From Thermococcus litoralis DSM 5473 (GTDB lineage: Archaea; Methanobacteriota_B; Thermococci; Thermococcales; Thermococcaceae): a stretch of DNA of 64,000 bases. The notes beneath the pieces were generated by a model. That model had not been told where the DNA came from. It saw only the letters and a list, made by a program, of their open reading frames with translations, and did not search any database. A program made the translations under genes and the position numbers. Positions within the stretch are counted from its first letter, which is position 1. Each line of letters starts with the position of its first letter. The stretch is taken from contig NC_022084.1 of assembly GCF_000246985.2 (NCBI RefSeq), positions 2,071,224 through 2,135,223 on the forward strand, written 5' to 3'. Positions 1 to 64,000 of the stretch are shown here, one piece after another.

Positions 1-80
1 ACGGCGAGGATAAGGTTTCATTCGAAGGTGCTTACCCAGAAAAGATGTTCCTCGAAAAGCTTCTCCAAGCTTTAGAGTGA
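1..80 (+). CDS. pdo: Protein disulfide oxidoreductase, C-terminal fragment (5' end outside window)
   Basis: Only the last 25 codons are present, read from base 3 to the TGA at 78-80. The tail reads GEDKVSFEGAYPEKMFLEKL and so on. From memory this is almost the same as the end of the Pyrococcus furiosus protein disulfide oxidoreductase, a double-thioredoxin-fold protein that makes or shuffles disulfides in the cytoplasm of hyperthermophiles. Both CXXC active sites lie upstream of the window and cannot be checked. Confidence 0.85.
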   Translation, partial: GEDKVSFEGAYPEKMFLEKLLQALE

Positions 81-123
81 ACCTTTTTAACCCTTCTTTT
101 CTTCTTGCATTCAGGTGTCCCTC

Positions 124-726
124 GTGAGGACTTTCATCATAAAGGCCAACAAGGCCCATACAAGAGCGGATTTTAGCCTGAAAGACCTTCCGGGGACGAG
201 TGGGAGGATTGATTTACTTTGCAGGTCTTTAAATTCAGCGTTTCTTCTTTCCCATGGGTTTAGGAAGAACGTTAGAGTGTGGCTCAACCTCAACGGACCC
301 CCCGATCCCCCAAAGACCATCAGATTTGAGGGGAGTGAAATCAAGCCTAAGACAATAAATCCCGACGAAATAAGCCTTGCGAAGATAATCATAAAAGCCC
401 TAAAAGTTGGCGAGGGCATAAAAGAGCCTGCAAAGGAATATCCCGTCCTTCCAGGGGTTTATGTAAGCAATCTAAGGTTTGAAGACATCATAAGGAGAAC
501 TATTAAGAATTCAACCCTCTACTACCTTCATGAAGAAGGGAAGCCGATTGAGAGAGTAAACTTCAAAGGCAATGTTACCTTTGTTCTTGGAGATCACGAA
601 GGGTTAGCAAGAGAGGATGAAGCTTTTCTTGAAGGAATAGCGGAAAAAGTTAGTGTGGGAAAGAAGAGCTATCTAACCTCGCATGTAATAGCTTACGTCA
701 ATATCTTCCTTGACAACCTTCTTTAG
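124..726 (+). CDS. trmY: tRNA (pseudouridine54-N1)-methyltransferase TrmY
   Basis: SPOUT-class enzyme that methylates N1 of pseudouridine 54 in the T-loop of archaeal tRNA. The N-terminal [14 protein letters not shown], the [10 protein letters not shown] stretch and the late [12 protein letters not shown]-site loop match the TrmY (DUF358) family, and about 200 aa is the usual length. I prefer GTG 124 over GTG 115: AGGTG at 113-117 sits 6 bases before 124, and the resulting [10 protein letters not shown] matches family N-termini. The stop overlaps the stop of the convergent deaminase gene by 4 bases. Confidence 0.9.
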
Positions 727-1963
727 TCGTTGAGCAACCTCTCAATCTCTTCTGTTTTTAGGAATCTCCCTTGATCGTATATCAGCTCCCCTCCCACAAA
801 TACCTTCTCCACATCGCTCCCCTTTGCCGAGTAAACAATGTGCGAAAGAACGTTTTCCCTTGGCAAGAAGTGGAGCTTCTTTGTGTTTATCAGAACTAAG
901 TCCGCTAAGTAGCCTTCCTTTATGAGGCCAGCTTTTAGTCCCAGTGCTTCAGCCCCTCCAACGGTTGCCCAGTAAAATACTTCCTTCGCAGTTGGCTTTG
1001 TGGGTCTTTTCTCTTCACCTTGTTGAGTATTGCCGCAAACTTCATTTCGAGTATCATATCAAGGGAGTTGTTTGACACGGCACAGTCATTTCCGAGGGCA
1101 ATTCTTCCGCCGAGCTCCCACAGGTCTATTATAGGGGCAATTTCCCCTTCAAGCTTTGCCAAACTCGTAGGACAGTGGACAAGGGCTGCATCGCTCTCTG
1201 CATAAATTTTAACTTCGTCTTTTGAAAGATAAACACCATGAACCCCTATGAAGTTCTTTCCCAGCATTTCCAACTCCTTTAGATATTCAACCGGTAGCAT
1301 CTTTTCCCTTTTCTTGACCCGAAGGACTTCTTCTCTGCTTTGAGAGACGTGCATATGAACTAATGCATTTTCTCTCTCTGCAACCTCTTTGACTTCCGCT
1401 AGCAAATCTCTTGAAACGGTGTCCGTTGCATGGGGGGCAAGCGTTGCTTTCACAAGAGTGCTTTTTTTCCATCGTTTGAAAAACTTAAATCCCAGTTCAG
1501 GCTCCGCTATGGGCATCTCAACAAGATCCATCATTGTCTGCCCGATAAAAGCCCTAACGCCCAGCTTTTCAGCCGCTTCCGCTATTTTCCATGCAAAAAA
1601 GTAGTGGTCGTTTATTACGGTTGATCCGTTTGCTACTGCCTCGGCAATCCCTATTAGTGCCCATTTGTAGATTTCCTCTTCAGTCCATTCCTTTTCCATT
1701 GGCCATATTACCTCTTTAAGCCACCTGTCGAGGGGCATGTCATCGCCAAATCCTCTAAACTTATTCATTGCAACGTGAGTATGAGCATTGACAAGCCCGG
1801 GCATGAGAAGATACCCACTTCCCCCAAAGGTCTCATCCACGTCAAACTCATTAAGCTTTTCACGGGGAACAATTCCGGCTATTTTGTCCTCCTCTATAAG
1901 AACGGCAACGTTCTTTTTAATCCTCTCAACATCGAGGGCATAATCGGCCACGATGGCTTTCAC
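723..1963 (-). pseudogene. mtaD: 5'-methylthioadenosine/S-adenosylhomocysteine deaminase, interrupted by a -1 frameshift
   Basis: Amidohydrolase-superfamily deaminase that would convert MTA or SAH to inosyl products. Visible motifs are PGLVNAHTHVAM (metal HxH), the second metal His in VHMHVSQSREE, and LGNDCAVSNNSLDM. After KVKRKDP the frame runs into junk ending KHWD. Reading one base over gives a family-like C-terminus from TKPTAKEVFYWATVGGAEAL through GYLADLVLI to ERLLND with a stop at 723-725. One missing C in a C-run (GGG on the plus strand at 1002-1004) explains this. GTG 1963 follows GGAGGTG. It is either a sequencing error or a recent inactivation. Confidence 0.85.
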
Positions 1964-2047
1964 TCTTACCACCTCCCTGTGGGGATTAACTTTATGATGC
2001 TTGAGTTATTTAAACCCTATGGCAAAATGGCAAAGAAAGAGGCGAAG

Positions 2048-2149
2048 GTTTTAAATATTCATCTGCATTCTAGGGATGTGATAACCATGTCTGTGGTATT
2101 TGAGGTTAAAGGCAAAAGGTTCCTTGCAAAATCTCTCTGGAATAATTGA
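2048..2149 (+). other. Promoter-like TATA box followed by a 20-codon ORF
   Basis: A good archaeal TATA box (TTTTAAATAT near 2049-2058) lies about 30 bases before an ATG at 2087, which opens a 20-codon frame (MSVVFEVKGKRFLAKSLWNN) ending at TGA 2147-2149. No ribosome binding site is clear. The peptide has no family I recognise; it could be a small protein, the stump of a decayed gene, or chance. The next real gene, asnS, starts 65 bases later. Confidence 0.25.
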
Positions 2150-2213
2150 CTCTTCTGGGATAGATTAATAAAGCCAAGGTTAAAAACTCAAGCAAGATTG
2201 GGGGTGTTTTATG

Positions 2214-3506
2214 ATGATCGAGAAGGTTTATTGTGCAGATGTAAAGCCCAAAATGGAAGGAGAAAGGGTAAGGCTTGCTGGATGGGTCTATAGAAAGAGA
2301 GAGGTAGGTAAGAAGGTTTTTATAGTACTTAGGGATTCAAGCGGCATAATGCAAACAGTCTTCACAAAAGAGCTTAGCGAAGAGGCTTATACTAAAGCAA
2401 AGCAGGTTGGAATAGAGTCAAGCGTCATAATCGAGGGAGTTGTTAAGGTTGATCCAAGGGCTCCAACTGGAGTGGAGATTCAGGCGGATAAGATAGAGAT
2501 CATTCAAAACGTTGAGTTCTTCCCGATAACGAAAGATGCAAGCGATGAGTTTCTTTTAGATGTGAGACATCTTCACCTTCACTCACCTAAGGTAGCCGAT
2601 ATCATGAAAGTTAAAGGTACATTAATGCAGGCGGCAAGGGAGTGGCTCCTTCAAGATGGATGGTATGAGGTGTTCCCCCCAATTCTGGTCACCGGCGCAG
2701 TTGAGGGTGGTTCAACTCTCTTCAAGCTGAAGTACTTTGATAGAGAAGCCTACCTCAGCCAGTCAGCTCAGCTTTACCTCGAGGCAGCAATATTCGGACT
2801 TGAGAAGGTGTGGAGCTTAACTCCAAGCTTTAGGGCTGAAAAGAGCAGAACAAGGAGGCATCTCACCGAATACTGGCATCTTGAGCTTGAGGCAGCATGG
2901 ATGGATTTGTGGGACATAATGAGGGTTGAGGAAGAACTAGTTAGTTATATGGTACAGCGCACTCTCGAACTCAGAAAAAAGGAGATTGAAGGGTTTAGGA
3001 AGGATCTCACAACCCTTAAAAACACAGAGCCCCCGTTCCCAAGGATAAGCTATGACGAGGCTATAGATATCCTCCAGAGCAAGGGGGTTAAGATAGAATG
3101 GGGCGAGGACATGGGAGCAGATGAGGAGAGAGTTTTAACCGAAGAATTCGACAGGCCTTTCTTTGTTTACGGCTATCCCAAACACATTAAAGCATTCTAC
3201 ATGAAGGAAGATCCCGAAGATCCAAGAAAGGTTTTGGCTGCTGATATGCTTGCTCCCGAAGGATACGGTGAGATCATTGGTGGAAGCCAGAGGGAAGATG
3301 ACTACAACAAGCTTGTGCAAAGAATAATTGAGGAGGGAATGGATCCCAAGAACTACGAGTGGTACCTCGACCTTAGGAAGTATGGAAGTGTTCCGCACAG
3401 CGGTTTTGGGCTTGGGTTGGAGAGGCTCGTTACATGGGTGCTAAAGCTCGACCACATCAGATGGGCAACGCTCTTCCCGAGAACACCCTCAAGAATTTAT
3501 CCATAA
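2214..3506 (+). CDS. asnS: Asparaginyl-tRNA synthetase, archaeal type
   Basis: Class IIb aminoacyl-tRNA synthetase charging tRNA-Asn. Residues 1-100 form the OB-fold anticodon-binding domain (RLAGWVYRKREVGKK, VFIVLRDSSGIMQ). The catalytic core follows, with motif 2 near 205-220 (FRAEKSRTRRHLTEYWHLELE region) and motif 3 near 395-405 (GFGLGLERLV). It resembles the P. horikoshii AsnRS along its length, ending LFPRTPSRIYP, and is not the longer AspRS-type N-terminus. ATG 2211 and 2214 both follow GGGGGTG at 2200-2206; 2214 matches the MIEKVY start of relatives. Confidence 0.93.
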   Translation: MIEKVYCADVKPKMEGERVRLAGWVYRKREVGKKVFIVLRDSSGIMQTVFTKELSEEAYTKAKQVGIESSVIIEGVVKVDPRAPTGVEIQADKIEIIQNVEFFPITKDASDEFLLDVRHLHLHSPKVADIMKVKGTLMQAAREWLLQDGWYEVFPPILVTGAVEGGSTLFKLKYFDREAYLSQSAQLYLEAAIFGLEKVWSLTPSFRAEKSRTRRHLTEYWHLELEAAWMDLWDIMRVEEELVSYMVQRTLELRKKEIEGFRKDLTTLKNTEPPFPRISYDEAIDILQSKGVKIEWGEDMGADEERVLTEEFDRPFFVYGYPKHIKAFYMKEDPEDPRKVLAADMLAPEGYGEIIGGSQREDDYNKLVQRIIEEGMDPKNYEWYLDLRKYGSVPHSGFGLGLERLVTWVLKLDHIRWATLFPRTPSRIYP

Positions 3507-3544
3507 AAGCCCTCTTTCCTTTTAAATTCCCAAAAACCGTAAGA

Positions 3545-3552
3545 TTTATAAA
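3545..3552 (+). promoter_or_regulatory. TATA box of tRNA-Arg(TCT)
   Basis: TTTATAAA about 30 bases before the first base of the tRNA, the spacing expected for an archaeal TBP site. It also lies just past the end of asnS, so the tRNA has its own promoter. Confidence 0.7.
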
Positions 3553-3577
3553 TGCAATCAAGCCCAATAAACTCCGA

Positions 3578-3654
<77 letters not shown>

Positions 3655-3717
3655 TAAATTCTTCAGAAACATCTCTACACCATAATTCTTCCTTAAGCTC
3701 CAACCCTAAGAGTTTAT

Positions 3718-3779
3718 GGCAATGATGACCATAAGGTCTCCCCGGCTGAATATGATGAGCTGGACCCGTAACTGAGCCC
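3718..3779 (+). ncRNA. C/D box 2'-O-methylation guide sRNA
   Basis: All four boxes are present in order and correctly spaced: C box ATGATGA (3722-3728), D' box CTGA (3746-3749), C' box ATGATGA (3752-3758), D box CTGA (3772-3775). GGC at 3718-3720 can pair with GCC at 3776-3778 to close the terminal stem, and a T6 run (3781-3786) follows, fitting a terminator. The two guides are 17 nt (CCATAAGGTCTCCCCGG) and 13 nt (GCTGGACCCGTAA). By the N+5 rule, each would direct methylation of a G in a target complementary to the guide. I did not identify the target RNA. Confidence 0.85.
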
Positions 3780-3838
3780 CTTTTTTGAATAATCCTTAAG
3801 AAGGGAATAAAAACTAAAAGTTCTTGCTTACCAAGGTC

Positions 3839-4306
3839 TTAAATTTCTGCCAAAATTCTCTCTAAAATGCTAACCAGCTTTTCTGCACTTTCCTTAAGCT
3901 CCTCACTCATCTCAACAAAAAGTCCCGTCTGCTTTGGCTGGGCACCGATGAGAATGAACTTTGCGTTTATGTGTTCTTTTAGGTAGCTGACCAGAAGCTT
4001 TAAGGGCATTTTGTGAGTTGAAAAAGCCTCTCCTAGAGTTCCTTCAGGGTTCGCCAAAACTATTTCGCCTGGCTTTCCTTCGAAGTGCACCGCATCTACA
4101 AAAACCACGTGAGTGGGGTTTTCCCTTATTATCTTCCCGGCATAGCTTTCAGGCATTTCTCCGCAGTTTAAAAACACCACCTTAGGGTTTGAAACTCTTT
4201 CCTTTAGCATTTCCACAACGTAGACACCAAAAGCATCGTCTCCTCTAACGTCGTTTCCGATTCCACATACAACAACCTTTTTTGCCCCTTTAAAAAATTC
4301 CTCCAT
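3839..4306 (-). CDS. hycI: Hydrogenase maturation endopeptidase, HycI/HyaD family
   Basis: Nickel-dependent protease that trims the C-terminal tail of a [NiFe] hydrogenase large subunit once nickel is in place. The family motif GIGNDVRGDDAFG lies near residue 15, followed by FVDAVHFEGKPGE and FSTHKMPL, which carry the usual acidic and His metal ligands. About 155 aa is normal. ATG 4306 is chosen because GGTGAT at 4311-4316 precedes it. It is the last gene of the hypA-hypB-type operon, 21 bases after the ATPase, so it probably serves one of the hydrogenases encoded elsewhere in the genome. Confidence 0.9.
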   Translation of the reverse strand: MEEFFKGAKKVVVCGIGNDVRGDDAFGVYVVEMLKERVSNPKVVFLNCGEMPESYAGKIIRENPTHVVFVDAVHFEGKPGEIVLANPEGTLGEAFSTHKMPLKLLVSYLKEHINAKFILIGAQPKQTGLFVEMSEELKESAEKLVSILERILAEI

Positions 4307-4327
4307 AATTATCACCAAAAATTGAAA

Positions 4328-5053
4328 TTAAAGAGACTCTGCAATTTTTTCAACCTTTTTGGCAAATTCACTGCTCAAAAGCTCTTCCACGTTGCCTATC
4401 TTTCCATCAAGGTCTTTGTAGAGAGGAATGCCGACAAGATAAGGCACGCCAAATTCTTTGGCGAGGTTCTCAATGTCCTTCTCTTCATCGAGCTTCATGT
4501 TTTCCACTATGCCAATTATTTTGAGGTTTTGCTCTTTCAACAGTTCAAGGAGCTTTTTAACAACGTTGATAGCAAGCTTTGAAGGTGTAGCCACAACCAG
4601 AAACTCGCCTCTTTTGAGAAATCTCAAAACGTCCAAAAATTGATCTCCCATTCCCGGGGGCATGTCAATTATGAGGAAATCAAGCTCATCCCATCTTGTT
4701 ATTGCCAAAAGCTCTATCAGGGCGTCGCTTATTTCCATTCCCCTCAGGGGGGTTGGCTTATCTTCGGAGTAATACACTATGCTCATAAACTTAATTCCGT
4801 GCACTTCTGGAGGAACAACACCTTTGTCCTCTTCGGGAAACTCCTTGGGCTCAAAGCCCAGTATGACGTGGTCACTTGCCCCATGGAAGTCCAGATCGAG
4901 AAGGCCAACTTTATAACCTTTCTTTGCCAGAACTAAGGCCAAAGTAGTGGAAACCATTGATTTCCCTACCCCTCCCTTGCCGCTCACTACGGGAATAATC
5001 CTCTTGACTTTTTCGAGCCTGGCCTCAACTGCCTTTATCCTTGGGTCAATCAC
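4328..5053 (-). CDS. ATPase-type HypB (Mrp/MinD family), HypA partner
   Basis: P-loop ATPase of the Mrp/NBP35/MinD group with the deviant Walker A VVSGKGGVGKS near residues 22-32 and the IIDMPPGMGD switch region near 130. Thermococcales lack the usual GTPase HypB. In T. kodakarensis a Mrp-type ATPase in this position binds HypA and changes its nickel affinity during [NiFe] hydrogenase assembly (established for the T. kodakarensis HypA/HypB-ATPase pair). The 4-base overlap with hypA (ATGA) and the protease downstream support the same role here. A general Fe-S carrier is the alternative; it lacks the CXXC expected for ApbC. Confidence 0.87.
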   Translation of the reverse strand: MIDPRIKAVEARLEKVKRIIPVVSGKGGVGKSMVSTTLALVLAKKGYKVGLLDLDFHGASDHVILGFEPKEFPEEDKGVVPPEVHGIKFMSIVYYSEDKPTPLRGMEISDALIELLAITRWDELDFLIIDMPPGMGDQFLDVLRFLKRGEFLVVATPSKLAINVVKKLLELLKEQNLKIIGIVENMKLDEEKDIENLAKEFGVPYLVGIPLYKDLDGKIGNVEELLSSEFAKKVEKIAESL

Positions 5054-5466
5054 TCCTCATCACCTTCGACCTTTATTGCCGCAAGATAAACTCCTCTCCC
5101 CTTTGTAACCTCAAAGTCCCTGCTACCGCATTTTGGACAGGCAAGGAAAGCATGAACAACCTCGGGAATAAAATGGATATCCTCCTTTATCCTCTCGTCA
5201 AAACCTTCTTTGACATCTTTGAGCTTCCATTCGTTTCCACAGTTTCTGCACTTAAATTCCGCCTCCTCAATAACAAACTCAATCTCCGCCTCCTCTGCAA
5301 TAGTCCCCTTCTTTATTTCGTTGATGGCAAACTCAAGTATCTCTTGATTAACGTCCTGCAGTTCTCCAAGGACGATCCTCATGCCCAGAACTTTGTCTTT
5401 CCCATGCTGCCTTGCAAATTCAATTGCAGTCCTAACTATACCATCAGCGAGCGCCCATTCGTGCAT
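5050..5466 (-). CDS. hypA: Hydrogenase nickel chaperone HypA
   Basis: Delivers Ni(II) to the large subunit of [NiFe] hydrogenase. Mature numbering from ATG 5466 gives the conserved MHE start, where His2 and the N-terminal amine bind nickel. Zinc is held by C73-x2-C76 and C110-x2-C113, with the long archaeal insert between the pairs (ERIKEDIHFIPEVVHAF). An upstream in-frame start would add MKI and bury the essential His, so it is rejected. GGTGA at 5472-5476 is the ribosome binding site. First gene of the maturation operon. Confidence 0.95.
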   Translation of the reverse strand: MHEWALADGIVRTAIEFARQHGKDKVLGMRIVLGELQDVNQEILEFAINEIKKGTIAEEAEIEFVIEEAEFKCRNCGNEWKLKDVKEGFDERIKEDIHFIPEVVHAFLACPKCGSRDFEVTKGRGVYLAAIKVEGDEE

Positions 5467-5496
5467 GATCTTCACCAGAAAACTCTAAGCGAGGAA

Positions 5497-5506
5497 GTTT
5501 ATAAAT
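5497..5506 (-). promoter_or_regulatory. TATA box of the hypA operon
   Basis: On the minus strand ATTTATAAAC lies about 31-40 bases before the hypA start, in the 78-base gap behind the convergent-free aminotransferase end. It would give a very short leader holding the GGTGA site. Confidence 0.6.
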
Positions 5507-5544
5507 GGTGGCGTTTCAAACAAAAGGTGTTAAAAAGAAAAGAA

Positions 5545-6921
5545 CTAGTGCCACGTAACGGTTTTGTGCTTCACCTTTCCAGCAAGGGCATCCTTTAATG
5601 CCTGTTCCATAATCTCCAAGCCTTTTTCTGCAATTTCTTTTGTTATCACAAGCGGTGGCGTTATTCTTATGACGTTTCCGAACATACCGTAGCTCGGTAA
5701 AATTAAGCCAAGCTCAAATGCCCTCCAACAGATTTTTCCGGTTAACTCTGGGTCTGGAATCTTGGTGTTGGGCTTTACTATTTCTGCACCTACCATCAGC
5801 CCTTTGCCCCTAACGTCTCCAATGACATCATATCTCTCCTTCATTTCAAGCAAGCGCTTCTTTATGAAGTCCCCAACCTTCAGTGCGTTCTCTAGGAGGC
5901 TTTCCTCCTCTATTATCTTGAGCGTCGCGTATGCTGCCGCTGAAATAACGGGATTGGCGGCAGGTGTGAGCAGAGCAGAACCGCTTGTCATATCCATGAG
6001 CTCGGCTTTTCCAATTACTCCACTAAGACCCATTCCACTTGCTACACCCTTTCCAAAGGATATGAAATCGGGTTCAACACCAAACCACTCGCTTGCAAAC
6101 CACTTTCCAGTTCTCCCAATTCCTGTCTGCACTTCATCCATTGCCAAGAGAATCCCATATTCGTCTAGCACTTTTTTGAGCTCTTTGAAGAAGTTCTCTG
6201 GTGGAACAACGATTCCAGCGTCTCCTTGAATAGGCTCAGCTAAAAGAACGCTTACCTCATCCGGAGGCAATACATGGGCAAAAACATAGTTCTCTAGATA
6301 GTCCAAAAAGGCGTTTATCAGCTCGTTAGGCTCTTCATAGCCGTCTATCCTCCACGGGTTTCTGTAAGGATTGGGATATGGAATCCAGACTACATTTGGG
6401 ACTAGTGGTGAGAATCCTCTCTTCTGCGAGCTTTGAAAGGCAGCGACAGAGGTTGCTCCATAGGTTTGGCCGTGGTAAGCCCCAATGAAGGCAACTATCC
6501 AAGGTTTTCTTGTGGCAAAACGGGCAACTTTCATAAGCAGATCGATGGAATCACTCCCACTTAGCCCAAAGAGAATTTTTGGATTTCCTATTGGGGCTTT
6601 CTCGGCTAAAATCTCCGCAACTTCTATCGCTCTTTTGCTGTATGTGTAGCCGATCATCGAGTGCTGTATCTTTGCCACCTGCTCCTGAACTTCTTTAACT
6701 AGCTTAGGATGAGCATAACCAGTTGAGGCTGCAGCGGCTCCGGCAAGAAAGTCTATAAAAACATTGCCATCCACGTCCTCAATTAGGGCTCCGTAACCTC
6801 TCTCGGGAACAACGGGGAAAAGTTTAACACCTAAGCCTTGTGAAATAATTCTTTTTTCCCTCTCTACGAGTTCCTTGGCTTTTGGTCCTGGAGGAGTAAC
6901 AACTAGTTTTGGATATTCCAT
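5545..6921 (-). CDS. Class III PLP aminotransferase or amino acid racemase
   Basis: Fold-type I class III (omega-aminotransferase, 4-aminobutyrate/ornithine type). The PLP lysine is K291 in ISFGKGVASG, with the cofactor-ring Asp in AMDEVQTGIGRTG (D262) and a phosphate/ring loop GSDSIDL near 121. In Thermococcales this subgroup contains ornithine aminotransferases as well as amino acid racemases, and sequence alone does not separate them. ATG 6921 follows GGTGAT. The next gene downstream is an alanine/glycine symporter, which hints at alanine or another small amino acid as substrate; that is inference. Confidence 0.8.
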   Translation of the reverse strand: MEYPKLVVTPPGPKAKELVEREKRIISQGLGVKLFPVVPERGYGALIEDVDGNVFIDFLAGAAAASTGYAHPKLVKEVQEQVAKIQHSMIGYTYSKRAIEVAEILAEKAPIGNPKILFGLSGSDSIDLLMKVARFATRKPWIVAFIGAYHGQTYGATSVAAFQSSQKRGFSPLVPNVVWIPYPNPYRNPWRIDGYEEPNELINAFLDYLENYVFAHVLPPDEVSVLLAEPIQGDAGIVVPPENFFKELKKVLDEYGILLAMDEVQTGIGRTGKWFASEWFGVEPDFISFGKGVASGMGLSGVIGKAELMDMTSGSALLTPAANPVISAAAYATLKIIEEESLLENALKVGDFIKKRLLEMKERYDVIGDVRGKGLMVGAEIVKPNTKIPDPELTGKICWRAFELGLILPSYGMFGNVIRITPPLVITKEIAEKGLEIMEQALKDALAGKVKHKTVTWH

Positions 6922-6969
6922 CTAGATCACCTCACAAAACGATAAAAAGCCGAAAAGAAAAATGGGAAA

Positions 6970-8517
6970 TCACGGGTTTGCAGAGACAAACTCGTCGGTG
7001 TACCTCTTGATGACCGTTGCTAGAAGTATGAGTCCAACAAGGTTTGGTATTGCCATAAGTCCGTTCATCATGTCTGAGAATGTCCATACGTTTTCAAGGG
7101 CCGTTGTGGCACCTATGTAGAGGAACACTACGAAGAGGAGGTTGTAGATCAAGTGAAGTTTTGGATAGAGCTTCGCGAACTTTTCTGGGTCGCCTTCAAT
7201 CCACTTTGCAAGGTACATAATGTTCTGCCTGCCATAGAAGGACCATGCAAGCACCGTAGAGTACGCGAAGAGGATAACACCTATAACCACCATGGCTTCA
7301 CCTATGTGTCCAAATGCCCTTGCGAAAGCTTCTTGGGTTAGAGGAGTGCTTGTCTTTCCAGTTTCCCATGCCCCCGTTGCCACAATTGAGATACCCGTTA
7401 ATGAACAGATAATGAGCGTGTCAATGAATGGTCCAAGCATTGCCACGTGAGCCTGTCTTGATGGATGATCCGTTCTTGCTGCAGCGTGAGCGAGTGTAGC
7501 AGTTCCTAGACCAGCTTCGTTGGAGAATAGACCTCTAGCTACTCCCCATCTTATAACGGTACCTACTGCACCACCGGCAACTGCCTGTCCAGTGAATGCG
7601 TCTTTGAATACGAGGGCTATTGCAGATGGCAGCTGACCAGCGTACTTAATCCAGACACCAATTGCAAAGATGAAGTAGATTATTGCCATAAAGGGAACTA
7701 GAGCCTCTGCAACTTCTCCGATTCTCTTAATTCCACCAACGATAACTATGAAGGTTATGAACGCGAAGAAGATACCTGTTATCCATGTTGGAACGTTGAA
7801 TGCCTGCTTCATTCCCAATGCTAGGGAGTTTGCCTGTGTCATGTTTCCAATTCCAAATGCTGAAATTGCCGCAAATAACGCGAAGAGTATTGCCAAGGTT
7901 TTGCCAAGGGTTGGAAGTGAGCGCCCTGTTAATAGATACAGCGCCAGTATGAGGAAGAGAATTGCTATTATGATAGCTAGTGCCATTAATCCTCCGCTTA
8001 GCTTTGTAGCTTCATACCCGATGAATATTGCGAAGAGGATTATGAACAGCCCAGCTATTGTCCTGAAAGTTGGTGAGATTTCCTCTTCTGCCAGTCCTCT
8101 CTCTAAGAAGTTGAAGGTTCCACCGATCATTGTTCCATCTGGCAACTTGCTTCTAAAGGCAACTCCCAAAAGTCCCTCCGAGTACCTAGTTGCCATTCCA
8201 ACGAGAGCTGTGACCCACATCCAGAACAGTGCACCCGGTCCTCCGGCAGCTATTGCAGTTGCTACACCCGCTATGTTTCCTATACCAACTGTTCCAGCAA
8301 TGGTTGCCATTAAAGCTTGGAATGGTGTAATATCACCTTCACCTTGCTTTTTTCTTCCCTCGAAGAGGGTGAACCTTATAGACCACCCAAGTCTGCGGAA
8401 CTGTATGCCCCCAAGGTATATTGTTAGCAACAACCCTGTACCTACCAGTAAAATCATTATTGGGGGGCCCCAAACCATGCCATCCAGCCAGTTTATAAAG
8501 TCCATTATGGCACTCAT
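6970..8517 (-). CDS. agcS: Alanine/glycine:cation symporter, AGCS family
   Basis: Membrane carrier taking up alanine or glycine with Na+ or H+. The family hallmarks are FQALMATIAGTVGIGNIAGVATAI near 85-105 and WGVARGLFSNEAGLGTATLAHAA near 330, in a protein with about ten hydrophobic helices. ATG 8517 (MSAIMDF) is the start because a strong GGAGGTG (8523-8529) precedes it by 5 bases; a longer reading starting MHYAVLF would run through that site. It has its own promoter and runs in the same direction as the aminotransferase after it (48-base gap). Confidence 0.92.
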   Translation of the reverse strand: MSAIMDFINWLDGMVWGPPIMILLVGTGLLLTIYLGGIQFRRLGWSIRFTLFEGRKKQGEGDITPFQALMATIAGTVGIGNIAGVATAIAAGGPGALFWMWVTALVGMATRYSEGLLGVAFRSKLPDGTMIGGTFNFLERGLAEEEISPTFRTIAGLFIILFAIFIGYEATKLSGGLMALAIIIAILFLILALYLLTGRSLPTLGKTLAILFALFAAISAFGIGNMTQANSLALGMKQAFNVPTWITGIFFAFITFIVIVGGIKRIGEVAEALVPFMAIIYFIFAIGVWIKYAGQLPSAIALVFKDAFTGQAVAGGAVGTVIRWGVARGLFSNEAGLGTATLAHAAARTDHPSRQAHVAMLGPFIDTLIICSLTGISIVATGAWETGKTSTPLTQEAFARAFGHIGEAMVVIGVILFAYSTVLAWSFYGRQNIMYLAKWIEGDPEKFAKLYPKLHLIYNLLFVVFLYIGATTALENVWTFSDMMNGLMAIPNLVGLILLATVIKRYTDEFVSANP

Positions 8518-8577
8518 CTTAGCACCTCCAAAGAGTACTGCATAGTGCACTATGGCATTAAGATTAACGCTAAAGAA

Positions 8578-8587
8578 TTATTTAAAA
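8578..8587 (-). promoter_or_regulatory. TATA box of agcS
   Basis: Minus-strand TTTTAAATAA about 60-70 bases before the agcS start codon, followed by a short leader that ends in GGAGGTG. Confidence 0.55.
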
Positions 8588-8684
8588 CTTTCTAGCACAT
8601 TTATGAACCTCAATGAAATAAAATCAAGAAAGAGGACATTACCAATGAACATATTTTCAAGATTTTATGAGGCTAAATGAAACA

Positions 8685-9803
8685 CTACCAGAACTTTCCG
8701 TGTTCTTCTCTTGGAATAGGGCAGAGAACTATTCTCCTCGCCCACAGACAATCTCCGCAGCTTGGTACGTTTCCCCAGCAGTCCATTTTTGAGCCCTTGG
8801 CATAATCACACGCGTCAACAACAGGACAATCTGTGCAGGAGGGATAGAGGGAATTTCTAACACTAAACCTGAACCACGTATATTCTCTGCTCGTCCATAT
8901 TTCTTTCAGAGATTTCTCTCTCACATTGCCAAAGGAATAAGCTTCCACCCTTTTTTCCCTTCCGAAAATGTATTCCGGGTATGTATGAAGAAAGCGATAA
9001 CACGGTGCAACTTCTCCATCCCACCTAACCACAGCGACGTTATTTTCAACAAAGTCACAGTGTCTTTCACTTCTAAGTTTAAATTCCGCTACTTTAACTG
9101 GAAATCCACGATATATCTGGGGATAAAGTTTGGAAAGTGCATTGCTTATATCGACACTCCCGTCGTAGATTATCATCTCGGCATGCTCTGCTGTAATCGG
9201 CATTAGGTTTGAGAAAAGCAGGGCATCTATGTTAAACCTAGAGAGATACTTCACAAGCTCTGCCATTTGTGTGTAGTTCTCTTTTGTCAAGACTACTTCA
9301 ACTCCAACATGCGGAATCTCCGTATTTTCCCTCTTCTTTACCTCGGCAAACTTTTTGAGCCGTTCAACTGTAACGCTGGGCATTATATGGCCTAATCTCG
9401 TTGGCTGTGTTGGGATTGCATCCAGAGAAATATACATTAAATCAACTCTGAGCTTTACAAGCTCTTCAATAAGTTTATCCGTGAGAAGAAAACCGTTCGT
9501 TGAAATACCTACAGCATATCCCCTCTTTTTTACCTCTTTTACCATGTCCATAAAACGGGGATGCACAAGGGGTTCACCAATGCCACCAAAGTAAATCATC
9601 TTTAAGTTAGGAAACTCTTTGGCATCATCTAGAATTTTCAAGAAAAGGTTATAGTCCATATCGCCCTCTTCATCTTCCCAGTACTGCTTAAAACACATCT
9701 CACATCTCAAATTACATCGGTTTGTTATTTCAATGTAGAGGTATCTCATATCTGGAGCTTTAGGAAGCAGAATCTTAGCGTTATCCCAATGAAACTCATG
9801 CAT
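8685..9803 (-). CDS. cmo: Radical SAM/SPASM maturase of tungsten oxidoreductases (Cmo)
   Basis: Radical SAM protein with C30-x3-C34-x2-C37 (NRCNLRCEMCFKQ) for the SAM [4Fe-4S] cluster, then YFGGIGEPLVH and STNGFLL. A cysteine-rich SPASM-like tail from about 320 on (CTDCPVVDAC, CWGNVPSCGDC, VLC) would hold further clusters. The family is found beside aldehyde:ferredoxin oxidoreductase genes and is thought to act on the tungstopterin cofactor or enzyme; the reaction is not proven. Its ATG abuts the stop of the MoaD-like gene, and both follow aor, so the three form one operon. Confidence 0.88.
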   Translation of the reverse strand: MHEFHWDNAKILLPKAPDMRYLYIEITNRCNLRCEMCFKQYWEDEEGDMDYNLFLKILDDAKEFPNLKMIYFGGIGEPLVHPRFMDMVKEVKKRGYAVGISTNGFLLTDKLIEELVKLRVDLMYISLDAIPTQPTRLGHIMPSVTVERLKKFAEVKKRENTEIPHVGVEVVLTKENYTQMAELVKYLSRFNIDALLFSNLMPITAEHAEMIIYDGSVDISNALSKLYPQIYRGFPVKVAEFKLRSERHCDFVENNVAVVRWDGEVAPCYRFLHTYPEYIFGREKRVEAYSFGNVREKSLKEIWTSREYTWFRFSVRNSLYPSCTDCPVVDACDYAKGSKMDCWGNVPSCGDCLWARRIVLCPIPREEHGKFW

Positions 9804-10052
9804 TCAACCGCCTCCCACTGGAGGGAATATACTTACCACGTCTTCGTCCTTGAGCTTGGTGTTAAGCTTCTCAAGGTGCTCGATGTTTTTTCCGTTAACC
9901 AAGATAACGGCTCCCTTTTCGAGCTCTTTTTTCATTTTGGAATATTCGTTATAGAGCTTTTCCAGAAGCTCTCCCACTGTCTCAGCCTGAACTTCGAGCT
10001 CGCTCTTTCCAACAATGCCCCTGAGTGTAGCAAAAACCCTTACCTTAACCAT
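9804..10052 (-). CDS. MoaD/ThiS-family sulfur carrier
   Basis: Eighty-two residue ubiquitin-fold protein (MVKVRVFATLRGIVGK) ending in GGG after IFPPV. The C-terminal Gly-Gly of MoaD is adenylated and thiolated to give the dithiolene sulfur of molybdopterin or tungstopterin. ATG 10052 follows GGTGAGG (10056-10062). It sits 34 bases after aor and directly before cmo, so a role in making the tungsten cofactor of this AOR is likely; some MoaD-like proteins also act as protein modifiers (SAMPs), which cannot be excluded. Confidence 0.85.
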   Translation of the reverse strand: MVKVRVFATLRGIVGKSELEVQAETVGELLEKLYNEYSKMKKELEKGAVILVNGKNIEHLEKLNTKLKDEDVVSIFPPVGGG

Positions 10053-10086
10053 TTTCCTCACCCAAAAAATAAATAATGAAGAAAAG

Positions 10087-11904
10087 TTAATAATACTTAT
10101 CCAAACCAAGCTCCTTAAGCTTCTCCTCAGTCGGATATCCTTTCTCGTCCCAGCCTCTGAGCTTGTAGTATTTTGGAAGGATCTCGTGGAGTTTTACCAC
10201 GTGTCCTTTGTTGGGCCCTTCAGGCATCGGCTCTTCTAAGAATCTCTTGGGTAGAGTATCGTCTTTTTCTGGGACTAAGCCGGCTTTAAGGTTAAAGATC
10301 CTCTCAATGTTCCATACTCTCTCTCCCGCCTTGAGCCACTCGTTAGTTGTGTAATCAAAGCCCGTTGCGGCATTTAGCATCTCGGCGTAGTCATCCGCTC
10401 CAAGTGCAAAGCTTGTGAAGAGGCACAGTCCAGCAGAATCGATTACTGCAGTCAAATCTTGGAATATCTTAACCCACTTGGCTTTCTCTTCGCTTACGTC
10501 ATGAGGATCAAGCTTTACTGGAACACCTAAGATTTCTGGACTGATCATGTAACCTCTAACGTGACATCCGCCTCTGTTGGAGGTGGCATAAGTAACACCG
10601 TGTCCTTCTGCTCCTCTGGGATCGTATGCTGGGAGCTCCTGCTTCTTAACGCTCATTGAGTACTCTGGATGCCCGTAGCTCTCAGCCAAGCGGTAGCTTC
10701 CTTCAGCTAGTTTGTCCCCAAAGCCCTCTCTCTTTGCAATTTTCTCAATGTAGTAATGGAGCACTTCACTGTTTCCAAACCTCAATGGTGGTGCATCTCC
10801 AAGCTCTTCCTGCTTTATGATTCCCTTCTCATAAAGCTCCATAGCTGCCGCTAGAGTTCCACCTGTTGAAATCGTATCAAGACCAAATTCGTCACAGAGG
10901 TGGTTTGCTATCACTATGCTCGCCAAGTCGTTTATGCCACAGGTTGCACCAAGAGCCCATATGCTCTCGTATTCGGGACCTTCGGTAATTCCTACAGCTG
11001 GGTGATATGAGACTCTTCCACATCCAATTGGACATGCAAAGCATGGGTGGTTCCTCACTAAATACTTCGCGGCCAAAGCTTCACCGCTCTGCTCATTGGC
11101 GTACTTAAAGACTCCTGTCTGGAAGTTGTACGTTGGATAAAGACCATTCTCGTTGATTATGTTTACTAGAACTGCAGTTCCATACTGTGGAAGTCCTCCG
11201 CCCGTAATTGGATTCTCCTTTATCTTCTTTATCTTCTCCTTAACGACGCTCATGAACTTTTCTTTGTCAGCAAGCTCTACTTGCTTTGTTCCCCTAACGA
11301 CAACAGCCTTTAAGTTCTTGCTTCCCATTACTGCTCCAACACCGCTTCTTCCAGCTGCCCTGTGTTTATCGTTCATTATGTTTGCAAACCTTACAAGGTT
11401 CTCTCCCGCAGGCCCTATACAAGCAACCCTAGCCTTTTTGTCTCCAAACTCTTCAAGAAGCTTGTCAGTAGTTTCTCCAACTCTCTTACCCCAAAGGTGG
11501 GAGGCATCTTTGATCTCCACATCTTCATCCTTTATGCTAATGTAAACTGGATGGTCTGCCTTTCCCTCAACAATCAAGGCATCATAACCTGCAAACTTGA
11601 GCTCTGGCCCAAAGAAGCCACCGGAATTACTTGAGGCTATGAAGCCTGTTAATGGAGACTTTGTAACTACCATGTACCTACCGCCGGTTGGGGCGGTTGT
11701 TCCGGTCAAGGGGCCCGTGGCAAAGATTAACTTATTCTCCGGGCTAAGTGGATCAACTTTTGGATCTATTTCCTCCAAAAGAAGCTTTGTTGCGAGACCT
11801 CTACCACCAATGAACTCCTTTGCGTCTTCTTCCTTCAGTTCTTCCACTTTTATTTCTCCCGTCGTTAGGTTAACTCTCAATATCTTTCCCATATATCCAA
11901 ACAT
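10087..11904 (-). CDS. aor: Tungsten-containing aldehyde:ferredoxin oxidoreductase
   Basis: Oxidises aldehydes from amino acid and pyruvate breakdown to acids, reducing ferredoxin, in the cytoplasm. Close to the P. furiosus enzyme throughout: [35 protein letters not shown], the [13 protein letters not shown] cluster cysteines near 290 and the last cluster Cys in DSAGLCLF near 490, ending at about 605 aa. ATG 11904 ([12 protein letters not shown]) follows AGGTG. First gene of aor-moaD-cmo. A tungstate-dependent AOR rather than GOR or FOR is indicated by length and overall match. Confidence 0.95.
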
Positions 11905-11950
11905 AAAGCAACACCTCAAACAAATATCAACATATAATTATGCATTTCAA

Positions 11951-11960
11951 ATTATAAAAT
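11951..11960 (-). promoter_or_regulatory. TATA box of the aor operon
   Basis: Minus-strand ATTTTATAAT lies about 47-56 bases before the aor start, leaving a leader of roughly 25-30 bases with the AGGTG site. The gap to the next gene (150 bases) is AT-rich and holds nothing else that I recognise. Confidence 0.55.
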
Positions 11961-12068
11961 TTGACGAAAATAAAATAGTTTGCAGAAAAGAAAGAGGTTA
12001 AACAGCAATGTTCACATTGGAACACTATGTTGAATACAAATTCATTAATGTACGCAGATGTCCATAAA

Positions 12069-13352
12069 CTACTTTGGAAGTTTTTCCTTTTTTTGCACCA
12101 AACAAACCGTAACGAACACCCGGATGTGGGTTATCAATGCTAGTGTTATGAAAATCAGCTCTATCCTCCCAATCAAACAAAGAATCATTGTTAAAAATAT
12201 CCTTTCATCCCTTTTACCGAAAAGGTATTTCATTTGGGAAATTGCTTTATATATGTCAACAAAATACTCTCCTTTGTAACGCTCTGTTGAGTAGCTTACC
12301 ATGGCAGACCCAAAGATGGCTAGGGAAACTACAACCCACTCCCATATGTTTGGGCGTAAGTGAAGGGCAAGTGCCAGCAACACGAAAAAGTCGACGTATC
12401 TATCCAAGATAGAATCAAAATATCCGCCGAACTTACTTGTTTTCATTGCAGCCCTTGCTATCTCCCCATCGACTCCATCGAGAATTGAGTTTAACTGGTA
12501 CAGCAGTCCACCAATAGGAGGGCTAATAAAAGCCACAACAGCCGCGATTATACCAACCACAAAGGAAAATAGCGTCATATGGATTGGTTCAACATAATCC
12601 ACGAGAACTTCACTGATCTTTGTGGATATCCTTCTGTTCAAATACCTCGATATAACTCCGTCCCCACTGCCTTTTATGGCATTCCTTATCAAGAACTTCT
12701 TGGCTTTTTTGATATCTTCTGGTGTATCAATGTCCATCCAGAAAAGCCCACTTACTTCAAATACTTCCAAGCCAGCCTCTTTGACGATTTCAGCTAATTC
12801 AAGCTTCTCTTTTTCTCTGATCAGCTTTTCTATTATCTCAAAGATATCCGGCTCTAGAACAAAAAATCCCGTATCCAAGGCGTCGTACTCTTCAAGGGCT
12901 TTTCCAATATCTGCTACCCTTCCATCTTCTATTTTCACCTTTGTAGCTTCTTCAGTATTTGTGAATTTCCCTTCCCTATCAACTACAAGCCCCTTACCTT
13001 TCAGAGCTTCCCTGATAAAGGTCTCTTCATAAACGTGGTCGCTCATCACTACGACAAACCTTTCCGAAACGTATGGACGGGCGAGATATAAGCTGTATCC
13101 GTTCCCCCTTTCTGGGAACTCATTAATCACGAGCTGATATCTAAAGTTATTTTTCCTTAAAAATTCCCCAAATTTTTCCTTGTATAACGGGTTGGTAATA
13201 ATCACAAACTCATCAATTCCTTCCATTTCAAGAATTTTCATCGTTCTGTAAAGTATCTCCCTTCCAGCAACTTTTATTAGGCCCTTGGGAGTTTCCTTGC
13301 TGAGTTTTCCCATTCGAGTTCCAAGCCCAGCCGCCAGAATTACCGCTTTCAT
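12069..13352 (-). CDS. Bifunctional inositol-1-phosphate cytidylyltransferase / di-myo-inositol-phosphate phosphate synthase (IPCT-DIPPS)
   Basis: Makes the heat-stress solute di-myo-inositol phosphate. Residues 1-220 are a nucleotidyltransferase (LAAGLGTRMG at 7-16, then SDHVYEE and LDTGFFVL) forming CDP-inositol. Residues about 240-427 are a membrane CDP-alcohol phosphotransferase whose motif runs D292-G-V-D-G-x2-A-R, then GGYFDSILD; it has several transmembrane helices. The fused form is known from Archaeoglobus and Thermococcales. The inositol-1-phosphate synthase gene that often accompanies it is not in this window. Confidence 0.9.
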   Translation of the reverse strand: MKAVILAAGLGTRMGKLSKETPKGLIKVAGREILYRTMKILEMEGIDEFVIITNPLYKEKFGEFLRKNNFRYQLVINEFPERGNGYSLYLARPYVSERFVVVMSDHVYEETFIREALKGKGLVVDREGKFTNTEEATKVKIEDGRVADIGKALEEYDALDTGFFVLEPDIFEIIEKLIREKEKLELAEIVKEAGLEVFEVSGLFWMDIDTPEDIKKAKKFLIRNAIKGSGDGVISRYLNRRISTKISEVLVDYVEPIHMTLFSFVVGIIAAVVAFISPPIGGLLYQLNSILDGVDGEIARAAMKTSKFGGYFDSILDRYVDFFVLLALALHLRPNIWEWVVVSLAIFGSAMVSYSTERYKGEYFVDIYKAISQMKYLFGKRDERIFLTMILCLIGRIELIFITLALITHIRVFVTVCLVQKKEKLPK

Positions 13353-13482
13353 CTTGCATCCTCAATATCTTTTTCTTGGTTTTCTAAAAAGTTTTAGTGT
13401 TTTCAAGCGAGTTTTTTGCGTTAAGATGCATATCGAAAGAGTTAAAAATGTAGTGGACTTAGATACACATAGGTGAACAAAG

Positions 13483-14985
13483 ATGGCTGAGGAGATATTT
13501 CAAAACGAGACCATAAAACAGATTTTAGCCCACTATAGGAAGATATGGGCAATTGGACACGCTCAGAGCGTCCTTGGGTGGGATATGGAAGTAAACATGC
13601 CCAAAATGGGAATAACCGAGAGGAGCACTGCACAGGGGGAGCTTTCAGTTTTGGCCCATAGTTTTATGCTGGAGCCAAAGTTTGTTGAGCTTGTAGAGAA
13701 AGCAGCTGGAGAAGAGTTAAACGATTATGAGAGAGGAGTTGTCAGAGTACTGCAGAGGGAGATAAGAATAGCAAAGGCATTTCCACCGGAGTTCGTTAGG
13801 GAGCTAAGCGAAGTTAGAAGCAAAGCAACCATGGCATGGGCTGAAGCGAAGGAAAAGGACGACTTCAAGAAGTTTGAGCCATGGCTTGATAAAATAATAG
13901 AGCTTGCGAAGAAAGCAGCAGATTACCTCGGCTATGAGGAGTATCCATACGATGCCCTCCTTGACCTCTATGAGGAAGGATTGAGGACGAGGGACTTGGA
14001 ACCGATATTTGAAAAACTAGAAAAAGAACTGAAGCCAATTCTGGACAGAATACTTGAAGAGGGTAAGGTTCCTAGAGAGCACCCCCTAGAGAGGGAGGAA
14101 TACGACGTTGAGAGTATGAAAAAAGTCAACTTGAAAGTTCTTGAGCTCTTGGGATATCCTTTAGGAACAAGAGGTCGCTTGGATGTGTCACCTCATCCGT
14201 TCACGACGGAGTTTGGAATCCACGACGTAAGGATAACAACCAGATACGAGGGCTTTGATTTCAGGAGAACCCTTTTAGCTGTGGTTCACGAATTCGGTCA
14301 TGCGCTCTACGAGCTCCAGGTGGATGAGAGGTTCATGTTCTCTCCAATAGCCGGAGGAGTGTCCCTTGGAATTCACGAAAGCCAGAGCAGATTTTGGGAG
14401 AACATCATTGGAAGAAGCAGGGAATTTGCAGGGTTAATTTATCCAATTCTCAAGGAAAATCTTCCATTCATATCAAAATACACTGAAGATGACATCTATA
14501 ACTACTTCAACATAGTTAGGCCAGACTTCATAAGGGTGGAAGCAGATGAAGTTACCTATAACCTGCACATCCTTCTGAGATATAAACTTGAGAAGCTCAT
14601 GGTAAACGAAGAGGTCAAGGCTAAGGATTTACCCGAGCTCTGGAACGACGAGATAGAAAGGCTTCTCGGTATAAGACCAAAGAACTACAAAGAGGGAATT
14701 CTCCAAGATATCCACTGGGCCCACGGAACCGTTGGCTACTTCCCCACCTACAGCCTCGGAACACTCTTGGCAACGCAGATTAGGAGCTACATCCTTAAGG
14801 ACATCCCGGACTTCTACGAAAAGGTCGCAAACGGAGAATTTGCGCCGATAAGAGAATGGTTAAGGGAAAAAGTGCACAAATACGGAAGCATGTATCCACC
14901 AAAGGAGTTGCTTGAGAGAAGCTTCGGAGAAGGCATAAATCCAGAATACTTCATAGAATACATAAAGGAGAAATATCTAGGCTGA
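13483..14985 (+). CDS. Carboxypeptidase Taq, family M32
   Basis: Zinc (cobalt in P. furiosus) metallocarboxypeptidase that removes residues from peptide C-termini in the cytoplasm. The metal site is H269-E-F-G-H273, with the third ligand in the following GIHESQSRFWEN stretch near 300, a hallmark of M32. Five hundred residues is standard. ATG 13483 follows AGGTGAAC. Its stop overlaps the end of the convergent ASCH gene by 9 bases. Fits the peptide-fermenting life style seen across the window. Confidence 0.94.
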   Translation: MAEEIFQNETIKQILAHYRKIWAIGHAQSVLGWDMEVNMPKMGITERSTAQGELSVLAHSFMLEPKFVELVEKAAGEELNDYERGVVRVLQREIRIAKAFPPEFVRELSEVRSKATMAWAEAKEKDDFKKFEPWLDKIIELAKKAADYLGYEEYPYDALLDLYEEGLRTRDLEPIFEKLEKELKPILDRILEEGKVPREHPLEREEYDVESMKKVNLKVLELLGYPLGTRGRLDVSPHPFTTEFGIHDVRITTRYEGFDFRRTLLAVVHEFGHALYELQVDERFMFSPIAGGVSLGIHESQSRFWENIIGRSREFAGLIYPILKENLPFISKYTEDDIYNYFNIVRPDFIRVEADEVTYNLHILLRYKLEKLMVNEEVKAKDLPELWNDEIERLLGIRPKNYKEGILQDIHWAHGTVGYFPTYSLGTLLATQIRSYILKDIPDFYEKVANGEFAPIREWLREKVHKYGSMYPPKELLERSFGEGINPEYFIEYIKEKYLG

Positions 14986-15333
14986 AGTCTCTTTCTTTTT
15001 TTCTATCTCCTCTACTGGCTCCACTTCAATCGCTACAACCCCATATTTCCTTTCTTCCTCTTCGCTGTAGAATTTTCTGTAAACTTTAACTCCTTCATCT
15101 ATGCTCTTCACGTTTGGGAGAACCCTATCAAGTCCTTCTTTCTCAAGCATTTCCTTGAACGATGGATAGACCCTCAGGGCTTTTACTCTTACTTTTAAGC
15201 GTCCCTCAAAAATTATTACATCTCCCGGCTTTATCTGCCTTCGTTTTTCATCGTACAGCCTTCCCTCAATCTTCTTTTTTCCCTCTTTTATCAGCTTCAG
15301 ATACTCCTCTTGAAGCCCCATTTCCCACTCCAT
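14977..15333 (-). CDS. ASCH-domain protein
   Basis: Small (118 aa) PUA-like ASCH domain: EYLKLIKEGKKKIEGRLYDEKRRQIKPGDVIIFEG is the typical nucleic-acid-binding start. Relatives are linked to RNA binding or cleavage and to acetylcytidine hydrolysis, but none of those activities can be assigned here. ATG 15333 is 1 base downstream of the stop of the reductase gene (15335), so the two are co-transcribed. Confidence 0.8.
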   Translation of the reverse strand: MEWEMGLQEEYLKLIKEGKKKIEGRLYDEKRRQIKPGDVIIFEGRLKVRVKALRVYPSFKEMLEKEGLDRVLPNVKSIDEGVKVYRKFYSEEEERKYGVVAIEVEPVEEIEKKKETSA

Positions 15334-15334
15334 T

Positions 15335-16453
15335 TTAAATCACCAGGTATCTCAATAACATTGGAGTGACTCTCAAAGCCCTTGCAAGCAAACGTGGATG
15401 CTTTACAAGAGCAGTTATTGTTTTCTTGTGGTCGTCAAAGTCTGCGTAATTCTCTATTACTTCTATCGCTTCTCTGCTTGAAAGAACCTCAAAGAGCTTC
15501 TCTATTTTTTCTTGGTCGAGGGCTTTGAAAAGCTTCCTAACTCTGAGCCCAAAGGCGATCTGCTTCTTTATATCTCCACAGAGCTTTTCGTAAATATCTA
15601 GACTATTCCTTCTTATGGCGTATCTGAGTGCATGAGCACAGAGCATCCCGTATACAATACCTCCAGCCGTTAGAGGCTTTATCTGCAAAGCGGCATCTCC
15701 CACTAGTGCAACGTTTCCCTTTACCCATGGCTTTCTAAATCCAAAACCGACGTTTCCGGCTTTTATCTCAACAAATTGTGTTTCTTTGAGGAGCCTTAGC
15801 CTTAAAAACCTCATAAGGTTACCATAGTTTCCAAAAGTGCCCACTCTTGCTAGGGATTCGTTTACCGGAGCAACCCACATGAAGAACTCCTCATTTATGT
15901 CTTTGTTCACCCACACTTCAACGAAATCCTTCTTTTTAAAGTCTCCAACTACTTCAACTTCGTAACCGCTCAAAAATTCCGCCTCTGCTCTTGCCCCAAT
16001 TTCCTGGGCGACTTTGCTTGACACTCCATCGGCTCCAACGTAGAAATCGCCCTCTATCTCGAACCTCTCGTTAAACCTCTGTACAAGAGCTTTTCCATTT
16101 TTAAACCCTAAGAATCTGGCTCCCATATAGTATTCGGCACCTTTTTTGACCGCTCTTTCGGCAAGGCTCTTTTCGAGAATCTTCCTGTCGACCATATATG
16201 CCTGTGGGGCTTTCCTTTTTATTTCAAAGCTCTGAATTCTGGAATAAAACACCGCGCCTCTGAACTCGTTAAGAATTGCTTCCCTTGGAAGGTTGAGCTT
16301 TTCAAAATTTTCTGCCCCGATTATACCAGTGCATGCCTTACCTCCAAAAGAGGTCTTTGCTTCGATTAGTGCAACCTTAAACTCCCCCGCAAGAAGATTT
16401 GCAAGATAATTCCCAACTGCCCCTCCACCTATTATCACAACGTCATACTTCAT
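15335..16453 (-). CDS. Geranylgeranyl reductase-family FAD-dependent oxidoreductase
   Basis: FAD flavoprotein with the N-terminal GGGAVGNYLANLLA dinucleotide fold (about 9-24), a YVGADGVSSKVA motif near 145 and the second FAD motif VALVGDAALQIKPLTAGG near 250. The family includes the enzyme that saturates the isoprenoid chains of archaeal lipids, but Thermococcales have several paralogues and this one could act on another substrate. ATG 16453 follows GGTGA. First of two genes with the ASCH protein. Confidence 0.82.
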   Translation of the reverse strand: MKYDVVIIGGGAVGNYLANLLAGEFKVALIEAKTSFGGKACTGIIGAENFEKLNLPREAILNEFRGAVFYSRIQSFEIKRKAPQAYMVDRKILEKSLAERAVKKGAEYYMGARFLGFKNGKALVQRFNERFEIEGDFYVGADGVSSKVAQEIGARAEAEFLSGYEVEVVGDFKKKDFVEVWVNKDINEEFFMWVAPVNESLARVGTFGNYGNLMRFLRLRLLKETQFVEIKAGNVGFGFRKPWVKGNVALVGDAALQIKPLTAGGIVYGMLCAHALRYAIRRNSLDIYEKLCGDIKKQIAFGLRVRKLFKALDQEKIEKLFEVLSSREAIEVIENYADFDDHKKTITALVKHPRLLARALRVTPMLLRYLVI

Positions 16454-16515
16454 GAGCTTCACCGAAAAGTGTAACCTTTAAATCTTAATTAAACTTTAGC
16501 TTTTTGGTGACTAAA

Positions 16516-17118
16516 ATGAAAATCTTGGCTACGGGTTTTGAGCCTTTCGGGGGAGAGAAAATAAACCCCTCTTGGGAAGCCGTCAAGGAGCTTCCTGAGA
16601 AGATCGGAAATGCAGAGATAATAAAGCATCAGCTTCCGGTGAGCTTTAAGGGAGTTAAAGAAAAGCTGCCCAAGATTATAGAAGATGTTAGGCCGGATGT
16701 TGTAGTCCTCACAGGCCAGGCTGGTGGAAGGGTCAACATAACCGTTGAAAGGGTCGCGATAAACGTTATGGATGCAAGGATGGAAGACAACGAAGGATAC
16801 AAGCCAGAAGACGAACCAATATTTGAAGATGCTCCAGCGGCTTATTTTGCTACAGTACCTGTAAAGAGAATTGTAAATGCTCTAAGGGAAAATAAAATTC
16901 CCGCCATGGTGTCCAACTCAGCCGGAACCTACGTGTGCAACACCGCCATGTACATAGCTCTGCACTACATAGCAATAAATGGATTAGAGGCGAAAGCGGG
17001 CTTTATACACGTCCCATATATCCCTGAGCAGGTTTTAGAAAAGCCACAGCCTTCGATGAGTCTCGAGATGATAAGGAAAGCAATAGAAATAGCAATAAAA
17101 GAAAGCATAAAGAGTTAG
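16516..17118 (+). CDS. pcp: Pyrrolidone-carboxylate peptidase
   Basis: Cysteine peptidase (C15) that removes N-terminal pyroglutamate. The triad is visible: Glu in [14 protein letters not shown], Cys in [12 protein letters not shown] and His in [11 protein letters not shown]. Two hundred residues is normal. ATG 16516 follows GGTGA at 16506-16510. Its stop overlaps that of proS. It resembles the P. furiosus enzyme at both ends ([21 protein letters not shown]) but has less similarity in the middle. Confidence 0.93.
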
Positions 17119-18578
17119 TACGTCCTTGCAAACCTTGCTATGTACTTCGCTTCTTTTCCACAATGGGCACACTTCTTTCCTTCAATCTTTGCAGTCTCTT
17201 CTGGGTACGGTATTCCGAGCATACTTGCATCTAGGATTTCTTCCATCTCAACACCACAGCTCTCTTCACCACACCATGGAAGCTCCACTACCCCTCTTCT
17301 GTCCTCAAAGAGCTGTTTAGCTTCTTCTATTGTGTCAACTCTCTTTATGTGGCTCTCCAAGAACTCTTTTGCCCTTGCATAGAGATTCTCCATTATTGCA
17401 TCGAGGGTCTTTCTAACTTCTTCAACGATTTTTTCCCTCTCGACGGTGAATTTTTCAAAGGTGTCTCTTCTTGCCAACACTGCCTTTTTGCTCTCGACGT
17501 CCCTCGGCCCCACTTCAATTCTCAATGGGACGCCCTTAATTTCCCAGTCGTAGAATTTCCTTCCAGGCCTTATCTCTTCTCTATCATCCACATGAACTCT
17601 AATGCCAGCCCTCTTGAGCTCTTCGGCAATTTCCTTGGCATAGGCATTAACATCGTATGGAGAGTCCTTCATTGGGATCGGAACTATCACCACTTGAATG
17701 GGAGCTATTGTTGGAGGCAACACAAGGCCGTTGTCGTCTCCATGCACCGCCATGACAGCAGCAAGCAATCTCTCGCTCATTCCAAATGTAGTCTGGTGAA
17801 CATAGTCGTGGGTTCCGTCTTCTTTTTCATAGGTTATCTCGTATGCCTTTGCAAAATTCTGCTTGTAGTTGTGCATTGTTCCAATTTGTAGAGTCCTTCC
17901 ATCGGGCATTATTACTTCTGCACCAAGGGAATAGAATGCTCCTGGGAACTTATCCCAGTCCGGTCTTTTTGAGACAATGTAAGGTAAAGCGAGTTTTTTG
18001 GCAAGGTTGTCAAATATCTCAAGGTCTTCTTTTATCTGCCTTTCGGCATCTTCAAAGTTGTCATGAGCGGTGTGGGATTCGAAGAATCTGCTTATTTCCC
18101 TTACCCTGATCAAAGGTCTTGTGTGCTTCGTTTCATACCTATAAACGTTAACTATCTGATAAACCTTGAAGGGCAGATCTGCATGAGACCTAATCCATAG
18201 GTTAAACATAGGATACATTGCGGTCTCACTAGTTGGTCTTAAGATAAGTCTCACATCTAGAGGTCTCTCGCCAGCATGAGTTACCCACAAAACCTCTCCA
18301 TGGAATCCCGCTATGTGTTCCGCCTCTTTCTCAAACTCTGTCTCCGGAATTAAAGCTGGAAAGAGCACCTCATCGTGCCCGGTTCTTCTCATCTCATCAT
18401 GGATGAAGTTTTCAATGTTCCTCATAATCCTTAATCCATATGGCAGCCAGACGTTCATTCCCTTTACCGGGTATCTTTTATCCTGTATCCCAGCGAGTTC
18501 TATCATTTCGTTGTACCATTCGCTGAACTCATTGGACCACCTTTCTCTTTTTACTTTTTGCTCGATGTTGGTTTCCAT
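17115..18578 (-). CDS. proS: Prolyl-tRNA synthetase, archaeal/eukaryal type
   Basis: Class IIa synthetase charging tRNA-Pro. Motif 2 is in [15 protein letters not shown] and [18 protein letters not shown], and the [15 protein letters not shown] core leads to motif 3. The archaeal-type C-terminal zinc domain has [12 protein letters not shown] and [18 protein letters not shown], ending in the usual Tyr. It lacks the bacterial editing insert, as expected. ATG 18578 follows GGTGGTGAATGC. Confidence 0.95.
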
Positions 18579-18685
18579 GCATTCACCACCTCTTTTTTAA
18601 AACCTCCTAATGTTTTTTAATCTTTCGCAGATTTCTCAAAAAGTTTTATTAACATGTTTCGATGAAAGTTTTAGTGGTGAAAGAA

Positions 18686-19687
18686 ATGAAGCCAAAAGTC
18701 TTGGTTCTTTTTAACATGAAGAGTGAACCTTTAGAGCTCTTGAAGCAGTATTGCGACGTTGATGTCTTAGTTTATCCAGAGAAGGAAAAGATATTAGAAA
18801 TAATAGGCGAATACGACGGATTAATAGTCTCACCCTTGAATAGGGTGGATAGAGAAATAATTGAGAAAGGAGAGAAGCTTAAGGTCATAAGTACCCACTC
18901 TGCTGGCTATGACCATATAGACCTTAAAGCAGCAACTGAAAAGGGAATATACGTAACAAAGGTTAGCGGGGTTTTAAGTGAAGCCGTTGCAGAGTTTGCG
19001 GTGGGTTTGACCATAGCTCTTCTGAGAAAAATTGCCTATTCAGACAAGTTCATGAGAAGGGGCCTTTGGGACTCTCACAGGACGGTTTGGGGATGGTACA
19101 AAAGAGTGGAAACGGTCTACGGCAAGAAGGTTGGAATCCTCGGAATGGGTCCAATAGGCAAAGCTATAGCGAGGAGAATGAAAGCCCTTGGAACGGAGAT
19201 TTACTACTGGAGCAGAAGCAGAAAAGAGGATATAGAAAAGGAAGTAAGTGCAAAGTGGCTTCCACTTGAGGAGGTCTTAAAGCAGAGCGACATAGTTATC
19301 CTTGCACTACCTTCAACTCCCGAGACATACCACCTAATAAATGAGGAAAGACTTAAGCTCATGGAAGGAAAGTATCTAATAAACATAGGAAGAGGAAGCT
19401 TAGTTGACGAAAAAGCCCTTATTAAAGCCCTAAAAGAAGGAAAACTCAAGGGATTTGCCACTGACGTTTACGAAAAAGAGCCACTTCAAGAGAGCGAGCT
19501 TTTTGAAATGGAATGGGAGACCGTGCTTACTCCACATCATGCAGGATTGGCGAAAGAGGCTATGGAGGACATGGGGTTCCAAGCAGTAAACAATCTGCTA
19601 TCGATTTTTAAGGGCGAAATTCCAGAAAACCTCGTAAACAAGGAAGTTCTTAAAATAAGGCCAATAGAAGAGGTTAAACTCCTCTGA
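18686..19687 (+). CDS. D-isomer-specific 2-hydroxyacid dehydrogenase
   Basis: NAD(P)-dependent dehydrogenase of the glyoxylate reductase/PGDH superfamily. The Rossmann motif is GILGMGPIGKAIARR near 146-160, catalytic Arg is in NIGRGSLVD, Glu in DVYEKEPLQ and His in LTPHHAGLA. Substrate is unknown: it differs clearly from the described T. litoralis glyoxylate reductase. ATG 18686 follows GGTGA at 18676-18680; the upstream ATG at 18662 has no such site. Confidence 0.85.
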   Translation: MKPKVLVLFNMKSEPLELLKQYCDVDVLVYPEKEKILEIIGEYDGLIVSPLNRVDREIIEKGEKLKVISTHSAGYDHIDLKAATEKGIYVTKVSGVLSEAVAEFAVGLTIALLRKIAYSDKFMRRGLWDSHRTVWGWYKRVETVYGKKVGILGMGPIGKAIARRMKALGTEIYYWSRSRKEDIEKEVSAKWLPLEEVLKQSDIVILALPSTPETYHLINEERLKLMEGKYLINIGRGSLVDEKALIKALKEGKLKGFATDVYEKEPLQESELFEMEWETVLTPHHAGLAKEAMEDMGFQAVNNLLSIFKGEIPENLVNKEVLKIRPIEEVKLL

Positions 19688-19762
19688 CATTTCTTTTAAC
19701 TTTTAAGTTATAAGTTCTCACTTCAGCATGAAGAAAAAATAAGCCAAAAAGAAGCTAAAGGG

Positions 19763-20680
19763 CTACTCGCCCTTCAGAATCTTAACGACTTTTTCAGCAA
19801 CTTCTATGCCAGCTCTTTCTTGGGCTTCAACCGTAGATGCTCCTATGTGAGGAGTTAGAACCACATTGTCGAGCTTTGTCAAGGGGTGATCTTTGGGAAG
19901 TGGTTCTTCCTCAAAGACATCCAAGCCAGCTCCAGCAATCCATCCCTCTTGAAGTGCCTTCACTAAAGCGTTTGTGTCTACAATGGGGCCCCTTGATGTG
20001 TTGATGAGGATTGCAGTGGGCTTCATGAGCTTCAACTTCTCTTCGTTAATGAGGTGGTAAGTACTTTCAAGGAGAGGCACATGGATTGTAACAACATCGC
20101 TGTTTCTCAAAAGCTCCTCAAGCTCTACAAACCTTCCACCAACTTCCTTTGCCCTCTCTTCATTCGGGTAAGGATCGTAGAGGAGGAGTTTCATCCCGAT
20201 GGCGTTGGCTATTTTTGCTACCTGATAGCCTATCCTTCCAAATCCTACAACACCAAGAGTCTTTCCTTCAAGCTCAAAGCCCATACACTGCTTCTTAGCC
20301 CATATCCCCTCTCTCATTTTTCTGTCAGCGAAGGCTACTTTTCTGGCTACATTGAAGATTAATGCAATAGCCAACTCGGCAACGCTTCTACTTGATGCGG
20401 CAGGAGCGTTGACGATCTCAATCCCTTTGCTCTTTGCGTATTCGACATCTATGTTATCCAAACCAACGCCAGCTCTGGCTATAACCTTGAGGCTCGATGC
20501 GGCATCTATAATCTCCTTCGTCACTTTGGGCTTGCTCCTCACTATTATAGCACTGACATCTTTAACGAGTTCCTTGAGCTTTTCTTGATCAGGGTATTCC
20601 TCATAGACTACCTCTAACCCAGCGTTTTTCAAAATCTCGATTGCCTTTTCATGCAAAGGTGCGGCAACTAACACTTTCAT
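19763..20680 (-). CDS. serA: D-3-phosphoglycerate dehydrogenase-like enzyme, short form
   Basis: NAD-dependent 2-hydroxyacid dehydrogenase of about 305 aa with no ACT domain. It shows GVVGFGRIGYQVAK, the catalytic Arg in NTSRGPIVD, Glu in DVFEEEPLP and His in LTPHIGASTVEAQERAG. The last stretch is typical of SerA, so serine biosynthesis is the best guess, though other 2-hydroxyacids are possible. ATG 20680 follows GGAGGGG. It starts 2 bases after the stop of the DUF47 gene, so the two share a transcript. Confidence 0.82.
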   Translation of the reverse strand: MKVLVAAPLHEKAIEILKNAGLEVVYEEYPDQEKLKELVKDVSAIIVRSKPKVTKEIIDAASSLKVIARAGVGLDNIDVEYAKSKGIEIVNAPAASSRSVAELAIALIFNVARKVAFADRKMREGIWAKKQCMGFELEGKTLGVVGFGRIGYQVAKIANAIGMKLLLYDPYPNEERAKEVGGRFVELEELLRNSDVVTIHVPLLESTYHLINEEKLKLMKPTAILINTSRGPIVDTNALVKALQEGWIAGAGLDVFEEEPLPKDHPLTKLDNVVLTPHIGASTVEAQERAGIEVAEKVVKILKGE

Positions 20681-20682
20681 TT

Positions 20683-21330
20683 TCAACCCCTCCTTTTTAG
20701 TGCCATAAGCAAAACCTGATCGGAGGCATCCTCCGCCCTATCGGCTATATCTCCGATCTTTGTTATAACCTTATCCCATATGATTTTTGCGAATGTTGTT
20801 ATTTTTTCACCTTCAAAAACTTTTCTCAAAAGGTAATACTCAATTTTATCAGCCTCTTCTTCTGCTATTTCAGTCTTTTTTGCATACTCAATCGCCTCAT
20901 CGACGTTTGTGTTGAGTGCTTTAACAGCCTTTTCAAGGAGCTGATATGTCCTCAAGGAATAATCCAAAAGCTCTAGGATCTCATCCTTCAGATCTGAGGG
21001 TACTTTGGGTTTTGCCAAGATCAGAGAATGGGCGGCACTCTCCGCTGCATCTGCCACACTATCCACTAGCTCAGATAATCTAGCGTAGTCCCCTCTGTTA
21101 ACCGGTAAAAATGCGCCTTGATAAAGCATTGTCTCTATTTCTCTCCTTAAAGTATCTGCCTCCCTCTCCAGTTCTTCAACTTCTTTCATTAGAGCCTCTG
21201 CCCTCTCAACTTCTCCATTGAGGTAAGCTTCCACAAGTTCTCTAAGCTTTACTATGGTGGAATTTACCGCATCAAGATGTCTGTCAATTGTTGCAAAAAC
21301 ATTATTTTCCTTCCCTCCAAATATGGGCAT
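20683..21330 (-). CDS. DUF47/PhoU-like helical protein (TIGR00153)
   Basis: All-alpha 215-residue protein of the PhoU-related DUF47 family (LEREADTLRREIETML, LPVNRGDYARLSELVDSVADAAE, GDIADRAEDASDQVL). Family members usually sit next to PiT phosphate permeases and are thought to control them. This copy is beside serA instead, while a second copy in the window (42594-43283) is beside pit. A role in phosphate signalling is therefore an inference here. Confidence 0.85.
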   Translation of the reverse strand: MPIFGGKENNVFATIDRHLDAVNSTIVKLRELVEAYLNGEVERAEALMKEVEELEREADTLRREIETMLYQGAFLPVNRGDYARLSELVDSVADAAESAAHSLILAKPKVPSDLKDEILELLDYSLRTYQLLEKAVKALNTNVDEAIEYAKKTEIAEEEADKIEYYLLRKVFEGEKITTFAKIIWDKVITKIGDIADRAEDASDQVLLMALKRRG

Positions 21331-21363
21331 ATCTCATCCCCAGTATACTATCAATGGGACTCT

Positions 21364-22263
21364 TTATTTAGTTTGTGACTCCTTAGCCTTTACCAAACTC
21401 CAGAGTGCAAAGTTTAAGGGGGTTTTTAGCCCTATTTCCTCACTGTATTCGATGATTTTACCATTTATAAAATCTATTTCTGTCATTTTGCCCCTTCTTA
21501 TGTCCTGAAGCATGGAGTTATAGTTTTCTCTTGTTCTCTTAAGAGTCTCAATGAGAAGTTCCATTGGATGCATATCGAACTCAATCCCCCATTGAGTAGC
21601 GACCTGACAGCCTTCCTTCACCACTTCCATCGCCAAGGTTAAGAGATAATCATTTTCCAGAATATCTCCGTTTTTGACTTCCATAATAGCTCCAATTGGG
21701 TTTATTGCGGAGTTAACTATAGCCTTAGCCCACTTCCATCCTGCTATGCTCTCACTGATCTCTGCCTCTAGCCCGGCTTTCTTAAAAAGGGCAACAAGCC
21801 TTTCTGCAAATTCTCCTTTTCCCTTAGGGTAATTTCCGATTATTGTTATTCCCTTTCCAGTCCATCTAACAACTCCCCATCTCTCAAGGGTTGCCCCATT
21901 GGTAGTTATCCCGCCTAGAACATTTTTTGTGTATTTTAATGCTTCATCCTCGTTTCCAAGCCCGTTTTGAATGCTTAGTATCCATGTGTTTTCTCCTATG
22001 CTTTCTTTGGCACATTGTAAGGCATAAGCAGAGGAATAGGATTTTGTTGCTAAGATTATCAAGTCCGGAGGCTCTGGAGGAGTTTCGGTAACGGCCCTCG
22101 GATACACTGTGAACTCCTCAACCCCAACAACCATGAGGCCATTATTGTTTATAGCCTCTACATGTTCTTTCCGACCTATCAGCGTCACATCTTCCCCAAT
22201 TCTCGTTAAAAGTGCACCAAAAAGGGAACCTATGGAGCCTGCACCGAGAACATAAATTTTCAT
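21364..22263 (-). CDS. panE: 2-dehydropantoate 2-reductase (ketopantoate reductase)
   Basis: Reduces 2-dehydropantoate to pantoate for coenzyme A synthesis. N-terminal GAGSIGSLFGALL nucleotide site, IILATKSY, SIQNGLGNE, and the catalytic Lys in GWKWAKAIVNSAINP. The C-terminal TRENYNSMLQDI...EIDFINGKIIEY is diagnostic and matches the T. kodakarensis enzyme. In that organism, CoA inhibits ketopantoate reductase. ATG 22263 overlaps the TGA of the membrane-protein gene before it (ATGA). Confidence 0.92.
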   Translation of the reverse strand: MKIYVLGAGSIGSLFGALLTRIGEDVTLIGRKEHVEAINNNGLMVVGVEEFTVYPRAVTETPPEPPDLIILATKSYSSAYALQCAKESIGENTWILSIQNGLGNEDEALKYTKNVLGGITTNGATLERWGVVRWTGKGITIIGNYPKGKGEFAERLVALFKKAGLEAEISESIAGWKWAKAIVNSAINPIGAIMEVKNGDILENDYLLTLAMEVVKEGCQVATQWGIEFDMHPMELLIETLKRTRENYNSMLQDIRRGKMTEIDFINGKIIEYSEEIGLKTPLNFALWSLVKAKESQTK

Positions 22264-22916
22264 CCCTTCATCACCTTCCTTAGTGGAAATAACGAGTAAA
22301 CGGACAATGTAAGAGAAATTGCAAAGAATACCCACCAGTAGCCCCGAAGTGAGTAGTTAAACGTGTAGATTGTGTAGGAAAGGGCCGTGTAGAACACTGC
22401 CAAGAGGGGAATTCCACCGATTGAAAGCTTTCTGTTTTTGAAAAAGAGCAACAAACTCCCAACAATTGCTAAAGAAAATATGTAAGGCTTTATCTCATCT
22501 GGCCACGTGATATTTAAAGCTCTTAGCAGAGTAGCTAAAGAAACAAGCCCGATGCCAATGTTGATGACTCTTTCAGCTAAGCTAACCGGCTGGCTCGCTT
22601 TGGGGAGAGCAAAAATTATGGCAACAAGTGAGAGCAAAAGGCCTATAGCAAGGAATAAGGGAATCTTAACATCTGCCCAGTAGAATATGTCAACCATAAA
22701 CGCCGAGAATAGGGAAACTCCTCCAAAAAATCTTGAGTTTTTATTCAGGTAGACAACCGAGAGAAGTGCCAGGAGAAGGGGAGAAAGGTAAAACAATTCC
22801 GATTTATTACTCAACCTACTCGGGAGCTCTGTCTTTATGCTATAAACAAAAACTGCAAGGGATAGGAGATATATGCCTATTGGCAGGGTCTTTTTCACAA
22901 TCTCCACCGTAACCAT
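22260..22916 (-). CDS. Multi-pass membrane protein of unknown function
   Basis: About 218 aa with seven or so hydrophobic segments (for example LPIGIYLLSLAVFVYSI, LFLAIGLLLSLVAIIFAL) and short charged loops. I recognise no family. The start is ATG 22916: longer readings run back over the divergent RNA methyltransferase gene. No ribosome binding site precedes it, so the mRNA is probably leaderless. It overlaps panE by 4 bases, so the two are expressed together. Confidence 0.75.
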   Translation of the reverse strand: MVTVEIVKKTLPIGIYLLSLAVFVYSIKTELPSRLSNKSELFYLSPLLLALLSVVYLNKNSRFFGGVSLFSAFMVDIFYWADVKIPLFLAIGLLLSLVAIIFALPKASQPVSLAERVINIGIGLVSLATLLRALNITWPDEIKPYIFSLAIVGSLLLFFKNRKLSIGGIPLLAVFYTALSYTIYTFNYSLRGYWWVFFAISLTLSVYSLFPLRKVMKG

Positions 22917-22948
22917 TTTAATACATCCCCTTAAATATCTTGCAGTCA
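22914..22948. promoter_or_regulatory. Compact divergent promoter, both mRNAs probably leaderless
   Basis: Only 31 bases separate the two start codons. A TATA-like ATTTTAATAC (22915-22924) is about 25 bases before the plus-strand ATG 22948. A second, minus-strand AGATATTTAAG (22930-22940), is a similar distance before ATG 22916. Each TATA box thus lies next to the other gene's start, and neither gene has a ribosome binding site. Confidence 0.55.
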
Positions 22949-23688
22949 TGGAGCTGGCGGTAATACTCGTTGAGGTCGAATATCCCATAAACCTCGGAGC
23001 TATTGCAAGGGTTATGAAAAACTTTGGGGTAAAGGAGCTTATCTTGGTTAATCCCAAGGTTAGTCCTAATGACAAAACGGCCAGAAAATTTGCCGTCCAT
23101 GCTGTAGATGTTTTAGAAAATGCAAAAGTTGTCGAGACTCTCGATGAAGCCCTTAAAATGGTAGATCTAGCTGTAGGAACTAGCGGGATTGCTGGAGGAG
23201 ACTATATTCCGGAGAGAACCCCCATAACACCTGAAGAATTCGCAAAGAGGGCTTTTCTTTACGATGGGAGTATTGGGCTAGTTTTTGGTAGGGAAAGCAG
23301 GGGATTGGACAATGAAGAACTTAAGAAGCTCGATTTTACAGTTACGATTCCTACCAGCGAAGAATACCCAGTAATGAACCTGAGCCATGCTGTTGCCGTG
23401 ATATTATACGAGATTTACAAGCAAAGAACAAAGGCTGAAGCTGTAGAGGTAAAAGAGAAGCTTAGAAAGTCTACAAAGGAAGAGAGGGCCAGATTGGTTG
23501 GGCTTTGGGAAAAGCTCCTAAACACCTTGGAGTATCCAAAGGATTTGGAAAGACGAAGGCTCTCTGTGCTGATGTTCCAGCGTTTTCTGGGAAGAGGGTT
23601 CATATACGCAAAGGAGATACACTCCATGTATGGGCCTCTAAGAAAAGCCATTGAAAGATTGGAGGGATGTAAAGATGATTGCTATTGA
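22948..23688 (+). CDS. SPOUT RNA 2'-O-methyltransferase, TrmJ-like
   Basis: Knotted SAM-dependent methyltransferase: PINLGAIARVMKNFG (motif 1, about 13-27), GLVFGRESRGLDNEEL (motif 2, about 110) and PVMNLSHAVAVILYE (motif 3, about 140). The closest characterised family is TrmJ, which methylates the ribose at position 32 of tRNA; target choice cannot be read from sequence. A C-terminal helical extension of about 80 residues follows. Its last 14 bases overlap the start of ogt, and ogt overlaps the TPR gene, so three genes form an operon. Confidence 0.85.
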   Translation: MELAVILVEVEYPINLGAIARVMKNFGVKELILVNPKVSPNDKTARKFAVHAVDVLENAKVVETLDEALKMVDLAVGTSGIAGGDYIPERTPITPEEFAKRAFLYDGSIGLVFGRESRGLDNEELKKLDFTVTIPTSEEYPVMNLSHAVAVILYEIYKQRTKAEAVEVKEKLRKSTKEERARLVGLWEKLLNTLEYPKDLERRRLSVLMFQRFLGRGFIYAKEIHSMYGPLRKAIERLEGCKDDCY

Positions 23689-24202
23689 TTCCTTCAAAAT
23701 AGGCGGAAGAGAAATACAGATAGCCGTAATCTATGAAGAGAAAATTCAAGGCATAGCTTTTTCCCTTGATGGGGAAGAGTTTCTTCGAGAAAGAATTAGG
23801 GGTTTGGTAAAGCACTTACAAAAGCGTGGTGTGAATGTTGATCTAAGGGAAAAGGAAAGCGACTTTCCCCAGCTGGTTTACAGAGTTCTTCTGGGAGAAA
23901 TTAAAAACGAAGAAGCACTGGAGTACCTTAGCTTTGAGGGAACCACTCCCTTTGAGAAGAAAGTTTACGAGACGCTTACAAAAAAGGTTAAAAGAGGGGA
24001 AGTCATAACATACGGTGAGCTTGCTAAAATGCTCAAGAGTTCACCAAGAGCCGTCGGAGGGGCAATGAAAAGAAACCCCTATCCTATAGTGGTTCCCTGT
24101 CATAGAGTTGTTGCGTCAAGCGGCTTAGGATGGTACACTCCGAAAATAGACTACAAAAAGTTTTTACTCATGCTGGAGGGGGTGAAAAAATGGACAAGCT
24201 AA
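23675..24202 (+). CDS. ogt: Methylated-DNA--protein-cysteine methyltransferase
   Basis: Suicide repair protein that takes O6-alkyl groups off guanine in DNA. The acceptor Cys is C142 in IVVPCHRVV, with the recognition helix SSPRAVGGAMKRNP before it (Arg finger). The N-terminal 80 residues form the less conserved archaeal domain. ATG 23675 lies 9 bases after GGAGG (23661-23665), inside the end of the TrmJ-like gene. Confidence 0.94.
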   Translation: MIAIDSFKIGGREIQIAVIYEEKIQGIAFSLDGEEFLRERIRGLVKHLQKRGVNVDLREKESDFPQLVYRVLLGEIKNEEALEYLSFEGTTPFEKKVYETLTKKVKRGEVITYGELAKMLKSSPRAVGGAMKRNPYPIVVPCHRVVASSGLGWYTPKIDYKKFLLMLEGVKKWTS

Positions 24203-25221
24203 AACTCTACCTCATAGGGTTCCTCGTGGCTATTATTGCGATAGCAGCAGGCATAATATACAAATGGGGCTTCTGGATGCTGGTTAGGATAGTGCTGAGC
24301 TTGGGATTTTTAGGATTAACTCTAATGCTCGGGTTTTTCTTGGCATTGACGCTTTACGCAGAAAGCTGGAAGTACGCTGGGCTTTTGGTAATCCCGACGG
24401 CATTAAGTGCCTATGCAACGTATCTAAGCATTACATGGCAGAAGCTAAAGATAGTTGGTGGAATAATAGTCCTCTTTGTTCTCGGGCTTGCGTTTGGTAT
24501 ATGGTACATAAGTGAACCCGATTTGAGCTTAACTGACCGCTTTAGAAGTGCCGAAAGCCTCGAGAGGGCTGGCAAATACAAAGCCGCTGCGAGAAAATAT
24601 GAAAAGAAAGGGAACTACTTAAAAGCCGCAGAGATGTATGAAAAGCTTGGCTGGATGGAAAGCGCAGCTTGGGCATATGAAAAGGCTGAAAAATACGAAA
24701 GAGCTGCAGAGATCTATGAGCAGCTTTACGAGAAGGAAAAAGACACCTACTACCTCAAAGAGGCTCACGAGTACTGGAAAAAGGCTGGCAACATGGAGAG
24801 AGCCGCAAAAGCGTTAGAGAGATATGCCGAGGAAGAGCCGTGGTTCTGGGAGGATGTTGCAAAGCTCTATGAAGAGCTTGGCAATGAGGAAAAAGCAAGA
24901 GAAGCTTGGGAAAAAGCGTTGGAATACTACAAGGGTGAAGCCCAAGAAGAGGGCGTCTTCTGGGAGGATGTTGGCAATATAGCGAGGAAGCTCGGAAATG
25001 AAGAGCTTGCGAAAGAGGCTTATCAAAAATTCCTTGAATACTGCTTAAAAGAGGCCGAAGAAGACCCCATGTGGTGGAAGCACGTTGCAGAGGCTTATGA
25101 ATACCTGGGAGAAAAAGATAAAGCTGAAGAAGCAAGGAAGAAGTACGAAGAATATAGGCAAAGAATAATGAAAAGCAACGAAGAAACTTCAAACTTCCCG
25201 GAAGAGGGGAAGAAATCTTGA
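24190..25221 (+). CDS. Membrane-anchored TPR protein
   Basis: Residues 1-110 contain four hydrophobic helices. Residues about 115-330 are a run of tetratricopeptide repeats (AGKYKAAARKYEKKGNYLKA, KAEKYERAAEIYEQL, LGNEEKAREAWEKA, LGEKDKAEEARKKY), a scaffold for protein binding, probably on the cytoplasmic face. Partner unknown. ATG 24190 follows GGTGA and lies 13 bases inside ogt. Confidence 0.85.
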   Translation: MDKLKLYLIGFLVAIIAIAAGIIYKWGFWMLVRIVLSLGFLGLTLMLGFFLALTLYAESWKYAGLLVIPTALSAYATYLSITWQKLKIVGGIIVLFVLGLAFGIWYISEPDLSLTDRFRSAESLERAGKYKAAARKYEKKGNYLKAAEMYEKLGWMESAAWAYEKAEKYERAAEIYEQLYEKEKDTYYLKEAHEYWKKAGNMERAAKALERYAEEEPWFWEDVAKLYEELGNEEKAREAWEKALEYYKGEAQEEGVFWEDVGNIARKLGNEELAKEAYQKFLEYCLKEAEEDPMWWKHVAEAYEYLGEKDKAEEARKKYEEYRQRIMKSNEETSNFPEEGKKS

Positions 25222-25284
25222 TGACATTTTCATTTTTGGGAAACCGTTATATATCCTTTTTTTGATTCCTTTCTGGTGGTAAGT

Positions 25285-25626
25285 ATGATGCCAATGAAGG
25301 GTATGAACCCCAAACAAATGCAGAAGCTCATGAAACAGCTTGGAATTAAGATGGAAGAGCTTGAGGGAGTTAAGGAAGTTATAATAAGGCTTGAAAATAA
25401 AGAAATCGTTATCAAAGACGCTGCAGTAACCGTAATAACAGCTATGGGAGAGAAGAGCTACCAAATAGTGGGCAAGGAGGAAGTCAGAGAAGTTCTCAAC
25501 ATTCCCGAAGAGGACATAAAACTCGTTATGGAGCAGGCAGGCGTTGACTACGAGACGGCCAAAAAGGCATTGGAAGAAACAAAAGGAGACCTGGCAGAAG
25601 CAATATTAAAACTCCAAGAATCTTAG
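25285..25626 (+). CDS. nac: Nascent polypeptide-associated complex protein
   Basis: Archaeal NAC alpha homologue that binds ribosomes and emerging chains. Residues 25-70 form the NAC domain ([33 protein letters not shown]) and residues 75-113 the UBA domain ([34 protein letters not shown]). The start is ATG 25285 after GGTGGT, giving the MMPM start of relatives. A TATA box (GTTATATATCC near 25245) lies in the short gap. Confidence 0.93.
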
Positions 25627-25628
25627 AT

Positions 25629-25923
25629 CTACTCTTCCTTATGTTCCTTTTCAAATGCTTCAATTGCTTTCATTATGAGGAATTAAATGCATTAGAGCAG
25701 GTCCCCCAGCCATTAGAACTGCCACCAATCCAGCCTCTATAAGTTCCTCCTTCTTTGCTCCTGCTTCCATGGCCTTTTGGGTGTGCAAATAGATACACCA
25801 CTCACAACCGGCAGCTATCCCCAAAGCCAAGGCTATAAGTTCTTTTTCTCTTGTTGTTAAAGCTTTTGTCTCTGCAACTTCCCTCAAAAACCTTGAAAAG
25901 GCTGATATTTCCTTTGGGTGCCT
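25629..25923 (-). pseudogene. AhpD/carboxymuconolactone decarboxylase-like gene, disrupted
   Basis: The core TTREKELIALALGIAAGCEWCIYLHTQKAMEAGAKKEELIEAG carries the CxxC and following His of AhpD-like peroxidase partners. After ALMHLIP the open frame ends in HNESN, but one base over it continues IMKAIEAFEKEHKEE to a stop at 25629-25631, a proper family end. Upstream the same frame stays open (HPKEISAFSRFLREVAETK) until a TGA at 25924-25926, with no ATG or GTG start and no ribosome binding site in frame. At least one frameshift, perhaps two, breaks the gene. Confidence 0.75.
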
Positions 25924-26015
25924 TCACACTCTATAATACCACCCTGTAAAATTAGTTTTTTGAGTATAAATACCTAATCCAAAAGAATATAAACCCCTTT
26001 GCTTAGCTCCAATCG

Positions 26016-27290
26016 ATGAGAGCTATTGGAGTAATAAGACACTCACCCAATAGAAGGGTCAATAAAGAAGAGTTCGAGGAGCTTTTGAGAAGTGCCGGTT
26101 ATGAAATTCTCGCAATAGTTGAACAGACTAGAGAAGAACACCCCAAGTATAACATAGGACCCGGAAAGCTCCAGGAAGTGAAGGAACTCATAAAAGAGCT
26201 CAACCCTGATAGGATAATATTTGCAAATCCACTCACCCCTTCCCAGTCCTTCAACATAACAAAAGAGCTTAAAATTGACGTCATTGACAAATGGCAGCTT
26301 GTTCTTGAGATATTTGAGAAGAGAGCACATTCAAAAGAAGCCAAGCTTCAGGTCGAGCTGGCAAACCTCCAATACGAGTTGCCTCTCGTAAAAGAAGCCA
26401 TTAGGAGAATTAAGCTTGGAGATAGGGCGGGTTTCAAAGGTATGGGTGAATATCAGACGCAGCAGTATCTGAAGCACATCCGCTACAGAATGGGGAAAAT
26501 AAGAAAAGAGCTTGAAAAGGTTAAAGCAGATAGAGAAGTAAAAAGAAAGAGAAGAGAAGAAGTGGGATTTATACTTGTTGCTTTAGCAGGCTATACAAAC
26601 GCTGGTAAGTCAACTCTTTTAAATGCACTAGCAGATGAGAACATAGAGGCAAAGACACAGATGTTCACAACCCTTGACACGACCACAAGAAGGTTTACAA
26701 TAAACGGAAAGAGGGCCTTGATAACCGATACCGTTGGTTTTATAGATGATCTTCCGCCTTTTATAGTTGAAGCTTTTCATTCAACCCTTGAGGAAATAGT
26801 GAGGGCAGATATTGTCCTTCTTGTTTTGGACTCAAGCGAACCTTGGAGAGAGATAAAGAGAAAGTTTTTAGCATCGATAGAAGTGCTAAAAGAACTTAAA
26901 GCCCTTGACAAGCCCATTTTAGTCGTTCTAAACAAGAAAGACCTTACCAGTGAGGAAGAGCTTTCAGACAAGAAGAAGGCAATTGAGGAGCTGATCAGCA
27001 GGAAGGGAATAACCGTAAGTGGGATCGCCTCAATATCTGCAAAGGAGAGGGATCTGAAAGAACTCTACACCGCCCTTGAGGAGGTAATGTTCACCCTTCC
27101 GAAATACAGGCTCTTTGAGATTCTGGTCAAGGAAAGGGAGAAGGTACCAAAGGTGATAGCTTTAATAAACTCCATAGGGGAAATCCTAGATGTAAAATAC
27201 GGCGAAACGACAAGGATTTCAGCCTACATTCAAGTGGGTATGATAAAAAGCCTTACAAAAATGGGAGTAGAGCTAAAGCATCCGAGTTAG
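26016..27290 (+). CDS. hflX: Ribosome-associated GTPase HflX
   Basis: Obg-HflX family GTPase. Residues 1-180 are the HflX N-terminal domain and coiled linker (KYNIGPGKLQEVKEL, QVELANLQYELPLV). G1 is GYTNAGKST at 192-200, G3 DTVGFIDDLP and G4 NKKD. It binds the large ribosomal subunit and is linked to rescue of stalled or heat-damaged ribosomes in bacteria. A TATA box (AAGAATATAAAC near 25983-25994) lies about 25 bases before ATG 26016, so the mRNA is likely leaderless. Confidence 0.93.
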   Translation: MRAIGVIRHSPNRRVNKEEFEELLRSAGYEILAIVEQTREEHPKYNIGPGKLQEVKELIKELNPDRIIFANPLTPSQSFNITKELKIDVIDKWQLVLEIFEKRAHSKEAKLQVELANLQYELPLVKEAIRRIKLGDRAGFKGMGEYQTQQYLKHIRYRMGKIRKELEKVKADREVKRKRREEVGFILVALAGYTNAGKSTLLNALADENIEAKTQMFTTLDTTTRRFTINGKRALITDTVGFIDDLPPFIVEAFHSTLEEIVRADIVLLVLDSSEPWREIKRKFLASIEVLKELKALDKPILVVLNKKDLTSEEELSDKKKAIEELISRKGITVSGIASISAKERDLKELYTALEEVMFTLPKYRLFEILVKEREKVPKVIALINSIGEILDVKYGETTRISAYIQVGMIKSLTKMGVELKHPS

Positions 27291-27698
27291 CTATTCTATC
27301 GGCACGCCGTCTTTTGTTCTTGGAGCCAGCCACTTCATTAGCCTTTGCGGATCCTTTGTTCTTATTATTATCGTTATCGGGCCTAAGGGAGATTCCTCGT
27401 TAAAGTTGACCTTGCCCACATATGCGACCTGTTTGTGCACCTTGATTATTATCTCCTCCCCAAAGTAACCTTCTTCCAGCATTGCCCTCGCTGTATCAAG
27501 AATCTGCTGTCCCCTGAAGAGTTCATAAAGTCTCTGAAGTGCTTTTTTATCCCTCGTCTTTCCCACTAAAAGGATGTAATCCCCTTTGTCAAACGCCTCA
27601 AACTCGAGGGGCGACACTAAGTTAAGCATAGCCTTCTTAACCTTCTCAATGTCCTCCGTAGGATAAACGTAAGCTTCAACCTCAACTTCCTCAAACAT
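27291..27698 (-). CDS. UPF0201-family protein
   Basis: A 135-residue archaeal protein almost identical in pattern to P. horikoshii PH1010-type proteins ([55 protein letters not shown]). Relatives have a fold like ribosomal protein L5, hinting at RNA binding, but no function is proven. ATG 27698 follows GGTGAGC. It directly adjoins the stop of hflX, convergent. Confidence 0.87.
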
Positions 27699-27801
27699 CT
27701 CGCTCACCAGTGATAATTAGGGAGACGGTTTTTGAACTTTTCCACAACTACCTACCGAAAGCATTTTATTATGATAAAAGTCATCTAAATTGGTGAAAAA
27801 C

Positions 27802-28845
27802 ATGGGAAGGATTGAAGCCATCAAAAAGTATTTGGAAGAGAACGAAGTTGAGGCTGCTTTAATAACAAGTGCTCCAAACCTTCTCTACTTCACAAACGCC
27901 GCGCCCTTGGTTGGTGGCTACCTTGTGGTAACCCTGGAGGAAGAAACTCTACTCGTCCCTGAACTCGAGTACGAACAGGCAAAAGAGGAAGCCAGGGTCA
28001 GCGTTGAGAAGTTCAAGAAAATGGACGAGCTCTATGAATACCTCAAGCGCTTTAAATCGCTTGCAGTTGAAGGCAACATGAGCATTTCCTTCCAAAATGC
28101 CTTGAAGGAAAAAGCCGGGGTTAAAGAATTCAAGCTTTTGGACGATGTAATAAAGGAGCTCAGGATGATAAAGAGCGAAGGGGAAATAAAGCTCATCGAA
28201 GACGCATGCAGGTTAGCGGATATAGGGGTTATGACTGCCATAGAGGAGATAAGCGAAGGAAAGCGCGAGAAAGAGATTGCCGCTAAGGTTGAATATGTGA
28301 TGAAACTCGAAGGCGCTGAGAAACCAGCTTTTGACACGATAATTGCAAGCGGTTACCGCTCCGCCCTGCCTCATGGAGTTGCAAGCGACAAGAGGATTGA
28401 GAAAGGAGACCTCGTTGTCATAGATCTTGGAGCCCTATATAGGCACTACAACTCCGACATAACGAGGACAATATTTGTGGGTACTCCAAATGAAAAGCAA
28501 AAGGAGATTTATGAGATAGTTCTCGAAGCTCAAAAGAAAGCCGTCGAAGCTGCAAAGCCGGGAATGACTGCAAAAGAACTCGACAGCGTTGCGAGAAAGG
28601 TAATAGAGGAGTACGGCTATGGTGACAAGTTCATCCATTCCCTTGGACATGGGATAGGACTTCAGGTTCATGAGTGGCCTAGAGTTTCTCAGCAAGATGA
28701 GACCGTGCTGAAAGAGGGCATGGTAATCACGATAGAGCCGGGGATATATATTCCAAAGTTTGGCGGCGTTAGGATTGAGGATACCGTCGTTATAACAAAG
28801 AACGGTGCGAAAAGATTAACAAAAACAGACAGGGAGCTTATTTGA
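27802..28845 (+). CDS. pepQ: Xaa-Pro dipeptidase (prolidase)
   Basis: M24 pita-bread metallopeptidase splitting dipeptides with C-terminal proline. The five metal ligands are in place: VVIDLGALYRHYNSDITRT (two Asp), HSLGHGIGLQVHEWP (His), ITIEPGIYIP (Glu) and GGVRIEDTVV (Glu). Full length is about 348 aa, as in P. furiosus. ATG 27802 follows GGTGA at 27792-27796; the earlier GTG is part of that site. Confidence 0.94.
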   Translation: MGRIEAIKKYLEENEVEAALITSAPNLLYFTNAAPLVGGYLVVTLEEETLLVPELEYEQAKEEARVSVEKFKKMDELYEYLKRFKSLAVEGNMSISFQNALKEKAGVKEFKLLDDVIKELRMIKSEGEIKLIEDACRLADIGVMTAIEEISEGKREKEIAAKVEYVMKLEGAEKPAFDTIIASGYRSALPHGVASDKRIEKGDLVVIDLGALYRHYNSDITRTIFVGTPNEKQKEIYEIVLEAQKKAVEAAKPGMTAKELDSVARKVIEEYGYGDKFIHSLGHGIGLQVHEWPRVSQQDETVLKEGMVITIEPGIYIPKFGGVRIEDTVVITKNGAKRLTKTDRELI

Positions 28846-28878
28846 GCCTTAATGGGGCTTTGGCTTTTTCTTTTTATC

Positions 28879-30147
28879 CTATAACTTCCCCATGAGGTAT
28901 GTCGAGGTTGCCTTTGTAACCTTTACCCTCACGAATTCTCCAATGGGGGCATCGGGAAGTATTATATCCTTATAGTTCATTGTCCTTCCTTCTATTCCTC
29001 CTTTTTCTCCCGGAGAGTGTGTCAAAACTTCTACTTCTCTGCCTATGTATCTTTTGTTTATCTCGTAGCTTATTGAAAGCCTTAATCTGTGCAGATAGCG
29101 GGAGCGTTCCTTTACCTTCCACCCAACTATTTGTCCTTCCATCTTTGCCGCTAATGTTCCAGGTCTTGGCGAAAAGCGTGAAACGTTTATCTTGTCCGGT
29201 TTTATCCTCTTAACCAGCTCTACCGTATTCTGGAAGGCTTCTTCGCTTTCTCCTGGAAAACCAACTATTATATCGGTGTTCAAGTTGAGGTCTTTGATGT
29301 GCTTTCTGAATTCTTTAACTATTTCTTCAAACTCCTCAACCGTATATGTTCTTCCCATTTTCCTTAGAATTTCATTGTCGCCGCTCTGCACCGGCAAATG
29401 CAGGAACTTGTATATTTTCTCATCCTTGTAAACCTCTACAAGCTCATCTAGTATTTTGATTGCATTGTTGGGGTTCATCATACCAACCCTTACCCTAAAA
29501 TCGCCCTCTATTGCCGTAATCTCATCCAAAAGCTTTGCCAGGTTTGTGCCTATGTCGAAGCCATAGCAACCGGTGTCTTCGCTTGAGAGCTGAATCTCCT
29601 TATATCCCTTGGCCAAAGCTTCCTTGACCCATTTCACAATGAGCTCGGGTTTATAGCTTTTCAATACTCCCCTTGCAAATCTTGTGGCACAATACGTGCA
29701 GGCATTCAAGCACCCTTCGCTTATCGGAACTACAAAAACAACGCCTCCCTTCCAAATTCTGGGGAGTTCTAGTTTGTCAATGCTCCTCTCTTTCCACCCT
29801 TCAACACTGATTAGCTTTTCTCCCTTCTCTGCCAATTGTATGGCTTCAACAATTCTGTCTATGCTTTTAACCCCAAGAATTCCAGAGGCTCTCTCATCTA
29901 TTGCATCTGGATTAACGTGTGGCAAACAGCCCGTCACTATTACCCTTTTTCCACTATCAATGAGCTCTTTAATCCTCTTGCTCATGTGCTTTTCCGTTGG
30001 GTCTTTGACGGCACAGGTGTTAACAACAACATACTCCGCACTATCCAACTCCGCTATCTCATAGCCCGCTTTGAGCAGCAGGGCTTCCATAATCTCTGCA
30101 TCTGCCTTGTTCCTTGTGCACCCATAAGTTTCTATGTGAACTCTCAT
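28879..30147 (-). CDS. tRNA t6A37 methylthiotransferase, archaeal MtaB/CDKAL1 type
   Basis: Radical SAM enzyme that adds a methylthio group to t6A at position 37 of tRNAs reading ANN codons. The N-terminal MTTase domain has IETYGCTRNKAD, NTCAVKDPTE and TGCLPHVNPD, supplying three cluster cysteines. The radical SAM CxxxCxxC is in SEGCLNACTYCATR near 145-157, and a TRAM domain ends the chain (GREVEVLTHSPGEKGGIEGRTMNYK). A TATA box (minus-strand TTTTTAAATG near 30167-30176) lies so close to ATG 30147 that the mRNA is likely leaderless. Confidence 0.9.
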   Translation of the reverse strand: MRVHIETYGCTRNKADAEIMEALLLKAGYEIAELDSAEYVVVNTCAVKDPTEKHMSKRIKELIDSGKRVIVTGCLPHVNPDAIDERASGILGVKSIDRIVEAIQLAEKGEKLISVEGWKERSIDKLELPRIWKGGVVFVVPISEGCLNACTYCATRFARGVLKSYKPELIVKWVKEALAKGYKEIQLSSEDTGCYGFDIGTNLAKLLDEITAIEGDFRVRVGMMNPNNAIKILDELVEVYKDEKIYKFLHLPVQSGDNEILRKMGRTYTVEEFEEIVKEFRKHIKDLNLNTDIIVGFPGESEEAFQNTVELVKRIKPDKINVSRFSPRPGTLAAKMEGQIVGWKVKERSRYLHRLRLSISYEINKRYIGREVEVLTHSPGEKGGIEGRTMNYKDIILPDAPIGEFVRVKVTKATSTYLMGKL

Positions 30148-30245
30148 CGCAATCCAATCCCTTAGAGCATTTAAAAAGATATGGTAGCAAAGATGGGTAT
30201 TTAAACTTCCGGGAGAATTGAAAATGATGCGGGATGATTAGGCTT

Positions 30246-30437
30246 TTAGATTTTTGACCTCTTATCAAAAAGCCATAATATGAACCCTATCAAGCCCACA
30301 AAGGCTACCATTCCAATCATTGTTATCAATATGTTGGTGTATGTTGCAAGGACTCTCGTGAGGATTATTAGGAACGCCATTGCAACGGCAAGGCCTATGA
30401 TCAAGAAGAGAGTCCCAAACTCTTCCAGTATTCTCAT
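30246..30437 (-). CDS. Small two-helix membrane protein
   Basis: Sixty-three residues with two hydrophobic segments (LFLIIGLAVAMAFLIILT and ILITMIGMVAFVGLIGFILWLF) and a basic tail. ATG 30437 is preceded by AAGGGGT, and a minus-strand TATA box (TTAAATAAAA near 30468-30478) gives it its own promoter. Function unknown. It stands alone between the methylthiotransferase and the high-GC segment. Confidence 0.65.
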   Translation of the reverse strand: MRILEEFGTLFLIIGLAVAMAFLIILTRVLATYTNILITMIGMVAFVGLIGFILWLFDKRSKI

Positions 30438-30547
30438 ATTCTGAACCCCTTCCCAATTGTGGACTCTTTTTTATTTAAGGTTTAGGAAAAGGCTTAATAC
30501 ATACATAAAACAAAAACTATTTGAGGAATCTTGATGGGGTGTTCCCG

Positions 30548-31339
30548 ATGGAAAAACCGCTCTTAAAGCTCCTCTCTTTAAGGGGAAAAAAATCTCTCAT
30601 AACTGGCGCGGCCTCTGGGATTGGGAGGGCAACAGCACTCCGCTTCGCCGAGGCCGGGGCGTCACTTGAGCTGGTTGACATAGACGAGCTGGGCCTCAAA
30701 GGCGTCAAGAAGGAGGCCGAAGAGTTCGGCGTAGAGGTGAACATCCACCGCGTTGACCTCTCGCGTAAGGTCGAGATCGATGCCCTCTGGAAGGCCCTTG
30801 AGGGGAGAGAACCCGACATCCTCGTCAACAACGCGGGCGTCTACTGGTTCAGGGACTTTACCGAAGTTAATGAGGACTTCTATGAGAGGGTGATGAACAT
30901 CAACCTCCACTCCGTCTTCTGGATGTGCCAGCACTTCGTGAGGGCAAGGAAAGATGAAGGCGGCGTTATCGTCAACGTTAGCTCCATCGAGGCATTCCTG
31001 CCCTTCGCGAGGGGCCTCGTCCACTACGACGCTGCAAAGCTGGGAGTCGTCGCCCTCACGAGGGCCATAGCCAGGGAGTACGGGAAGAAGATAAGGGCCA
31101 ACGTCGTCGTCCCAGGGGGTATAGAGACGGAGGGTGTAAAGAAACTCAAAAAGGAGGCGATAATGAAGTTCGACACCGAGAAGATTGGCATATCCTTCCA
31201 CTTCAACGCACGCCTTCCGATGGGCCGCTTTGGAGAGCCCGATGAAGTGGCGAGAGTAATCCTCTTCCTCGCGAGCGATTTGGCGAGCTACGTGAACGGG
31301 GCAATAGTTCCCGTAGACGGGGGCTTTCTGTCCACATAG
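30548..31339 (+). CDS. Short-chain dehydrogenase/reductase, high-GC
   Basis: NAD(P)-dependent SDR of about 263 aa: cofactor loop TGAASGIGRA near 19-28, Asp in VDIDE suggesting NAD(H), NNAGVYWF, catalytic Ser in NVSSIEAF, YDAAK with Tyr and Lys, and PGGIETEG. It ends SYVNGAIVPVDGGF as in 3-oxoacyl-ACP reductase-like enzymes; the substrate is unknown. ATG 30548 follows GGGGTG. From about 30,600 the GC content jumps well above that of its neighbours, which is a sign of transfer or recombination. Confidence 0.85.
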   Translation: MEKPLLKLLSLRGKKSLITGAASGIGRATALRFAEAGASLELVDIDELGLKGVKKEAEEFGVEVNIHRVDLSRKVEIDALWKALEGREPDILVNNAGVYWFRDFTEVNEDFYERVMNINLHSVFWMCQHFVRARKDEGGVIVNVSSIEAFLPFARGLVHYDAAKLGVVALTRAIAREYGKKIRANVVVPGGIETEGVKKLKKEAIMKFDTEKIGISFHFNARLPMGRFGEPDEVARVILFLASDLASYVNGAIVPVDGGFLST

Positions 31340-31377
31340 AGGGCATACAGCCAATTATGACGCACCATAACTCAAGA

Positions 31378-32880
31378 TCATCGCTCCCCATCGTTTCTCC
31401 GTCTAAGGATGACGACCGCCACCAACGCGGCAATAGCAGCAAGACCGCCCGTGATAACTGCCCCCAGCGGAATGCCACTCCTTGGTTTTTCATACAGCGC
31501 CGAAAGCATCTCCTGAGTTAGGTCGCTGAACTGGCCGTTCTTAAAGGCGTACACGCTATCATCGCCGAACACCAACCACTCTCCGCAGCAAAAAGCCACC
31601 CTGTACTCGCTGCCTTTGAGGGAACTCGGCAGCTCAACGCTCTCCCCCGATGTGAGGTTAAAGACGTGGGTCAGATTAAAAAAGAGAACCGAGCTTCCGC
31701 CGGAGACCACAAGAGGGAATCCCGATTCGACTTTCAATCCTGATAGAGTCCACCAGGGCCAGTCAGCCCCGAAACTCCCGTAGTCCCTCACGTACGCTAT
31801 CCTAACAACTGAATCGTTGACGTTCAGGGAGTTTACAGGAACGAGTGAGAGGTTCCTGAGCTCGAACAGCTCAAGCCTTAGGCTGGCCCCCTCGGAATTC
31901 CCGAAAATCGGGGTGGTCGATAGGATGTAGCCCTTATTGGATGTCACTAACGCGTGGAGTTCAGTGTAGTCGTTTTCGTCTTCAAAAGTGCGAATTTTGA
32001 TAAAATCCGTACCGTTGAACACCCAGACTGCCACAGTAGAACCGTTTTGGGATTCTCCAAAGAGTATCGGGCTCCCGATCCAGAAATCGGGTAGATAAAT
32101 TCCCGCGTTTTCTGGAGTCCTGTTTTCTAGCCTCCTATTGTAAGTCAAAACCAGCGACGAGTTCTCGATGGTGAACATTCTAACCCATCCACCGTCCGCC
32201 GAGGCTACCAGGAAGGTTCTGTTACCATCAACGGCTATTTCAGTTGAGTACCAGCCTGTTTCGCTAATTTTGCGCTTCGTGAGAATGTTCCCATTCTCAT
32301 CAACCAGATAGATCCAGAAATCAGATGCGACCAGCCAGGCGTTGAGCTGGGGCACCCACCTCTCAAGCCCCGTGACGTTGAGGGGTACGATGGTTCCATC
32401 CTTCAGGAGGTAGTCCCTGAACTCGTAGGAACACTCCCCGTGCGCGAGGTCGTCGTTTGGTCCTGCCCCTAGGAAGGTGATGTAGTACTCCCCGCCGTTC
32501 CAGGCGATGTCAAGGTCGTTGTCGGTGCACGCACTTCCCCCACGGAAGGTGTGTACGAGCTTGAACTTGCCGTGGCGGTAGAGATAGAGCTCCACCGTTA
32601 CGGTGTCCCCCTTCTGGAGGAGCCAGTATTTTCCATTCCAGTGCCTCACGATGTACTCCCCGCCGAAGGGGAGCCTCTCAGCCTTAAAGGAGCGGCCGTC
32701 GTAAACCACGCCGTAGAACCCGTTCGAGGTTTCGTTGAGGAGCAGAAACGCAATTTTATCGCCTGCCGGGTAGGCGTTCACGATTTTTAGGCTGTTCTCA
32801 ATGCCCAGCGCCGGAGTGGGACTCAGAAGCAGGAGAATGAAAATAGAAGCGAGGGCAGCGCAGGTCACCAATCGGGGCAT
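31378..32880 (-). CDS. Secreted, C-terminally membrane-anchored protein of unknown function
   Basis: Five hundred residues. N-terminal signal peptide (CAALASIFILLLLSPTPALG), a long extracellular part of repeated beta-rich blocks with several Asn-X-Ser/Thr sites (LNETSNG, ENSSLVL, FNLTHVFNLTSG), and a C-terminal helix (GAVITGGLAAIAALVAVVIL) before a basic RRRNDGER tail. The pattern hints at a beta-propeller on the cell surface, but no domain is certain. Codon use is GC-rich, like the neighbouring SDR. Confidence 0.75.
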   Translation of the reverse strand: MPRLVTCAALASIFILLLLSPTPALGIENSLKIVNAYPAGDKIAFLLLNETSNGFYGVVYDGRSFKAERLPFGGEYIVRHWNGKYWLLQKGDTVTVELYLYRHGKFKLVHTFRGGSACTDNDLDIAWNGGEYYITFLGAGPNDDLAHGECSYEFRDYLLKDGTIVPLNVTGLERWVPQLNAWLVASDFWIYLVDENGNILTKRKISETGWYSTEIAVDGNRTFLVASADGGWVRMFTIENSSLVLTYNRRLENRTPENAGIYLPDFWIGSPILFGESQNGSTVAVWVFNGTDFIKIRTFEDENDYTELHALVTSNKGYILSTTPIFGNSEGASLRLELFELRNLSLVPVNSLNVNDSVVRIAYVRDYGSFGADWPWWTLSGLKVESGFPLVVSGGSSVLFFNLTHVFNLTSGESVELPSSLKGSEYRVAFCCGEWLVFGDDSVYAFKNGQFSDLTQEMLSALYEKPRSGIPLGAVITGGLAAIAALVAVVILRRRNDGER

Positions 32881-32931
32881 TTCTCCCTCACCAAGCTAAC
32901 ATTCCTTAGGTTAGTACCGTAGTAGTAAGCT

Positions 32932-34071
32932 CTATTGGGCCATTTTTCTCGTTAGAACAATTCCTAAGACCAACCCAATACAGACACCTATGAGGCCAAC
33001 CCAAAGCTCGTTTCCCAGAGGCCTCGACGTGCAGGGAGTCGTAACGGGCCTTTTCATAGGTGTGGGATTAAAAGGCCCGACACTGTCCTCCAGTTTGATG
33101 TATGGGGAAGCACCAGAAAATCTCAGCAGAGAAAATGCTCTTGTTGTGTTTTTCTCAAGATTGTACTGGAAAACTTCATAAGGTGGTACCTCCCTAATGT
33201 CAGTTGTATTTAGAAGGATGCTATAGGTTTTTTTGCCCACCTGCGAATGAGTGACCACATACCTCAGACGGCCATTCTCCGGCAACATAAAAATTTGAAA
33301 ATTGTCTGGGTATAAGTAAATCACCTTTGGGTCAATCGGGAAGCAGTACTCCTCGCCTTCTAACTCTCCTTTGCTACAGTTGATAAGGTTTGGAGCCGCT
33401 ACTGTGATTGAGGTGAGGTTCATGCCAAGCCGCTCATTTATCCACCCAACAGGAATTTTCCAGGAATAATCGGCCCAATTGGCCCCATAAGCAGGGTCAA
33501 CGTAGCTTATTGTGAAGTTGGCAAGGAAAAAGTTTCCCTTATTTATGGCTTCAGTTTGAATGCCAGAGGTGGAAGCCAAACGGGATGGCTTTGAGACGTA
33601 CTCAATATGGGAGCTATTAAACGCAAGATATGCACTTTTCAGATTGCTTTCGTTAATAGTACAACCCATCGAACCGAAGAAAGCCTTAAGTGCTGGATTT
33701 TTCTCTCCAAAATCAAAACCTAGGTACCAACTTCTCAACCCATCGTCATAAAACACCGCTGGGCTCCCGTTTCCACTTCCCTCATACAAGAGATATGCAC
33801 CCGAAGCATTAATGTAAAAGACGTATTTCACTCTTCTTACCTCTGTGGTTCCATTGTAGTGCCCAAGCACCAAGGCTGAGATATTGAAGTCCGGAGTAAG
33901 TGGAAACACATATTCGACAACCCATACAGTCGCAACTGAATCCTCAGAACCTACGGTAACATTTGCCTCAACATTGAGCATGAGCCCGTTCTTCCCGGCG
34001 AGTGCAGGCGGATAAAGGGACACCATAAACAGAAAAAGTAAGGAGACGACCAATGGTTTAACGCTTGACAT
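32932..34071 (-). CDS. Secreted, C-terminally membrane-anchored protein of unknown function
   Basis: Signal peptide (PLVVSLLFLFMVSLYPPALA), an extracellular part of about 320 residues with many Asn-X-Ser/Thr sites, and a C-terminal helix (LWVGLIGVCIGLVLGIVL) with a short TRKMAQ tail. Same architecture as the gene after it, though I see no clear sequence similarity between them. No family recognised. It starts 11 bases after the frameshifted DUF4855-like gene, so these genes may be one transcript. Confidence 0.72.
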   Translation of the reverse strand: MSSVKPLVVSLLFLFMVSLYPPALAGKNGLMLNVEANVTVGSEDSVATVWVVEYVFPLTPDFNISALVLGHYNGTTEVRRVKYVFYINASGAYLLYEGSGNGSPAVFYDDGLRSWYLGFDFGEKNPALKAFFGSMGCTINESNLKSAYLAFNSSHIEYVSKPSRLASTSGIQTEAINKGNFFLANFTISYVDPAYGANWADYSWKIPVGWINERLGMNLTSITVAAPNLINCSKGELEGEEYCFPIDPKVIYLYPDNFQIFMLPENGRLRYVVTHSQVGKKTYSILLNTTDIREVPPYEVFQYNLEKNTTRAFSLLRFSGASPYIKLEDSVGPFNPTPMKRPVTTPCTSRPLGNELWVGLIGVCIGLVLGIVLTRKMAQ

Positions 34072-34082
34072 TTATATCCCCT

Positions 34083-34965
34083 CTAATCAATGTAGCCCGG
34101 ACAGTGTTCTTTCATAACCACTAGGTTCTGGATATCTGTCCCATAATAGTACGCTTTTTGAGGATAATTTCCAAAGTACTTCACATACTCGCAAGCCCTA
34201 CTCATGCACTCCCCAGCGCTCTTGTTATCAAAGCACTTTCCGCGTTGGACTCCACTGTCACACTCCATCTCAACAAAAAGATTACTTAGAGCATGTCCAT
34301 TCTTGAATGATTTGAAAAGGTAGCTCCATTCATTGAAATCATTAGTTTTTCCTTGATAGTAATTTGGCTGGGCAAAGACGTACGTGAAATATTCAGCAAT
34401 TACCTTTATATCGGTGTGCTCTAAATTTATTCCTTCGTGAGCATACGGTATCCAGATGAACTGCTGACCCCAGTCCTTTATCTTCTCAGAGAGAGCACTT
34501 ATATCGTTCTTGTGGACCACCTCTCGCACAACCTGCCAGGGGAATTCTAAGTTCCAGTAGAACCCCCCTCTGAAGTCCTCCTGTGTTGGTATAGATTCCA
34601 TCGATCCACCCCCTCCAGTAATCTATACCCCTAACGGCGGGCTTTATGGTGTAATTCGAGTTCTTAAAGAGCTCCCACTGCTCTTTATTATCCCTGACGA
34701 GTACGGGAATCTCGACGAGGTAGGGGAGTTCGGGGTTTACCTTTTGTTCCAGCCATTGTGCCAGTTGCTTGCCGTCGTTGTAGCCATTATCGTAGGAGTA
34801 ACCGCTCATCGGCATCTGCCCATACTCTCCATCCCTACCAGGGGCATGGAGGACTATCATGTAGTCAAACCCGAGATCCCTCAGCTTAGAGGTCGGCATG
34901 TTGGTATCAAAGGTCGCGTAGTTTCCATACTGCGGCTTGAAATACCACAGTGCATACGTCGTCAT
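34083..34965 (-). pseudogene. DUF4855-like protein, split by a frameshift in a six-base homopolymer
   Basis: The first part reads MTTYALWYFKPQYGNYATF to DGIYTNTGGLQRG, then slips into VLLELRIPL. Taking one base from the C6 run at 34563-34568 (G6 on the coding strand) gives LQRGFYWNLEFPWQVV and continues to GYID, with FIWIPYAHEG and YVFAQPNYYQGK, which resemble DUF4855 (glycosidase-like) proteins. The intact protein would be about 293 aa. Start ATG 34965 follows GGTGGT; there is no signal peptide. Sequencing error, decay and slippage control all remain possible. Confidence 0.7.
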
Positions 34966-35115
34966 GATACCACCCCACTTAGTTTTTACCCAATATCATT
35001 ATAATTTTTTTGGATTCAGCATTGCAATGATTTGATGGAATTTATGTTTTGAAAATTAGACTCTTAGACTAGGTGTCAAACTAAAATGCAATCAGAATAA
35101 GAGGGGAAACGTTGA

Positions 35116-36015
35116 TTACAGCATGAAAGGCACCTCAGCACCTTCTCCCCTCTCGATCTTGTGCAGCTCCCTCCTGTAGGCCTCAAGCGGCCTATCTTCA
35201 ACCTTAAGGTAGCCGGCGAAGGTCTTTGGTCTCTTCTCAAGCTCGTCGAAGAACTCCGGGTAGCGCTTGTCGCGAACTATGTGGTGGTCAAGGATTATCT
35301 CCGCATCTGTCTCGCGGATTATCTCGTTGAGGTTCTTAACGCCGGTTTCCCACGATCCCGTTGCTCTCGGGCCGAGATAAGTTGGGGGCCCGCCGGTTAT
35401 GAGCAAATCCGGGTTCTTCTCGACTATCCACTCTACGGCCTTTCTGTTCAACAGCTGGATATCGCTTGCGTGGATTACCCTTTTGGAGCCATCGTCGATG
35501 AGAACCATCACGACGAAGCCGAGCTTACTTCCCTCGCTTCCATGCGGTACTGCCGGTGAAAACTCGATTGTAACGCCGCCAAGGTCGAAGCTCCTTCCGT
35601 CAGCGTACTCTATCTTTTTCGCTATTTTTTCTGCCTCCTTAAGGAAAGCCCAAGCCCTCTTTCTCTGGCTGAAGTTTATGTTCTCTTTAGGGTGCTTTAT
35701 AAGGAGGATTTTCTCAGTGTAGAGTTCCTTCGCTTTTTCGGGAGAAGAGCTTTCGTAAATTCCCTCAAAGAAAGGAGTGTGGTGGTCGTAGTGGTAGTGA
35801 GAGATTGTTATTATCTGGGCTTTTTTTGAATAACGCTGTATCTTTTCCCTTGCCTTTTGCAGGGCTTCAAGCTCTGCTTTAGCTGGAGGTAAGGAATAAC
35901 GTTTTGGACCTAATGCCGCTCCAGGATCGATAAGAATGCCTACTTTTCCAATCTCTAAGAAAGTTGCGAGGCTTCTAACACCGAGGCTTTCAGAGGCAAG
36001 TGGAATGATCTTCAT
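35116..36015 (-). CDS. Metallo-beta-lactamase-fold hydrolase, UPF0282 family
   Basis: About 300 aa with the metal motif TISHYHYDHHTP (HxHxDH) near 75, later His in AVPHGSEG, Asp in IHASDIQLL and His in ILDHHIVRD. Substrate unknown; relatives in archaea are uncharacterised. The gene is a mosaic: bases 35116 to about 35600, encoding the C-terminal half, are GC-rich, while the first half is AT-rich like the rest of the window. The protein frame is intact across the junction. Confidence 0.85.
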   Translation of the reverse strand: MKIIPLASESLGVRSLATFLEIGKVGILIDPGAALGPKRYSLPPAKAELEALQKAREKIQRYSKKAQIITISHYHYDHHTPFFEGIYESSSPEKAKELYTEKILLIKHPKENINFSQRKRAWAFLKEAEKIAKKIEYADGRSFDLGGVTIEFSPAVPHGSEGSKLGFVVMVLIDDGSKRVIHASDIQLLNRKAVEWIVEKNPDLLITGGPPTYLGPRATGSWETGVKNLNEIIRETDAEIILDHHIVRDKRYPEFFDELEKRPKTFAGYLKVEDRPLEAYRRELHKIERGEGAEVPFML

Positions 36016-36068
36016 GGAGACACCTTAAGTTTTAGGCTTTTGATTTTCTTAAACTTAACTTTGAAGTT

Positions 36069-36094
36069 ATAACTTTTAACTTATGACTTAAAAG
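36069..36094. terminator. AT-rich inverted repeat between two genes
   Basis: AACTTTTAA and TTAAAAGTT, separated by CTTATGAC, form a 9-bp stem in the gap between the DUF835 gene and the UPF0282 gene downstream of it. It may end transcription of the DUF835 gene or be a regulator site for the UPF0282 gene. A related AT-rich sequence (AACTTTTAAGTTATAAGTT) lies near 19697-19715, also between two genes. Confidence 0.35.
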
Positions 36095-36096
36095 TT

Positions 36097-37161
36097 CTAA
36101 CTGAAAATGCGCCTTAGGATTGCAAGCTGACGTTTGTCCCAGGCATTCTCTTCAATAACTACAAGAAGCACTCCATTGTTTATTACTGCAAAGTCCTTTA
36201 ATGCAGCTAAAAATTTTACAATGGACTCAAACCCATTGTACATTGCCAGATACTCCAGGCAATCTATTACCACCACACCTTCGAGACCTTTTTCCTTTGC
36301 TTCTCTGAAGTACTCACTTGTCATCTGAGCCATGTAGGCAAGATTTGTAGGGGAAATCCTATTTTCTCGCTCCTCGGTGCTTAGGTAGTAGGCATTCCAT
36401 TTTTCTGGAACGTTTAAGCTTCTAACAAATGCCAGAACCGGGTAATCCTTAAGAGTCTCCTTTATTTGCTCGTACTCGTTTGGAGTTATAAGTCTAGCAC
36501 CGGGCTCCAAAACAACCTTTAGTTCCACAGGCTCCTCAAAGAACAAAAATTCTCTGGAAGTTATGAGGTTTATCATGAAGAGTGCCATGCCTACAGAGAG
36601 TGCAGTGCCGAGAAATATCCATACAAAACTAAGATGTGGGAAGCTTAACCTTACTGGATAGAGGAGGACGAAGATACCAAATGCAATTGTCAAAATACCG
36701 AGATGAAGACTGCTCTTTTTCTTTTTACCTATCGCCAAGAAGACGAAGCCAGAAAACAAAAAGAATATTCCTGAGAGAACGACAAACGGCATCTCGATAG
36801 AGGAAAAACCACACGAGAGCCCTAGATGAGCTAAGAATATCCCGTAAAGTGCAAAGATTGGAGGAATAATCCCTATTAGCTCCAGCCTTATTGATGTTTT
36901 AATGTCCCCATACTCTTTGAGGTACACTAGGGCTCCATATATCAGAGTCCCTGAGAAGAAAGAGTAAAAGAGTGCAACCCCCTCTTTATTTCCGGTATAA
37001 AAAGCCACCTGCATTAGTATGAAAAACACCCATGCAGCTGACCAAAAAAGGAGAGCTTTTATTTTGTGCATTAAATACGTGTGAAATAACACTCCTAAGG
37101 TTCCAGTAGCTATGAATACACTTAAGACATAAACAAACAGAGCCAGGTATCCTTCGTTCAT
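36097..37161 (-). CDS. Seven-helix membrane protein with C-terminal DUF835 domain
   Basis: Residues 1-200 hold about seven hydrophobic helices. Residues 220-354 form a DUF835 domain (LEPGARLITPNEYEQIKETL, LAYMAQMTSEYFREAKEKGLEGVVVIDCLEYL, KFLAALKDFAVINNGVLLVVIEENAW), a family expanded in Thermococcales and thought to act in signalling because it pairs with sensor or membrane parts. Function unproven. No obvious operon partner. Confidence 0.83.
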   Translation of the reverse strand: MNEGYLALFVYVLSVFIATGTLGVLFHTYLMHKIKALLFWSAAWVFFILMQVAFYTGNKEGVALFYSFFSGTLIYGALVYLKEYGDIKTSIRLELIGIIPPIFALYGIFLAHLGLSCGFSSIEMPFVVLSGIFFLFSGFVFLAIGKKKKSSLHLGILTIAFGIFVLLYPVRLSFPHLSFVWIFLGTALSVGMALFMINLITSREFLFFEEPVELKVVLEPGARLITPNEYEQIKETLKDYPVLAFVRSLNVPEKWNAYYLSTEERENRISPTNLAYMAQMTSEYFREAKEKGLEGVVVIDCLEYLAMYNGFESIVKFLAALKDFAVINNGVLLVVIEENAWDKRQLAILRRIFS

Positions 37162-37272
37162 ATGACCACACCATATTTGAAGTAATTCACATTGAAGTGT
37201 GGAAAAGGATTAAAAAAGTTTTGGTCAAAAGGGAAAAAGATTTTTAATTCCATTTTCTCTGGATATTATCGA

Positions 37273-37350
37273 GGGCCCGTAGCTTAGTCTGGATAGAGCG
37301 TCGCCCTCCGGAGGCGAAGGTCGCGGGTTCAAATCCCGCCGGGCCCGCCA
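37273..37350 (+). tRNA. tRNA-Arg (anticodon CCG)
   Basis: Acceptor GGGCCCG (37273-37279) pairs with CGGGCCC (37340-37346). The anticodon stem TCGCC/GGCGA encloses the loop CTCCGGA, giving anticodon CCG (reads CGG). T arm GCGGG/CCCGC around TTCAAAT. Discriminator G 37347 and encoded CCA 37348-37350. The acceptor arm is the same as in the other tRNA-Arg at 3578. Confidence 0.95.
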
Positions 37351-37354
37351 TAAC

Positions 37355-37376
37355 AAACTTCGCCTACGCGAAGTTT
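37355..37376 (+). terminator. Perfect 9-bp hairpin just after tRNA-Arg(CCG)
   Basis: AAACTTCGC and GCGAAGTTT around the four-base loop CTAC, starting 5 bases after the CCA of the tRNA. It may help end or process the tRNA transcript, or be one end of an inserted element. Confidence 0.5.
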
Positions 37377-37479
37377 GATCAAGGTTCGTGGTTCTTATCG
37401 AATTTTCTGTTCTATGAGTGTTTTTATGTTCTAAAGTTTGTTGAGGATGGAATTCTAGAGGTGTTGGCATTTTAGGAAT

Positions 37480-37526
37480 GAGTTTCCAACTTCGACGCCC
37501 TATGGGCGTGGATATAAAGGAAACTC
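37480..37526. repeat. Two-part stem-loop, possibly a transposon-end relic
   Basis: Outer stem GAGTTTCC (37480-37487) with GGAAACTC (37519-37526), inner stem ACGCCC/GGGCGT around TAT (37495-37509). A short subterminal GC hairpin of this kind recalls the ends of IS200/IS605-type elements, but no transposase or TnpB gene is near, so this is only a suggestion. Confidence 0.45.
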
Positions 37527-37570
37527 TTGGTTAGAATTGCCAGAAAAAGGAGAATTTAATTCTACAGGCG

Positions 37571-37619
37571 GGTTCTTGCAGAAAAAACCCTTAACTGAAA
37601 ATAAGGCTCAACAAGAACC
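37571..37619. repeat. Two-part stem-loop
   Basis: Outer stem GGTTCTTG (37571-37578) with CAAGAACC (37612-37619), inner stem CCTTA/TAAGG (37589-37606). No gene or T-run follows at once. Purpose unknown. Confidence 0.45.
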
Positions 37620-37806
37620 ACAGACTTTATTATTTTCATTAATGATTATTTCAAGGGCTGTTGTTCCGTCCAAGAATTAGGGAGTTTCTTCTTTTTTAAG
37701 AAAGTTTTGAACTTGAGCCCCCCCATAGAGTTACAGCGATAAAGAATTTGGGAATAATCCCCCACAGAATAAGAATATAAAAATAAGAAGAACGTGATTT
37801 GGAAAT

Positions 37807-38949
37807 TCAAGAAGCTTCAAAAAACATGTCTTGTCTTTGCCTCCTTGGATGTTTCATTTCTTTGATATTTACCCTTGCAGTCCTTTCAATGTCCCTCAGC
37901 TTGGGGGATTCCCATGGAGCCACAAAGGTTACGGCTTTTCCTTTCTTGCCTTCTCTTCCGGTTCTGCCAATTCTATGAACATAAGCCTCCGGATTCTGAG
38001 GGACTGAATAGTTTATTACATGCGTTAAGCCCTTGACGTCTAACCCTCTTGCCGCAACATCCGTCGCAACCAAGATTTTAGTCTTGCCCCTTCTAAAACG
38101 CTCCAAAATCCTTTCTCTCCCCTTTTGAAGGATATCCCCGTTCAAAGCCTCTGCTTTGTACCCTTTAGCCTTAAGCCTAGCTGCCAGTTCTCTTGTCTCC
38201 TTTTTTGTCTGGCAGAAAACTATCCCGTAAAAGTCCTCGTTATCAAGAATCCTGCACAAAAGCTTAAACTTGTTGTTTGGGCGCACTTCAAAATAGCACT
38301 GTTCAACCTGCTCTGGGGCGAGACTTTTTTCTTGGACTCTTATGACCTCATAATCTTTTAAATACCTCCTTGCCAAGCGAAGGATCTCCCTTGGAATGGT
38401 AGCAGAAAACATCAGGACCCTTTTCTCTTCATTTGTATACCTCAAAATTCTCTCAATATCTTCTATAAAGCCCATATCCAGCATTCTGTCGGCTTCATCC
38501 AGTATAAAGTAGCTCACACCGCTAAGTGAAAGTGTGCCTCTCTCTATGTGATCTATTACCCTTCCAGGAGTGCCAACAACTATGTGGACACCTTTCCTTA
38601 GGCTTTTAATTTGAGGCCCTATAGGCTGGCCTCCATAGACTGGAAGAACATAGATTCTCTTTTTTCCTCTCAAGGATCTTATTTCATCCGCAACCTGGAT
38701 TGCAAGCTCCCTTGTTGGAGTTATAACTATCGCCTGCACATCCTTTATATCCTCCTCTATGAGCTCTATCAACGGAAGGGCAAACGCGGCGGTTTTACCT
38801 GTTCCAGTTTGTGATTGCCCAATTATATCTTTATTCCCACCTAGAAGTCTTGGAATGACTTCTCGCTGGATATCGGTTGGTCTTTTGAATCCTTTTCTCC
38901 GTATGGCATTTAAACTGCTTTCTGATAGTCCTAACTTTTCAAAACTCAT
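37807..38949 (-). CDS. deaD: DEAD-box ATP-dependent RNA helicase
   Basis: Unwinds RNA duplexes. Complete set of motifs: Q motif (GFKRPTDIQ), AQTGTGKTAAF-type motif I (SQTGTGKTAAF near 41-51), TPTRELA, DEAD box VLDEADRML near 150, SAT, then VATDVAARGLD and HRIGRTGREGKKG in the second RecA domain, with a short basic tail. At 380 aa it is a minimal helicase. A similar T. kodakarensis helicase is cold-induced. A TATA box near 39070-39076 would give this gene a leader of roughly 95 bases. Confidence 0.93.
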   Translation of the reverse strand: MSFEKLGLSESSLNAIRRKGFKRPTDIQREVIPRLLGGNKDIIGQSQTGTGKTAAFALPLIELIEEDIKDVQAIVITPTRELAIQVADEIRSLRGKKRIYVLPVYGGQPIGPQIKSLRKGVHIVVGTPGRVIDHIERGTLSLSGVSYFILDEADRMLDMGFIEDIERILRYTNEEKRVLMFSATIPREILRLARRYLKDYEVIRVQEKSLAPEQVEQCYFEVRPNNKFKLLCRILDNEDFYGIVFCQTKKETRELAARLKAKGYKAEALNGDILQKGRERILERFRRGKTKILVATDVAARGLDVKGLTHVINYSVPQNPEAYVHRIGRTGREGKKGKAVTFVAPWESPKLRDIERTARVNIKEMKHPRRQRQDMFFEAS

Positions 38950-39069
38950 GTTTACATCTCCTCAAGTTTACGTCCATTAGAGAACAGAACAGAGGATTAT
39001 TGAGTGATTTCTAACGTTCCGCGCTCTAACTGGATTTTTTTCTTTGCATTCTTCCTAGTATTCATCACC

Positions 39070-39076
39070 TTATAAA
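39070..39076. promoter_or_regulatory. TATA box, possibly for deaD with a long leader
   Basis: TTATAAA lies about 120 bases before the deaD start on the minus strand. As the motif is nearly symmetric, it could instead serve the plus-strand gene at 39135. If it drives deaD, the leader (about 38950-39045) ends with GGAGATG close to the ATG. Confidence 0.4.
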
Positions 39077-39134
39077 CGTTTGCAAAGGACAAAGTTCTTA
39101 ACTCTTAAAGTGTTGAACAATAAAGGTGCTGAAT

Positions 39135-39653
39135 GTGATTAAGGGGTGGAAAGCTTTAGTGTTTCCGTTTTTGCTTGGAGGGCTACTAACAGCTATCGGT
39201 ATGAACTTTGGAGAAACCCATGAGCTGTACAAGCAGTGGGAGGATGAGATAGCGATAAAGCCCGGCCATGTGTTTATGGAAGAGTGGAAGCTTGCAAAAG
39301 GAGTTCTTTTTGAGGTAAATGCCACCGTAGAATGCGGCAACAGGAGCGTTGTCCTCTACGCTGTAGAGAAAGCCTCTGGAGGGGAAATTAATGAAGGAGG
39401 GCTATATTTGCACTTCAAAACTTCGAAAGAGGGGATATATCAGATATACTACGACAACTCTCAAAGCTCTCTTTTGCCGGCCAAACTTCTCGTGGTTAGA
39501 AGGGTGTATTTAATCAAACGCTCCCAGTTTTCGGCATTGTTGATTGGCGTTGGCAGTGCGCTCTTAATTGTTATCGGGCCGTTTTTTGTCCTCAAGAAAA
39601 GTACAATTCTTCAAAAGAGATTTAAGAAAAAAGGTGGATTAGACGAATTATAG
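39135..39653 (+). CDS. Membrane protein with two end helices, function unknown
   Basis: About 172 aa: an N-terminal hydrophobic helix (ALVFPFLLGGLLTAIGMNF), an extracellular beta-rich part (LFEVNATVECGNRSVVLY, YQIYYDNSQSS) and a C-terminal helix (FSALLIGVGSALLIVIGPFFVL) with a very basic tail. GTG 39135 is preferred as AAAGGTG lies 6 bases before it; GTG 39126 falls inside that site. It precedes the lipoprotein phosphoesterase by 12 bases, so the two are co-transcribed. Confidence 0.65.
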   Translation: MIKGWKALVFPFLLGGLLTAIGMNFGETHELYKQWEDEIAIKPGHVFMEEWKLAKGVLFEVNATVECGNRSVVLYAVEKASGGEINEGGLYLHFKTSKEGIYQIYYDNSQSSLLPAKLLVVRRVYLIKRSQFSALLIGVGSALLIVIGPFFVLKKSTILQKRFKKKGGLDEL

Positions 39654-39665
39654 GTGGTGAGCAAA

Positions 39666-41258
39666 ATGAGAAAGATGTTGCCTATTTTATTTATAGGACT
39701 ATTAGTTTTTGCAGCCGGATGTACTCAAACCTCTACCCCGACTTCAACAACTACTCAAGGAGGAATAGACTTTAGCTCCTACAACAGGGGAGAAATAATC
39801 CAAAAATGGGCGGGGATATTCAACACTGAGACAGTTTATGTAAGCGAGGGATATGAAGAGCTTGCAAAGCACTACTTCCCAAATGCTCAAATTAAGACTA
39901 AAAACGAGTTTGAAAGTGGTATAGCGGTCTTATCTCCGGAAGATGCAAGGGAGCTCCTTAGAGGAAAGCCCATTGTCACAACCCCAAGGGAGTATTTTGG
40001 ATATGTGGTCTACAAGTCTGGGATCAAATTCGTTGGTGAGGAAATAGGGGCTGTAATTGCATACAAAGAAAACGGCAAGGATAGGCTTATTTTCACAGGA
40101 AATGGAAAATCAGGAGTAGGTGCCGCTTTAAAATTTGCAGAAGAGTTAAAAGAGGGGAGAAAGTTAAATCCTTCTGTTGTTCTGAGGAGAGGTGACTTCG
40201 AAGGAGTAGTCGTTAAAGTGATAGGGGATAACGACTGGGATGGAATAAAAGATGATGACGAATATTGGCTCCTAAAGGAGATATACGTGGAAGAGCCCTT
40301 CATTTATACGTGGAGAATCGTTAAAGGAGAGAACATAACTGTAAGCGGAGGCTTTATAAGACTTGTAAACGGCTCAAAAGTCCATATAAAAGCACTTGGA
40401 TTCAACGTAAGCGTTAAGGTCAAGGATCCGAAAGGCATCCAGATAACCTACGTAATTGAGAACATAAATCCCCAGTTCGTTGAGTATCCAAACGGTGCTA
40501 AGGTAGGAGATACTTGGATAGAGCTTACCACGAGTGATGACTTCTCTATAACTCCCAAAGAAGTAGAGAGCTTCACGTTCTTGGCATTTGGCGACCACAG
40601 ACCTGGAAGCGGGACAAAGCAACCGGAGGTATTCTTCAAGATAAGAGACTTCATGAACGAAGATACTGGAGCTTTTATAATTGACAGCGGAGATTTGGTC
40701 TACTCGGGGAAAGTTGAAGAATGGGCAGAGTTGTTGAAGGAGTGGAAGTTCAACAAGCCCGTGTTTGTTGCTCCCGGAAATCATGAATACCAAGGAGAAG
40801 GCAAGAACATCTATCACAAGTTCTTTGGACCGACAGATTATTCCTTTGTTCTTGGCAAATATTACTTCGTCTTTGCCAATAACGTTGAAAACAACTACAA
40901 GCTAACATCCGCTCAATGGACGTGGCTTGAGAAAGAACTTGAAAAAGCTAAAGCCCTAGGCAAAAGACCTGTTATAGTTATGCATACTCCCCCTATAGAT
41001 CCCAGACCTGAGGGAGACCATGCAATGAATCCAACAGGTGCCAAAAAACTCTTAGAGCTCATGAAGGAATACAACGCCTTTGGAGTGTTTGGGCACATCC
41101 ACATATACTGGTACGGTGAAAAAGATGGTGTAGAAATGGTGATAACCGGTGGCGGAGGAGCTCCGCTCTATGCAAAGCCCGACGAAGGAGGCTTCTACCA
41201 CTACGTAAGGATAAACGCAGGAGATACCATAGCTGTAGAGCCTGTGAAAGTCGAATAG
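39666..41258 (+). CDS. Lipoprotein metallophosphoesterase
   Basis: Signal peptide and lipobox (ILFIGLLVFAAGC, Cys about 19) followed by a Thr/Ser linker, so it is anchored outside the cell. The C-terminal third is a calcineurin-like phosphoesterase: FGDHRPGSG, DSGDLVYSG, GNHEYQ, VMHTPP and FGHIHIYWYG supply the two-metal site. The middle part (about 30-290) is of unknown fold. Substrate unknown; the pit phosphate permease operon begins about 100 bases downstream, which would fit phosphate scavenging (inference). Confidence 0.83.
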   Translation: MRKMLPILFIGLLVFAAGCTQTSTPTSTTTQGGIDFSSYNRGEIIQKWAGIFNTETVYVSEGYEELAKHYFPNAQIKTKNEFESGIAVLSPEDARELLRGKPIVTTPREYFGYVVYKSGIKFVGEEIGAVIAYKENGKDRLIFTGNGKSGVGAALKFAEELKEGRKLNPSVVLRRGDFEGVVVKVIGDNDWDGIKDDDEYWLLKEIYVEEPFIYTWRIVKGENITVSGGFIRLVNGSKVHIKALGFNVSVKVKDPKGIQITYVIENINPQFVEYPNGAKVGDTWIELTTSDDFSITPKEVESFTFLAFGDHRPGSGTKQPEVFFKIRDFMNEDTGAFIIDSGDLVYSGKVEEWAELLKEWKFNKPVFVAPGNHEYQGEGKNIYHKFFGPTDYSFVLGKYYFVFANNVENNYKLTSAQWTWLEKELEKAKALGKRPVIVMHTPPIDPRPEGDHAMNPTGAKKLLELMKEYNAFGVFGHIHIYWYGEKDGVEMVITGGGGAPLYAKPDEGGFYHYVRINAGDTIAVEPVKVE

Positions 41259-41324
41259 TTCTTTTCCCTTTTCTATATATTCTATATAGTCCACTGTATC
41301 CAGCTATATTCTATTGCGGCAAGG

Positions 41325-41334
41325 TATTTATATA
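41325..41334 (+). promoter_or_regulatory. TATA box of the pit operon
   Basis: TATTTATATA about 30-40 bases before the pit start. Two copies of TTCTATATA lie just upstream (about 41268-41287) and may be a regulator site. Confidence 0.55.
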
Positions 41335-41364
41335 CATCATATTTAGCTCGCTCTGGTGATGAAA

Positions 41365-42591
41365 ATGATCGAGCTGCTTAGTGATCCCTGGTTGTTCATC
41401 ACAATTGCGGTTGGTCTTTTTATGGCATGGGCAATAGGTGCAAATGATGCCGCAAACTCAATGAGCACAGCCGTTGGAGCCGGAGCAATAACACCAAAGC
41501 AGGCAGTTATAATAGCGGGTGTGCTTGAATTCACAGGTGCTTACCTCTTCGGAAAAAGCGTTACCGAAACTGTTAGGAAAGGAATAATCGATGCGTCTCA
41601 AATAAGCGATCCAAATGTTATTGTTTATGGCTCTATTGCCGCCCTTCTTGCGGCCTCGCTATGGTTGCTGTTTGCATCAAAGTTTGGATTGCCGGTGTCA
41701 ACGACCCACTCTATTATAGGGGGTATAGTTGGTTATGGTATAGCATACGCCGGAACTTCAATAGTGAATTGGGGCAAGATGGCACAAGTAGTTGCCAGCT
41801 GGATACTCTCTCCGATATTTGGCGCAATAGTTGCATTCGTCGTCATAAAACTTGTCTCTAAAACCATACTCCAGCAAAAAGACCCAATAGAAAGCGCTAA
41901 AAAATGGGCACCTGTGTGGATAGGACTTGCATTTGTTGTCATAGGTTCAATGTTCTATATTAAGGTTATGCATGGAAAGTCTATTTTCATTGCGGTGAGT
42001 AGATATGGTCTTGCGGCAGGAATCGGGGCATTTTTGGTCAGCTTTGCACTTTTGAGAAGAAACTTCAAAGCGACCGATCCATACTGGGGGGCTGAGGCGA
42101 TATTTAGAAAGGTTCAAGTGTTAACCTCTGCCTATGTTGCCCTATCCCACGGTGCAAACGATGTTGCAAATGCAGTTGGACCGGTTGCAGCTGTCTACGC
42201 AGTGGCAACTATGGGGTTAGCTGGAATGAAGGTTCCAGTGCCAAGATGGATTTTAGCGATGGGTGGTTTGGGAATAGCCATAGGAGTAGCAACTTATGGA
42301 TACAAGGTTATGGAAACCGTTGGGAAGAAAATTACCGAGCTGACAAACACCAGAGGATTTAGCATAGACTTCTCCGCTGCAACAGTAGTGCTGATAGCCT
42401 CTTGGTTGGGACTGCCAATTTCCACAACACACACCGTTGTAGGAGCTGTTATAGGTGTGGGTCTGGCAAGAGGGGTAAAAGCAATAAACAAGGACATCGT
42501 TAAGGATATAGTCATATCTTGGTTTGTAACCGTGCCTGTGGCGGCTATAATTGCGGGCGTTGTGTTTAAGATACTAATGATTGTGGGGTGA
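41365..42591 (+). CDS. pit: PiT-family inorganic phosphate permease
   Basis: Membrane transporter for phosphate with a cation. The inverted duplicate PiT signatures are present: AIGANDAANSMSTAVGAGA near 22-40 and LSHGANDVANAVGPVAAVY near 255-273, each followed by a PVSTTHSI/PISTTHTV motif. About eleven helices, 409 aa. ATG 41365 follows GGTGATG. The DUF47 regulator starts 2 bases past its stop. Confidence 0.94.
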   Translation: MIELLSDPWLFITIAVGLFMAWAIGANDAANSMSTAVGAGAITPKQAVIIAGVLEFTGAYLFGKSVTETVRKGIIDASQISDPNVIVYGSIAALLAASLWLLFASKFGLPVSTTHSIIGGIVGYGIAYAGTSIVNWGKMAQVVASWILSPIFGAIVAFVVIKLVSKTILQQKDPIESAKKWAPVWIGLAFVVIGSMFYIKVMHGKSIFIAVSRYGLAAGIGAFLVSFALLRRNFKATDPYWGAEAIFRKVQVLTSAYVALSHGANDVANAVGPVAAVYAVATMGLAGMKVPVPRWILAMGGLGIAIGVATYGYKVMETVGKKITELTNTRGFSIDFSAATVVLIASWLGLPISTTHTVVGAVIGVGLARGVKAINKDIVKDIVISWFVTVPVAAIIAGVVFKILMIVG

Positions 42592-42593
42592 AA

Positions 42594-43283
42594 ATGATGC
42601 AGGTCTGGACAAAATTATTCGCTAAAAGCCCGTTTAAGCCATTAATAAAGCACGCTGAAGTTGTTTTAGAGACTGTGGAAACTCTTGAGAGGGCTCTTGA
42701 GGCATGGGATAAAGGAGAATACGAGGCAATGAGGGAATACGCAAGGAAAGTAGACGATCTAGAGGACTTTGCCGACAAAATCAAAGAGGAGATAAGGGAT
42801 AGCTTAAGTTCAAAACTCTTTATGCCCGTTAACCGAGGAGACATCTTAAGGTATCTTCAGATGCAGGATAAAATAGCAGATGCCGCTGAGAACACTGCAA
42901 AGTGGCTTCTAGTTAGAGACCCAAACGACACTCCCGAAGACCTCAAGGAGGAAGTGAGAAGTCTAATAATGAAGATGAGTCAGGAAAGCATCAAAGCAGC
43001 AAAACTCGTCTATGAGGCAATAGTTCAAATGGATAGAGTTATAGAGAGCGGATTTGGAGAGGAAGAAATCAAGAGAGAATATGAGATAATCAAGGGAATA
43101 GAAAGCGTTGAGCACAAGATAGATGAACTCGATACTAAGTTCATGGAGATAATTTTCAAAAACTCTTCCAGGTTAGAGTGGGGACTTGGAATGTACCTCC
43201 TCAACATTGCAAAAACACTAAGCAACATATCAGATAGAGCAAAAGACGCAGCAGAGAGAATAAGACTAATGATGAACAAATGA
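42594..43283 (+). CDS. DUF47/PhoU-like regulator of the phosphate permease
   Basis: All-helical 230-residue PhoU-related protein (LEDFADKIKEEIRDSL, FMPVNRGDILRYLQMQDKIADAAENTAK, LSNISDRAKDAAERIRL). Linked to pit, as in many archaea and bacteria, where it is thought to control uptake. ATG 42594 and 42597 are both possible after GGGGTGA. A paralogue is at 20683-21330. Confidence 0.88.
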   Translation: MMQVWTKLFAKSPFKPLIKHAEVVLETVETLERALEAWDKGEYEAMREYARKVDDLEDFADKIKEEIRDSLSSKLFMPVNRGDILRYLQMQDKIADAAENTAKWLLVRDPNDTPEDLKEEVRSLIMKMSQESIKAAKLVYEAIVQMDRVIESGFGEEEIKREYEIIKGIESVEHKIDELDTKFMEIIFKNSSRLEWGLGMYLLNIAKTLSNISDRAKDAAERIRLMMNK

Positions 43284-43348
43284 ACCGCTCTGGTTTTCTG
43301 CTTTTTTAAGTTTTTGTTAGTTCTCCAAGGAAAAGTAAGAAGGAAGCT

Positions 43349-43576
43349 TCAGATAGCTATCATGGTTGAGGTCATTTGTATTTCGGGCATCTTCCTTATC
43401 CTTTCTGTTATGAAGTGGTCGAGATCTTTGAGCGTATCTGTCTCAACCTTAACTATGAGGTCGTACTCTCCATAAACCACATATGCTTCCTTTACTTCCG
43501 GGTAGGTAAGAAGTTTCTCCATAACTTCCCTTTCCTTTCCAGCGGCTGTCACCATCAAAATAAACGCCGTCACCAT
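43349..43576 (-). CDS. Stand-alone Lrp/AsnC RAM-domain protein
   Basis: Seventy-five residues forming only the ligand-binding RAM domain (AFILMVTAAGKEREVMEKLL, VYGEYDLIVKVETDTLKDLDHFI, TSTMIAI) with no DNA-binding part. Such proteins bind amino acids or pair with full Lrp regulators. ATG 43576 follows GGTGGT. No partner gene is adjacent. Confidence 0.88.
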   Translation of the reverse strand: MVTAFILMVTAAGKEREVMEKLLTYPEVKEAYVVYGEYDLIVKVETDTLKDLDHFITERIRKMPEIQMTSTMIAI

Positions 43577-43662
43577 AGCTTACCACCAATAATATTTGGT
43601 TTTTTGAGTATTTAAGCTTATCGCCATTGACAAGGAAAAAATGACAAATTAGGGGAAGCTAA

Positions 43663-44568
43663 TTATTCCAAAGATAGCGCCTTTAAAACATCTTTCGCCG
43701 ACACATACTCTTTTGGAATTTTAATTCTCACGGTCTTTTTAGGATCCACCAGCTGGCTTACCTCAACGTCCAAAATAAGGCTCCCCAGCATGTACGCTTC
43801 TTCCCAGCTTAAGCCTAAGGCTTTTTGAAGGACTTTAACGCCGAGTTCAGTTGCCTGCCTAATAGCATCCCATAAATCTTCCTTGGAAACGAGTATATAC
43901 AATGAGTCTTATGTTTCAAGTACCGGATATGGAGGAGCCATTCCTTTTACGATGCCAACCCTTACCGTCACCTTTCCCGATACTTCGCAAGCTGAGACGC
44001 AGATTTCCCCATCTCCCATTACTGCATGTAGATCTCCAATAGCCAGCAATCCTCCCTCAACGAAGACGGGCAGATAGAGAGTGGTACCCTTCTTTATGAG
44101 CTTGGTGTCCATGTTTCCACCATGCTTGCCGGGTTCGCCACATGGAATCTCCTCACGAGAAGCAACGCCGATAACTCCTATCATAGGCTTTGCAGGTATT
44201 CTAAGATCTCCAAAATAAACGTAGCCATCTTTGATTTTGCAGACCTTAGTTTTCGGCTCTTTAACCATATCCCCTAAAACTCCTGCATTTGGTGCAATAA
44301 CAACCACTCCTCTCTCTGCCACTTCTATATCCAGAATATCAACCTTTAAGGCATCTCCTAGTTCGGCACCTTTTATATAGAGCGGCCCTGTTGCAGGATT
44401 TACCTTTGAGAAGTCCACAGCTGCGAGGGTTTGCTCTTCAGAGCTTATCTGGTTAGAAAGGGCATCTAAAGTTTCAAAAACTACTATCTCCCCGTTTTCT
44501 GCTTCTGCAACTGGTCTAAGGTTTGGCCCAAAGGCAAAAATATGGTTGGACTTATCTATAAAGAGCAT
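43663..44568 (-). pseudogene. Acetamidase/formamidase, split by an in-frame TAA
   Basis: Amidase of the FmdA/AmdA family: NQISSEEQTLAAVDFSKVNPATGP, GVLGDMVKEPKTKVC, PCGEPGKHGGNMDTKL, GDLHAVMGDGEICVSACEV. After PPYPVLET comes a TAA (43909-43911), and the same frame continues at once with DSLYILVSKEDLWDAI to the proper family end (SQLVDPKKTVRI, KDVLKALSLE). So one substitution, not a frameshift, cuts the last 80 or so residues. The short piece after the stop has only a TTG start and no ribosome binding site. ATG 44568 follows GGTGGTG. Confidence 0.85.
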
Positions 44569-44626
44569 GTACACCACCAGATTTAAAATATCCCAGCAAT
44601 GTTAATTAAACTATCGGGGAAGAAAA

Positions 44627-45271
44627 ATGGAGCATCTCATAACTCAGAAGGAGCTCGAGAAGTTCAAAGAGCTTCTCGGGAAAAGGGGAATTAAGCTCGA
44701 AAAGTTCTACTCTAAAGGAACGACTAGCTTAGTGTTTACTGGAAATGCAGAGGGCAAAAAGGTTATCATAAAGCTCGAGAGGCCTGATTCACCGAGAAAG
44801 AACTTCAAGAGGGAAGCAGAAATCCTGAAGTTTCTTGAGAGAGAAGAAATAACGCCACGCTTGGTGGATTATGGTGTTTTTGAGGGGAGAGAATTTCTCG
44901 TTAGAGAGTTTGCCGAAGGTGAGCCTCTGCTGTATGCAACTCCTCAAAAAAAGCACATACTTCAGATACTTGAAAAAACATATCGGCTCGATGCTCTAGG
45001 CATTGATCACGGGCAGATACAGGGAGGAAAGCACATTATAATCAACGATACCGTCTGGATAATCGACTTTGAAAAAGCGGGCTTTAGAAAGCCAAAGAAC
45101 GTAACCTCTGCCATGGCAATGATATTTCTCAACGACAACATTATCGCAAAAAGGGTTAGGGAAAAATTTAACCTAGATACTCGCTTCCTAAACGCTTTAC
45201 GAGAGGCGCTGAGGGAATATAAGAGGACAAAAAACATTGAGAAGATCGGGGAGCTACTTTCTAGTCTTTAA
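44627..45271 (+). CDS. Predicted Ser/Thr protein kinase (COG2112 type)
   Basis: Small kinase-fold protein of 214 aa related to archaeal RIO-like kinases: SKGTTSLVFTG nucleotide loop, KVIIKLERPDS with the ATP Lys, GIDHGQIQGGKHIII catalytic loop with Asp, and WIIDFEKAGF with the metal-binding Asp. Substrate unknown. It is divergent from the acetamidase with 58 bases between starts, sharing an AT-rich promoter (ATTTAAAATAT near 44580-44590). Confidence 0.8.
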   Translation: MEHLITQKELEKFKELLGKRGIKLEKFYSKGTTSLVFTGNAEGKKVIIKLERPDSPRKNFKREAEILKFLEREEITPRLVDYGVFEGREFLVREFAEGEPLLYATPQKKHILQILEKTYRLDALGIDHGQIQGGKHIIINDTVWIIDFEKAGFRKPKNVTSAMAMIFLNDNIIAKRVREKFNLDTRFLNALREALREYKRTKNIEKIGELLSSL

Positions 45272-45565
45272 TCTGTCCCATCCCCATATTGAGAGAGGAA
45301 TCAAAAACGCCGCAATGATGAGCCCTATTCTTGGATCAATGAGATACTCAAAGAGAAGGATAATGAAAACCGTTATGCCGATCATAACAAACAGGTCTCG
45401 ATCAAAAATTCTAGATTTCGCGAGGATGTTCATCTCCCTGGAGAGGTAAGCAAGATACAGAGGGATTCCCAGGGCAGCTATTGCTACACCAACATAGCTT
45501 TTGGAGACGATCGAAACAATTAGGCCGATTAGAAGTATTCCCAAGACAGCGTATTCACTCTTCAT
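45254..45565 (-). CDS. Four-helix membrane protein of unknown function
   Basis: About 103 aa, nearly all hydrophobic: YAVLGILLIGLIVSIV, YVGVAIAALGIPLYLAYL, LFVMIGITVFIILLFEYL and IGLIIAAFLIPLSIWGW, with a basic end. No family recognised. Its 3' end overlaps that of the kinase gene by 18 bases, convergent. Confidence 0.65.
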   Translation of the reverse strand: MKSEYAVLGILLIGLIVSIVSKSYVGVAIAALGIPLYLAYLSREMNILAKSRIFDRDLFVMIGITVFIILLFEYLIDPRIGLIIAAFLIPLSIWGWDRLKTRK

Positions 45566-45630
45566 AGAGTAGAGGTCATCAATTAACTTTAAATAATTTA
45601 GGGCTTAGTTTACATTTAGGTGATAGCGTT

Positions 45631-47529
45631 ATGAGTAAGATCGAATGGAATGAAAACACCTTCTCTAAGTTTGCCTATTTGAGCGACCCGAGGATATCAA
45701 AGGATGGGAAAAAGGTTGCATACGTCCTAACAAAGGCAAACCTGAAGGACAACAAGTATGAAAACACTATAGTGGTTGAAGAGGTTGAAGAAGGCGGAAG
45801 AAAATTCATTGAAAATGCCTCGATGCCTCGGTTTTCTCCAAGCGGAAAGAAAATAACCTTTGTAAGGGCAAATGAAGAAAAGAAAACTGCAGAAGTGTGG
45901 CTTTATGATTTGAGCTCAATGAGCGGAAAGAAAGTCCTTGAGGCAAAGAACATCCTCGACGTAAGCTGGAATGAAGATGATAGGAGAATACTAATAACGG
46001 GCTTCAAAAGGAGAGACGACGAGGATTTCGTCTTTGAAGACGACGTTCCCGTGTGGTTCGATGCTAAGGGCTTTTTTGATGGTGAGAAGACAACATTCTG
46101 GATAGTCGATACTGAGAGCGAAGAAGTTCTTGAAGAATTTGATGCAGAGAGGTTCTCCTCCGCAATATGGCACGGGGATGCGGTTATTTACAACGTCCCC
46201 CACAGAATAAACGAAAAGCCCCAGTTCTTCAAGTTCTATGACGTGTATCTCTACAGGGATGGAGAGAGCGAAAAACTCTTTGAAGGAGTTTCATATGCTG
46301 CTGTACACTCCAATGGAGAGCTAGTTTTACTCTATGGAAAGCCAAAGAAAGAGAAGAGAAGCGAGCATAACTTCTTCTACCTCTGGGACGGCAAAGACGT
46401 CAAACCCCTAACGGAACAATTCGTCTACAACAACGGAGGAGGAAAGCTCGATGAGAAAGGAAACCTCCACTTCACCATGGCAAAAGAAGGAAAAATAAGC
46501 CTCTACAAGCTCGAAAGGGAAACTTTAACCCCAATAGTAGAGGACAACTCCTGGGTAATGGGTTTCGACGTGAGCGGAGATGGAAAAGTAGTTCTCCTTA
46601 AAGAGACCGACACAAGGCTTAGGGAGCTCTACCTTTGGGATGGAGAGCTGAAGCAGATAACAGACTACAACGGGCCGATATTTGCGAAGCTTAAGACAAG
46701 ACCAATAAAGCACTTCCGCTTCAAGAGCCTTGATTTAGAACTTGATGGGTGGTACATTAAGCCCGATATCAAAGAAGGCGAAAAAGCTCCGGTGATAGTG
46801 TTTGTCCACGGCGGGCCTAAAGGAATGTACGGCTATTATTTCAAGTACGAGATGCAGCTAATGGCTGACAAAGGCTATTACGTGGTTTTCGTTAACCCAC
46901 GGGGTAGCAACGGCTATGAGGAAGACTTTGCCCTAAGAGTTCTTGAGAGAACGGGCTTAGAAGACTTCCAAGATATTCTAAACGGAGTAGAGGAGTTCTT
47001 TAAACTTGAGCCTCAGGCAGATAGGGAGAGAGTTGGGATAACGGGTATAAGCTATGGCGGCTTCATGACAAACTGGGCACTAACGCAGAGCGATCTCTTT
47101 AAAGCAGGGATAAGCGAGAACGGCATAAGCTACTGGCTCACAAGCTATGCTTTCTCCGATATAGGCTTGTGGTTCGACAAGGAGGTAATAGGAGACAACC
47201 CACTCGAAAACGAGAACTACAAAAAGCTGAGCCCACTCTTCTATGCCAAAAACGTTAAGGCCCCTCTACTGCTGATTCACTCCCTTGAAGACTATCGCTG
47301 CCCACTTGACCAGAGCGTGATGTTCTACCATGTGCTTAAGGACTTGGGTAAAGAAGTCTACATTGCAATCTTTAAACGCGGCGCCCACGGGCACAGCCTA
47401 AGGGGGAGCCCAAGACACAGGGCAAAGCGCTACAAGCTCTTCATGGAGTTCTTCGAAAGAAAGCTCAAGAAGTATGAAGAAGGCTTTGATGTGGAGAAGA
47501 TATTAAAAGAGTGCAAAACTGAAAAGTGA
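45631..47529 (+). CDS. Acylaminoacyl-peptidase-like S9 serine peptidase
   Basis: Prolyl oligopeptidase family enzyme, 632 aa. Residues 1-360 form a WD-like beta-propeller (YLSDPRISKDGKKVAYVLT and so on). The rest is the alpha/beta-hydrolase domain with the triad Ser in GITGISYGGFMTNW, Asp in LLIHSLEDYRCPLD and His in KRGAHGHSLRG. Splits short, often acylated, peptides in the cytoplasm. ATG 45631 follows AGGTGAT. No signal peptide. Confidence 0.92.
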   Translation: MSKIEWNENTFSKFAYLSDPRISKDGKKVAYVLTKANLKDNKYENTIVVEEVEEGGRKFIENASMPRFSPSGKKITFVRANEEKKTAEVWLYDLSSMSGKKVLEAKNILDVSWNEDDRRILITGFKRRDDEDFVFEDDVPVWFDAKGFFDGEKTTFWIVDTESEEVLEEFDAERFSSAIWHGDAVIYNVPHRINEKPQFFKFYDVYLYRDGESEKLFEGVSYAAVHSNGELVLLYGKPKKEKRSEHNFFYLWDGKDVKPLTEQFVYNNGGGKLDEKGNLHFTMAKEGKISLYKLERETLTPIVEDNSWVMGFDVSGDGKVVLLKETDTRLRELYLWDGELKQITDYNGPIFAKLKTRPIKHFRFKSLDLELDGWYIKPDIKEGEKAPVIVFVHGGPKGMYGYYFKYEMQLMADKGYYVVFVNPRGSNGYEEDFALRVLERTGLEDFQDILNGVEEFFKLEPQADRERVGITGISYGGFMTNWALTQSDLFKAGISENGISYWLTSYAFSDIGLWFDKEVIGDNPLENENYKKLSPLFYAKNVKAPLLLIHSLEDYRCPLDQSVMFYHVLKDLGKEVYIAIFKRGAHGHSLRGSPRHRAKRYKLFMEFFERKLKKYEEGFDVEKILKECKTEK

Positions 47530-47605
47530 CCCTCCTTAATCTTTAAGTCGCTTGGTTATTCTTATTTTTCTTTTAAAAGCCTTGTTTTTCACGATAGGGA
47601 AGAGT

Positions 47606-48199
47606 TTAGAGACGAACTGTCACATTCTTAGAGGTTGTTGCAACTGCTAAAACTTTTTCTCCATTTTCTAAGACTCTAGTGGCACTTCCTACCGCTAATG
47701 TCAACCTCAGATCCTCAAAATCCTTCTCTGGTATTAACTCGACAAAAACACTCCCCATCCCTCCACCACAGGGATGTTGGCTGCAAAAAAAGACATCGTA
47801 CCCAGCAGGCCCTATAAATATGCGATACTTTACTGGAGAGGTTATATCGTATGTCATAAGAATGTTCATCCAATCGGAGATATTCGTAATATTTCTGTCT
47901 CTATAATTTGTTTCTGCACTTATCAGTCTCCATCCATGAGGTACACCAACAAAGGCTCCTCCAAAATCTTTTTCAGTTATGTTAACCCATCCAACCAAGA
48001 CAACTCTCCGTTCATCACCTCTCACTTGAGCAAAAACCGTTCCTAAAAATGTGGAACCCGTAGAGTTGTCTTTCAGATAGAAATTTACATAATCAACCGT
48101 AGACCATTCCTCGGGTTTTCCTTTCAAAAAAGAAAAAGCCACGGCTGCCATGATGCTTATTACAATAATAACGCCAATTACTTCTCTCCGCAAGTTCAA
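47606..48199 (-). CDS. Membrane-anchored extracellular protein, function unknown
   Basis: About 197 aa: one N-terminal helix (VIGVIIVISIMAAVAFSF) then a soluble part with several Asn-X-Ser/Thr sites (WVNITEKDF, RNITNISDW) and a CSQHPCGGG pair of cysteines. The start is uncertain: TTG 48199 follows AGGGA, but a later codon is possible. No family recognised. Stands alone. Confidence 0.62.
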   Translation of the reverse strand: MNLRREVIGVIIVISIMAAVAFSFLKGKPEEWSTVDYVNFYLKDNSTGSTFLGTVFAQVRGDERRVVLVGWVNITEKDFGGAFVGVPHGWRLISAETNYRDRNITNISDWMNILMTYDITSPVKYRIFIGPAGYDVFFCSQHPCGGGMGSVFVELIPEKDFEDLRLTLAVGSATRVLENGEKVLAVATTSKNVTVRL

Positions 48200-48310
48200 T
48201 CCCTAGTTAAGTTGTGTTGGCAAAGCTTAAATCTTTCGATGAGATAATGCTCCTGAACAATGAGGATACTTTGACTAACCGAGCGGTGATGACTACGGGA
48301 GTGGCCGAGC

Positions 48311-49003
48311 TTAAAGGTTTATTATCCTGGCTCTCCCATTCTTTTTAAGCCAGTCCAGAAGCATTTGAGCAATTTCAAACTTTTTCTTTTTACTCTCCCA
48401 TATTGGTGTGTGCTTCTTTAGATAGGGCTTGCTCCATTTTCCCACTATCCTCCCAAAATCAAAGCCAGCGAGGATTATCTCTCTCGCTCCAAGCTCCTCC
48501 GCAAGAAAAACAGCTCTGTCTCCATCGGTAAAACCGCCAAAGTTGTAAACAATGTCTAAAGGCTCTGTTTGACACGTCCCCAAAACGTTCTTGAGCTTTG
48601 GCACATAAGCTCTAAGCTTGTCCATGTTGTCCCCGTGAGCATGAACAACAACGTAAGCCCCAAGTTCGTTTGCCCTCTTTATATCTTCAAACCTTCCATC
48701 CAAGTCAGTGACAATAATATCCGGAGTGATGCCATATTCCAAAAGGGCTGAGGTTGCCCCATCGGCGGCTATTAAGGTTCCCTCAAATTTTTCTCCCCCG
48801 AGTGCTTTCTCCAAGCTCGGTCCAGCTCCAAAAACATGAACTCTCTCACTAATTCTTTTTTTGAGGTCTTCAGCCAGAATATAGTTTTTGTTCTCTAACA
48901 AGAGTTCTCTCAATAGAAACGCGGCTTCTCTGTCTCTCCCTCTATCGTAGCCCATTTTGTCTAGAATTTGGACGTAAAACGGCTCCCACTCCGACCATTT
49001 CAT
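48311..49003 (-). CDS. mptE: 6-hydroxymethyl-7,8-dihydropterin pyrophosphokinase MptE
   Basis: DUF115-family enzyme that activates hydroxymethyldihydropterin for archaeal pterin (methanopterin-type) synthesis. Motifs are HVFGAGPSLEKAL near 55, ADGATSALLEYGITPDIIVTDLDG, YVVVHAHGDNMDKL and GFTDGDRAVFLAEELGA. About 230 aa, as in other archaea. Thermococcales use modified pterins of their own, so the end product is not fixed by the sequence. Confidence 0.87.
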   Translation of the reverse strand: MKWSEWEPFYVQILDKMGYDRGRDREAAFLLRELLLENKNYILAEDLKKRISERVHVFGAGPSLEKALGGEKFEGTLIAADGATSALLEYGITPDIIVTDLDGRFEDIKRANELGAYVVVHAHGDNMDKLRAYVPKLKNVLGTCQTEPLDIVYNFGGFTDGDRAVFLAEELGAREIILAGFDFGRIVGKWSKPYLKKHTPIWESKKKKFEIAQMLLDWLKKNGRARIINL

Positions 49004-49162
49004 GTGCTTGTCTATGGCATTCTACTTTATAGAGATTTTGTTGCAAAGGGAAATCAAAGGGTGCAAAAGAAGAATGGTTTTGGAGTAATTTTTCGCCTAT
49101 GTCTGTTTGAACATCAGACGACTTTTACAAAAAAGTAAAAATTTCTCCAATTTAGCGATTTT

Positions 49163-49176
49163 GTCATCTAAATGAC
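49163..49176. promoter_or_regulatory. Candidate operator of the peptide transporter operon
   Basis: GTCAT and ATGAC arms around CTAA, ending about 7 bases upstream of the TATA box. The place and symmetry suit a regulator site; which protein binds is unknown. Confidence 0.4.
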
Positions 49177-49183
49177 TACAAAA

Positions 49184-49193
49184 ATTTTAAATA
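49184..49193 (+). promoter_or_regulatory. TATA box of the peptide transporter operon
   Basis: ATTTTAAATA about 35-45 bases before the binding-protein start, with GGTGA (49218-49222) between them. Confidence 0.65.
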
Positions 49194-49228
49194 CATGGCC
49201 CCTCTTAGATACACTTTGGTGAATCTAT

Positions 49229-50806
49229 ATGAAGAGTAAAGTACTGTCTTTAGCATTGTTGGCCATTTTTGTTTTTAGTGTAGTGGCCAGTGGATGTATA
49301 GGAGGAGAAAAAACAACTACCCAAACGGGCGGAGCAGGATATGCAGAGCAAATAGTAATAGGAGTAACGGATAAAGTCACAGACCTAGATCCCGCAAATG
49401 CATACGATTTCTACACATGGGAAGTTCTCAACAACATAATGGAGGGGCTTGTCAAGTACAAGCCCGGAACTCTTGAGATAGAGCCCGCTCTTGCAGAAAG
49501 CTGGGAAGTTAATGAAGATTCCACCGTTTGGACGTTTCACCTTAGGAAAGACCTAAAATTTGCAGATGGAACACCTTTAAAAGCTCAAGACGTTGTAAGA
49601 AGCATAGAGAGAGTAATGACAATCCAAGGAGATCCTTCGTGGCTTGTTACCGACTTTGTGGAAAAAGTTGAGGCAAAGGACGATTATACAGTCGTGTTCT
49701 ACCTGAAACAGCCAACATCTTACTTCTTGGCACTTTTGACAACGCCGCCATATTTTCCAGTTCATCCAAGCTATTCTCCAAATGAGATTCAAAGTGATCA
49801 GACTGCAGGTGGAGCTGGGCCATATAAAATAGCCAAGTGGGTTAGAGATGAAGAACTTGTCCTCGAAGCCAATCCGAACTACTACGGAGAGCCTCCCAAG
49901 ACTAAGAGGATAATAATCAAGTTCTATAGAGATGCTTCAACCATGAGATTGGCACTACAAAACGGTGAGATAGATATTGCATGGAGAACCCTAAGGCCAA
50001 CGGACATTGAGAGCTTGAAGAGTGAGGGCAAATATTCAGTTATTGAGGTACCTGGAGGATTCATAAGATACGTATGTCTTAACACAAAGGCCGAGCCAAC
50101 AAGCAACGTGAAAGTAAGGCAAGCCCTTGCAGCGGCAATCGACAGACAGGAAATTTCAAACAAAGTCTTCAAAGGTACAGTTGAGCCATTATACAGCCTG
50201 ATTCCAAATGGAATGTGGTCCCACATAGATGCATTCAAAGAGAAGTATGGTGATGGCAATATTGAGCTAGCTAAGAAGTTGCTCAAAGAGGCAGGCTATG
50301 ATGAAAGTAACCCACTAATGATACAGCTCTGGTACACTCCAACTCACTACGGTGACACTGAAGCAGACCTTGCTCAAGTGCTTAAAGAACAGTGGGAGAG
50401 AACTGGAGTAATAAAAGTGGATATCAAGAGTGCCGAATGGGGAACATACGTGGATTATGCAAGAAAGGGACAAATGCAAGTGTATCTCCTTGGATGGTAT
50501 CCAGACTATCTGGATCCAGACGATTACACAACTCCATTCTTAAAGAGCACCGCAAACAGTTGGGCTGGAACAGGATACACAAATCCAACCGTTGATGAGT
50601 TATTGACAAAAGCGCAATCGCTCACAGACCAAAATGAAAGGACAAAGCTTTACGAACAAGTACAGAAGATACTTGCCGAAGAAGTTCCCTACATACCGCT
50701 AATACAAGGGAAACTCTTTGTTGTGACCAGTCCAGATGTCAAGGGCGTGACAATAGGACCAGACATGATATTCAAGTACTCCACCATTTATAAAGAGAAG
50801 GGCTGA
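49229..50806 (+). CDS. dppA: Peptide ABC transporter substrate-binding lipoprotein
   Basis: SBP family 5 protein of 525 aa. The signal peptide ends in a lipobox (FSVVASGC, Cys about 23), then a Thr/Gly linker. Family landmarks are DPANAYDFYTWEVLNNIMEGLV, ALAESWEVNEDSTVWTFHLRKDLKFADGTPLKAQDV, VRQALAAAIDRQ and GWYPDYLDPDDYTTPFL. Captures di- or oligopeptides outside the membrane for the permease encoded next. Peptide length preference is not known. First gene of the five-gene operon. Confidence 0.92.
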   Translation: MKSKVLSLALLAIFVFSVVASGCIGGEKTTTQTGGAGYAEQIVIGVTDKVTDLDPANAYDFYTWEVLNNIMEGLVKYKPGTLEIEPALAESWEVNEDSTVWTFHLRKDLKFADGTPLKAQDVVRSIERVMTIQGDPSWLVTDFVEKVEAKDDYTVVFYLKQPTSYFLALLTTPPYFPVHPSYSPNEIQSDQTAGGAGPYKIAKWVRDEELVLEANPNYYGEPPKTKRIIIKFYRDASTMRLALQNGEIDIAWRTLRPTDIESLKSEGKYSVIEVPGGFIRYVCLNTKAEPTSNVKVRQALAAAIDRQEISNKVFKGTVEPLYSLIPNGMWSHIDAFKEKYGDGNIELAKKLLKEAGYDESNPLMIQLWYTPTHYGDTEADLAQVLKEQWERTGVIKVDIKSAEWGTYVDYARKGQMQVYLLGWYPDYLDPDDYTTPFLKSTANSWAGTGYTNPTVDELLTKAQSLTDQNERTKLYEQVQKILAEEVPYIPLIQGKLFVVTSPDVKGVTIGPDMIFKYSTIYKEKG

Positions 50807-50840
50807 TTTTTCCTTTATTCTCCCTTCTTTTTGAATTTTT
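50807..50840 (+). terminator. T-rich tract between dppA and dppB
   Basis: Several T4-T5 runs lie in the 63-base gap after the dppA stop. Archaeal RNA polymerase ends at such tracts, so a partial terminator here could keep binding-protein mRNA more abundant than the permease part. Confidence 0.4.
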
Positions 50841-50869
50841 GAACTGCAATAAATCAAGGTGGTGGTCAA

Positions 50870-51889
50870 ATGGCTCGTGGAATCGGTCAATACATAGTGA
50901 TAAGGGGTCTCATGATAATCCCAACAATTTTGATCCTCTATACAATTGTTTTTATATTCCTCAGAATTTTACCCGGAAATCCTGTTTTAGCCGTTGTTGG
51001 AACCAAAAATATTTCTCCCGAACAGCTTCAGCATTTGATGGAAATGGCGGGGCTTGATAAGCCCCTGTATGTTCAATACTTTGATTATCTCTGGAAGATG
51101 CTTCATGGGGATTTTGGAGTAACTTTAGCATTCCCTATGGGAAAGCCTGTTGTTGAATATTTAAAATTGAGATTTCCGGCCACGTTAGAATTAACTATTT
51201 TCGGATTCACTGTAAGCGTTCTCCTTGGCCTTTTGACTGGAACAATAGCGGCAACAAAGAAAGGTACAAAGATTGATACAGGAATGAGGCTATACAGCAT
51301 AATAGCATACACACTCTTTATCCCGTGGTTTGGAATGATGCTTCAGTATGTTTTTGGTATACACTTTCATGTACTCCCAACTTCTGGAAGAATAGACCCC
51401 GGAATAGAGTTGCAAAGAATAACCGGCCTTTATGTATTGGACAGCATATTAACTGGAAACTGGGAAGCATTTACCAGCGCAATAAGCCACCTCATACTTC
51501 CAGCAACGACATTAGGCATAGTGCTTAGTGGTGCATACACAAGGCTTGTTAGAAACAACATGGTCGATGTCCTTAGTCAAGATTTTATCCGCTCCTACTA
51601 TGCTAGGGGAGTTAGGGACTGGAAAGTTACATGGTACGCTCTTAAAAATGCATTTATTCCCGTCGTGACCCTAATGGGACTTCAGTTTGCAATTTTGCTT
51701 GGGGGTGCAGTTTTAACTGAAACTACCTTCAACTGGCCAGGCATGGGAACCTTCATAGTAGATAGGATTGATTACAGAGACTACAATGCTATTCAAGGTG
51801 CTGTAGTGTTCTTTGCGTTCTTTGTGGGGCTTATCAGCTTGATAGTAGACATTGTATACGCACTCTTAGATCCGAGGGTTAAATACTGA
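50870..51889 (+). CDS. dppB: Peptide ABC transporter permease DppB
   Basis: Integral membrane subunit, 339 aa, six helices. Starts with the typical IVIRGLMIIPTILILYTIVFIFLRILPGNP and carries the EAA loop (RGVRDWKVTWYALKNAFIPVVTLMGLQF) that docks the ATPases. Ends LLDPRVKY. ATG 50870 follows GGTGGTGGT. The next gene starts 10 bases after its stop. Confidence 0.93.
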   Translation: MARGIGQYIVIRGLMIIPTILILYTIVFIFLRILPGNPVLAVVGTKNISPEQLQHLMEMAGLDKPLYVQYFDYLWKMLHGDFGVTLAFPMGKPVVEYLKLRFPATLELTIFGFTVSVLLGLLTGTIAATKKGTKIDTGMRLYSIIAYTLFIPWFGMMLQYVFGIHFHVLPTSGRIDPGIELQRITGLYVLDSILTGNWEAFTSAISHLILPATTLGIVLSGAYTRLVRNNMVDVLSQDFIRSYYARGVRDWKVTWYALKNAFIPVVTLMGLQFAILLGGAVLTETTFNWPGMGTFIVDRIDYRDYNAIQGAVVFFAFFVGLISLIVDIVYALLDPRVKY

Positions 51890-51899
51890 GGTGATTCAA

Positions 51900-52748
51900 A
51901 TGGAAGTAATAACCAAAATTACAGGGTTCATCTTTGATAAAAAACCCGGAAGAGGGCTTTTATTGTTTGGACTTGCAATAGTGCTGATAGTTATCCTAAT
52001 GGCGATTTTTGCACCGCTTATAGCACCATATGATCCTACAAAGACAACGGAAGATAGCTTCGCGCCGCCAAGTAAGAAGCATCCGATGGGAACGAACAGA
52101 TTAGGACAAGACGTCTTCTCAAGAATAGTCTGGGGATCGAGAGTAGTCCTTTATGTCGTTTTTATAGCTACTATGCTTTCTATGAGCATAGGCGTTCCTC
52201 TAGGCCTCATCTCTGGATACCACGGAGGAAAGATAGACAGGGTACTAAGTGTAATCATGGACAGCATCTACGCATTTCCGGCACTCATACTTGCAATAGT
52301 TATTGCCGTAGTCCTAGGCCCAAGTCCGGTAAACACTGCCATTGCAATATCATTTGTATATGTGCCAACGTATTTCAGAATGGTTAGGGGACAAACGCTG
52401 AGCTTAAAAGGACAATTATTTGTCGAGGCTGCTAAGGCATTAGGAGCGAAGAACAGGGAGATAATGTTTAAGTATATCCTCCCCAACCTAGCACCAACTG
52501 TATTAGTCGTTTTCACTTTAAGCGTTGCAGACGCTATTCTAACAGAGGCAGGATTGAGTTTCTTAGGGTTATCCGTAACACCTCCAACTCCAGACTGGGG
52601 ATACGACTTAAGAGTAGGACAACCATTCCTCTTAGATGGCTACTGGTGGCTTGTGTTCTTCCCAGGAGTGATGATAATGCTGCTCGCAATGGCATTTGCA
52701 CTAATTGGAGAAGCCTTAAGCGAAAGAATTTCCCTTGGGACGAGGTGA
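51900..52748 (+). CDS. dppC: Peptide ABC transporter permease DppC
   Basis: Second permease subunit, about 282 aa: APYDPTKTTEDSFAPPSKKHPMGTNRLGQDVFSRIVWG is the classic DppC/OppC N-terminal region, and the EAA loop is AKALGAKNREIMFKYILPNLAPT. ATG 51900 is preferred over GTG 51891, which is part of AGGTGAT. It ends 5 bases before dppD. Confidence 0.93.
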   Translation: MEVITKITGFIFDKKPGRGLLLFGLAIVLIVILMAIFAPLIAPYDPTKTTEDSFAPPSKKHPMGTNRLGQDVFSRIVWGSRVVLYVVFIATMLSMSIGVPLGLISGYHGGKIDRVLSVIMDSIYAFPALILAIVIAVVLGPSPVNTAIAISFVYVPTYFRMVRGQTLSLKGQLFVEAAKALGAKNREIMFKYILPNLAPTVLVVFTLSVADAILTEAGLSFLGLSVTPPTPDWGYDLRVGQPFLLDGYWWLVFFPGVMIMLLAMAFALIGEALSERISLGTR

Positions 52749-52753
52749 TTAAA

Positions 52754-53713
52754 ATGTTGTTGGAAGTAAAAAACTTAAGCATTTATTATTACACCCTTGC
52801 CGGCACTGTGAGAGCAGTTGAAAATGTGTCTTTCACAATAGACAAAAAAGAATGGGTAAGCTTTGTTGGGGAAAGTGGAAGCGGAAAATCTACAGTAGCC
52901 TACGCTCTCTTGAACCTCGTCCCATCTCCCGGTAAAATCGTCAATGGAGAGATCATCTTTGAGGGAAAAAACATACTTGGATTGACAAAAGATGAGCTGA
53001 GAGAGATAAGAGGAAAAGAAATCAGCATGGTTTTCCAAGACCCTATGACGAGCTTAGACCCCCTAAGAAAAATTGGCGATCAAATAGTGGAAGTTATGAC
53101 GGAACATGGTATGGAAAAAGACGAAGCATATAATAGAGCCAAGGAACTGCTTAGGAAGGTAAACCTCCCAGAAGATAGAATGAGCTATTATCCTCACCAG
53201 CTCAGTGGTGGGCAAAGACAGAGGATTGCCATAGCCATTGCCATGGCATTTAATCCAAAGCTCCTTATAGCAGATGAACCCACAACTGCCCTAGATGTTA
53301 TAGTGCAGGATGCAATTATGGATCTTATTGAGAGCCTCAAGAAAGAGGGAACAAGCATATTTTTTGTGACACATGATATATCCCTTGCGGCAGAGAGAAG
53401 TGATAAAATAGCTGTAATGTATGCAGGGAAACTAGTGGAGTTCGGGAAAGTAGAACAAATTCTTGAAAATCCCCTTCATCCCTATACCCAATCACTGCTT
53501 GCAAGTGTTCCTGATTTATGGAGTGAAAAAGAGATAAAAGCAATACCTGGCTATCCTCCCGATCTCAGAAATCCTCCAAGTGGATGTAGATTCCACCCAA
53601 GATGTCCCGTGTTTAACGAAAAAGCCAATTTAAAGGGAGTTTGTGATTCCATAGAGCCTGAAACTATTGAAATTGAAAAAGGTCACTTCGTAAGTTGCCA
53701 CCTGTACAGGTGA
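52754..53713 (+). CDS. dppD: Peptide ABC transporter ATPase DppD
   Basis: ATP-binding subunit, 319 aa. Walker A GESGSGKST near 37-45, Q-loop MVFQDPMTSLDP, signature LSGGQRQRIAIA, Walker B LLIADEPTTALDV and H-loop FVTHD. The C-terminal motif NPPSGCRFHPRCP is typical of peptide importers. ATG 52754 follows GGTGAT. Confidence 0.94.
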   Translation: MLLEVKNLSIYYYTLAGTVRAVENVSFTIDKKEWVSFVGESGSGKSTVAYALLNLVPSPGKIVNGEIIFEGKNILGLTKDELREIRGKEISMVFQDPMTSLDPLRKIGDQIVEVMTEHGMEKDEAYNRAKELLRKVNLPEDRMSYYPHQLSGGQRQRIAIAIAMAFNPKLLIADEPTTALDVIVQDAIMDLIESLKKEGTSIFFVTHDISLAAERSDKIAVMYAGKLVEFGKVEQILENPLHPYTQSLLASVPDLWSEKEIKAIPGYPPDLRNPPSGCRFHPRCPVFNEKANLKGVCDSIEPETIEIEKGHFVSCHLYR

Positions 53714-53718
53714 TAAAA

Positions 53719-54705
53719 ATGGAAAGCATACTCAAAGTTGAAAACCTCAAGAAATATTTCCCAGTCAAGAGGACTATTCTGGAAACCCTCAGAAAAGAAC
53801 CTCAAAAATACGTCAAAGCTGTGGATGGAATAAGTTTTGAGGTGAGAAAAGGTGAAACCCTCGCGTTAATTGGAGAAAGTGGGTGCGGGAAAACTACCAC
53901 GGGCAGGGTTATTCTAAGACTTATTGAGCCCACCGATGGAAAGATAATCTTTGATGGGGTAGACATTACTCACCTCGACTACGAGGCGTTGAGACCCTAC
54001 AGGAGAAGAATGCAAATGGTTTTCCAGGATCCGTATGCAAGTCTGAGTCCAAGAATGAAAATTGGAGATGCAATCGCTCATCCACTTTTGATTCACAACC
54101 TAGCGACAAAAGAAGAAGCAAGAGAAATGGCCCTAAAAATGCTTCGCAGAGTGGGCTTAACGCCAGAAGAGGAGTTTTACGAAAGATATCCCCACCATTT
54201 GAGTGGTGGGCAAAGACAGAGGGTTGTCATAGCTAGAGCCATGATACTGAAACCAGAGTTCGTAGTTGCGGATGAAGCAGTATCCATGATTGATGTTTCA
54301 ATGAGAGCCTCCATCTTGGAACTTCTTGAGAGCTTTAAGAAGGAATACCACCTAAGCATGCTTTTCATAACACACGACATAGCCGTTGCAAAGCTCATAG
54401 CTGATAGAATAGCTGTTATGTACCTGGGAAAAATTGTGGAAGTAGGACCAACAGAGGAAGTTCTCAAAAATCCAGCCCATCCATACACAATGGCACTAAT
54501 TCAAGCCGTTCCTTCAATCGTTAAAAGGGAAAAGAAAAAGAGGATAGAGATAACAGGTGAAGTTCCCAATGCGGTTAATCCTCCAAGTGGATGCAGATTC
54601 CACCCAAGATGCCCACTTATGACAGAAGAATGCAGAACAAAGGAACCAGAACTTGTAGAAATAAGCAAAGAACACTTTGTTGCCTGTTATCATCCTCTTG
54701 TCTAA
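53719..54705 (+). CDS. dppF: Peptide ABC transporter ATPase DppF
   Basis: Second ATP-binding subunit, 328 aa, pairing with DppD. Walker A GESGCGKTT, MVFQDPYASLSP, LSGGQRQRVVIA, FVVADEAVSMIDVS and FITHD. The Walker B carries DEAVSMID where DEPTSALD is usual, a common variant in archaeal copies. Ends with PPSGCRFHPRCP and VACYHPLV. ATG 53719 follows AGGTGAT. Last gene of the operon. Confidence 0.94.
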   Translation: MESILKVENLKKYFPVKRTILETLRKEPQKYVKAVDGISFEVRKGETLALIGESGCGKTTTGRVILRLIEPTDGKIIFDGVDITHLDYEALRPYRRRMQMVFQDPYASLSPRMKIGDAIAHPLLIHNLATKEEAREMALKMLRRVGLTPEEEFYERYPHHLSGGQRQRVVIARAMILKPEFVVADEAVSMIDVSMRASILELLESFKKEYHLSMLFITHDIAVAKLIADRIAVMYLGKIVEVGPTEEVLKNPAHPYTMALIQAVPSIVKREKKKRIEITGEVPNAVNPPSGCRFHPRCPLMTEECRTKEPELVEISKEHFVACYHPLV

Positions 54706-54706
54706 G

Positions 54707-55183
54707 CTATTTATTTTCCTTCAGGTTTCTCAACTTTCTATCTATTTTTACCATCTCTTTCCACTGCCTTCCCGGCCAGTAGATTTGACCACACTGAGTG
54801 CAGATGTAAAATTCATCGTAATCTTCATAAACGCCTTCTGGCACTTTCCCCTTGATTTCTTCTTTTTTGACCCTTCTTATTAGCCCATTACACTTTGGGC
54901 ATCGTGCATTTTCTGGAAATAACTCTTTAAACTCAAAGCCCAACTCCATAAGCTGCTTTACCTGCTCTTCAAACTTATTGGATTTTATAAGAATTGCATT
55001 CTCACACCTCTTTGCAAGGTCTTCGTCCCTCGTCAGAATTACTCTGCCTTCTTCTTTAGCAACCTTCAGAATTTCCTCGTCATTCTCTATCCCGTAGAGC
55101 GTGTCGTAACCGTATAACCTAAGCCATCTTGCCAGCCTTCCGAGCATCATGTCGGCAATAAACTTTGGGCTTTTTCTTCTCAT
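54707..55183 (-). CDS. Mut7-C (DUF82) PIN-like protein with zinc ribbon
   Basis: Residues 5-90 form the Mut7-C domain (KFIADMMLGRLARWLRLYGYDTLY, VILTRDEDLAKRC) with the acidic residues of PIN-type nucleases. Then a zinc ribbon with CPKC and CTQCGQIYWPG. Members are suspected RNases, activity unproven here. ATG 55183 fits family N-termini. No ribosome binding site is clear and a TATA-like site lies 25-30 bases upstream, so the mRNA may be leaderless. Confidence 0.85.
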   Translation of the reverse strand: MRRKSPKFIADMMLGRLARWLRLYGYDTLYGIENDEEILKVAKEEGRVILTRDEDLAKRCENAILIKSNKFEEQVKQLMELGFEFKELFPENARCPKCNGLIRRVKKEEIKGKVPEGVYEDYDEFYICTQCGQIYWPGRQWKEMVKIDRKLRNLKENK

Positions 55184-55267
55184 CAACGCTACTTTGGAGT
55201 GAAACAATAAATTTCTTTTGGAAGAAACCTTATAACCTCTTCAGCACTTCTATCTCTGGTGGCTCAA

Positions 55268-56014
55268 ATGATAGTGTATTTCATCGGCACTGGGGGCAGT
55301 GAAGGAATTCCAGCTCATCTTTGCACATGCCAAACATGTGAAGAAGCCCGCAAATTGGGTTTTGCCCAAAGAAAACCCTCCACGCTGGCTATAATCACCA
55401 AAAATAAAAAAGCCGTTCTTATAGACGTTGGAACGGATATTAGGGATTTACTGCACGTTCCTCTTGAGGCAATCCTCCTCACTCACTGGCACCACGATCA
55501 CATATATGGCTTATATAAGCTCCGGTGGATTGCAAAGAAAACAACCCTTTATGCCCCAAAAGGAGATGCAGACTGGCTCATGGTTAACGACCCCAAGAAT
55601 ATTGATGTGAAGTTCATCAAAGCTGGGGATGTCTTGGAAATTGATTCCCTTAGAATAACCGCTCTAAAACTCAACCATCAAGTGGAAACCCTAGGCTACC
55701 TGATAGAGGAAGACAACAAGAGTGTGGCGGTTCTTTATGACACCAAGGGACTTCCCGAAGAGACACTCGAACTATTAGAGAAGAAAAACCTTCGCCTAGC
55801 TATTGTGGATGCCACCTATTCACCGGGCATAGATGATCCCTATCACAACAACGTCGATGAGGGAGCTCAAATTGGGCTTAAACTGGCAGAAAGAACGCTT
55901 TTAAGCCACATATCTCACAAAAACCTCCCGTTTTTAATGCTGGATGAGTACGTAAGAAAGAAATATGGAGGAAAAGTTCTTGTAGCATACGATGGGATGC
56001 TCTTTTACGTGTGA
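55268..56014 (+). CDS. Metallo-beta-lactamase-fold hydrolase, PhnP-like
   Basis: About 248 aa. Starts MIVYFIGTGGSEGIPAHLCTC with a CTCQTC pair of the PhnP/COG1235 group, and holds the metal motif LLTHWHHDHIYG near 75, a later Asp in LYDTKGLP and His in LSHISHKN. Likely a phosphodiesterase; substrate unknown. ATG 55268 follows GGTGG. It is followed 6 bases on by the nitroreductase. Confidence 0.83.
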   Translation: MIVYFIGTGGSEGIPAHLCTCQTCEEARKLGFAQRKPSTLAIITKNKKAVLIDVGTDIRDLLHVPLEAILLTHWHHDHIYGLYKLRWIAKKTTLYAPKGDADWLMVNDPKNIDVKFIKAGDVLEIDSLRITALKLNHQVETLGYLIEEDNKSVAVLYDTKGLPEETLELLEKKNLRLAIVDATYSPGIDDPYHNNVDEGAQIGLKLAERTLLSHISHKNLPFLMLDEYVRKKYGGKVLVAYDGMLFYV

Positions 56015-56020
56015 GGTGAG

Positions 56021-56599
56021 ATGATGATACCCGAGCTTGCTAAAAGAAGGAAAACCGTGAGAAAATTCAGAAAAGAAAAGCCGCCCATAGAGAAGCTCTT
56101 AATGGCTTTAGAAGCAGCAAAAGAAGCTCCCTCCGGAATGAATGCCCAGCCGTGGCATTTTGTTATCGTTGAGAGCATTGAAATGAAGAAACAGATTCGG
56201 GAGATCTGCGAGAGAGGAGAGAGAAAGTTTTACGAGAAAATGAAAGGAAAACTTGGAGAGTGGCTGCAGGAGAAGGGGTTTACATGGCAAAAGCCCTTTT
56301 TGAGTGAAGCTCCCTATCTCGTTCTCGTGTTTACCGATGTTAGGGCGCCTTTTGCAGTCCAGTCAACATGGCTTGCTGTAGGGTATCTCTTGCTTGCCCT
56401 TGAGGAAGAAGGGCTCGGCACGGTAACTTACACTCCTCCCAATCCCAAAGAGCTTGAAGAACTTGTAAATGCTCCTAAATATTACAAGCTCCAGACAATA
56501 CTGCCTGTAGGTTATCCCGACGATGAAAAGCCTAAATACGAAAGAAAAGCCCTTAAAGAAGTTATCAGCTTTGAAAAATTTGAAGAAAAAGAAAGCTAG
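56021..56599 (+). CDS. Nitroreductase-family flavoprotein
   Basis: FMN-dependent oxidoreductase of 192 aa: RRKTVRKFRKEKPPIEKLLMALEAAKEAPSGMNAQPWHFVIV is the FMN-binding start and EEEGLGTVTYTPPNP the later signature. Natural substrate unknown. ATG 56021 and 56024 are both possible after GGTGAG. Probably in an operon with the PhnP-like gene. Its 3' end meets the convergent lipoprotein gene. Confidence 0.85.
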   Translation: MMIPELAKRRKTVRKFRKEKPPIEKLLMALEAAKEAPSGMNAQPWHFVIVESIEMKKQIREICERGERKFYEKMKGKLGEWLQEKGFTWQKPFLSEAPYLVLVFTDVRAPFAVQSTWLAVGYLLLALEEEGLGTVTYTPPNPKELEELVNAPKYYKLQTILPVGYPDDEKPKYERKALKEVISFEKFEEKES

Positions 56600-56600
56600 C

Positions 56601-57728
56601 TTACTTGCTCCACTCCAAGGTCTTCGAGCTTGAGGTATGCATATATATATAAAGCTCCTCGTTGGTCTTTGGATCTTTATACCCATAAGTCCCCTCACCC
56701 TCTATTACGAGAGGCAGGTAAGGAGAGATCTTTCCTTTTCCACTCAATGAGAGCCCCTCTGCTCCGGCGTAACTCCATTGAGCCTCTACAACCTTGAAGG
56801 ATAGACCTCCAAGCGTAATACTTCCATCGGGTTTTGTCTCCCAAGTCCATGTGTGCAGTCCATCGCTCCAGGTTCCGCTCTGTGGAACGAGCAAGTTGTA
56901 ATCTTCCCATGTGTACCATATCCCAAAGTGAATTGTTGCAAACCAGCCCATGTAGAGGTAGCTCAAATCATAGTCAACGTCAGAGAGAATGTCATTGTCA
57001 CCCTCAAAGTAGGGGAACAAACCGCTCTGGAATGGCGTTGGATTGTAGAATGCAAATGTTTTTCCATTGTATTCAATTCTCATCCCCACAAACTGTGCAT
57101 CTCCCCCATAGGGAGATAACGCAGCAAACCATGCAATATCCCATGGATAAATAGCGGCAGTGGTCTGGTTGCTCTTGTACCAAATTGTTATTGTGAGCTT
57201 CCCCTCCAAGCTTTCAGCCTTTATTGGAGTAACCACCGTCTGATACGCCCAAACCTCGAATTCGCCCAAATCTTTTTTATTCATTTGCATATCTTGTCCA
57301 TAAACATGTATGGTTTCTTTTCCAATTTTCTTCTCAATTTCATATTCGTACATAGGTGCTGTTTGATTTGGCTTAACCTTGTAGTAGTATTTGTAATAGG
57401 TTATGATATACCTTTTTCCATTAAGCTCGAAGGGAGCGTACTCCCATGGTCTCCAATAAGCTTCCTCCGTGGGAGTTTGAGTAGTTGTAGTTTGAGTTGG
57501 AGTCTCAGTTGTGGTGGTTGTAGTGTAAGTTGTGGTTGTTTGTGTGGGGGAAGAAGTCGTCGTAGTTTGGGCCGGAGAAGAGGTTGTAGTCTGGGTGAGG
57601 GTTTCACTTTGTGTGGTGGTCTGTGTTGGGGTAGAAGTTTCTTGGGTTTTTGTTCCTCCTCCAATACAGCCAGCTATAAAAACCAAACCAACCAAAAAGA
57701 AAGCCAACAAGAGGTTGAATTTTTTCAT
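56601..57728 (-). CDS. Thr-rich-linker lipoprotein, 3' end possibly shifted at an (AT)5 repeat
   Basis: Signal peptide and lipobox (FFLVGLVFIAGC), then about 65 residues of Thr/Gln/Ser low-complexity linker, a likely glycosylated stalk, and a 280-residue soluble domain rich in aromatic residues (KRYIITYYKYYYKVKP, FGIWYTWEDYNLLVPQSGTW). No family recognised. The last 13 residues (MHTSSSKTLEWSK) look unlike the rest. Losing one AT from the (AT)5 run at 56641-56650 would instead give YAYLKLEDLGVEQVS and a stop at 56596-56598. Confidence 0.75.
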   Translation of the reverse strand: MKKFNLLLAFFLVGLVFIAGCIGGGTKTQETSTPTQTTTQSETLTQTTTSSPAQTTTTSSPTQTTTTYTTTTTTETPTQTTTTQTPTEEAYWRPWEYAPFELNGKRYIITYYKYYYKVKPNQTAPMYEYEIEKKIGKETIHVYGQDMQMNKKDLGEFEVWAYQTVVTPIKAESLEGKLTITIWYKSNQTTAAIYPWDIAWFAALSPYGGDAQFVGMRIEYNGKTFAFYNPTPFQSGLFPYFEGDNDILSDVDYDLSYLYMGWFATIHFGIWYTWEDYNLLVPQSGTWSDGLHTWTWETKPDGSITLGGLSFKVVEAQWSYAGAEGLSLSGKGKISPYLPLVIEGEGTYGYKDPKTNEELYIYMHTSSSKTLEWSK

Positions 57729-57895
57729 GTCTCTTTACCTCCACTAAGAGCCCGAGTAGGGCCGATTTTGGAGACTTACATTACTATTTTGGACATTCAT
57801 CCTTAAATATTTTTCTTTTATTCAAAATAAAACGAAAATTTGGCGAAAATAGTTCTAAGATTGAACCTTAAATTTTGACATTGATATAGTAAATT

Positions 57896-58342
57896 TCAGC
57901 CTTTTAGATGCTCTTCAAGCTCTTTCAGCACTTCCATTTGTTCTTGAGTCTCGACTGCGGAAGGCTTAAGGGAGCGCACCTTTGCAAGTGCTTCCCTTAA
58001 AGAAAGCCCATGAGCGTGCATAAGGTATGCAGTTACCACAGTTCCACTCCTTCCACTTCCGCCAAGGCAATGTACCAAGACCTTTTTGCCTTCTTTGGTT
58101 TTCTTTTCTATCCACTCGACAATCTTAAGCAGCTCCTCTAAAGATGGTGCGGTAAAGTCCTCTATTGGTGCATAAAGAACTTCAACACCCCTTTTGGTAA
58201 GCTCCTCCAAGTCGTAATACAGCTCGTATTCGTAGGTAAGAACAACCACAGCATTAAATTTTTCCGCAATTTCTGGAATGTTTTCCGGGTAAGGCATAGG
58301 TGAAAAAGCCACATTCTCATCAACGAACTTTGGATACACCAT
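57896..58342 (-). CDS. Dual-specificity protein phosphatase
   Basis: About 148 aa with the P-loop HCLGGSGRSG (HCX5R plus Ser) near 90-100 and the general-acid Asp in APIEDFTAPS. Removes phosphate from Tyr and Ser/Thr in proteins; related to the small archaeal phosphatase known in T. kodakarensis. ATG 58342 (MVYPKFVDENVAFS) fits relatives; the upstream MGLK reading does not. Partners unknown. Confidence 0.9.
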   Translation of the reverse strand: MVYPKFVDENVAFSPMPYPENIPEIAEKFNAVVVLTYEYELYYDLEELTKRGVEVLYAPIEDFTAPSLEELLKIVEWIEKKTKEGKKVLVHCLGGSGRSGTVVTAYLMHAHGLSLREALAKVRSLKPSAVETQEQMEVLKELEEHLKG

Positions 58343-58415
58343 TTTTAGCCCCATCCCAAAATTCGCTGGATAACATTATAAACTCTTACGCTGATCTTTA
58401 GTTAAGGTGAGAAAA

Positions 58416-60002
58416 ATGAGAAAAGAAGAGCTTAGGCTCTTTCTGCCAGTTTTGGTTTTTATAGGAATCTTGTGGTTTTTCAGACCGTGGTTCCATGGAA
58501 TTGCAATGAGCTTTTACAGAAACCCAACGATAATATACCTCTTCATCATATTAGCAGCCATCTTAATATACAGCTCCAAGAAAAAGTTTGTTGAAGAACC
58601 CACAAGAAGAAATGCCTCATTGGGAGGTATCTTTGCCTTAGTGATCCTCTTATTGATCATTATCTCGGTATTCACAGGAGCCCTTTCAAATACCGCCCTT
58701 TACAAAGAATATCACCCCATCCAAGTTTCAAACGAGCTCGAACTTTCAAGCAGTAAGATCAGGATTTTGCCCAAGTTAACTGCGTACCGTTATGCGGTCG
58801 ATACGATAGAATATGCCCGATATACACTAGGTTCTTCCCATCTAACCATTAGGGACGGAACTCCGGTTTGGGGGTTCTTTATAATCCCCGATGGAGCATG
58901 GAACGCAATAAGGCTCAAAGATAAGGGTGTTCTCTTCGTTGACATGAACACCACCCAAGCAAGAATGAAAAGAATCGAGAACGAACTCCAAGTCGGCCCA
59001 GGAATGCAGATATTTGACAACCTTGAGTGGAATCTCTACAAAAAGCACTATCTAATAGACCTCGACATTCCGCGGGCACTCTATTACGAGGGCAAGATTT
59101 ACATCGTTGTGCCCTACATCTCGTACAGCTTCCGCGTCTTTTATACCGTTCCCGAATGGGGAGGAGTCTTAATCGTTGATGAAGATGGCAACATAGAGGA
59201 TCTAACCCCTGAAGAAGCCGTTAAAGATGAACGTCTTAAGGACTTTCCAATCTTCCCAGAGCTTTTAACAAGAAAGATCGTTCACGCTCAAAATTACTGG
59301 AAGGAAAGTGTGCTTTCAAACATAAAGAACCTCTGGCTTCACCACGAGAACCAGATAGAGCTTATAGATGTGAGTGGTCAAGGAAACAGACAGCCTTTCC
59401 TTGTCATTGCCAACGATGGGAAAGAATACTGGATGATTGCTGTGGAGCCATATGGTAGGGCCCATGGGTTAGCTGCAATATATTTAATCAATGCTCAAAC
59501 TGGAGAAATGAGCCAAGTAAAGTTCGAGACCCCTCTAACAGGGCCAGTAAAAGCAATAGATTATGTTAAAAAAGCCCTCCCAACTTTCGACTGGAGCCAG
59601 TTTATGGCAGTTGAGCCGATTCCAATCTTCCTAAACGGAGAGCTATGGTGGAGGGTTGCGATAATCCCCGGAAGCGGTTCGGGTGTTGCGAAGATAGCTT
59701 TTGTAAATGCGGAGACCAAAGACGTGCAGATTTTTGAAAACGAAGACGAAGTTAGAGCGTTCCTTCTCTATGGGCAGGTAGGAGCAAAAGTTGAGGAGAT
59801 CAGCGGAGTTGTTAAGGGAATGTACTCATACATCAAAGAGGGAAACACCCACTGGGTACTGATAATTGGAAACGAAACTCTCCATTTAAGTGCAGACCAG
59901 TTAAGCGATGAGCTCATCCTCAAAGTGCTTAGCTTAAGAGAAGGAGACAGCGTAACTGTAAAAATAAGTGAAGGAAGGGTCGTGGAGATCGAGAAAAAGT
60001 AG
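58416..60002 (+). CDS. Large membrane-anchored protein of unknown function
   Basis: About 528 aa. Three hydrophobic helices in the first 95 residues (LFLPVLVFIGILWFF, IIYLFIILAAILIYSS, GIFALVILLLIIISVF), then about 430 residues outside the membrane, rich in beta strands, with blocks such as GPVKAIDYVKKALPTFDWS and YSYIKEGNTHWVLIIGNE. No known family. ATG 58416 follows GGTGA. It may form a group with the two membrane genes after it, but has a 150-base gap before them. Confidence 0.7.
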   Translation: MRKEELRLFLPVLVFIGILWFFRPWFHGIAMSFYRNPTIIYLFIILAAILIYSSKKKFVEEPTRRNASLGGIFALVILLLIIISVFTGALSNTALYKEYHPIQVSNELELSSSKIRILPKLTAYRYAVDTIEYARYTLGSSHLTIRDGTPVWGFFIIPDGAWNAIRLKDKGVLFVDMNTTQARMKRIENELQVGPGMQIFDNLEWNLYKKHYLIDLDIPRALYYEGKIYIVVPYISYSFRVFYTVPEWGGVLIVDEDGNIEDLTPEEAVKDERLKDFPIFPELLTRKIVHAQNYWKESVLSNIKNLWLHHENQIELIDVSGQGNRQPFLVIANDGKEYWMIAVEPYGRAHGLAAIYLINAQTGEMSQVKFETPLTGPVKAIDYVKKALPTFDWSQFMAVEPIPIFLNGELWWRVAIIPGSGSGVAKIAFVNAETKDVQIFENEDEVRAFLLYGQVGAKVEEISGVVKGMYSYIKEGNTHWVLIIGNETLHLSADQLSDELILKVLSLREGDSVTVKISEGRVVEIEKK

Positions 60003-60152
60003 AAGTAAGAGAGCATGAAAAAAACATTTTCGCTTTTCCCTCTTTTTAGTAGCTCTGATTTTTTGTAAAACTAGAAATATGAGGGAGATTTCCGATATTC
60101 CTGAGCAAAAGATAAATACTAGTTCCACCTACAGCACTTTGGGGGACTGCAA

Positions 60153-60560
60153 ATGAAAGAAAGCACCAAGGCTTTCCTCTTTCTCATCTTTGCAACTCCA
60201 TTGTGGACTTTAATAGCTTTTGGGATAGAAAAACTCGAAAGTATTTATGGCAAAATTTACCCTGAAATCCTCTTCTTCATCTATCCAACCCTTATTGTGG
60301 CTTTAATAACCACGATTTTTCTATGGAAGTTGCAGATTTCTCTCCCAGAATTTGCTGTAATGGCAAGCATCGCTCCCCTCATAGTAGCAATACCAATTTC
60401 TATAGTAACGATGATTGAAGACCTTCGCTCCAGCCCTTATCACAGCGATGACCCGGGCTTTTTTGTTTTCCTTCTCTTTTATCTATTTCCCGTGGTTTCC
60501 TTCCTTTTAGGGGCATTCATATACTACACCATAGCCCGCTTAAAAGGTGATGCACAATGA
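60153..60560 (+). CDS. Four-helix membrane protein, function unknown
   Basis: One hundred thirty-five residues, four hydrophobic segments (AFLFLIFATPLWTLIAFGI, ILFFIYPTLIVALITTIFLW, FAVMASIAPLIVAIPISIV, FFVFLLFYLFPVVSFLLGAFIYY). A TATA box (AAAGATAAATA near 60108-60118) lies upstream and GGGGGA precedes ATG 60153. It overlaps the next gene by 4 bases. Confidence 0.68.
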   Translation: MKESTKAFLFLIFATPLWTLIAFGIEKLESIYGKIYPEILFFIYPTLIVALITTIFLWKLQISLPEFAVMASIAPLIVAIPISIVTMIEDLRSSPYHSDDPGFFVFLLFYLFPVVSFLLGAFIYYTIARLKGDAQ

Positions 60561-61348
60561 GACGTCAAACCGTTATCTTAATGCTGGTTTCCCTATTGCT
60601 TTTGCTTCTCTTAATCCCAATAAGACTGGCTATAATGATTTTGCTGGATATAAGTGACATCTCTAAGATTTTGCCACGTAGTGCCTCTTTCTTGCCAGTA
60701 ATTGGGAGTGTTTTGTCTGCGTTTATTGTGGGATTTTTGGTTAAAATTGTAACATTGAAGATTTATAAAGAAGAAAAACCAGCTAGAATAGCTTTTTTGG
60801 CGATCTTTTTCATTGCACTTCTTATCTCTGTGTATACAATCAACGTTCCAAGTATTGGACCCTCTCCACAGAAAGTCATCTACTATACCCTTTATGAAAA
60901 TGAGGTCTACGTTAACCCCTATTTCGGAGAAATTTCCCTCCCATTTAAAGAAATGGACTGGACAAAAGAATATGGTCTAAGGCTTAGCAGATATCTGAAG
61001 AGAGAGGAAGGAATAGTTAACGGAACCGGTGGGTTTGTGTTCCAGAACATAAGCAGTGTTTACATGGGGATTTTTGTTTATCCCAGTCCACACAAGAACC
61101 CTAAATGCGAAAACGCTCTCAGAGATCTCGAAGAGATGCTCAAAAATAAAGGATGGCAAAGTATAGAAGTTCCTCCCGAAGCTCTGAAAAAGAGAAATTT
61201 CATCGGAAGGCTTATCAATGCCACGATGCTTCAACAAGGCAACAAAGCCGTATACTTAGAATGCTCAGACGTGATGGCATATGGGAGGTTGATAATTCTG
61301 TATGGAGAAAAAGAAGAAGTCATTGAACTCGCTTCAATCTTGAGCTAG
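60557..61348 (+). CDS. Membrane-anchored protein, function unknown
   Basis: About 263 aa: three hydrophobic helices in the first 105 residues, then an extracellular domain with Asn-X-Ser/Thr sites (IVNGTGGFVFQNISSVY, LINATMLQ) and two Cys (CENALRDLEEML; ECSDVMAYG). Co-transcribed with the preceding gene by a 4-base overlap. No family recognised. Convergent with the LigB-type gene, stops adjacent. Confidence 0.67.
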   Translation: MRRQTVILMLVSLLLLLLLIPIRLAIMILLDISDISKILPRSASFLPVIGSVLSAFIVGFLVKIVTLKIYKEEKPARIAFLAIFFIALLISVYTINVPSIGPSPQKVIYYTLYENEVYVNPYFGEISLPFKEMDWTKEYGLRLSRYLKREEGIVNGTGGFVFQNISSVYMGIFVYPSPHKNPKCENALRDLEEMLKNKGWQSIEVPPEALKKRNFIGRLINATMLQQGNKAVYLECSDVMAYGRLIILYGEKEEVIELASILS

Positions 61349-62134
61349 CTATTCCCTTATGAACAAAGCCGCGCCCATGCCAAAGTATGATGGGCAAGTG
61401 TAAGCAGCTTTTATGAGCTTCATTGGAACCTTCCTTAAAACGCCGTAAAGGACGAGCAGCTGCCAGTAGCTGTCCGGCAAAGCTTTGTTTATTAGCTCAT
61501 CCGGTATCTCAAGGAGCCCTTCAAGTCTATTTTCTTGAATTATTCTCATGATGAGCTCATCATATCCCTTAGCTTCTGGTGCATAGCCGTACGGGCCGTT
61601 GCCGTGTGCATGGGCATGGTCCGCACTCGCTATGAAGGCTGCCCTTTTCTCATAGTTTTCAAGGACTTCCCCAACTACCTCACCAAATTTGACGAGCGTT
61701 TCTTTCGGAATGTGCCGTGCGGGAGTTAAAAGCACCAATGCTCTCTTTTCCAAGAAGTGGAGAGGGATAAGTTCTCCCCAGGTTAAGGGAAAACGGGAGT
61801 ATTCCCCGCTCAGCGAGGCAAAGTTTATATCAACCACGGGCAAACCTTCAGTCTTTGCCTTTAGGCATATCTCTCTGGCAAGCTCTTTGTCCGTTTTGTA
61901 TTCCCCTGGAAGCTGAACTCCAGCAAAGCCGAGCCACGAAATTAGATTCTCAGCCATTATAACCCTAAGGGCTTCACTCATGCGAACATTATGAGGACTT
62001 ATAAGAACATAAACTTCAGCCTTTGAAAGCTCCCTGCCAATTTCCTTAAGGACTTCTGCAAGCTTTCTCGTCTCCTCGTCCTCTGGCTTGAGAACAGGGT
62101 TTCCATGAGGCATCATAGCTGCACTAATTAACAT
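61349..62134 (-). CDS. LigB-family extradiol dioxygenase-like protein
   Basis: About 261 aa of the class III extradiol dioxygenase (LigB/DODA/MEMO-related) fold: MMPHGNPVL and ISPHNVRMS with the metal His, and IASADHAHAHGNGPYGY near 165. A non-haem iron enzyme opening aromatic rings is the family norm, but archaeal members are untested. ATG 62134 follows GGTGATG. It starts 4 bases after the thrC stop, so the two are co-transcribed. Confidence 0.8.
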   Translation of the reverse strand: MLISAAMMPHGNPVLKPEDEETRKLAEVLKEIGRELSKAEVYVLISPHNVRMSEALRVIMAENLISWLGFAGVQLPGEYKTDKELAREICLKAKTEGLPVVDINFASLSGEYSRFPLTWGELIPLHFLEKRALVLLTPARHIPKETLVKFGEVVGEVLENYEKRAAFIASADHAHAHGNGPYGYAPEAKGYDELIMRIIQENRLEGLLEIPDELINKALPDSYWQLLVLYGVLRKVPMKLIKAAYTCPSYFGMGAALFIRE

Positions 62135-62138
62135 TGCA

Positions 62139-63290
62139 TCACCACCTAAAACATTCCTCAAGGGATTCTAAAGAACATTCTTCTACTTTTGGAGCTTCAA
62201 TGTGGCTTAAAGTCTTTAATCCAGCCCCGGTGAGAATGCTAACGACCTTCGCTCCTTCTTTAATGACGCCTCTTTCTCTGAGCTTTCTTATTGCACTAAC
62301 TCCTGTTGCAGAGGCAGGCTGAACAAAGAGACCTTCTCTGCCAAGGGCTCTCTGTGCTTCTAGTATTTCCCCATCTCTAACGGTAACGCATAGCCCGTCA
62401 AGTTCTCTCAAACGTCTCAGCACTGCGTTCCCGCTTGGCGGGTAGGGATTTTCTATGGCGTGGGCTATTGTGTGCGGGCTCTCAAACCTCTCTATTCTAT
62501 CTTTTCCACTGTTGAAGGCTTTGCATATCGGGGAACAGCCTTCTGCTTGAACCACCACAAAACGAGGGAGGTTTTCAATTAACCCACTCTCTTTAAGTTC
62601 TAAAAATCCCTTCACAATCCCTCTAAACAGGCCTCCTGAGGAAGTGGGAATCACTACGTAGTCTGGAGTTATTTCCTCAATTATTTCGAAGCTTATACTC
62701 TTATAACCCTCAATCCTAAAGGGATCGTCCGAGTTTATGAAGTATATACCCTTTTTCTGGCCTATTTCAAGGCTTTTGTAATAGAGCTCCCCGTAATCTC
62801 CATGAACTTTGATGATTTTTGCTCCATAAACTTCTAAAGCTTTGAGTTTTTCTTCTGCTATCGTCGATGAAACGAGGATGTACGTTTCGAGTCCAGCATA
62901 TGCCCCATAAGCGGCCACACTTGCCGCCATATTACCCGTTGAGACCGTACCAATCTTTTCAAACCCCAGCTGAAGAGCCCTATGAATGCCGAGATAAGTC
63001 CCCCTGTCCTTAAAGCTCCACGTGGGATTTGTGGTCTCGTTTTTGAGATAAAGTTTAACTCCAAGCTCCTTTGAGAGCTTTTTTGCCTTTGTTAGTGGGG
63101 TGTCCCCCTCTCCAAGACTTAGCTCTGGCTTGAGGTCAAATGGGAAAAATCCGGAGAATCTCTCCCAAACTCTTCTCCCTATTCCGGGAACGCTCTTGAA
63201 AAGTTCAAGCTCCAAGGGTTCTCCGCACTCACACCTTTGATATGGCTTTCTCAGAGAGTACCCTCTCCCGCATGCAGTACATTTCAGCAT
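62139..63290 (-). CDS. thrC: Threonine synthase
   Basis: PLP enzyme turning O-phosphohomoserine into threonine. An N-terminal zinc ribbon (CTACGRGY, CECGEP) comes first, then LSLGEGDTPLTKA, the PLP lysine in NPTWSFKDRGTYLG near 95 and the phosphate loop in VSTGNMAASVAAYG. Late landmarks are FVQPASATGVSAI and SILTGAGLKT. About 383 aa. ATG 63290 follows GGAGGTG. It starts 23 bases after the agmatinase stop. Confidence 0.93.
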   Translation of the reverse strand: MLKCTACGRGYSLRKPYQRCECGEPLELELFKSVPGIGRRVWERFSGFFPFDLKPELSLGEGDTPLTKAKKLSKELGVKLYLKNETTNPTWSFKDRGTYLGIHRALQLGFEKIGTVSTGNMAASVAAYGAYAGLETYILVSSTIAEEKLKALEVYGAKIIKVHGDYGELYYKSLEIGQKKGIYFINSDDPFRIEGYKSISFEIIEEITPDYVVIPTSSGGLFRGIVKGFLELKESGLIENLPRFVVVQAEGCSPICKAFNSGKDRIERFESPHTIAHAIENPYPPSGNAVLRRLRELDGLCVTVRDGEILEAQRALGREGLFVQPASATGVSAIRKLRERGVIKEGAKVVSILTGAGLKTLSHIEAPKVEECSLESLEECFRW

Positions 63291-63313
63291 GAATTCACCT
63301 CCAACATGCACCG

Positions 63314-64000
63314 TCATTTGGTTTTTGCGGCTTTCCCCAGAACTTCCCTTATTATCTTTGCAGCAGCAAAAGCACTTATACCTTTGTAATCGTACTTAGG
63401 ATTGAGCTCCACAATGTCAAAGGCAATTATTTCCACGTTCAAGCTCTTTATTACCTCGACAAGCTCCCTCGTGCTTAGACCTCCAGGCTCAGGATTTCCC
63501 ACGCCAGGGGCAAAGGCCGGATCTAGGACGTCCATATCAAACGAAAGGTATGCTTTTTCGAATGGAACTTGGATCACTGGGGAACGATAAATCCCCGATG
63601 CAGAGATTATTTTTACTCCATGCTCCTTTGCAAATTCGACCTGTTCTCTTGTAGGTGCCCTCACACCAATTTGGACAACGTTCTCCCCTTTTACCCAGCC
63701 CTCCTCTATCAATCGCCTTACCGTGCAGGCGTGGGAGTATTCATCGCCATCGTATTCTGGGTACATATCTGGATGAGCATCAAAGTAAATCAAGCCGAAA
63801 TCCTCGTTTGAGGCTTCTTTAATCGCCTTAAAAGTTGCATAGGTTATAGAATGATCTCCACCTAGAAAAAGGAAGAGTTCTCCATTATAATGCTTCCTAA
63901 CTATTGCGTTAACCTTTTCAACTAGCTCCTCGAAGGTGTCCGCCTTGATATCACCTAAATCCTTGTAACTCCAATGTTCAGTCAGATTTACTAACTCTTC
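63314..64000 (-). CDS. speB: Agmatinase/arginase-family ureohydrolase (5' end outside window)
   Basis: Manganese ureohydrolase. The frame stays open to the window edge and includes FLFLGGDHSITYATF, LIYFDAHPDMYPEY and YLSFDMDVLDPAFAPGVGNPEPGG, which carry the metal His and Asp ligands. Family ends (VELNPKYD, AAAKIIREVLG) are complete. In Thermococcales these enzymes act on agmatine or aminopropylagmatine in polyamine synthesis. The true start is upstream on the minus strand, beyond base 64000. Confidence 0.9.
   Translation of the reverse strand, partial: EELVNLTEHWSYKDLGDIKADTFEELVEKVNAIVRKHYNGELFLFLGGDHSITYATFKAIKEASNEDFGLIYFDAHPDMYPEYDGDEYSHACTVRRLIEEGWVKGENVVQIGVRAPTREQVEFAKEHGVKIISASGIYRSPVIQVPFEKAYLSFDMDVLDPAFAPGVGNPEPGGLSTRELVEVIKSLNVEIIAFDIVELNPKYDYKGISAFAAAKIIREVLGKAAKTK

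Follow-up and report, generated by a model that had tools for sequence, protein, structure and literature searches.

Between a tRNA-Arg gene and a convergent hydrogenase protease gene of Thermococcus litoralis lies a short intergenic stretch that an earlier note, made from the sequence alone, had read as a new box C/D guide RNA. Is it a real gene, and which RNA nucleotides would its two guides address? We analysed it in a window of 64,000 nucleotides (the whole stretch of DNA that was studied) from a genome consisting of a single contig of 2,215,172 bases. We are highly confident that positions 3718–3778 are the gene of a double-guide archaeal box C/D sRNA of about 60 nt, whose D guide most likely addresses G322 of 16S rRNA, with G2461 of 23S rRNA in second place, and whose D′ guide is selected. 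This reading is built on the anatomy of the element, its conservation, its complementarity to rRNA and a published homologue that is expressed and circular; the RNP, the methylation, the preference for 16S rRNA and the mode of transcription are what we infer.

Anatomy of the element

The features of the locus, in window coordinates, are as follows.

3578–3654 (+): tRNA-Arg(TCT), a possible co-transcript and a lineage-specific neighbour
3718–3778 (+): C/D box sRNA, homologue of T. kodakarensis Tko-sR14/sR13, with four perfect boxes, 68.3 bits with the family model, and conserved against diverged flanks
3718–3720 (+): 5′ strand of the closing stem, GGC, pairing with 3776–3778
3722–3728 (+): box C, AUGAUGA, invariant across a ten-row alignment
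3735–3745 (+): core of the D′ guide, GGUCUCCCCGG, 11 nt, N+5 at 3741 (C)
3746–3749 (+): box D′, CUGA, by direct reading
3752–3758 (+): box C′, AUGAUGA, by direct reading
3760–3769 (+): D guide, CUGGACCCGU, N+5 at 3767 (C), supported by rRNA complementarity and conservation
3772–3775 (+): box D, CUGA, by direct reading
3776–3778 (+): 3′ strand of the closing stem, GCC, by direct reading
3839–4318 (−): hycI-type hydrogenase maturation protease gene, PF01750, supported by synteny; convergent neighbour

Read along the plus strand, positions 3718–3778 consist of GGC, A, AUGAUGA, CCAUAAGGUCUCCCCGG, CUGA, AU, AUGAUGA, GCUGGACCCGUAA, CUGA and GCC. Boxes C, D′, C′ and D thus follow one another in order with k-turn spacing, as in an archaeal guide sRNA, and all four agree with the archaeal consensus of RUGAUGA and CUGA (PMC4644070). 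The four boxes and the closing stem of the earlier note were confirmed by this direct reading; the stem has 3 bp only and is retained in most homologues. The claim that both guides point to a G by the N+5 rule also holds, positions 3741 and 3767 both being C. The guides had been given as 17 and 13 bases long. These are indeed the lengths of the spacers, 17 nt from box C to box D′ (3729–3745) and 13 nt from box C′ to box D (3759–3771), but a 17-base guide is an overcount, because the 5–6 nt between box C and the 11-nt conserved D′ core vary among species. The T6 tract of the earlier note is present at 3781–3786 (+), but does not belong to the conserved part, being T5 in the relative G006 and T4 in G007.

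A strict four-box pattern matches once in the 64 kb, both strands included, and in none of 200 first-order Markov controls, and the family model, a profile of the element, finds no other match in the window. The fold energy of the element is unremarkable by itself (z −1.6). A weaker second C/D-like element (ATGAGGA...CCGA...GTGATGA...CCGA) was seen at window positions 48256–48310 (+), between two minus-strand genes; it scores 20.8 bits against Rfam sR39, below the cut-off, and the rRNA matches of its guides are weak.

Homologues, neighbourhood and transcription

The element is conserved as one unit in five relatives and in the T. kodakarensis homologue, and its D half in 41 of the 94 genomes of the family. 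Over its 61 nt the identity is 61/61 in G006 and G007, 55/61 in G001 and G010, and 52/61 in G012 (100–85%). The flanks are near-intact solely in G006, the closest relative, at 60/63 and 61/65. They retain 31/70 to 44/71 upstream and 36/66 to 47/74 downstream in the remaining four (44–64% identity), with the upper values, 44/71 and 47/74, found in G007 beside an unchanged element.

The sequence model matches genome G057 at 279803–279862 (−) with an E-value of 8e-19, a value that merely restates the alignment, G057 being among the ten sequences from which the model was built; independently of the model, the D-half pattern picked up the same homologue. Since the 16S and 23S rRNA positions of G057 fall inside the KOD1 rRNA coordinates in Table 1 of PMC9014305, the two sets of coordinates are comparable. 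That table places sR13 at 279797–279863 (67 nt) with 59,144 aligned small-RNA reads, and it further gives 47 circular reads, lost in a ligase knock-out, and the alias Tko-sR14, starting at 279865 (PMC9014305). Because the locus coincides with sR13/Tko-sR14, the G057 homologue is a real, expressed C/D sRNA; 54 such RNAs have been verified in T. kodakarensis (PMC4247193). Tko-sR14 (Jager et al. 2014, PMC4247193), identical with sR13 (Liu et al. 2022, PMC9014305), has the box order, the D core CUGGACCCGU and the D′ core GGUCUCCCCGG in common with the present element. In contrast, the genomic place differs, the T. litoralis copy adjoining tRNA-Arg and hycI.

No Rfam family reaches its cut-off for the element. 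The best-scoring matches are all C/D families below cut-off, among them sR3 (25.5 bits against a cut-off of 41, E 6.3e-5) and snoPyro_CD (22.5 bits against 45, E 0.0087), both E-values referring to a search of 201 bases. With sR3, sR1, sR14 and snoPyro_CD, all of them Pyrococcus C/D sRNAs, the element shares the general layout, whereas the matches are weak and the guides unrelated; true sR10 members, unlike the element, reach 72–82 bits in a comparable search. Pyrococcus was screened for homologues with a pattern and with the sequence model. Among the weak model matches obtained there, the four that were read at a repeated 3–43 match belong to sR10, a different family, and another is a snoPyro_CD member; these were rejected. 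L062 and L042 were likewise rejected as chance matches without boxes, and L170 (G076:C1:21284-21321) looks like a decaying copy of the sRNA, with box C changed to ATGGGGA and the D guide short of one C. In the homologue of G012 (L038 1499–1559), the D′ box reads GTAA and the C′ box ATGCTGA, so that the D′ half looks degenerate and the D half intact.

The element is hence a genuine gene of an ordinary kind, new to Rfam and with a homologue previously detected in T. kodakarensis; the word "new" in the earlier note applies to Rfam, but the family was already in the literature as Tko-sR14/sR13. Its identity as a C/D box guide RNA is strongly supported by the boxes, the stem, the selective conservation and the expressed, circularised homologue. 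The idea that ATGATGA and CTGA words came together by chance between genes, for which one might cite the shortness of the boxes and the unremarkable fold energy, is refuted for all practical purposes by the conservation and the expressed homologue, together with the empty Markov controls.

The neighbour on the other strand is, as had been proposed, a hydrogenase protease gene (HycI-type maturation protease, PF01750, E 2e-18), and the 3′ end of this convergent gene adjoins the sRNA in all six closest homologues. The tRNA-Arg gene, which had suggested shared transcription, directly precedes the sRNA (63-nt spacer) only in G000, G006 and G007, three closely related genomes. In G001 it lies about 850 nt upstream, and no tRNA was found in the stretch read near the sRNA in G010 and G012, where the protease gene is still adjacent. 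Co-transcription therefore cannot be a trait of the family, but it is possible in T. litoralis and its two nearest relatives. A TATA-like TTTATAAA is located at 3545–3552, about 29 nt upstream of tRNA-Arg, and upstream of the sRNA there is only a weak CATAATT (3681–3687); in G010, AGTATAAATTATTAA precedes the sRNA. Precedents for co-transcription, with the sRNA closely following a tRNA gene, are Tko-sR44 with tRNA-Arg (PMC4247193) and tRNA-linked sRNAs of Nanoarchaeum, Ignicoccus and Thermoproteus (reviewed in PMC7994747). The present case resembles them in arrangement and differs in the restriction of the adjacency to three genomes; against Rfam sR44 the element scores an insignificant 12.7 bits.

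In the mechanism that we propose, the RNA would be cut from a co-transcript with tRNA-Arg or be made from its own weak promoter. Its C/D and C′/D′ pairs would form a kink-turn and a kink-loop, the folded sRNA would bind L7Ae, Nop5 and fibrillarin, and target nucleotides would thereby be placed five positions from each D box for 2′-O-methylation.

Candidate targets of the D guide

Complementarity to rRNA of at least 9 bp, which the earlier note expected of a guide, was found for the D guide at two rRNA sites. CUGGACCCGU makes 10 Watson–Crick pairs with 16S rRNA at 320–329, setting N+5 on G322 (about G331 in E. coli), and 11 contiguous pairs, 10 Watson–Crick and one G–U, with 23S rRNA at 2459–2469, setting N+5 on G2461. 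Both sites contain CGGGTCCAG. A run of 10 Watson–Crick pairs was reached by 10 of 400 shuffled guides. Among the 5S, 7S and tRNA sequences of the T. litoralis genome, no target gave more than 7 Watson–Crick pairs. Covariation of guide and target could not be scored, since neither site varies: the 16S site was compared in nine genomes and the 23S site in the eight readable ones, the 23S row of G057 being disregarded for its wrong orientation.

The conserved guide itself speaks to the choice between the two sites. Of 94 Thermococcaceae genomes, 41 carry the C′-guide-D module; they belong to two genera, and the reversed-pattern control gave none. Over a run of ten guide positions (C-U-G-G-A-C-C-C-G-U), the 41 genomes differ only by two single-genome changes, a near-invariance that is partly built in, as the search pattern fixed most of those letters and allowed at most two mismatches. 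At N+3 all 41 genomes have U, which pairs with A320 of 16S rRNA and makes only a wobble with G2459 of 23S rRNA, where C would be preferable. At N+2, which the module search pattern left free, all 34 genomes of the kodakarensis group have G, which pairs with C319 of 16S rRNA and is mismatched at the 23S site. The T. litoralis guide ends in AA beside box D, rather than in GC as in Tko-sR14/sR13, and so has one pair fewer to 16S rRNA; its N+1 and N+2 are both unpaired there. The duplex energies in T. litoralis are −24.3 kcal/mol for the 23S site and −20.9 kcal/mol for the 16S site, and equal in the kodakarensis group. As judged from these pairings, the conserved positions N+2 and N+3 appear to favour 16S over 23S rRNA, and the D guide would most likely direct methylation of 16S G322, with 23S G2461 as a second possible site.

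Two other assignments have to be weighed. It is conceivable, if rather doubtful, that the guide serves G322 and G2461 alike: both sites are invariant, share CGGGTCCAG and offer at least 10 Watson–Crick pairs, yet the conserved N+2 and N+3 are explained by the 16S site only. The other concerns a hairpin. Window positions 3760–3776 (the D guide, the D box and the next base) agree at 16 of 17 positions with 23S 2442–2458, CTGGACCCGTAACAGAG, which forms the 5′ strand and loop of an H79-like hairpin. The selected target might then be 23S G2461 in this hairpin and the 16S match a coincidence, the guide imitating the 5′ strand and opening the hairpin during folding. The resemblance, the 11 contiguous pairs and the lower duplex energy in T. 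litoralis all agree with such a role; however, a likeness to the hairpin strand is expected of any guide against the opposite strand, and the U at N+3 and the G at N+2 would be a mere wobble and a mismatch there, and we consider this explanation unlikely. Methylation of 16S G322 is the assignment that we prefer.

The D′ guide and its probable exchange at one slot

The D′ half behaves differently from the fixed D half. According to the sequence of its D′ guide, the sRNA falls into the following classes among the 41 genomes.

Class A, GGUCUCCCCGG: 12 of 41 genomes
Class B, GACACCCUCGG-like: 19 of 41 genomes
Class C, UUAACCGG: 5 of 41 genomes
Class D, CCACCCUUGG: 2 of 41 genomes
Class E, without a clear C/D′ half: 2 of 41 genomes
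Other: 1 of 41 genomes (G002)

Class A spans two genera, and 11 of its 12 genomes share one D′ core; the D′ guide is under selection. Its best rRNA match lies at 16S G384, with 10 bp including one G–U, and 80 of 400 shuffled guides (20%) equal it, so that the complementarity expected by the earlier note does not stand out for this guide. Near-equal weak alternatives are 16S G1108 and 23S G1626. A scan of the rRNA antisense strands showed that matches of 9 Watson–Crick pairs to this guide arise by chance; the rRNA matches of the D′ guide are no better than chance. In a search of the whole genome, the only perfect complement of the D′ guide was the antisense strand of the gene itself.

Could the D′ half then be an orphan guide without an RNA target, kept for the geometry of the RNP? 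We regard this as a serious possibility, though we lean against it. It would fit the lack of a significant target in the 16S, 23S, 5S, 7S and tRNA sequences, the free replacement of D′ guides between species and the degenerate D′ and C′ boxes of G012. Pure geometry, however, would not demand that 11 of 12 genomes, from two genera, keep one 11-nt core, and G384, G1108 and G1626 are candidates, albeit weak ones. A selected D′ guide is the reading that we retain.

Most copies of the kodakarensis group share a location, flanked by gyaR and by a convergent DUF72 gene, and this slot holds class A (L103), class B (L085), class C (L090), class D (L089) and class E (L096). As all these classes occur in the same slot, one half of an orthologous gene has been kept and the other replaced. 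At 23S G2639 the class D guide pairs perfectly over 12 bp; the T. litoralis 23S rRNA served for the scoring, and genome G059, of class D, has the identical site. A D′ guide can thus acquire a strong target after replacement.

The Thermococcus sRNA thus probably combines a fixed D half with an exchangeable D′ half, represented by at least five unrelated D′ sequences in the gyaR/DUF72 slot. The pattern points to an in-place replacement of single halves, either through recombination or through very rapid turnover. Guide modules have been proposed to be fluid on the basis of paralogues within Methanopyrus (PMC4644070). Different from that case, which concerns mainly paralogues in one genome, the Thermococcus pattern is seen between orthologues.

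The fixed D half with exchanged D′ halves at one slot in one genus is the most interesting result of this analysis, and the slot provides about 40 natural snapshots of guide replacement. The element also adds a C/D sRNA family uncurated so far (none in Rfam at cut-off) and a predicted 16S methylation site conserved in two Thermococcus-type genera. Since T. kodakarensis is genetically tractable, the predicted site is directly testable.

Follow-up and report, generated by a model that had tools for sequence, protein, structure and literature searches.

Noncoding repeat units behind tRNA and other stable-RNA genes of Thermococcaceae, with a worn copy behind tRNA-Arg(CCG) of Thermococcus litoralis

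Several described systems resemble the repeats that we report here. MITEs are short, noncoding and multicopy, with inverted-repeat ends and no enzyme of their own, and REP/BIME sequences with RAYT are extragenic palindromes that are clustered and lie 3’ of genes. Integron cassette arrays, with their attC sites, place differing units with imperfect palindromes behind one fixed site. Ty3 and the Dictyostelium TRE elements insert a few bases from tRNA genes of any identity. Finally, archaeal integrative plasmids and viruses use the tRNA 3’ side as a target in Thermococcales, and these carry integrases and have attachment sites inside the tRNA gene.

The units that we describe are nearest in kind to MITE- or REP-like repeats, from which their RNA-end address and mixed arrays set them apart. 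Unlike MITEs, they have hairpin caps, are addressed to RNA 3’ ends and form mixed tandem arrays, and we saw neither a target duplication at tRNA ends nor, in the cluster loci of three genomes, an autonomous partner. Unlike REP/BIME sequences, which are short hairpins, they measure 240–290 nt and have a tRNA address, and most of their carriers lack a Y1 transposase. They differ from integron arrays in being noncoding and in having many target sites per genome, and from Ty3 and TRE in being archaeal, noncoding and placed right behind the 3’ end; they are not known to have a reverse transcriptase. Whereas the integrative plasmids and viruses bring integrases and recombine inside the tRNA gene, the units are noncoding, about 290 nt long and start behind it.

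No description of these repeats was found in searches of the open-access literature, nor in the consulted portions of PMC5495485, PMC4247193, PMC12713403, PMC8371274 and PMC2718504. The last of these, the T. gammatolerans genome paper, reports that insertion sequences and repeats make up a relatively small fraction in Thermococcus, a picture that contrasts with the arrays present at 16, 17 and 18 RNA loci in the three genomes mapped here.

The worn unit behind tRNA-Arg(CCG)

The window is a stretch of 64,000 nucleotides from the genome of Thermococcus litoralis DSM 5473 (2,215,172 bases, one contig). Within it, the tRNA-Arg(CCG) gene (37273–37350, plus strand, with the tRNA end at 37350) is separated by 456 bases from a DEAD-box helicase gene on the minus strand, which ends at 37807. 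The interval holds just short ORFs (47, 54 and 81 aa), the 81-aa one running antisense through tRNA-Arg(CCG), and an Rfam search of it gave no match at the gathering score and, below that score, chance-level matches only, besides the tRNA. These ORF and Rfam checks confirm that the stretch is free of genes, as an earlier sequence-only reading had it.

We identified this stretch as a worn copy of unit A, a noncoding unit of about 290 nt whose inverted-repeat ends are capped by hairpins. Units A and B were defined from a cleaner relative (locus L034), where the two alternate in tandem. A third unit, C, is visible in array junctions, and at least two sister units (B and C) form arrays with A. The units are about 290 (A), 250–280 (B) and 240 nt (C) long, and, hairpins included, the inverted repeats that form their ends span about 40 bp. 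The subterminal repeat reads GTGGTTC, GTGATTC or GTAGCTC according to subfamily and is nearly always matched at both ends, while units internal to an array are often without the 5’ arm of the first hairpin.

The window copy occupies 37354–37655 on the plus strand, as judged from a full-length alignment with 20 other A copies; its right boundary is approximate. It begins 3 nt behind the CCA of the tRNA with the left terminal hairpin, CAAACTTCGC-CTAC-GCGAAGTTTG (37354–37377, plus strand; 10 bp, −13.9 kcal/mol in the fold of 37353–37380), followed by the left subterminal inverted repeat ATCAAGGTTCGTGGTTCTT (37378–37396, plus strand). The central stem-loop (37465–37541, plus strand; −34.6 kcal/mol, 37449–37542) contains a nested stem at 37480–37526 with the apex ACGCCC-TAT-GGGCGT at 37495–37509, and its inner stems are kept with compensatory changes in other copies. 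A third stem-loop (37571–37619, plus strand; −13.2 kcal/mol, 37566–37620) is particular to the window copy: it is formed with the right inverted repeat of the unit, which can alternatively pair with the left one. The copy closes with the right subterminal inverted repeat CAAGAACCACAGACTTTAT (37612–37630, plus strand) and a decayed right terminal hairpin (37631–37655, plus strand), placed by the window row of the single-subfamily alignment A1 described below.

Folding of the whole stretch gave z = −3.5 for the plus and −5.3 for the minus strand, and none of 100 shuffles was as good on either strand. The sequence-only reading had listed three separate inverted repeats; the three stem-loops are indeed present, but they are parts of one larger palindromic unit and not separate features.

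Behind the A copy, the segment 37656–37731 (no strand assigned) matches neither A nor B and may be the remnant of a second unit. The remaining bases, 37732–37806 (no strand assigned), are an old flank of the helicase gene that is common to two relatives, G002 and G004 (87–91%). In both of these the window’s tRNA is followed by a B unit and then a truncated A, whose end stands directly before the same helicase flank.

A search for further copies, which had been set as a check on the suspected insertion at a tRNA 3’ side, bore that suspicion out. The window copy (37353–37528) is 70–72% identical to copies in its own genome, with 72% for 37353–37509; these copies lie behind tRNA-Val(TAC) and in an array behind tRNA-Val(GAC). 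The tRNA-Val(CAC) array holds a partial match, and further matches were found in relatives. No unit lies behind the other tRNA gene in the window, Arg(TCT), at 3578–3654.

Distribution and genomic address

Unit A matches 73 of 94 Thermococcaceae genomes (E ≤ 0.001). By genus group, it was found in 7/13 genomes of g1, the window’s genus (6/13 being without a match), in 3/3 of g2, 0/9 of g3, 57/61 of g4, 5/7 of g5 and 1/1 of g6. A 17-base end pattern, allowing up to two mismatches, occurred 44 times in G034 and 40 times in G036, compared with 4 and 3 matches of the reversed control; in eight g3 genomes it gave 1 to 4 matches, and its reversed control 1 to 6. Among 84,980 species, a 28-base end pattern was present in 41 stretches, all titled Thermococcus, Thermococcaceae or Thermococcales. 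The same pattern was absent from viral contigs, and BLAST of plasmids and phages returned no copies. In one draft genome, G008, several contigs start or stop in or near repeats (L037, L040, L119). Given these breaks, draft assemblies may under-report the repeats.

We next consider where the units sit. The survey of clusters covered every end match in G036 and G034, in 17 and 19 regions, respectively, and 20 regions plus the Pab160 locus in G037, where about three groups of end matches near 1.910, 1.921 and 1.935 Mb were left out. In these three genomes 48 of 59 clusters start at a tRNA or a tRNA 3’ fragment (G036 16/18, G034 15/20, G037 17/21). The first marker of such clusters lies 14–21 nt from the RNA end, and the stem base of the first hairpin falls 0–5 nt behind the CCA, with extra junction bases that vary in length. 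By chance, about 0.03 of the 59 clusters would be expected there (25-nt target windows and 46 tRNAs per genome, the number given in a table of PMC2718504).

The other 11 clusters do not begin at a tRNA. Two follow the H/ACA RNA Pab160, two come after the stop codon of a gene of the cbf5 type (TruB, PUA and DKCLD domains), and two (L240, L285) are preceded by a GC-rich segment that contains a TATA-like box. One more is the distal part of a tRNA-Lys array (L232), one is 138 nt from a tRNA (L295), and three (L222, L235 and the first cluster of L225) have no recognised RNA neighbour. At Pab160, units are found at the same offset in 3 of 29 readable loci, the other 26 being empty (30 of the listed Pab160 places were taken and L274 was left out). 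As the distance is the same for RNA genes that are unrelated to one another, the simplest reading is that the address is the end of an RNA gene.

Some of these neighbourhoods have features of their own. At L233, L300, L036 and L113–L116, in two genera, units or their remnants come directly after the stop codon of a pseudouridine synthase gene of the cbf5 type; the identity of the gene comes from Pfam at L233 and from the same C-terminal DNA at the other loci. The GC-rich segments (L240:3603–3740 and L285:3372–3510, both minus strand) end exactly at the array start, have no Rfam match and are possibly an unlisted small RNA gene. At L211, L213, L228 and L241 the arrays follow the sort of tRNA 3’ fragment that integration of a plasmid or virus leaves behind, and it seems that they either travelled with the cut end of the tRNA or remained there. 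Near tRNA-His in G036, a 194-aa ORF without a Pfam match (L225:3547–4131) lies between parts of an array.

Empty sites and turnover

In two relatives, G009 and G011, the helicase stop lies 16–17 nt behind the window’s tRNA and no element is present, compared with 456 nt in the window. A similar comparison is possible at Pab160, where one worn unit and its flank are common to L255 and L256 (92.7%, 738 aligned bases), and where L256 carries about 770 further bases of units between Pab160 and the worn unit. These extra units fit growth at the RNA side, although loss in L255 fits too.

The close relatives G034 and G037 share 14 array-bearing tRNAs. At 10 of these the similarity stops no more than 113 nt behind the RNA, while at the other four (Met, Ile, Leu-gag, Lys-ttt) the first unit still aligns, and the flanking DNA is alike in the two genomes despite the differences between arrays. 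At Gly-ccc and Leu-caa, G037 has an additional proximal unit, which we did not take as proof: the B copies compared are 74–77% alike and the flanks about 95–98%. We saw no age gradient along arrays, since units farther from the tRNA show no lower identity to those elsewhere in the genome. Growth strictly at the RNA side is therefore no more than a possibility, and copies could also be exchanged by gene conversion. Chromosome inversions have been placed next to tRNA genes (PMC5495485), and the arrays mark fast-changing sites beside such genes.

Conserved fold and origin of the units

To describe the fold of unit A, we kept 56 of 65 extracted copies, by length and redundancy. Set A2 comprises 29 of the 56, non-redundant, plus the window copy (30 rows), and set A1 comprises 20 copies of one subfamily plus the window copy. 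The structure tested on A2 consists of the terminal hairpins, the subterminal inverted repeat and two central stems. In this set 88.3% of cells are paired, and there are 43 cells with double changes, compared with 14.8 ± 4.3 in shuffled alignments (0/500 as many) and 4–30 in slid versions of the structure; the score was likewise remarkable against shuffles. The number of pairs with double changes (8 versus 5.8 shuffled; 45/500) and of pair types (24 versus 26.6 shuffled) was unremarkable. In A1, RNAalifold found nearly no covariation (1/38 pairs). The fold of unit A is conserved with compensatory changes in the broader set, with a weaker result in the single subfamily, and the paired changes in relatives for which the sequence-only reading had suggested looking are seen in the alignment of 30 copies. 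From these alignments a structured RNA remains a candidate; a DNA-binding protein, too, can preserve inverted repeats, at the level of the DNA. An H/ACA reading of the third hairpin, an idea by eye, was dropped because no model matched.

A tract of four or more T residues lies within 70 nt behind 43 of 51 element-bearing tRNAs, mostly at 44–47, and behind 6 of 30 other tRNAs at the same loci. Its position suggests that the unit may supply a terminator.

We consider it probable that the stretch behind tRNA-Arg(CCG) represents, in decayed form, one member of a Thermococcaceae family of noncoding, non-autonomous mobile repeats whose address is the 3’ end of stable-RNA genes. A mobile element without genes of its own is favoured because the units are multicopy, have empty sites, turn over and join the RNA gene at a precise junction. 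A recombinase or transposase acting in trans would recognise the terminal hairpins, which cap units and junctions and are its likely substrates, and would attach a unit where the RNA gene ends; an array would then arise through repeated joining. Joining may take place within the hairpin, since the missing 5’ arm of internal units looks as if it did. If the T-rich tract near +45 makes the unit a terminator, insertion would do little harm. We found no mobilising enzyme, nor did we see, in the cluster loci of G034, G036 and G037, an autonomous copy with the same ends. No target-site duplication was seen at tRNA ends; a short segment is repeated at one internal junction of L256. We put forward more tentatively, as a possibility short of even odds, that this is a new kind of prokaryotic mobile repeat, with the 3’ end of any stable-RNA gene as its address, be it the end of the RNA or of the transcription unit, and with integron-like arrays of folded noncoding units.

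The units could instead belong to the host, as 3’ modules (trailers, terminators or small RNAs) spread by homologous recombination or gene conversion without a transposition system. Their place right behind RNA genes, the conserved fold and, in most of them, the constant distance of the T-rich tract would all agree with this. We nevertheless regard it as unlikely, because some relatives have no units at all by the unit A search (all nine g3 genomes and six of the 13 of the window’s genus), RNA genes that carry units in one genome have none in its relatives, the kind and order of units differ between close relatives, and units also stand behind Pab160 and cbf5.

Quite improbable, in our judgment, is a descent from integrative elements that target tRNA genes with SSV-type tyrosine recombinases, in which case the terminal hairpins would be sites of a plasmid or virus integrase. 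Elements that integrate into tRNA genes are known from Thermococcales (PMC5495485, PMC2718504 and PMC8371274), and arrays do follow integration-type fragments at the four loci named above. Yet plasmid, phage and viral collections hold no copies, and the targets include many different tRNAs, Pab160 and cbf5. We give very little credence to mobility at the RNA level, by which the element RNA would be joined or copied at the 3’ end of a stable RNA before entering the genome. This would explain the RNA-end address, and the offset is the same behind tRNA and H/ACA RNA without a common DNA motif having been seen; however, the junction contains extra bases of variable length.

Weakest of all, and barely credible, is the IS200/IS605-type link that the sequence-only reading had drawn from the ACGCCC-TAT-GGGCGT hairpin, with REP-like or IS-derived repeats moved by a Y1 transposase: the repeats are hairpin-capped, noncoding and extragenic and PF01797 is found in 25/94 genomes of the family, but this hairpin is the middle of unit A and not an end, the units have long inverted-repeat ends where IS200/IS605 elements are recognised by ends without them, and the distribution of PF01797, which has no match in the element-rich G034, G037, G040, G042, G044 and G046 and is present in element-free genomes such as G003 and G005, largely refutes a Y1 transposase as the mobiliser unless it was lost after the repeats had spread. 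The window genome has one Y1 transposase gene (G000:C1:725483–725848), which contains an in-frame TAA.
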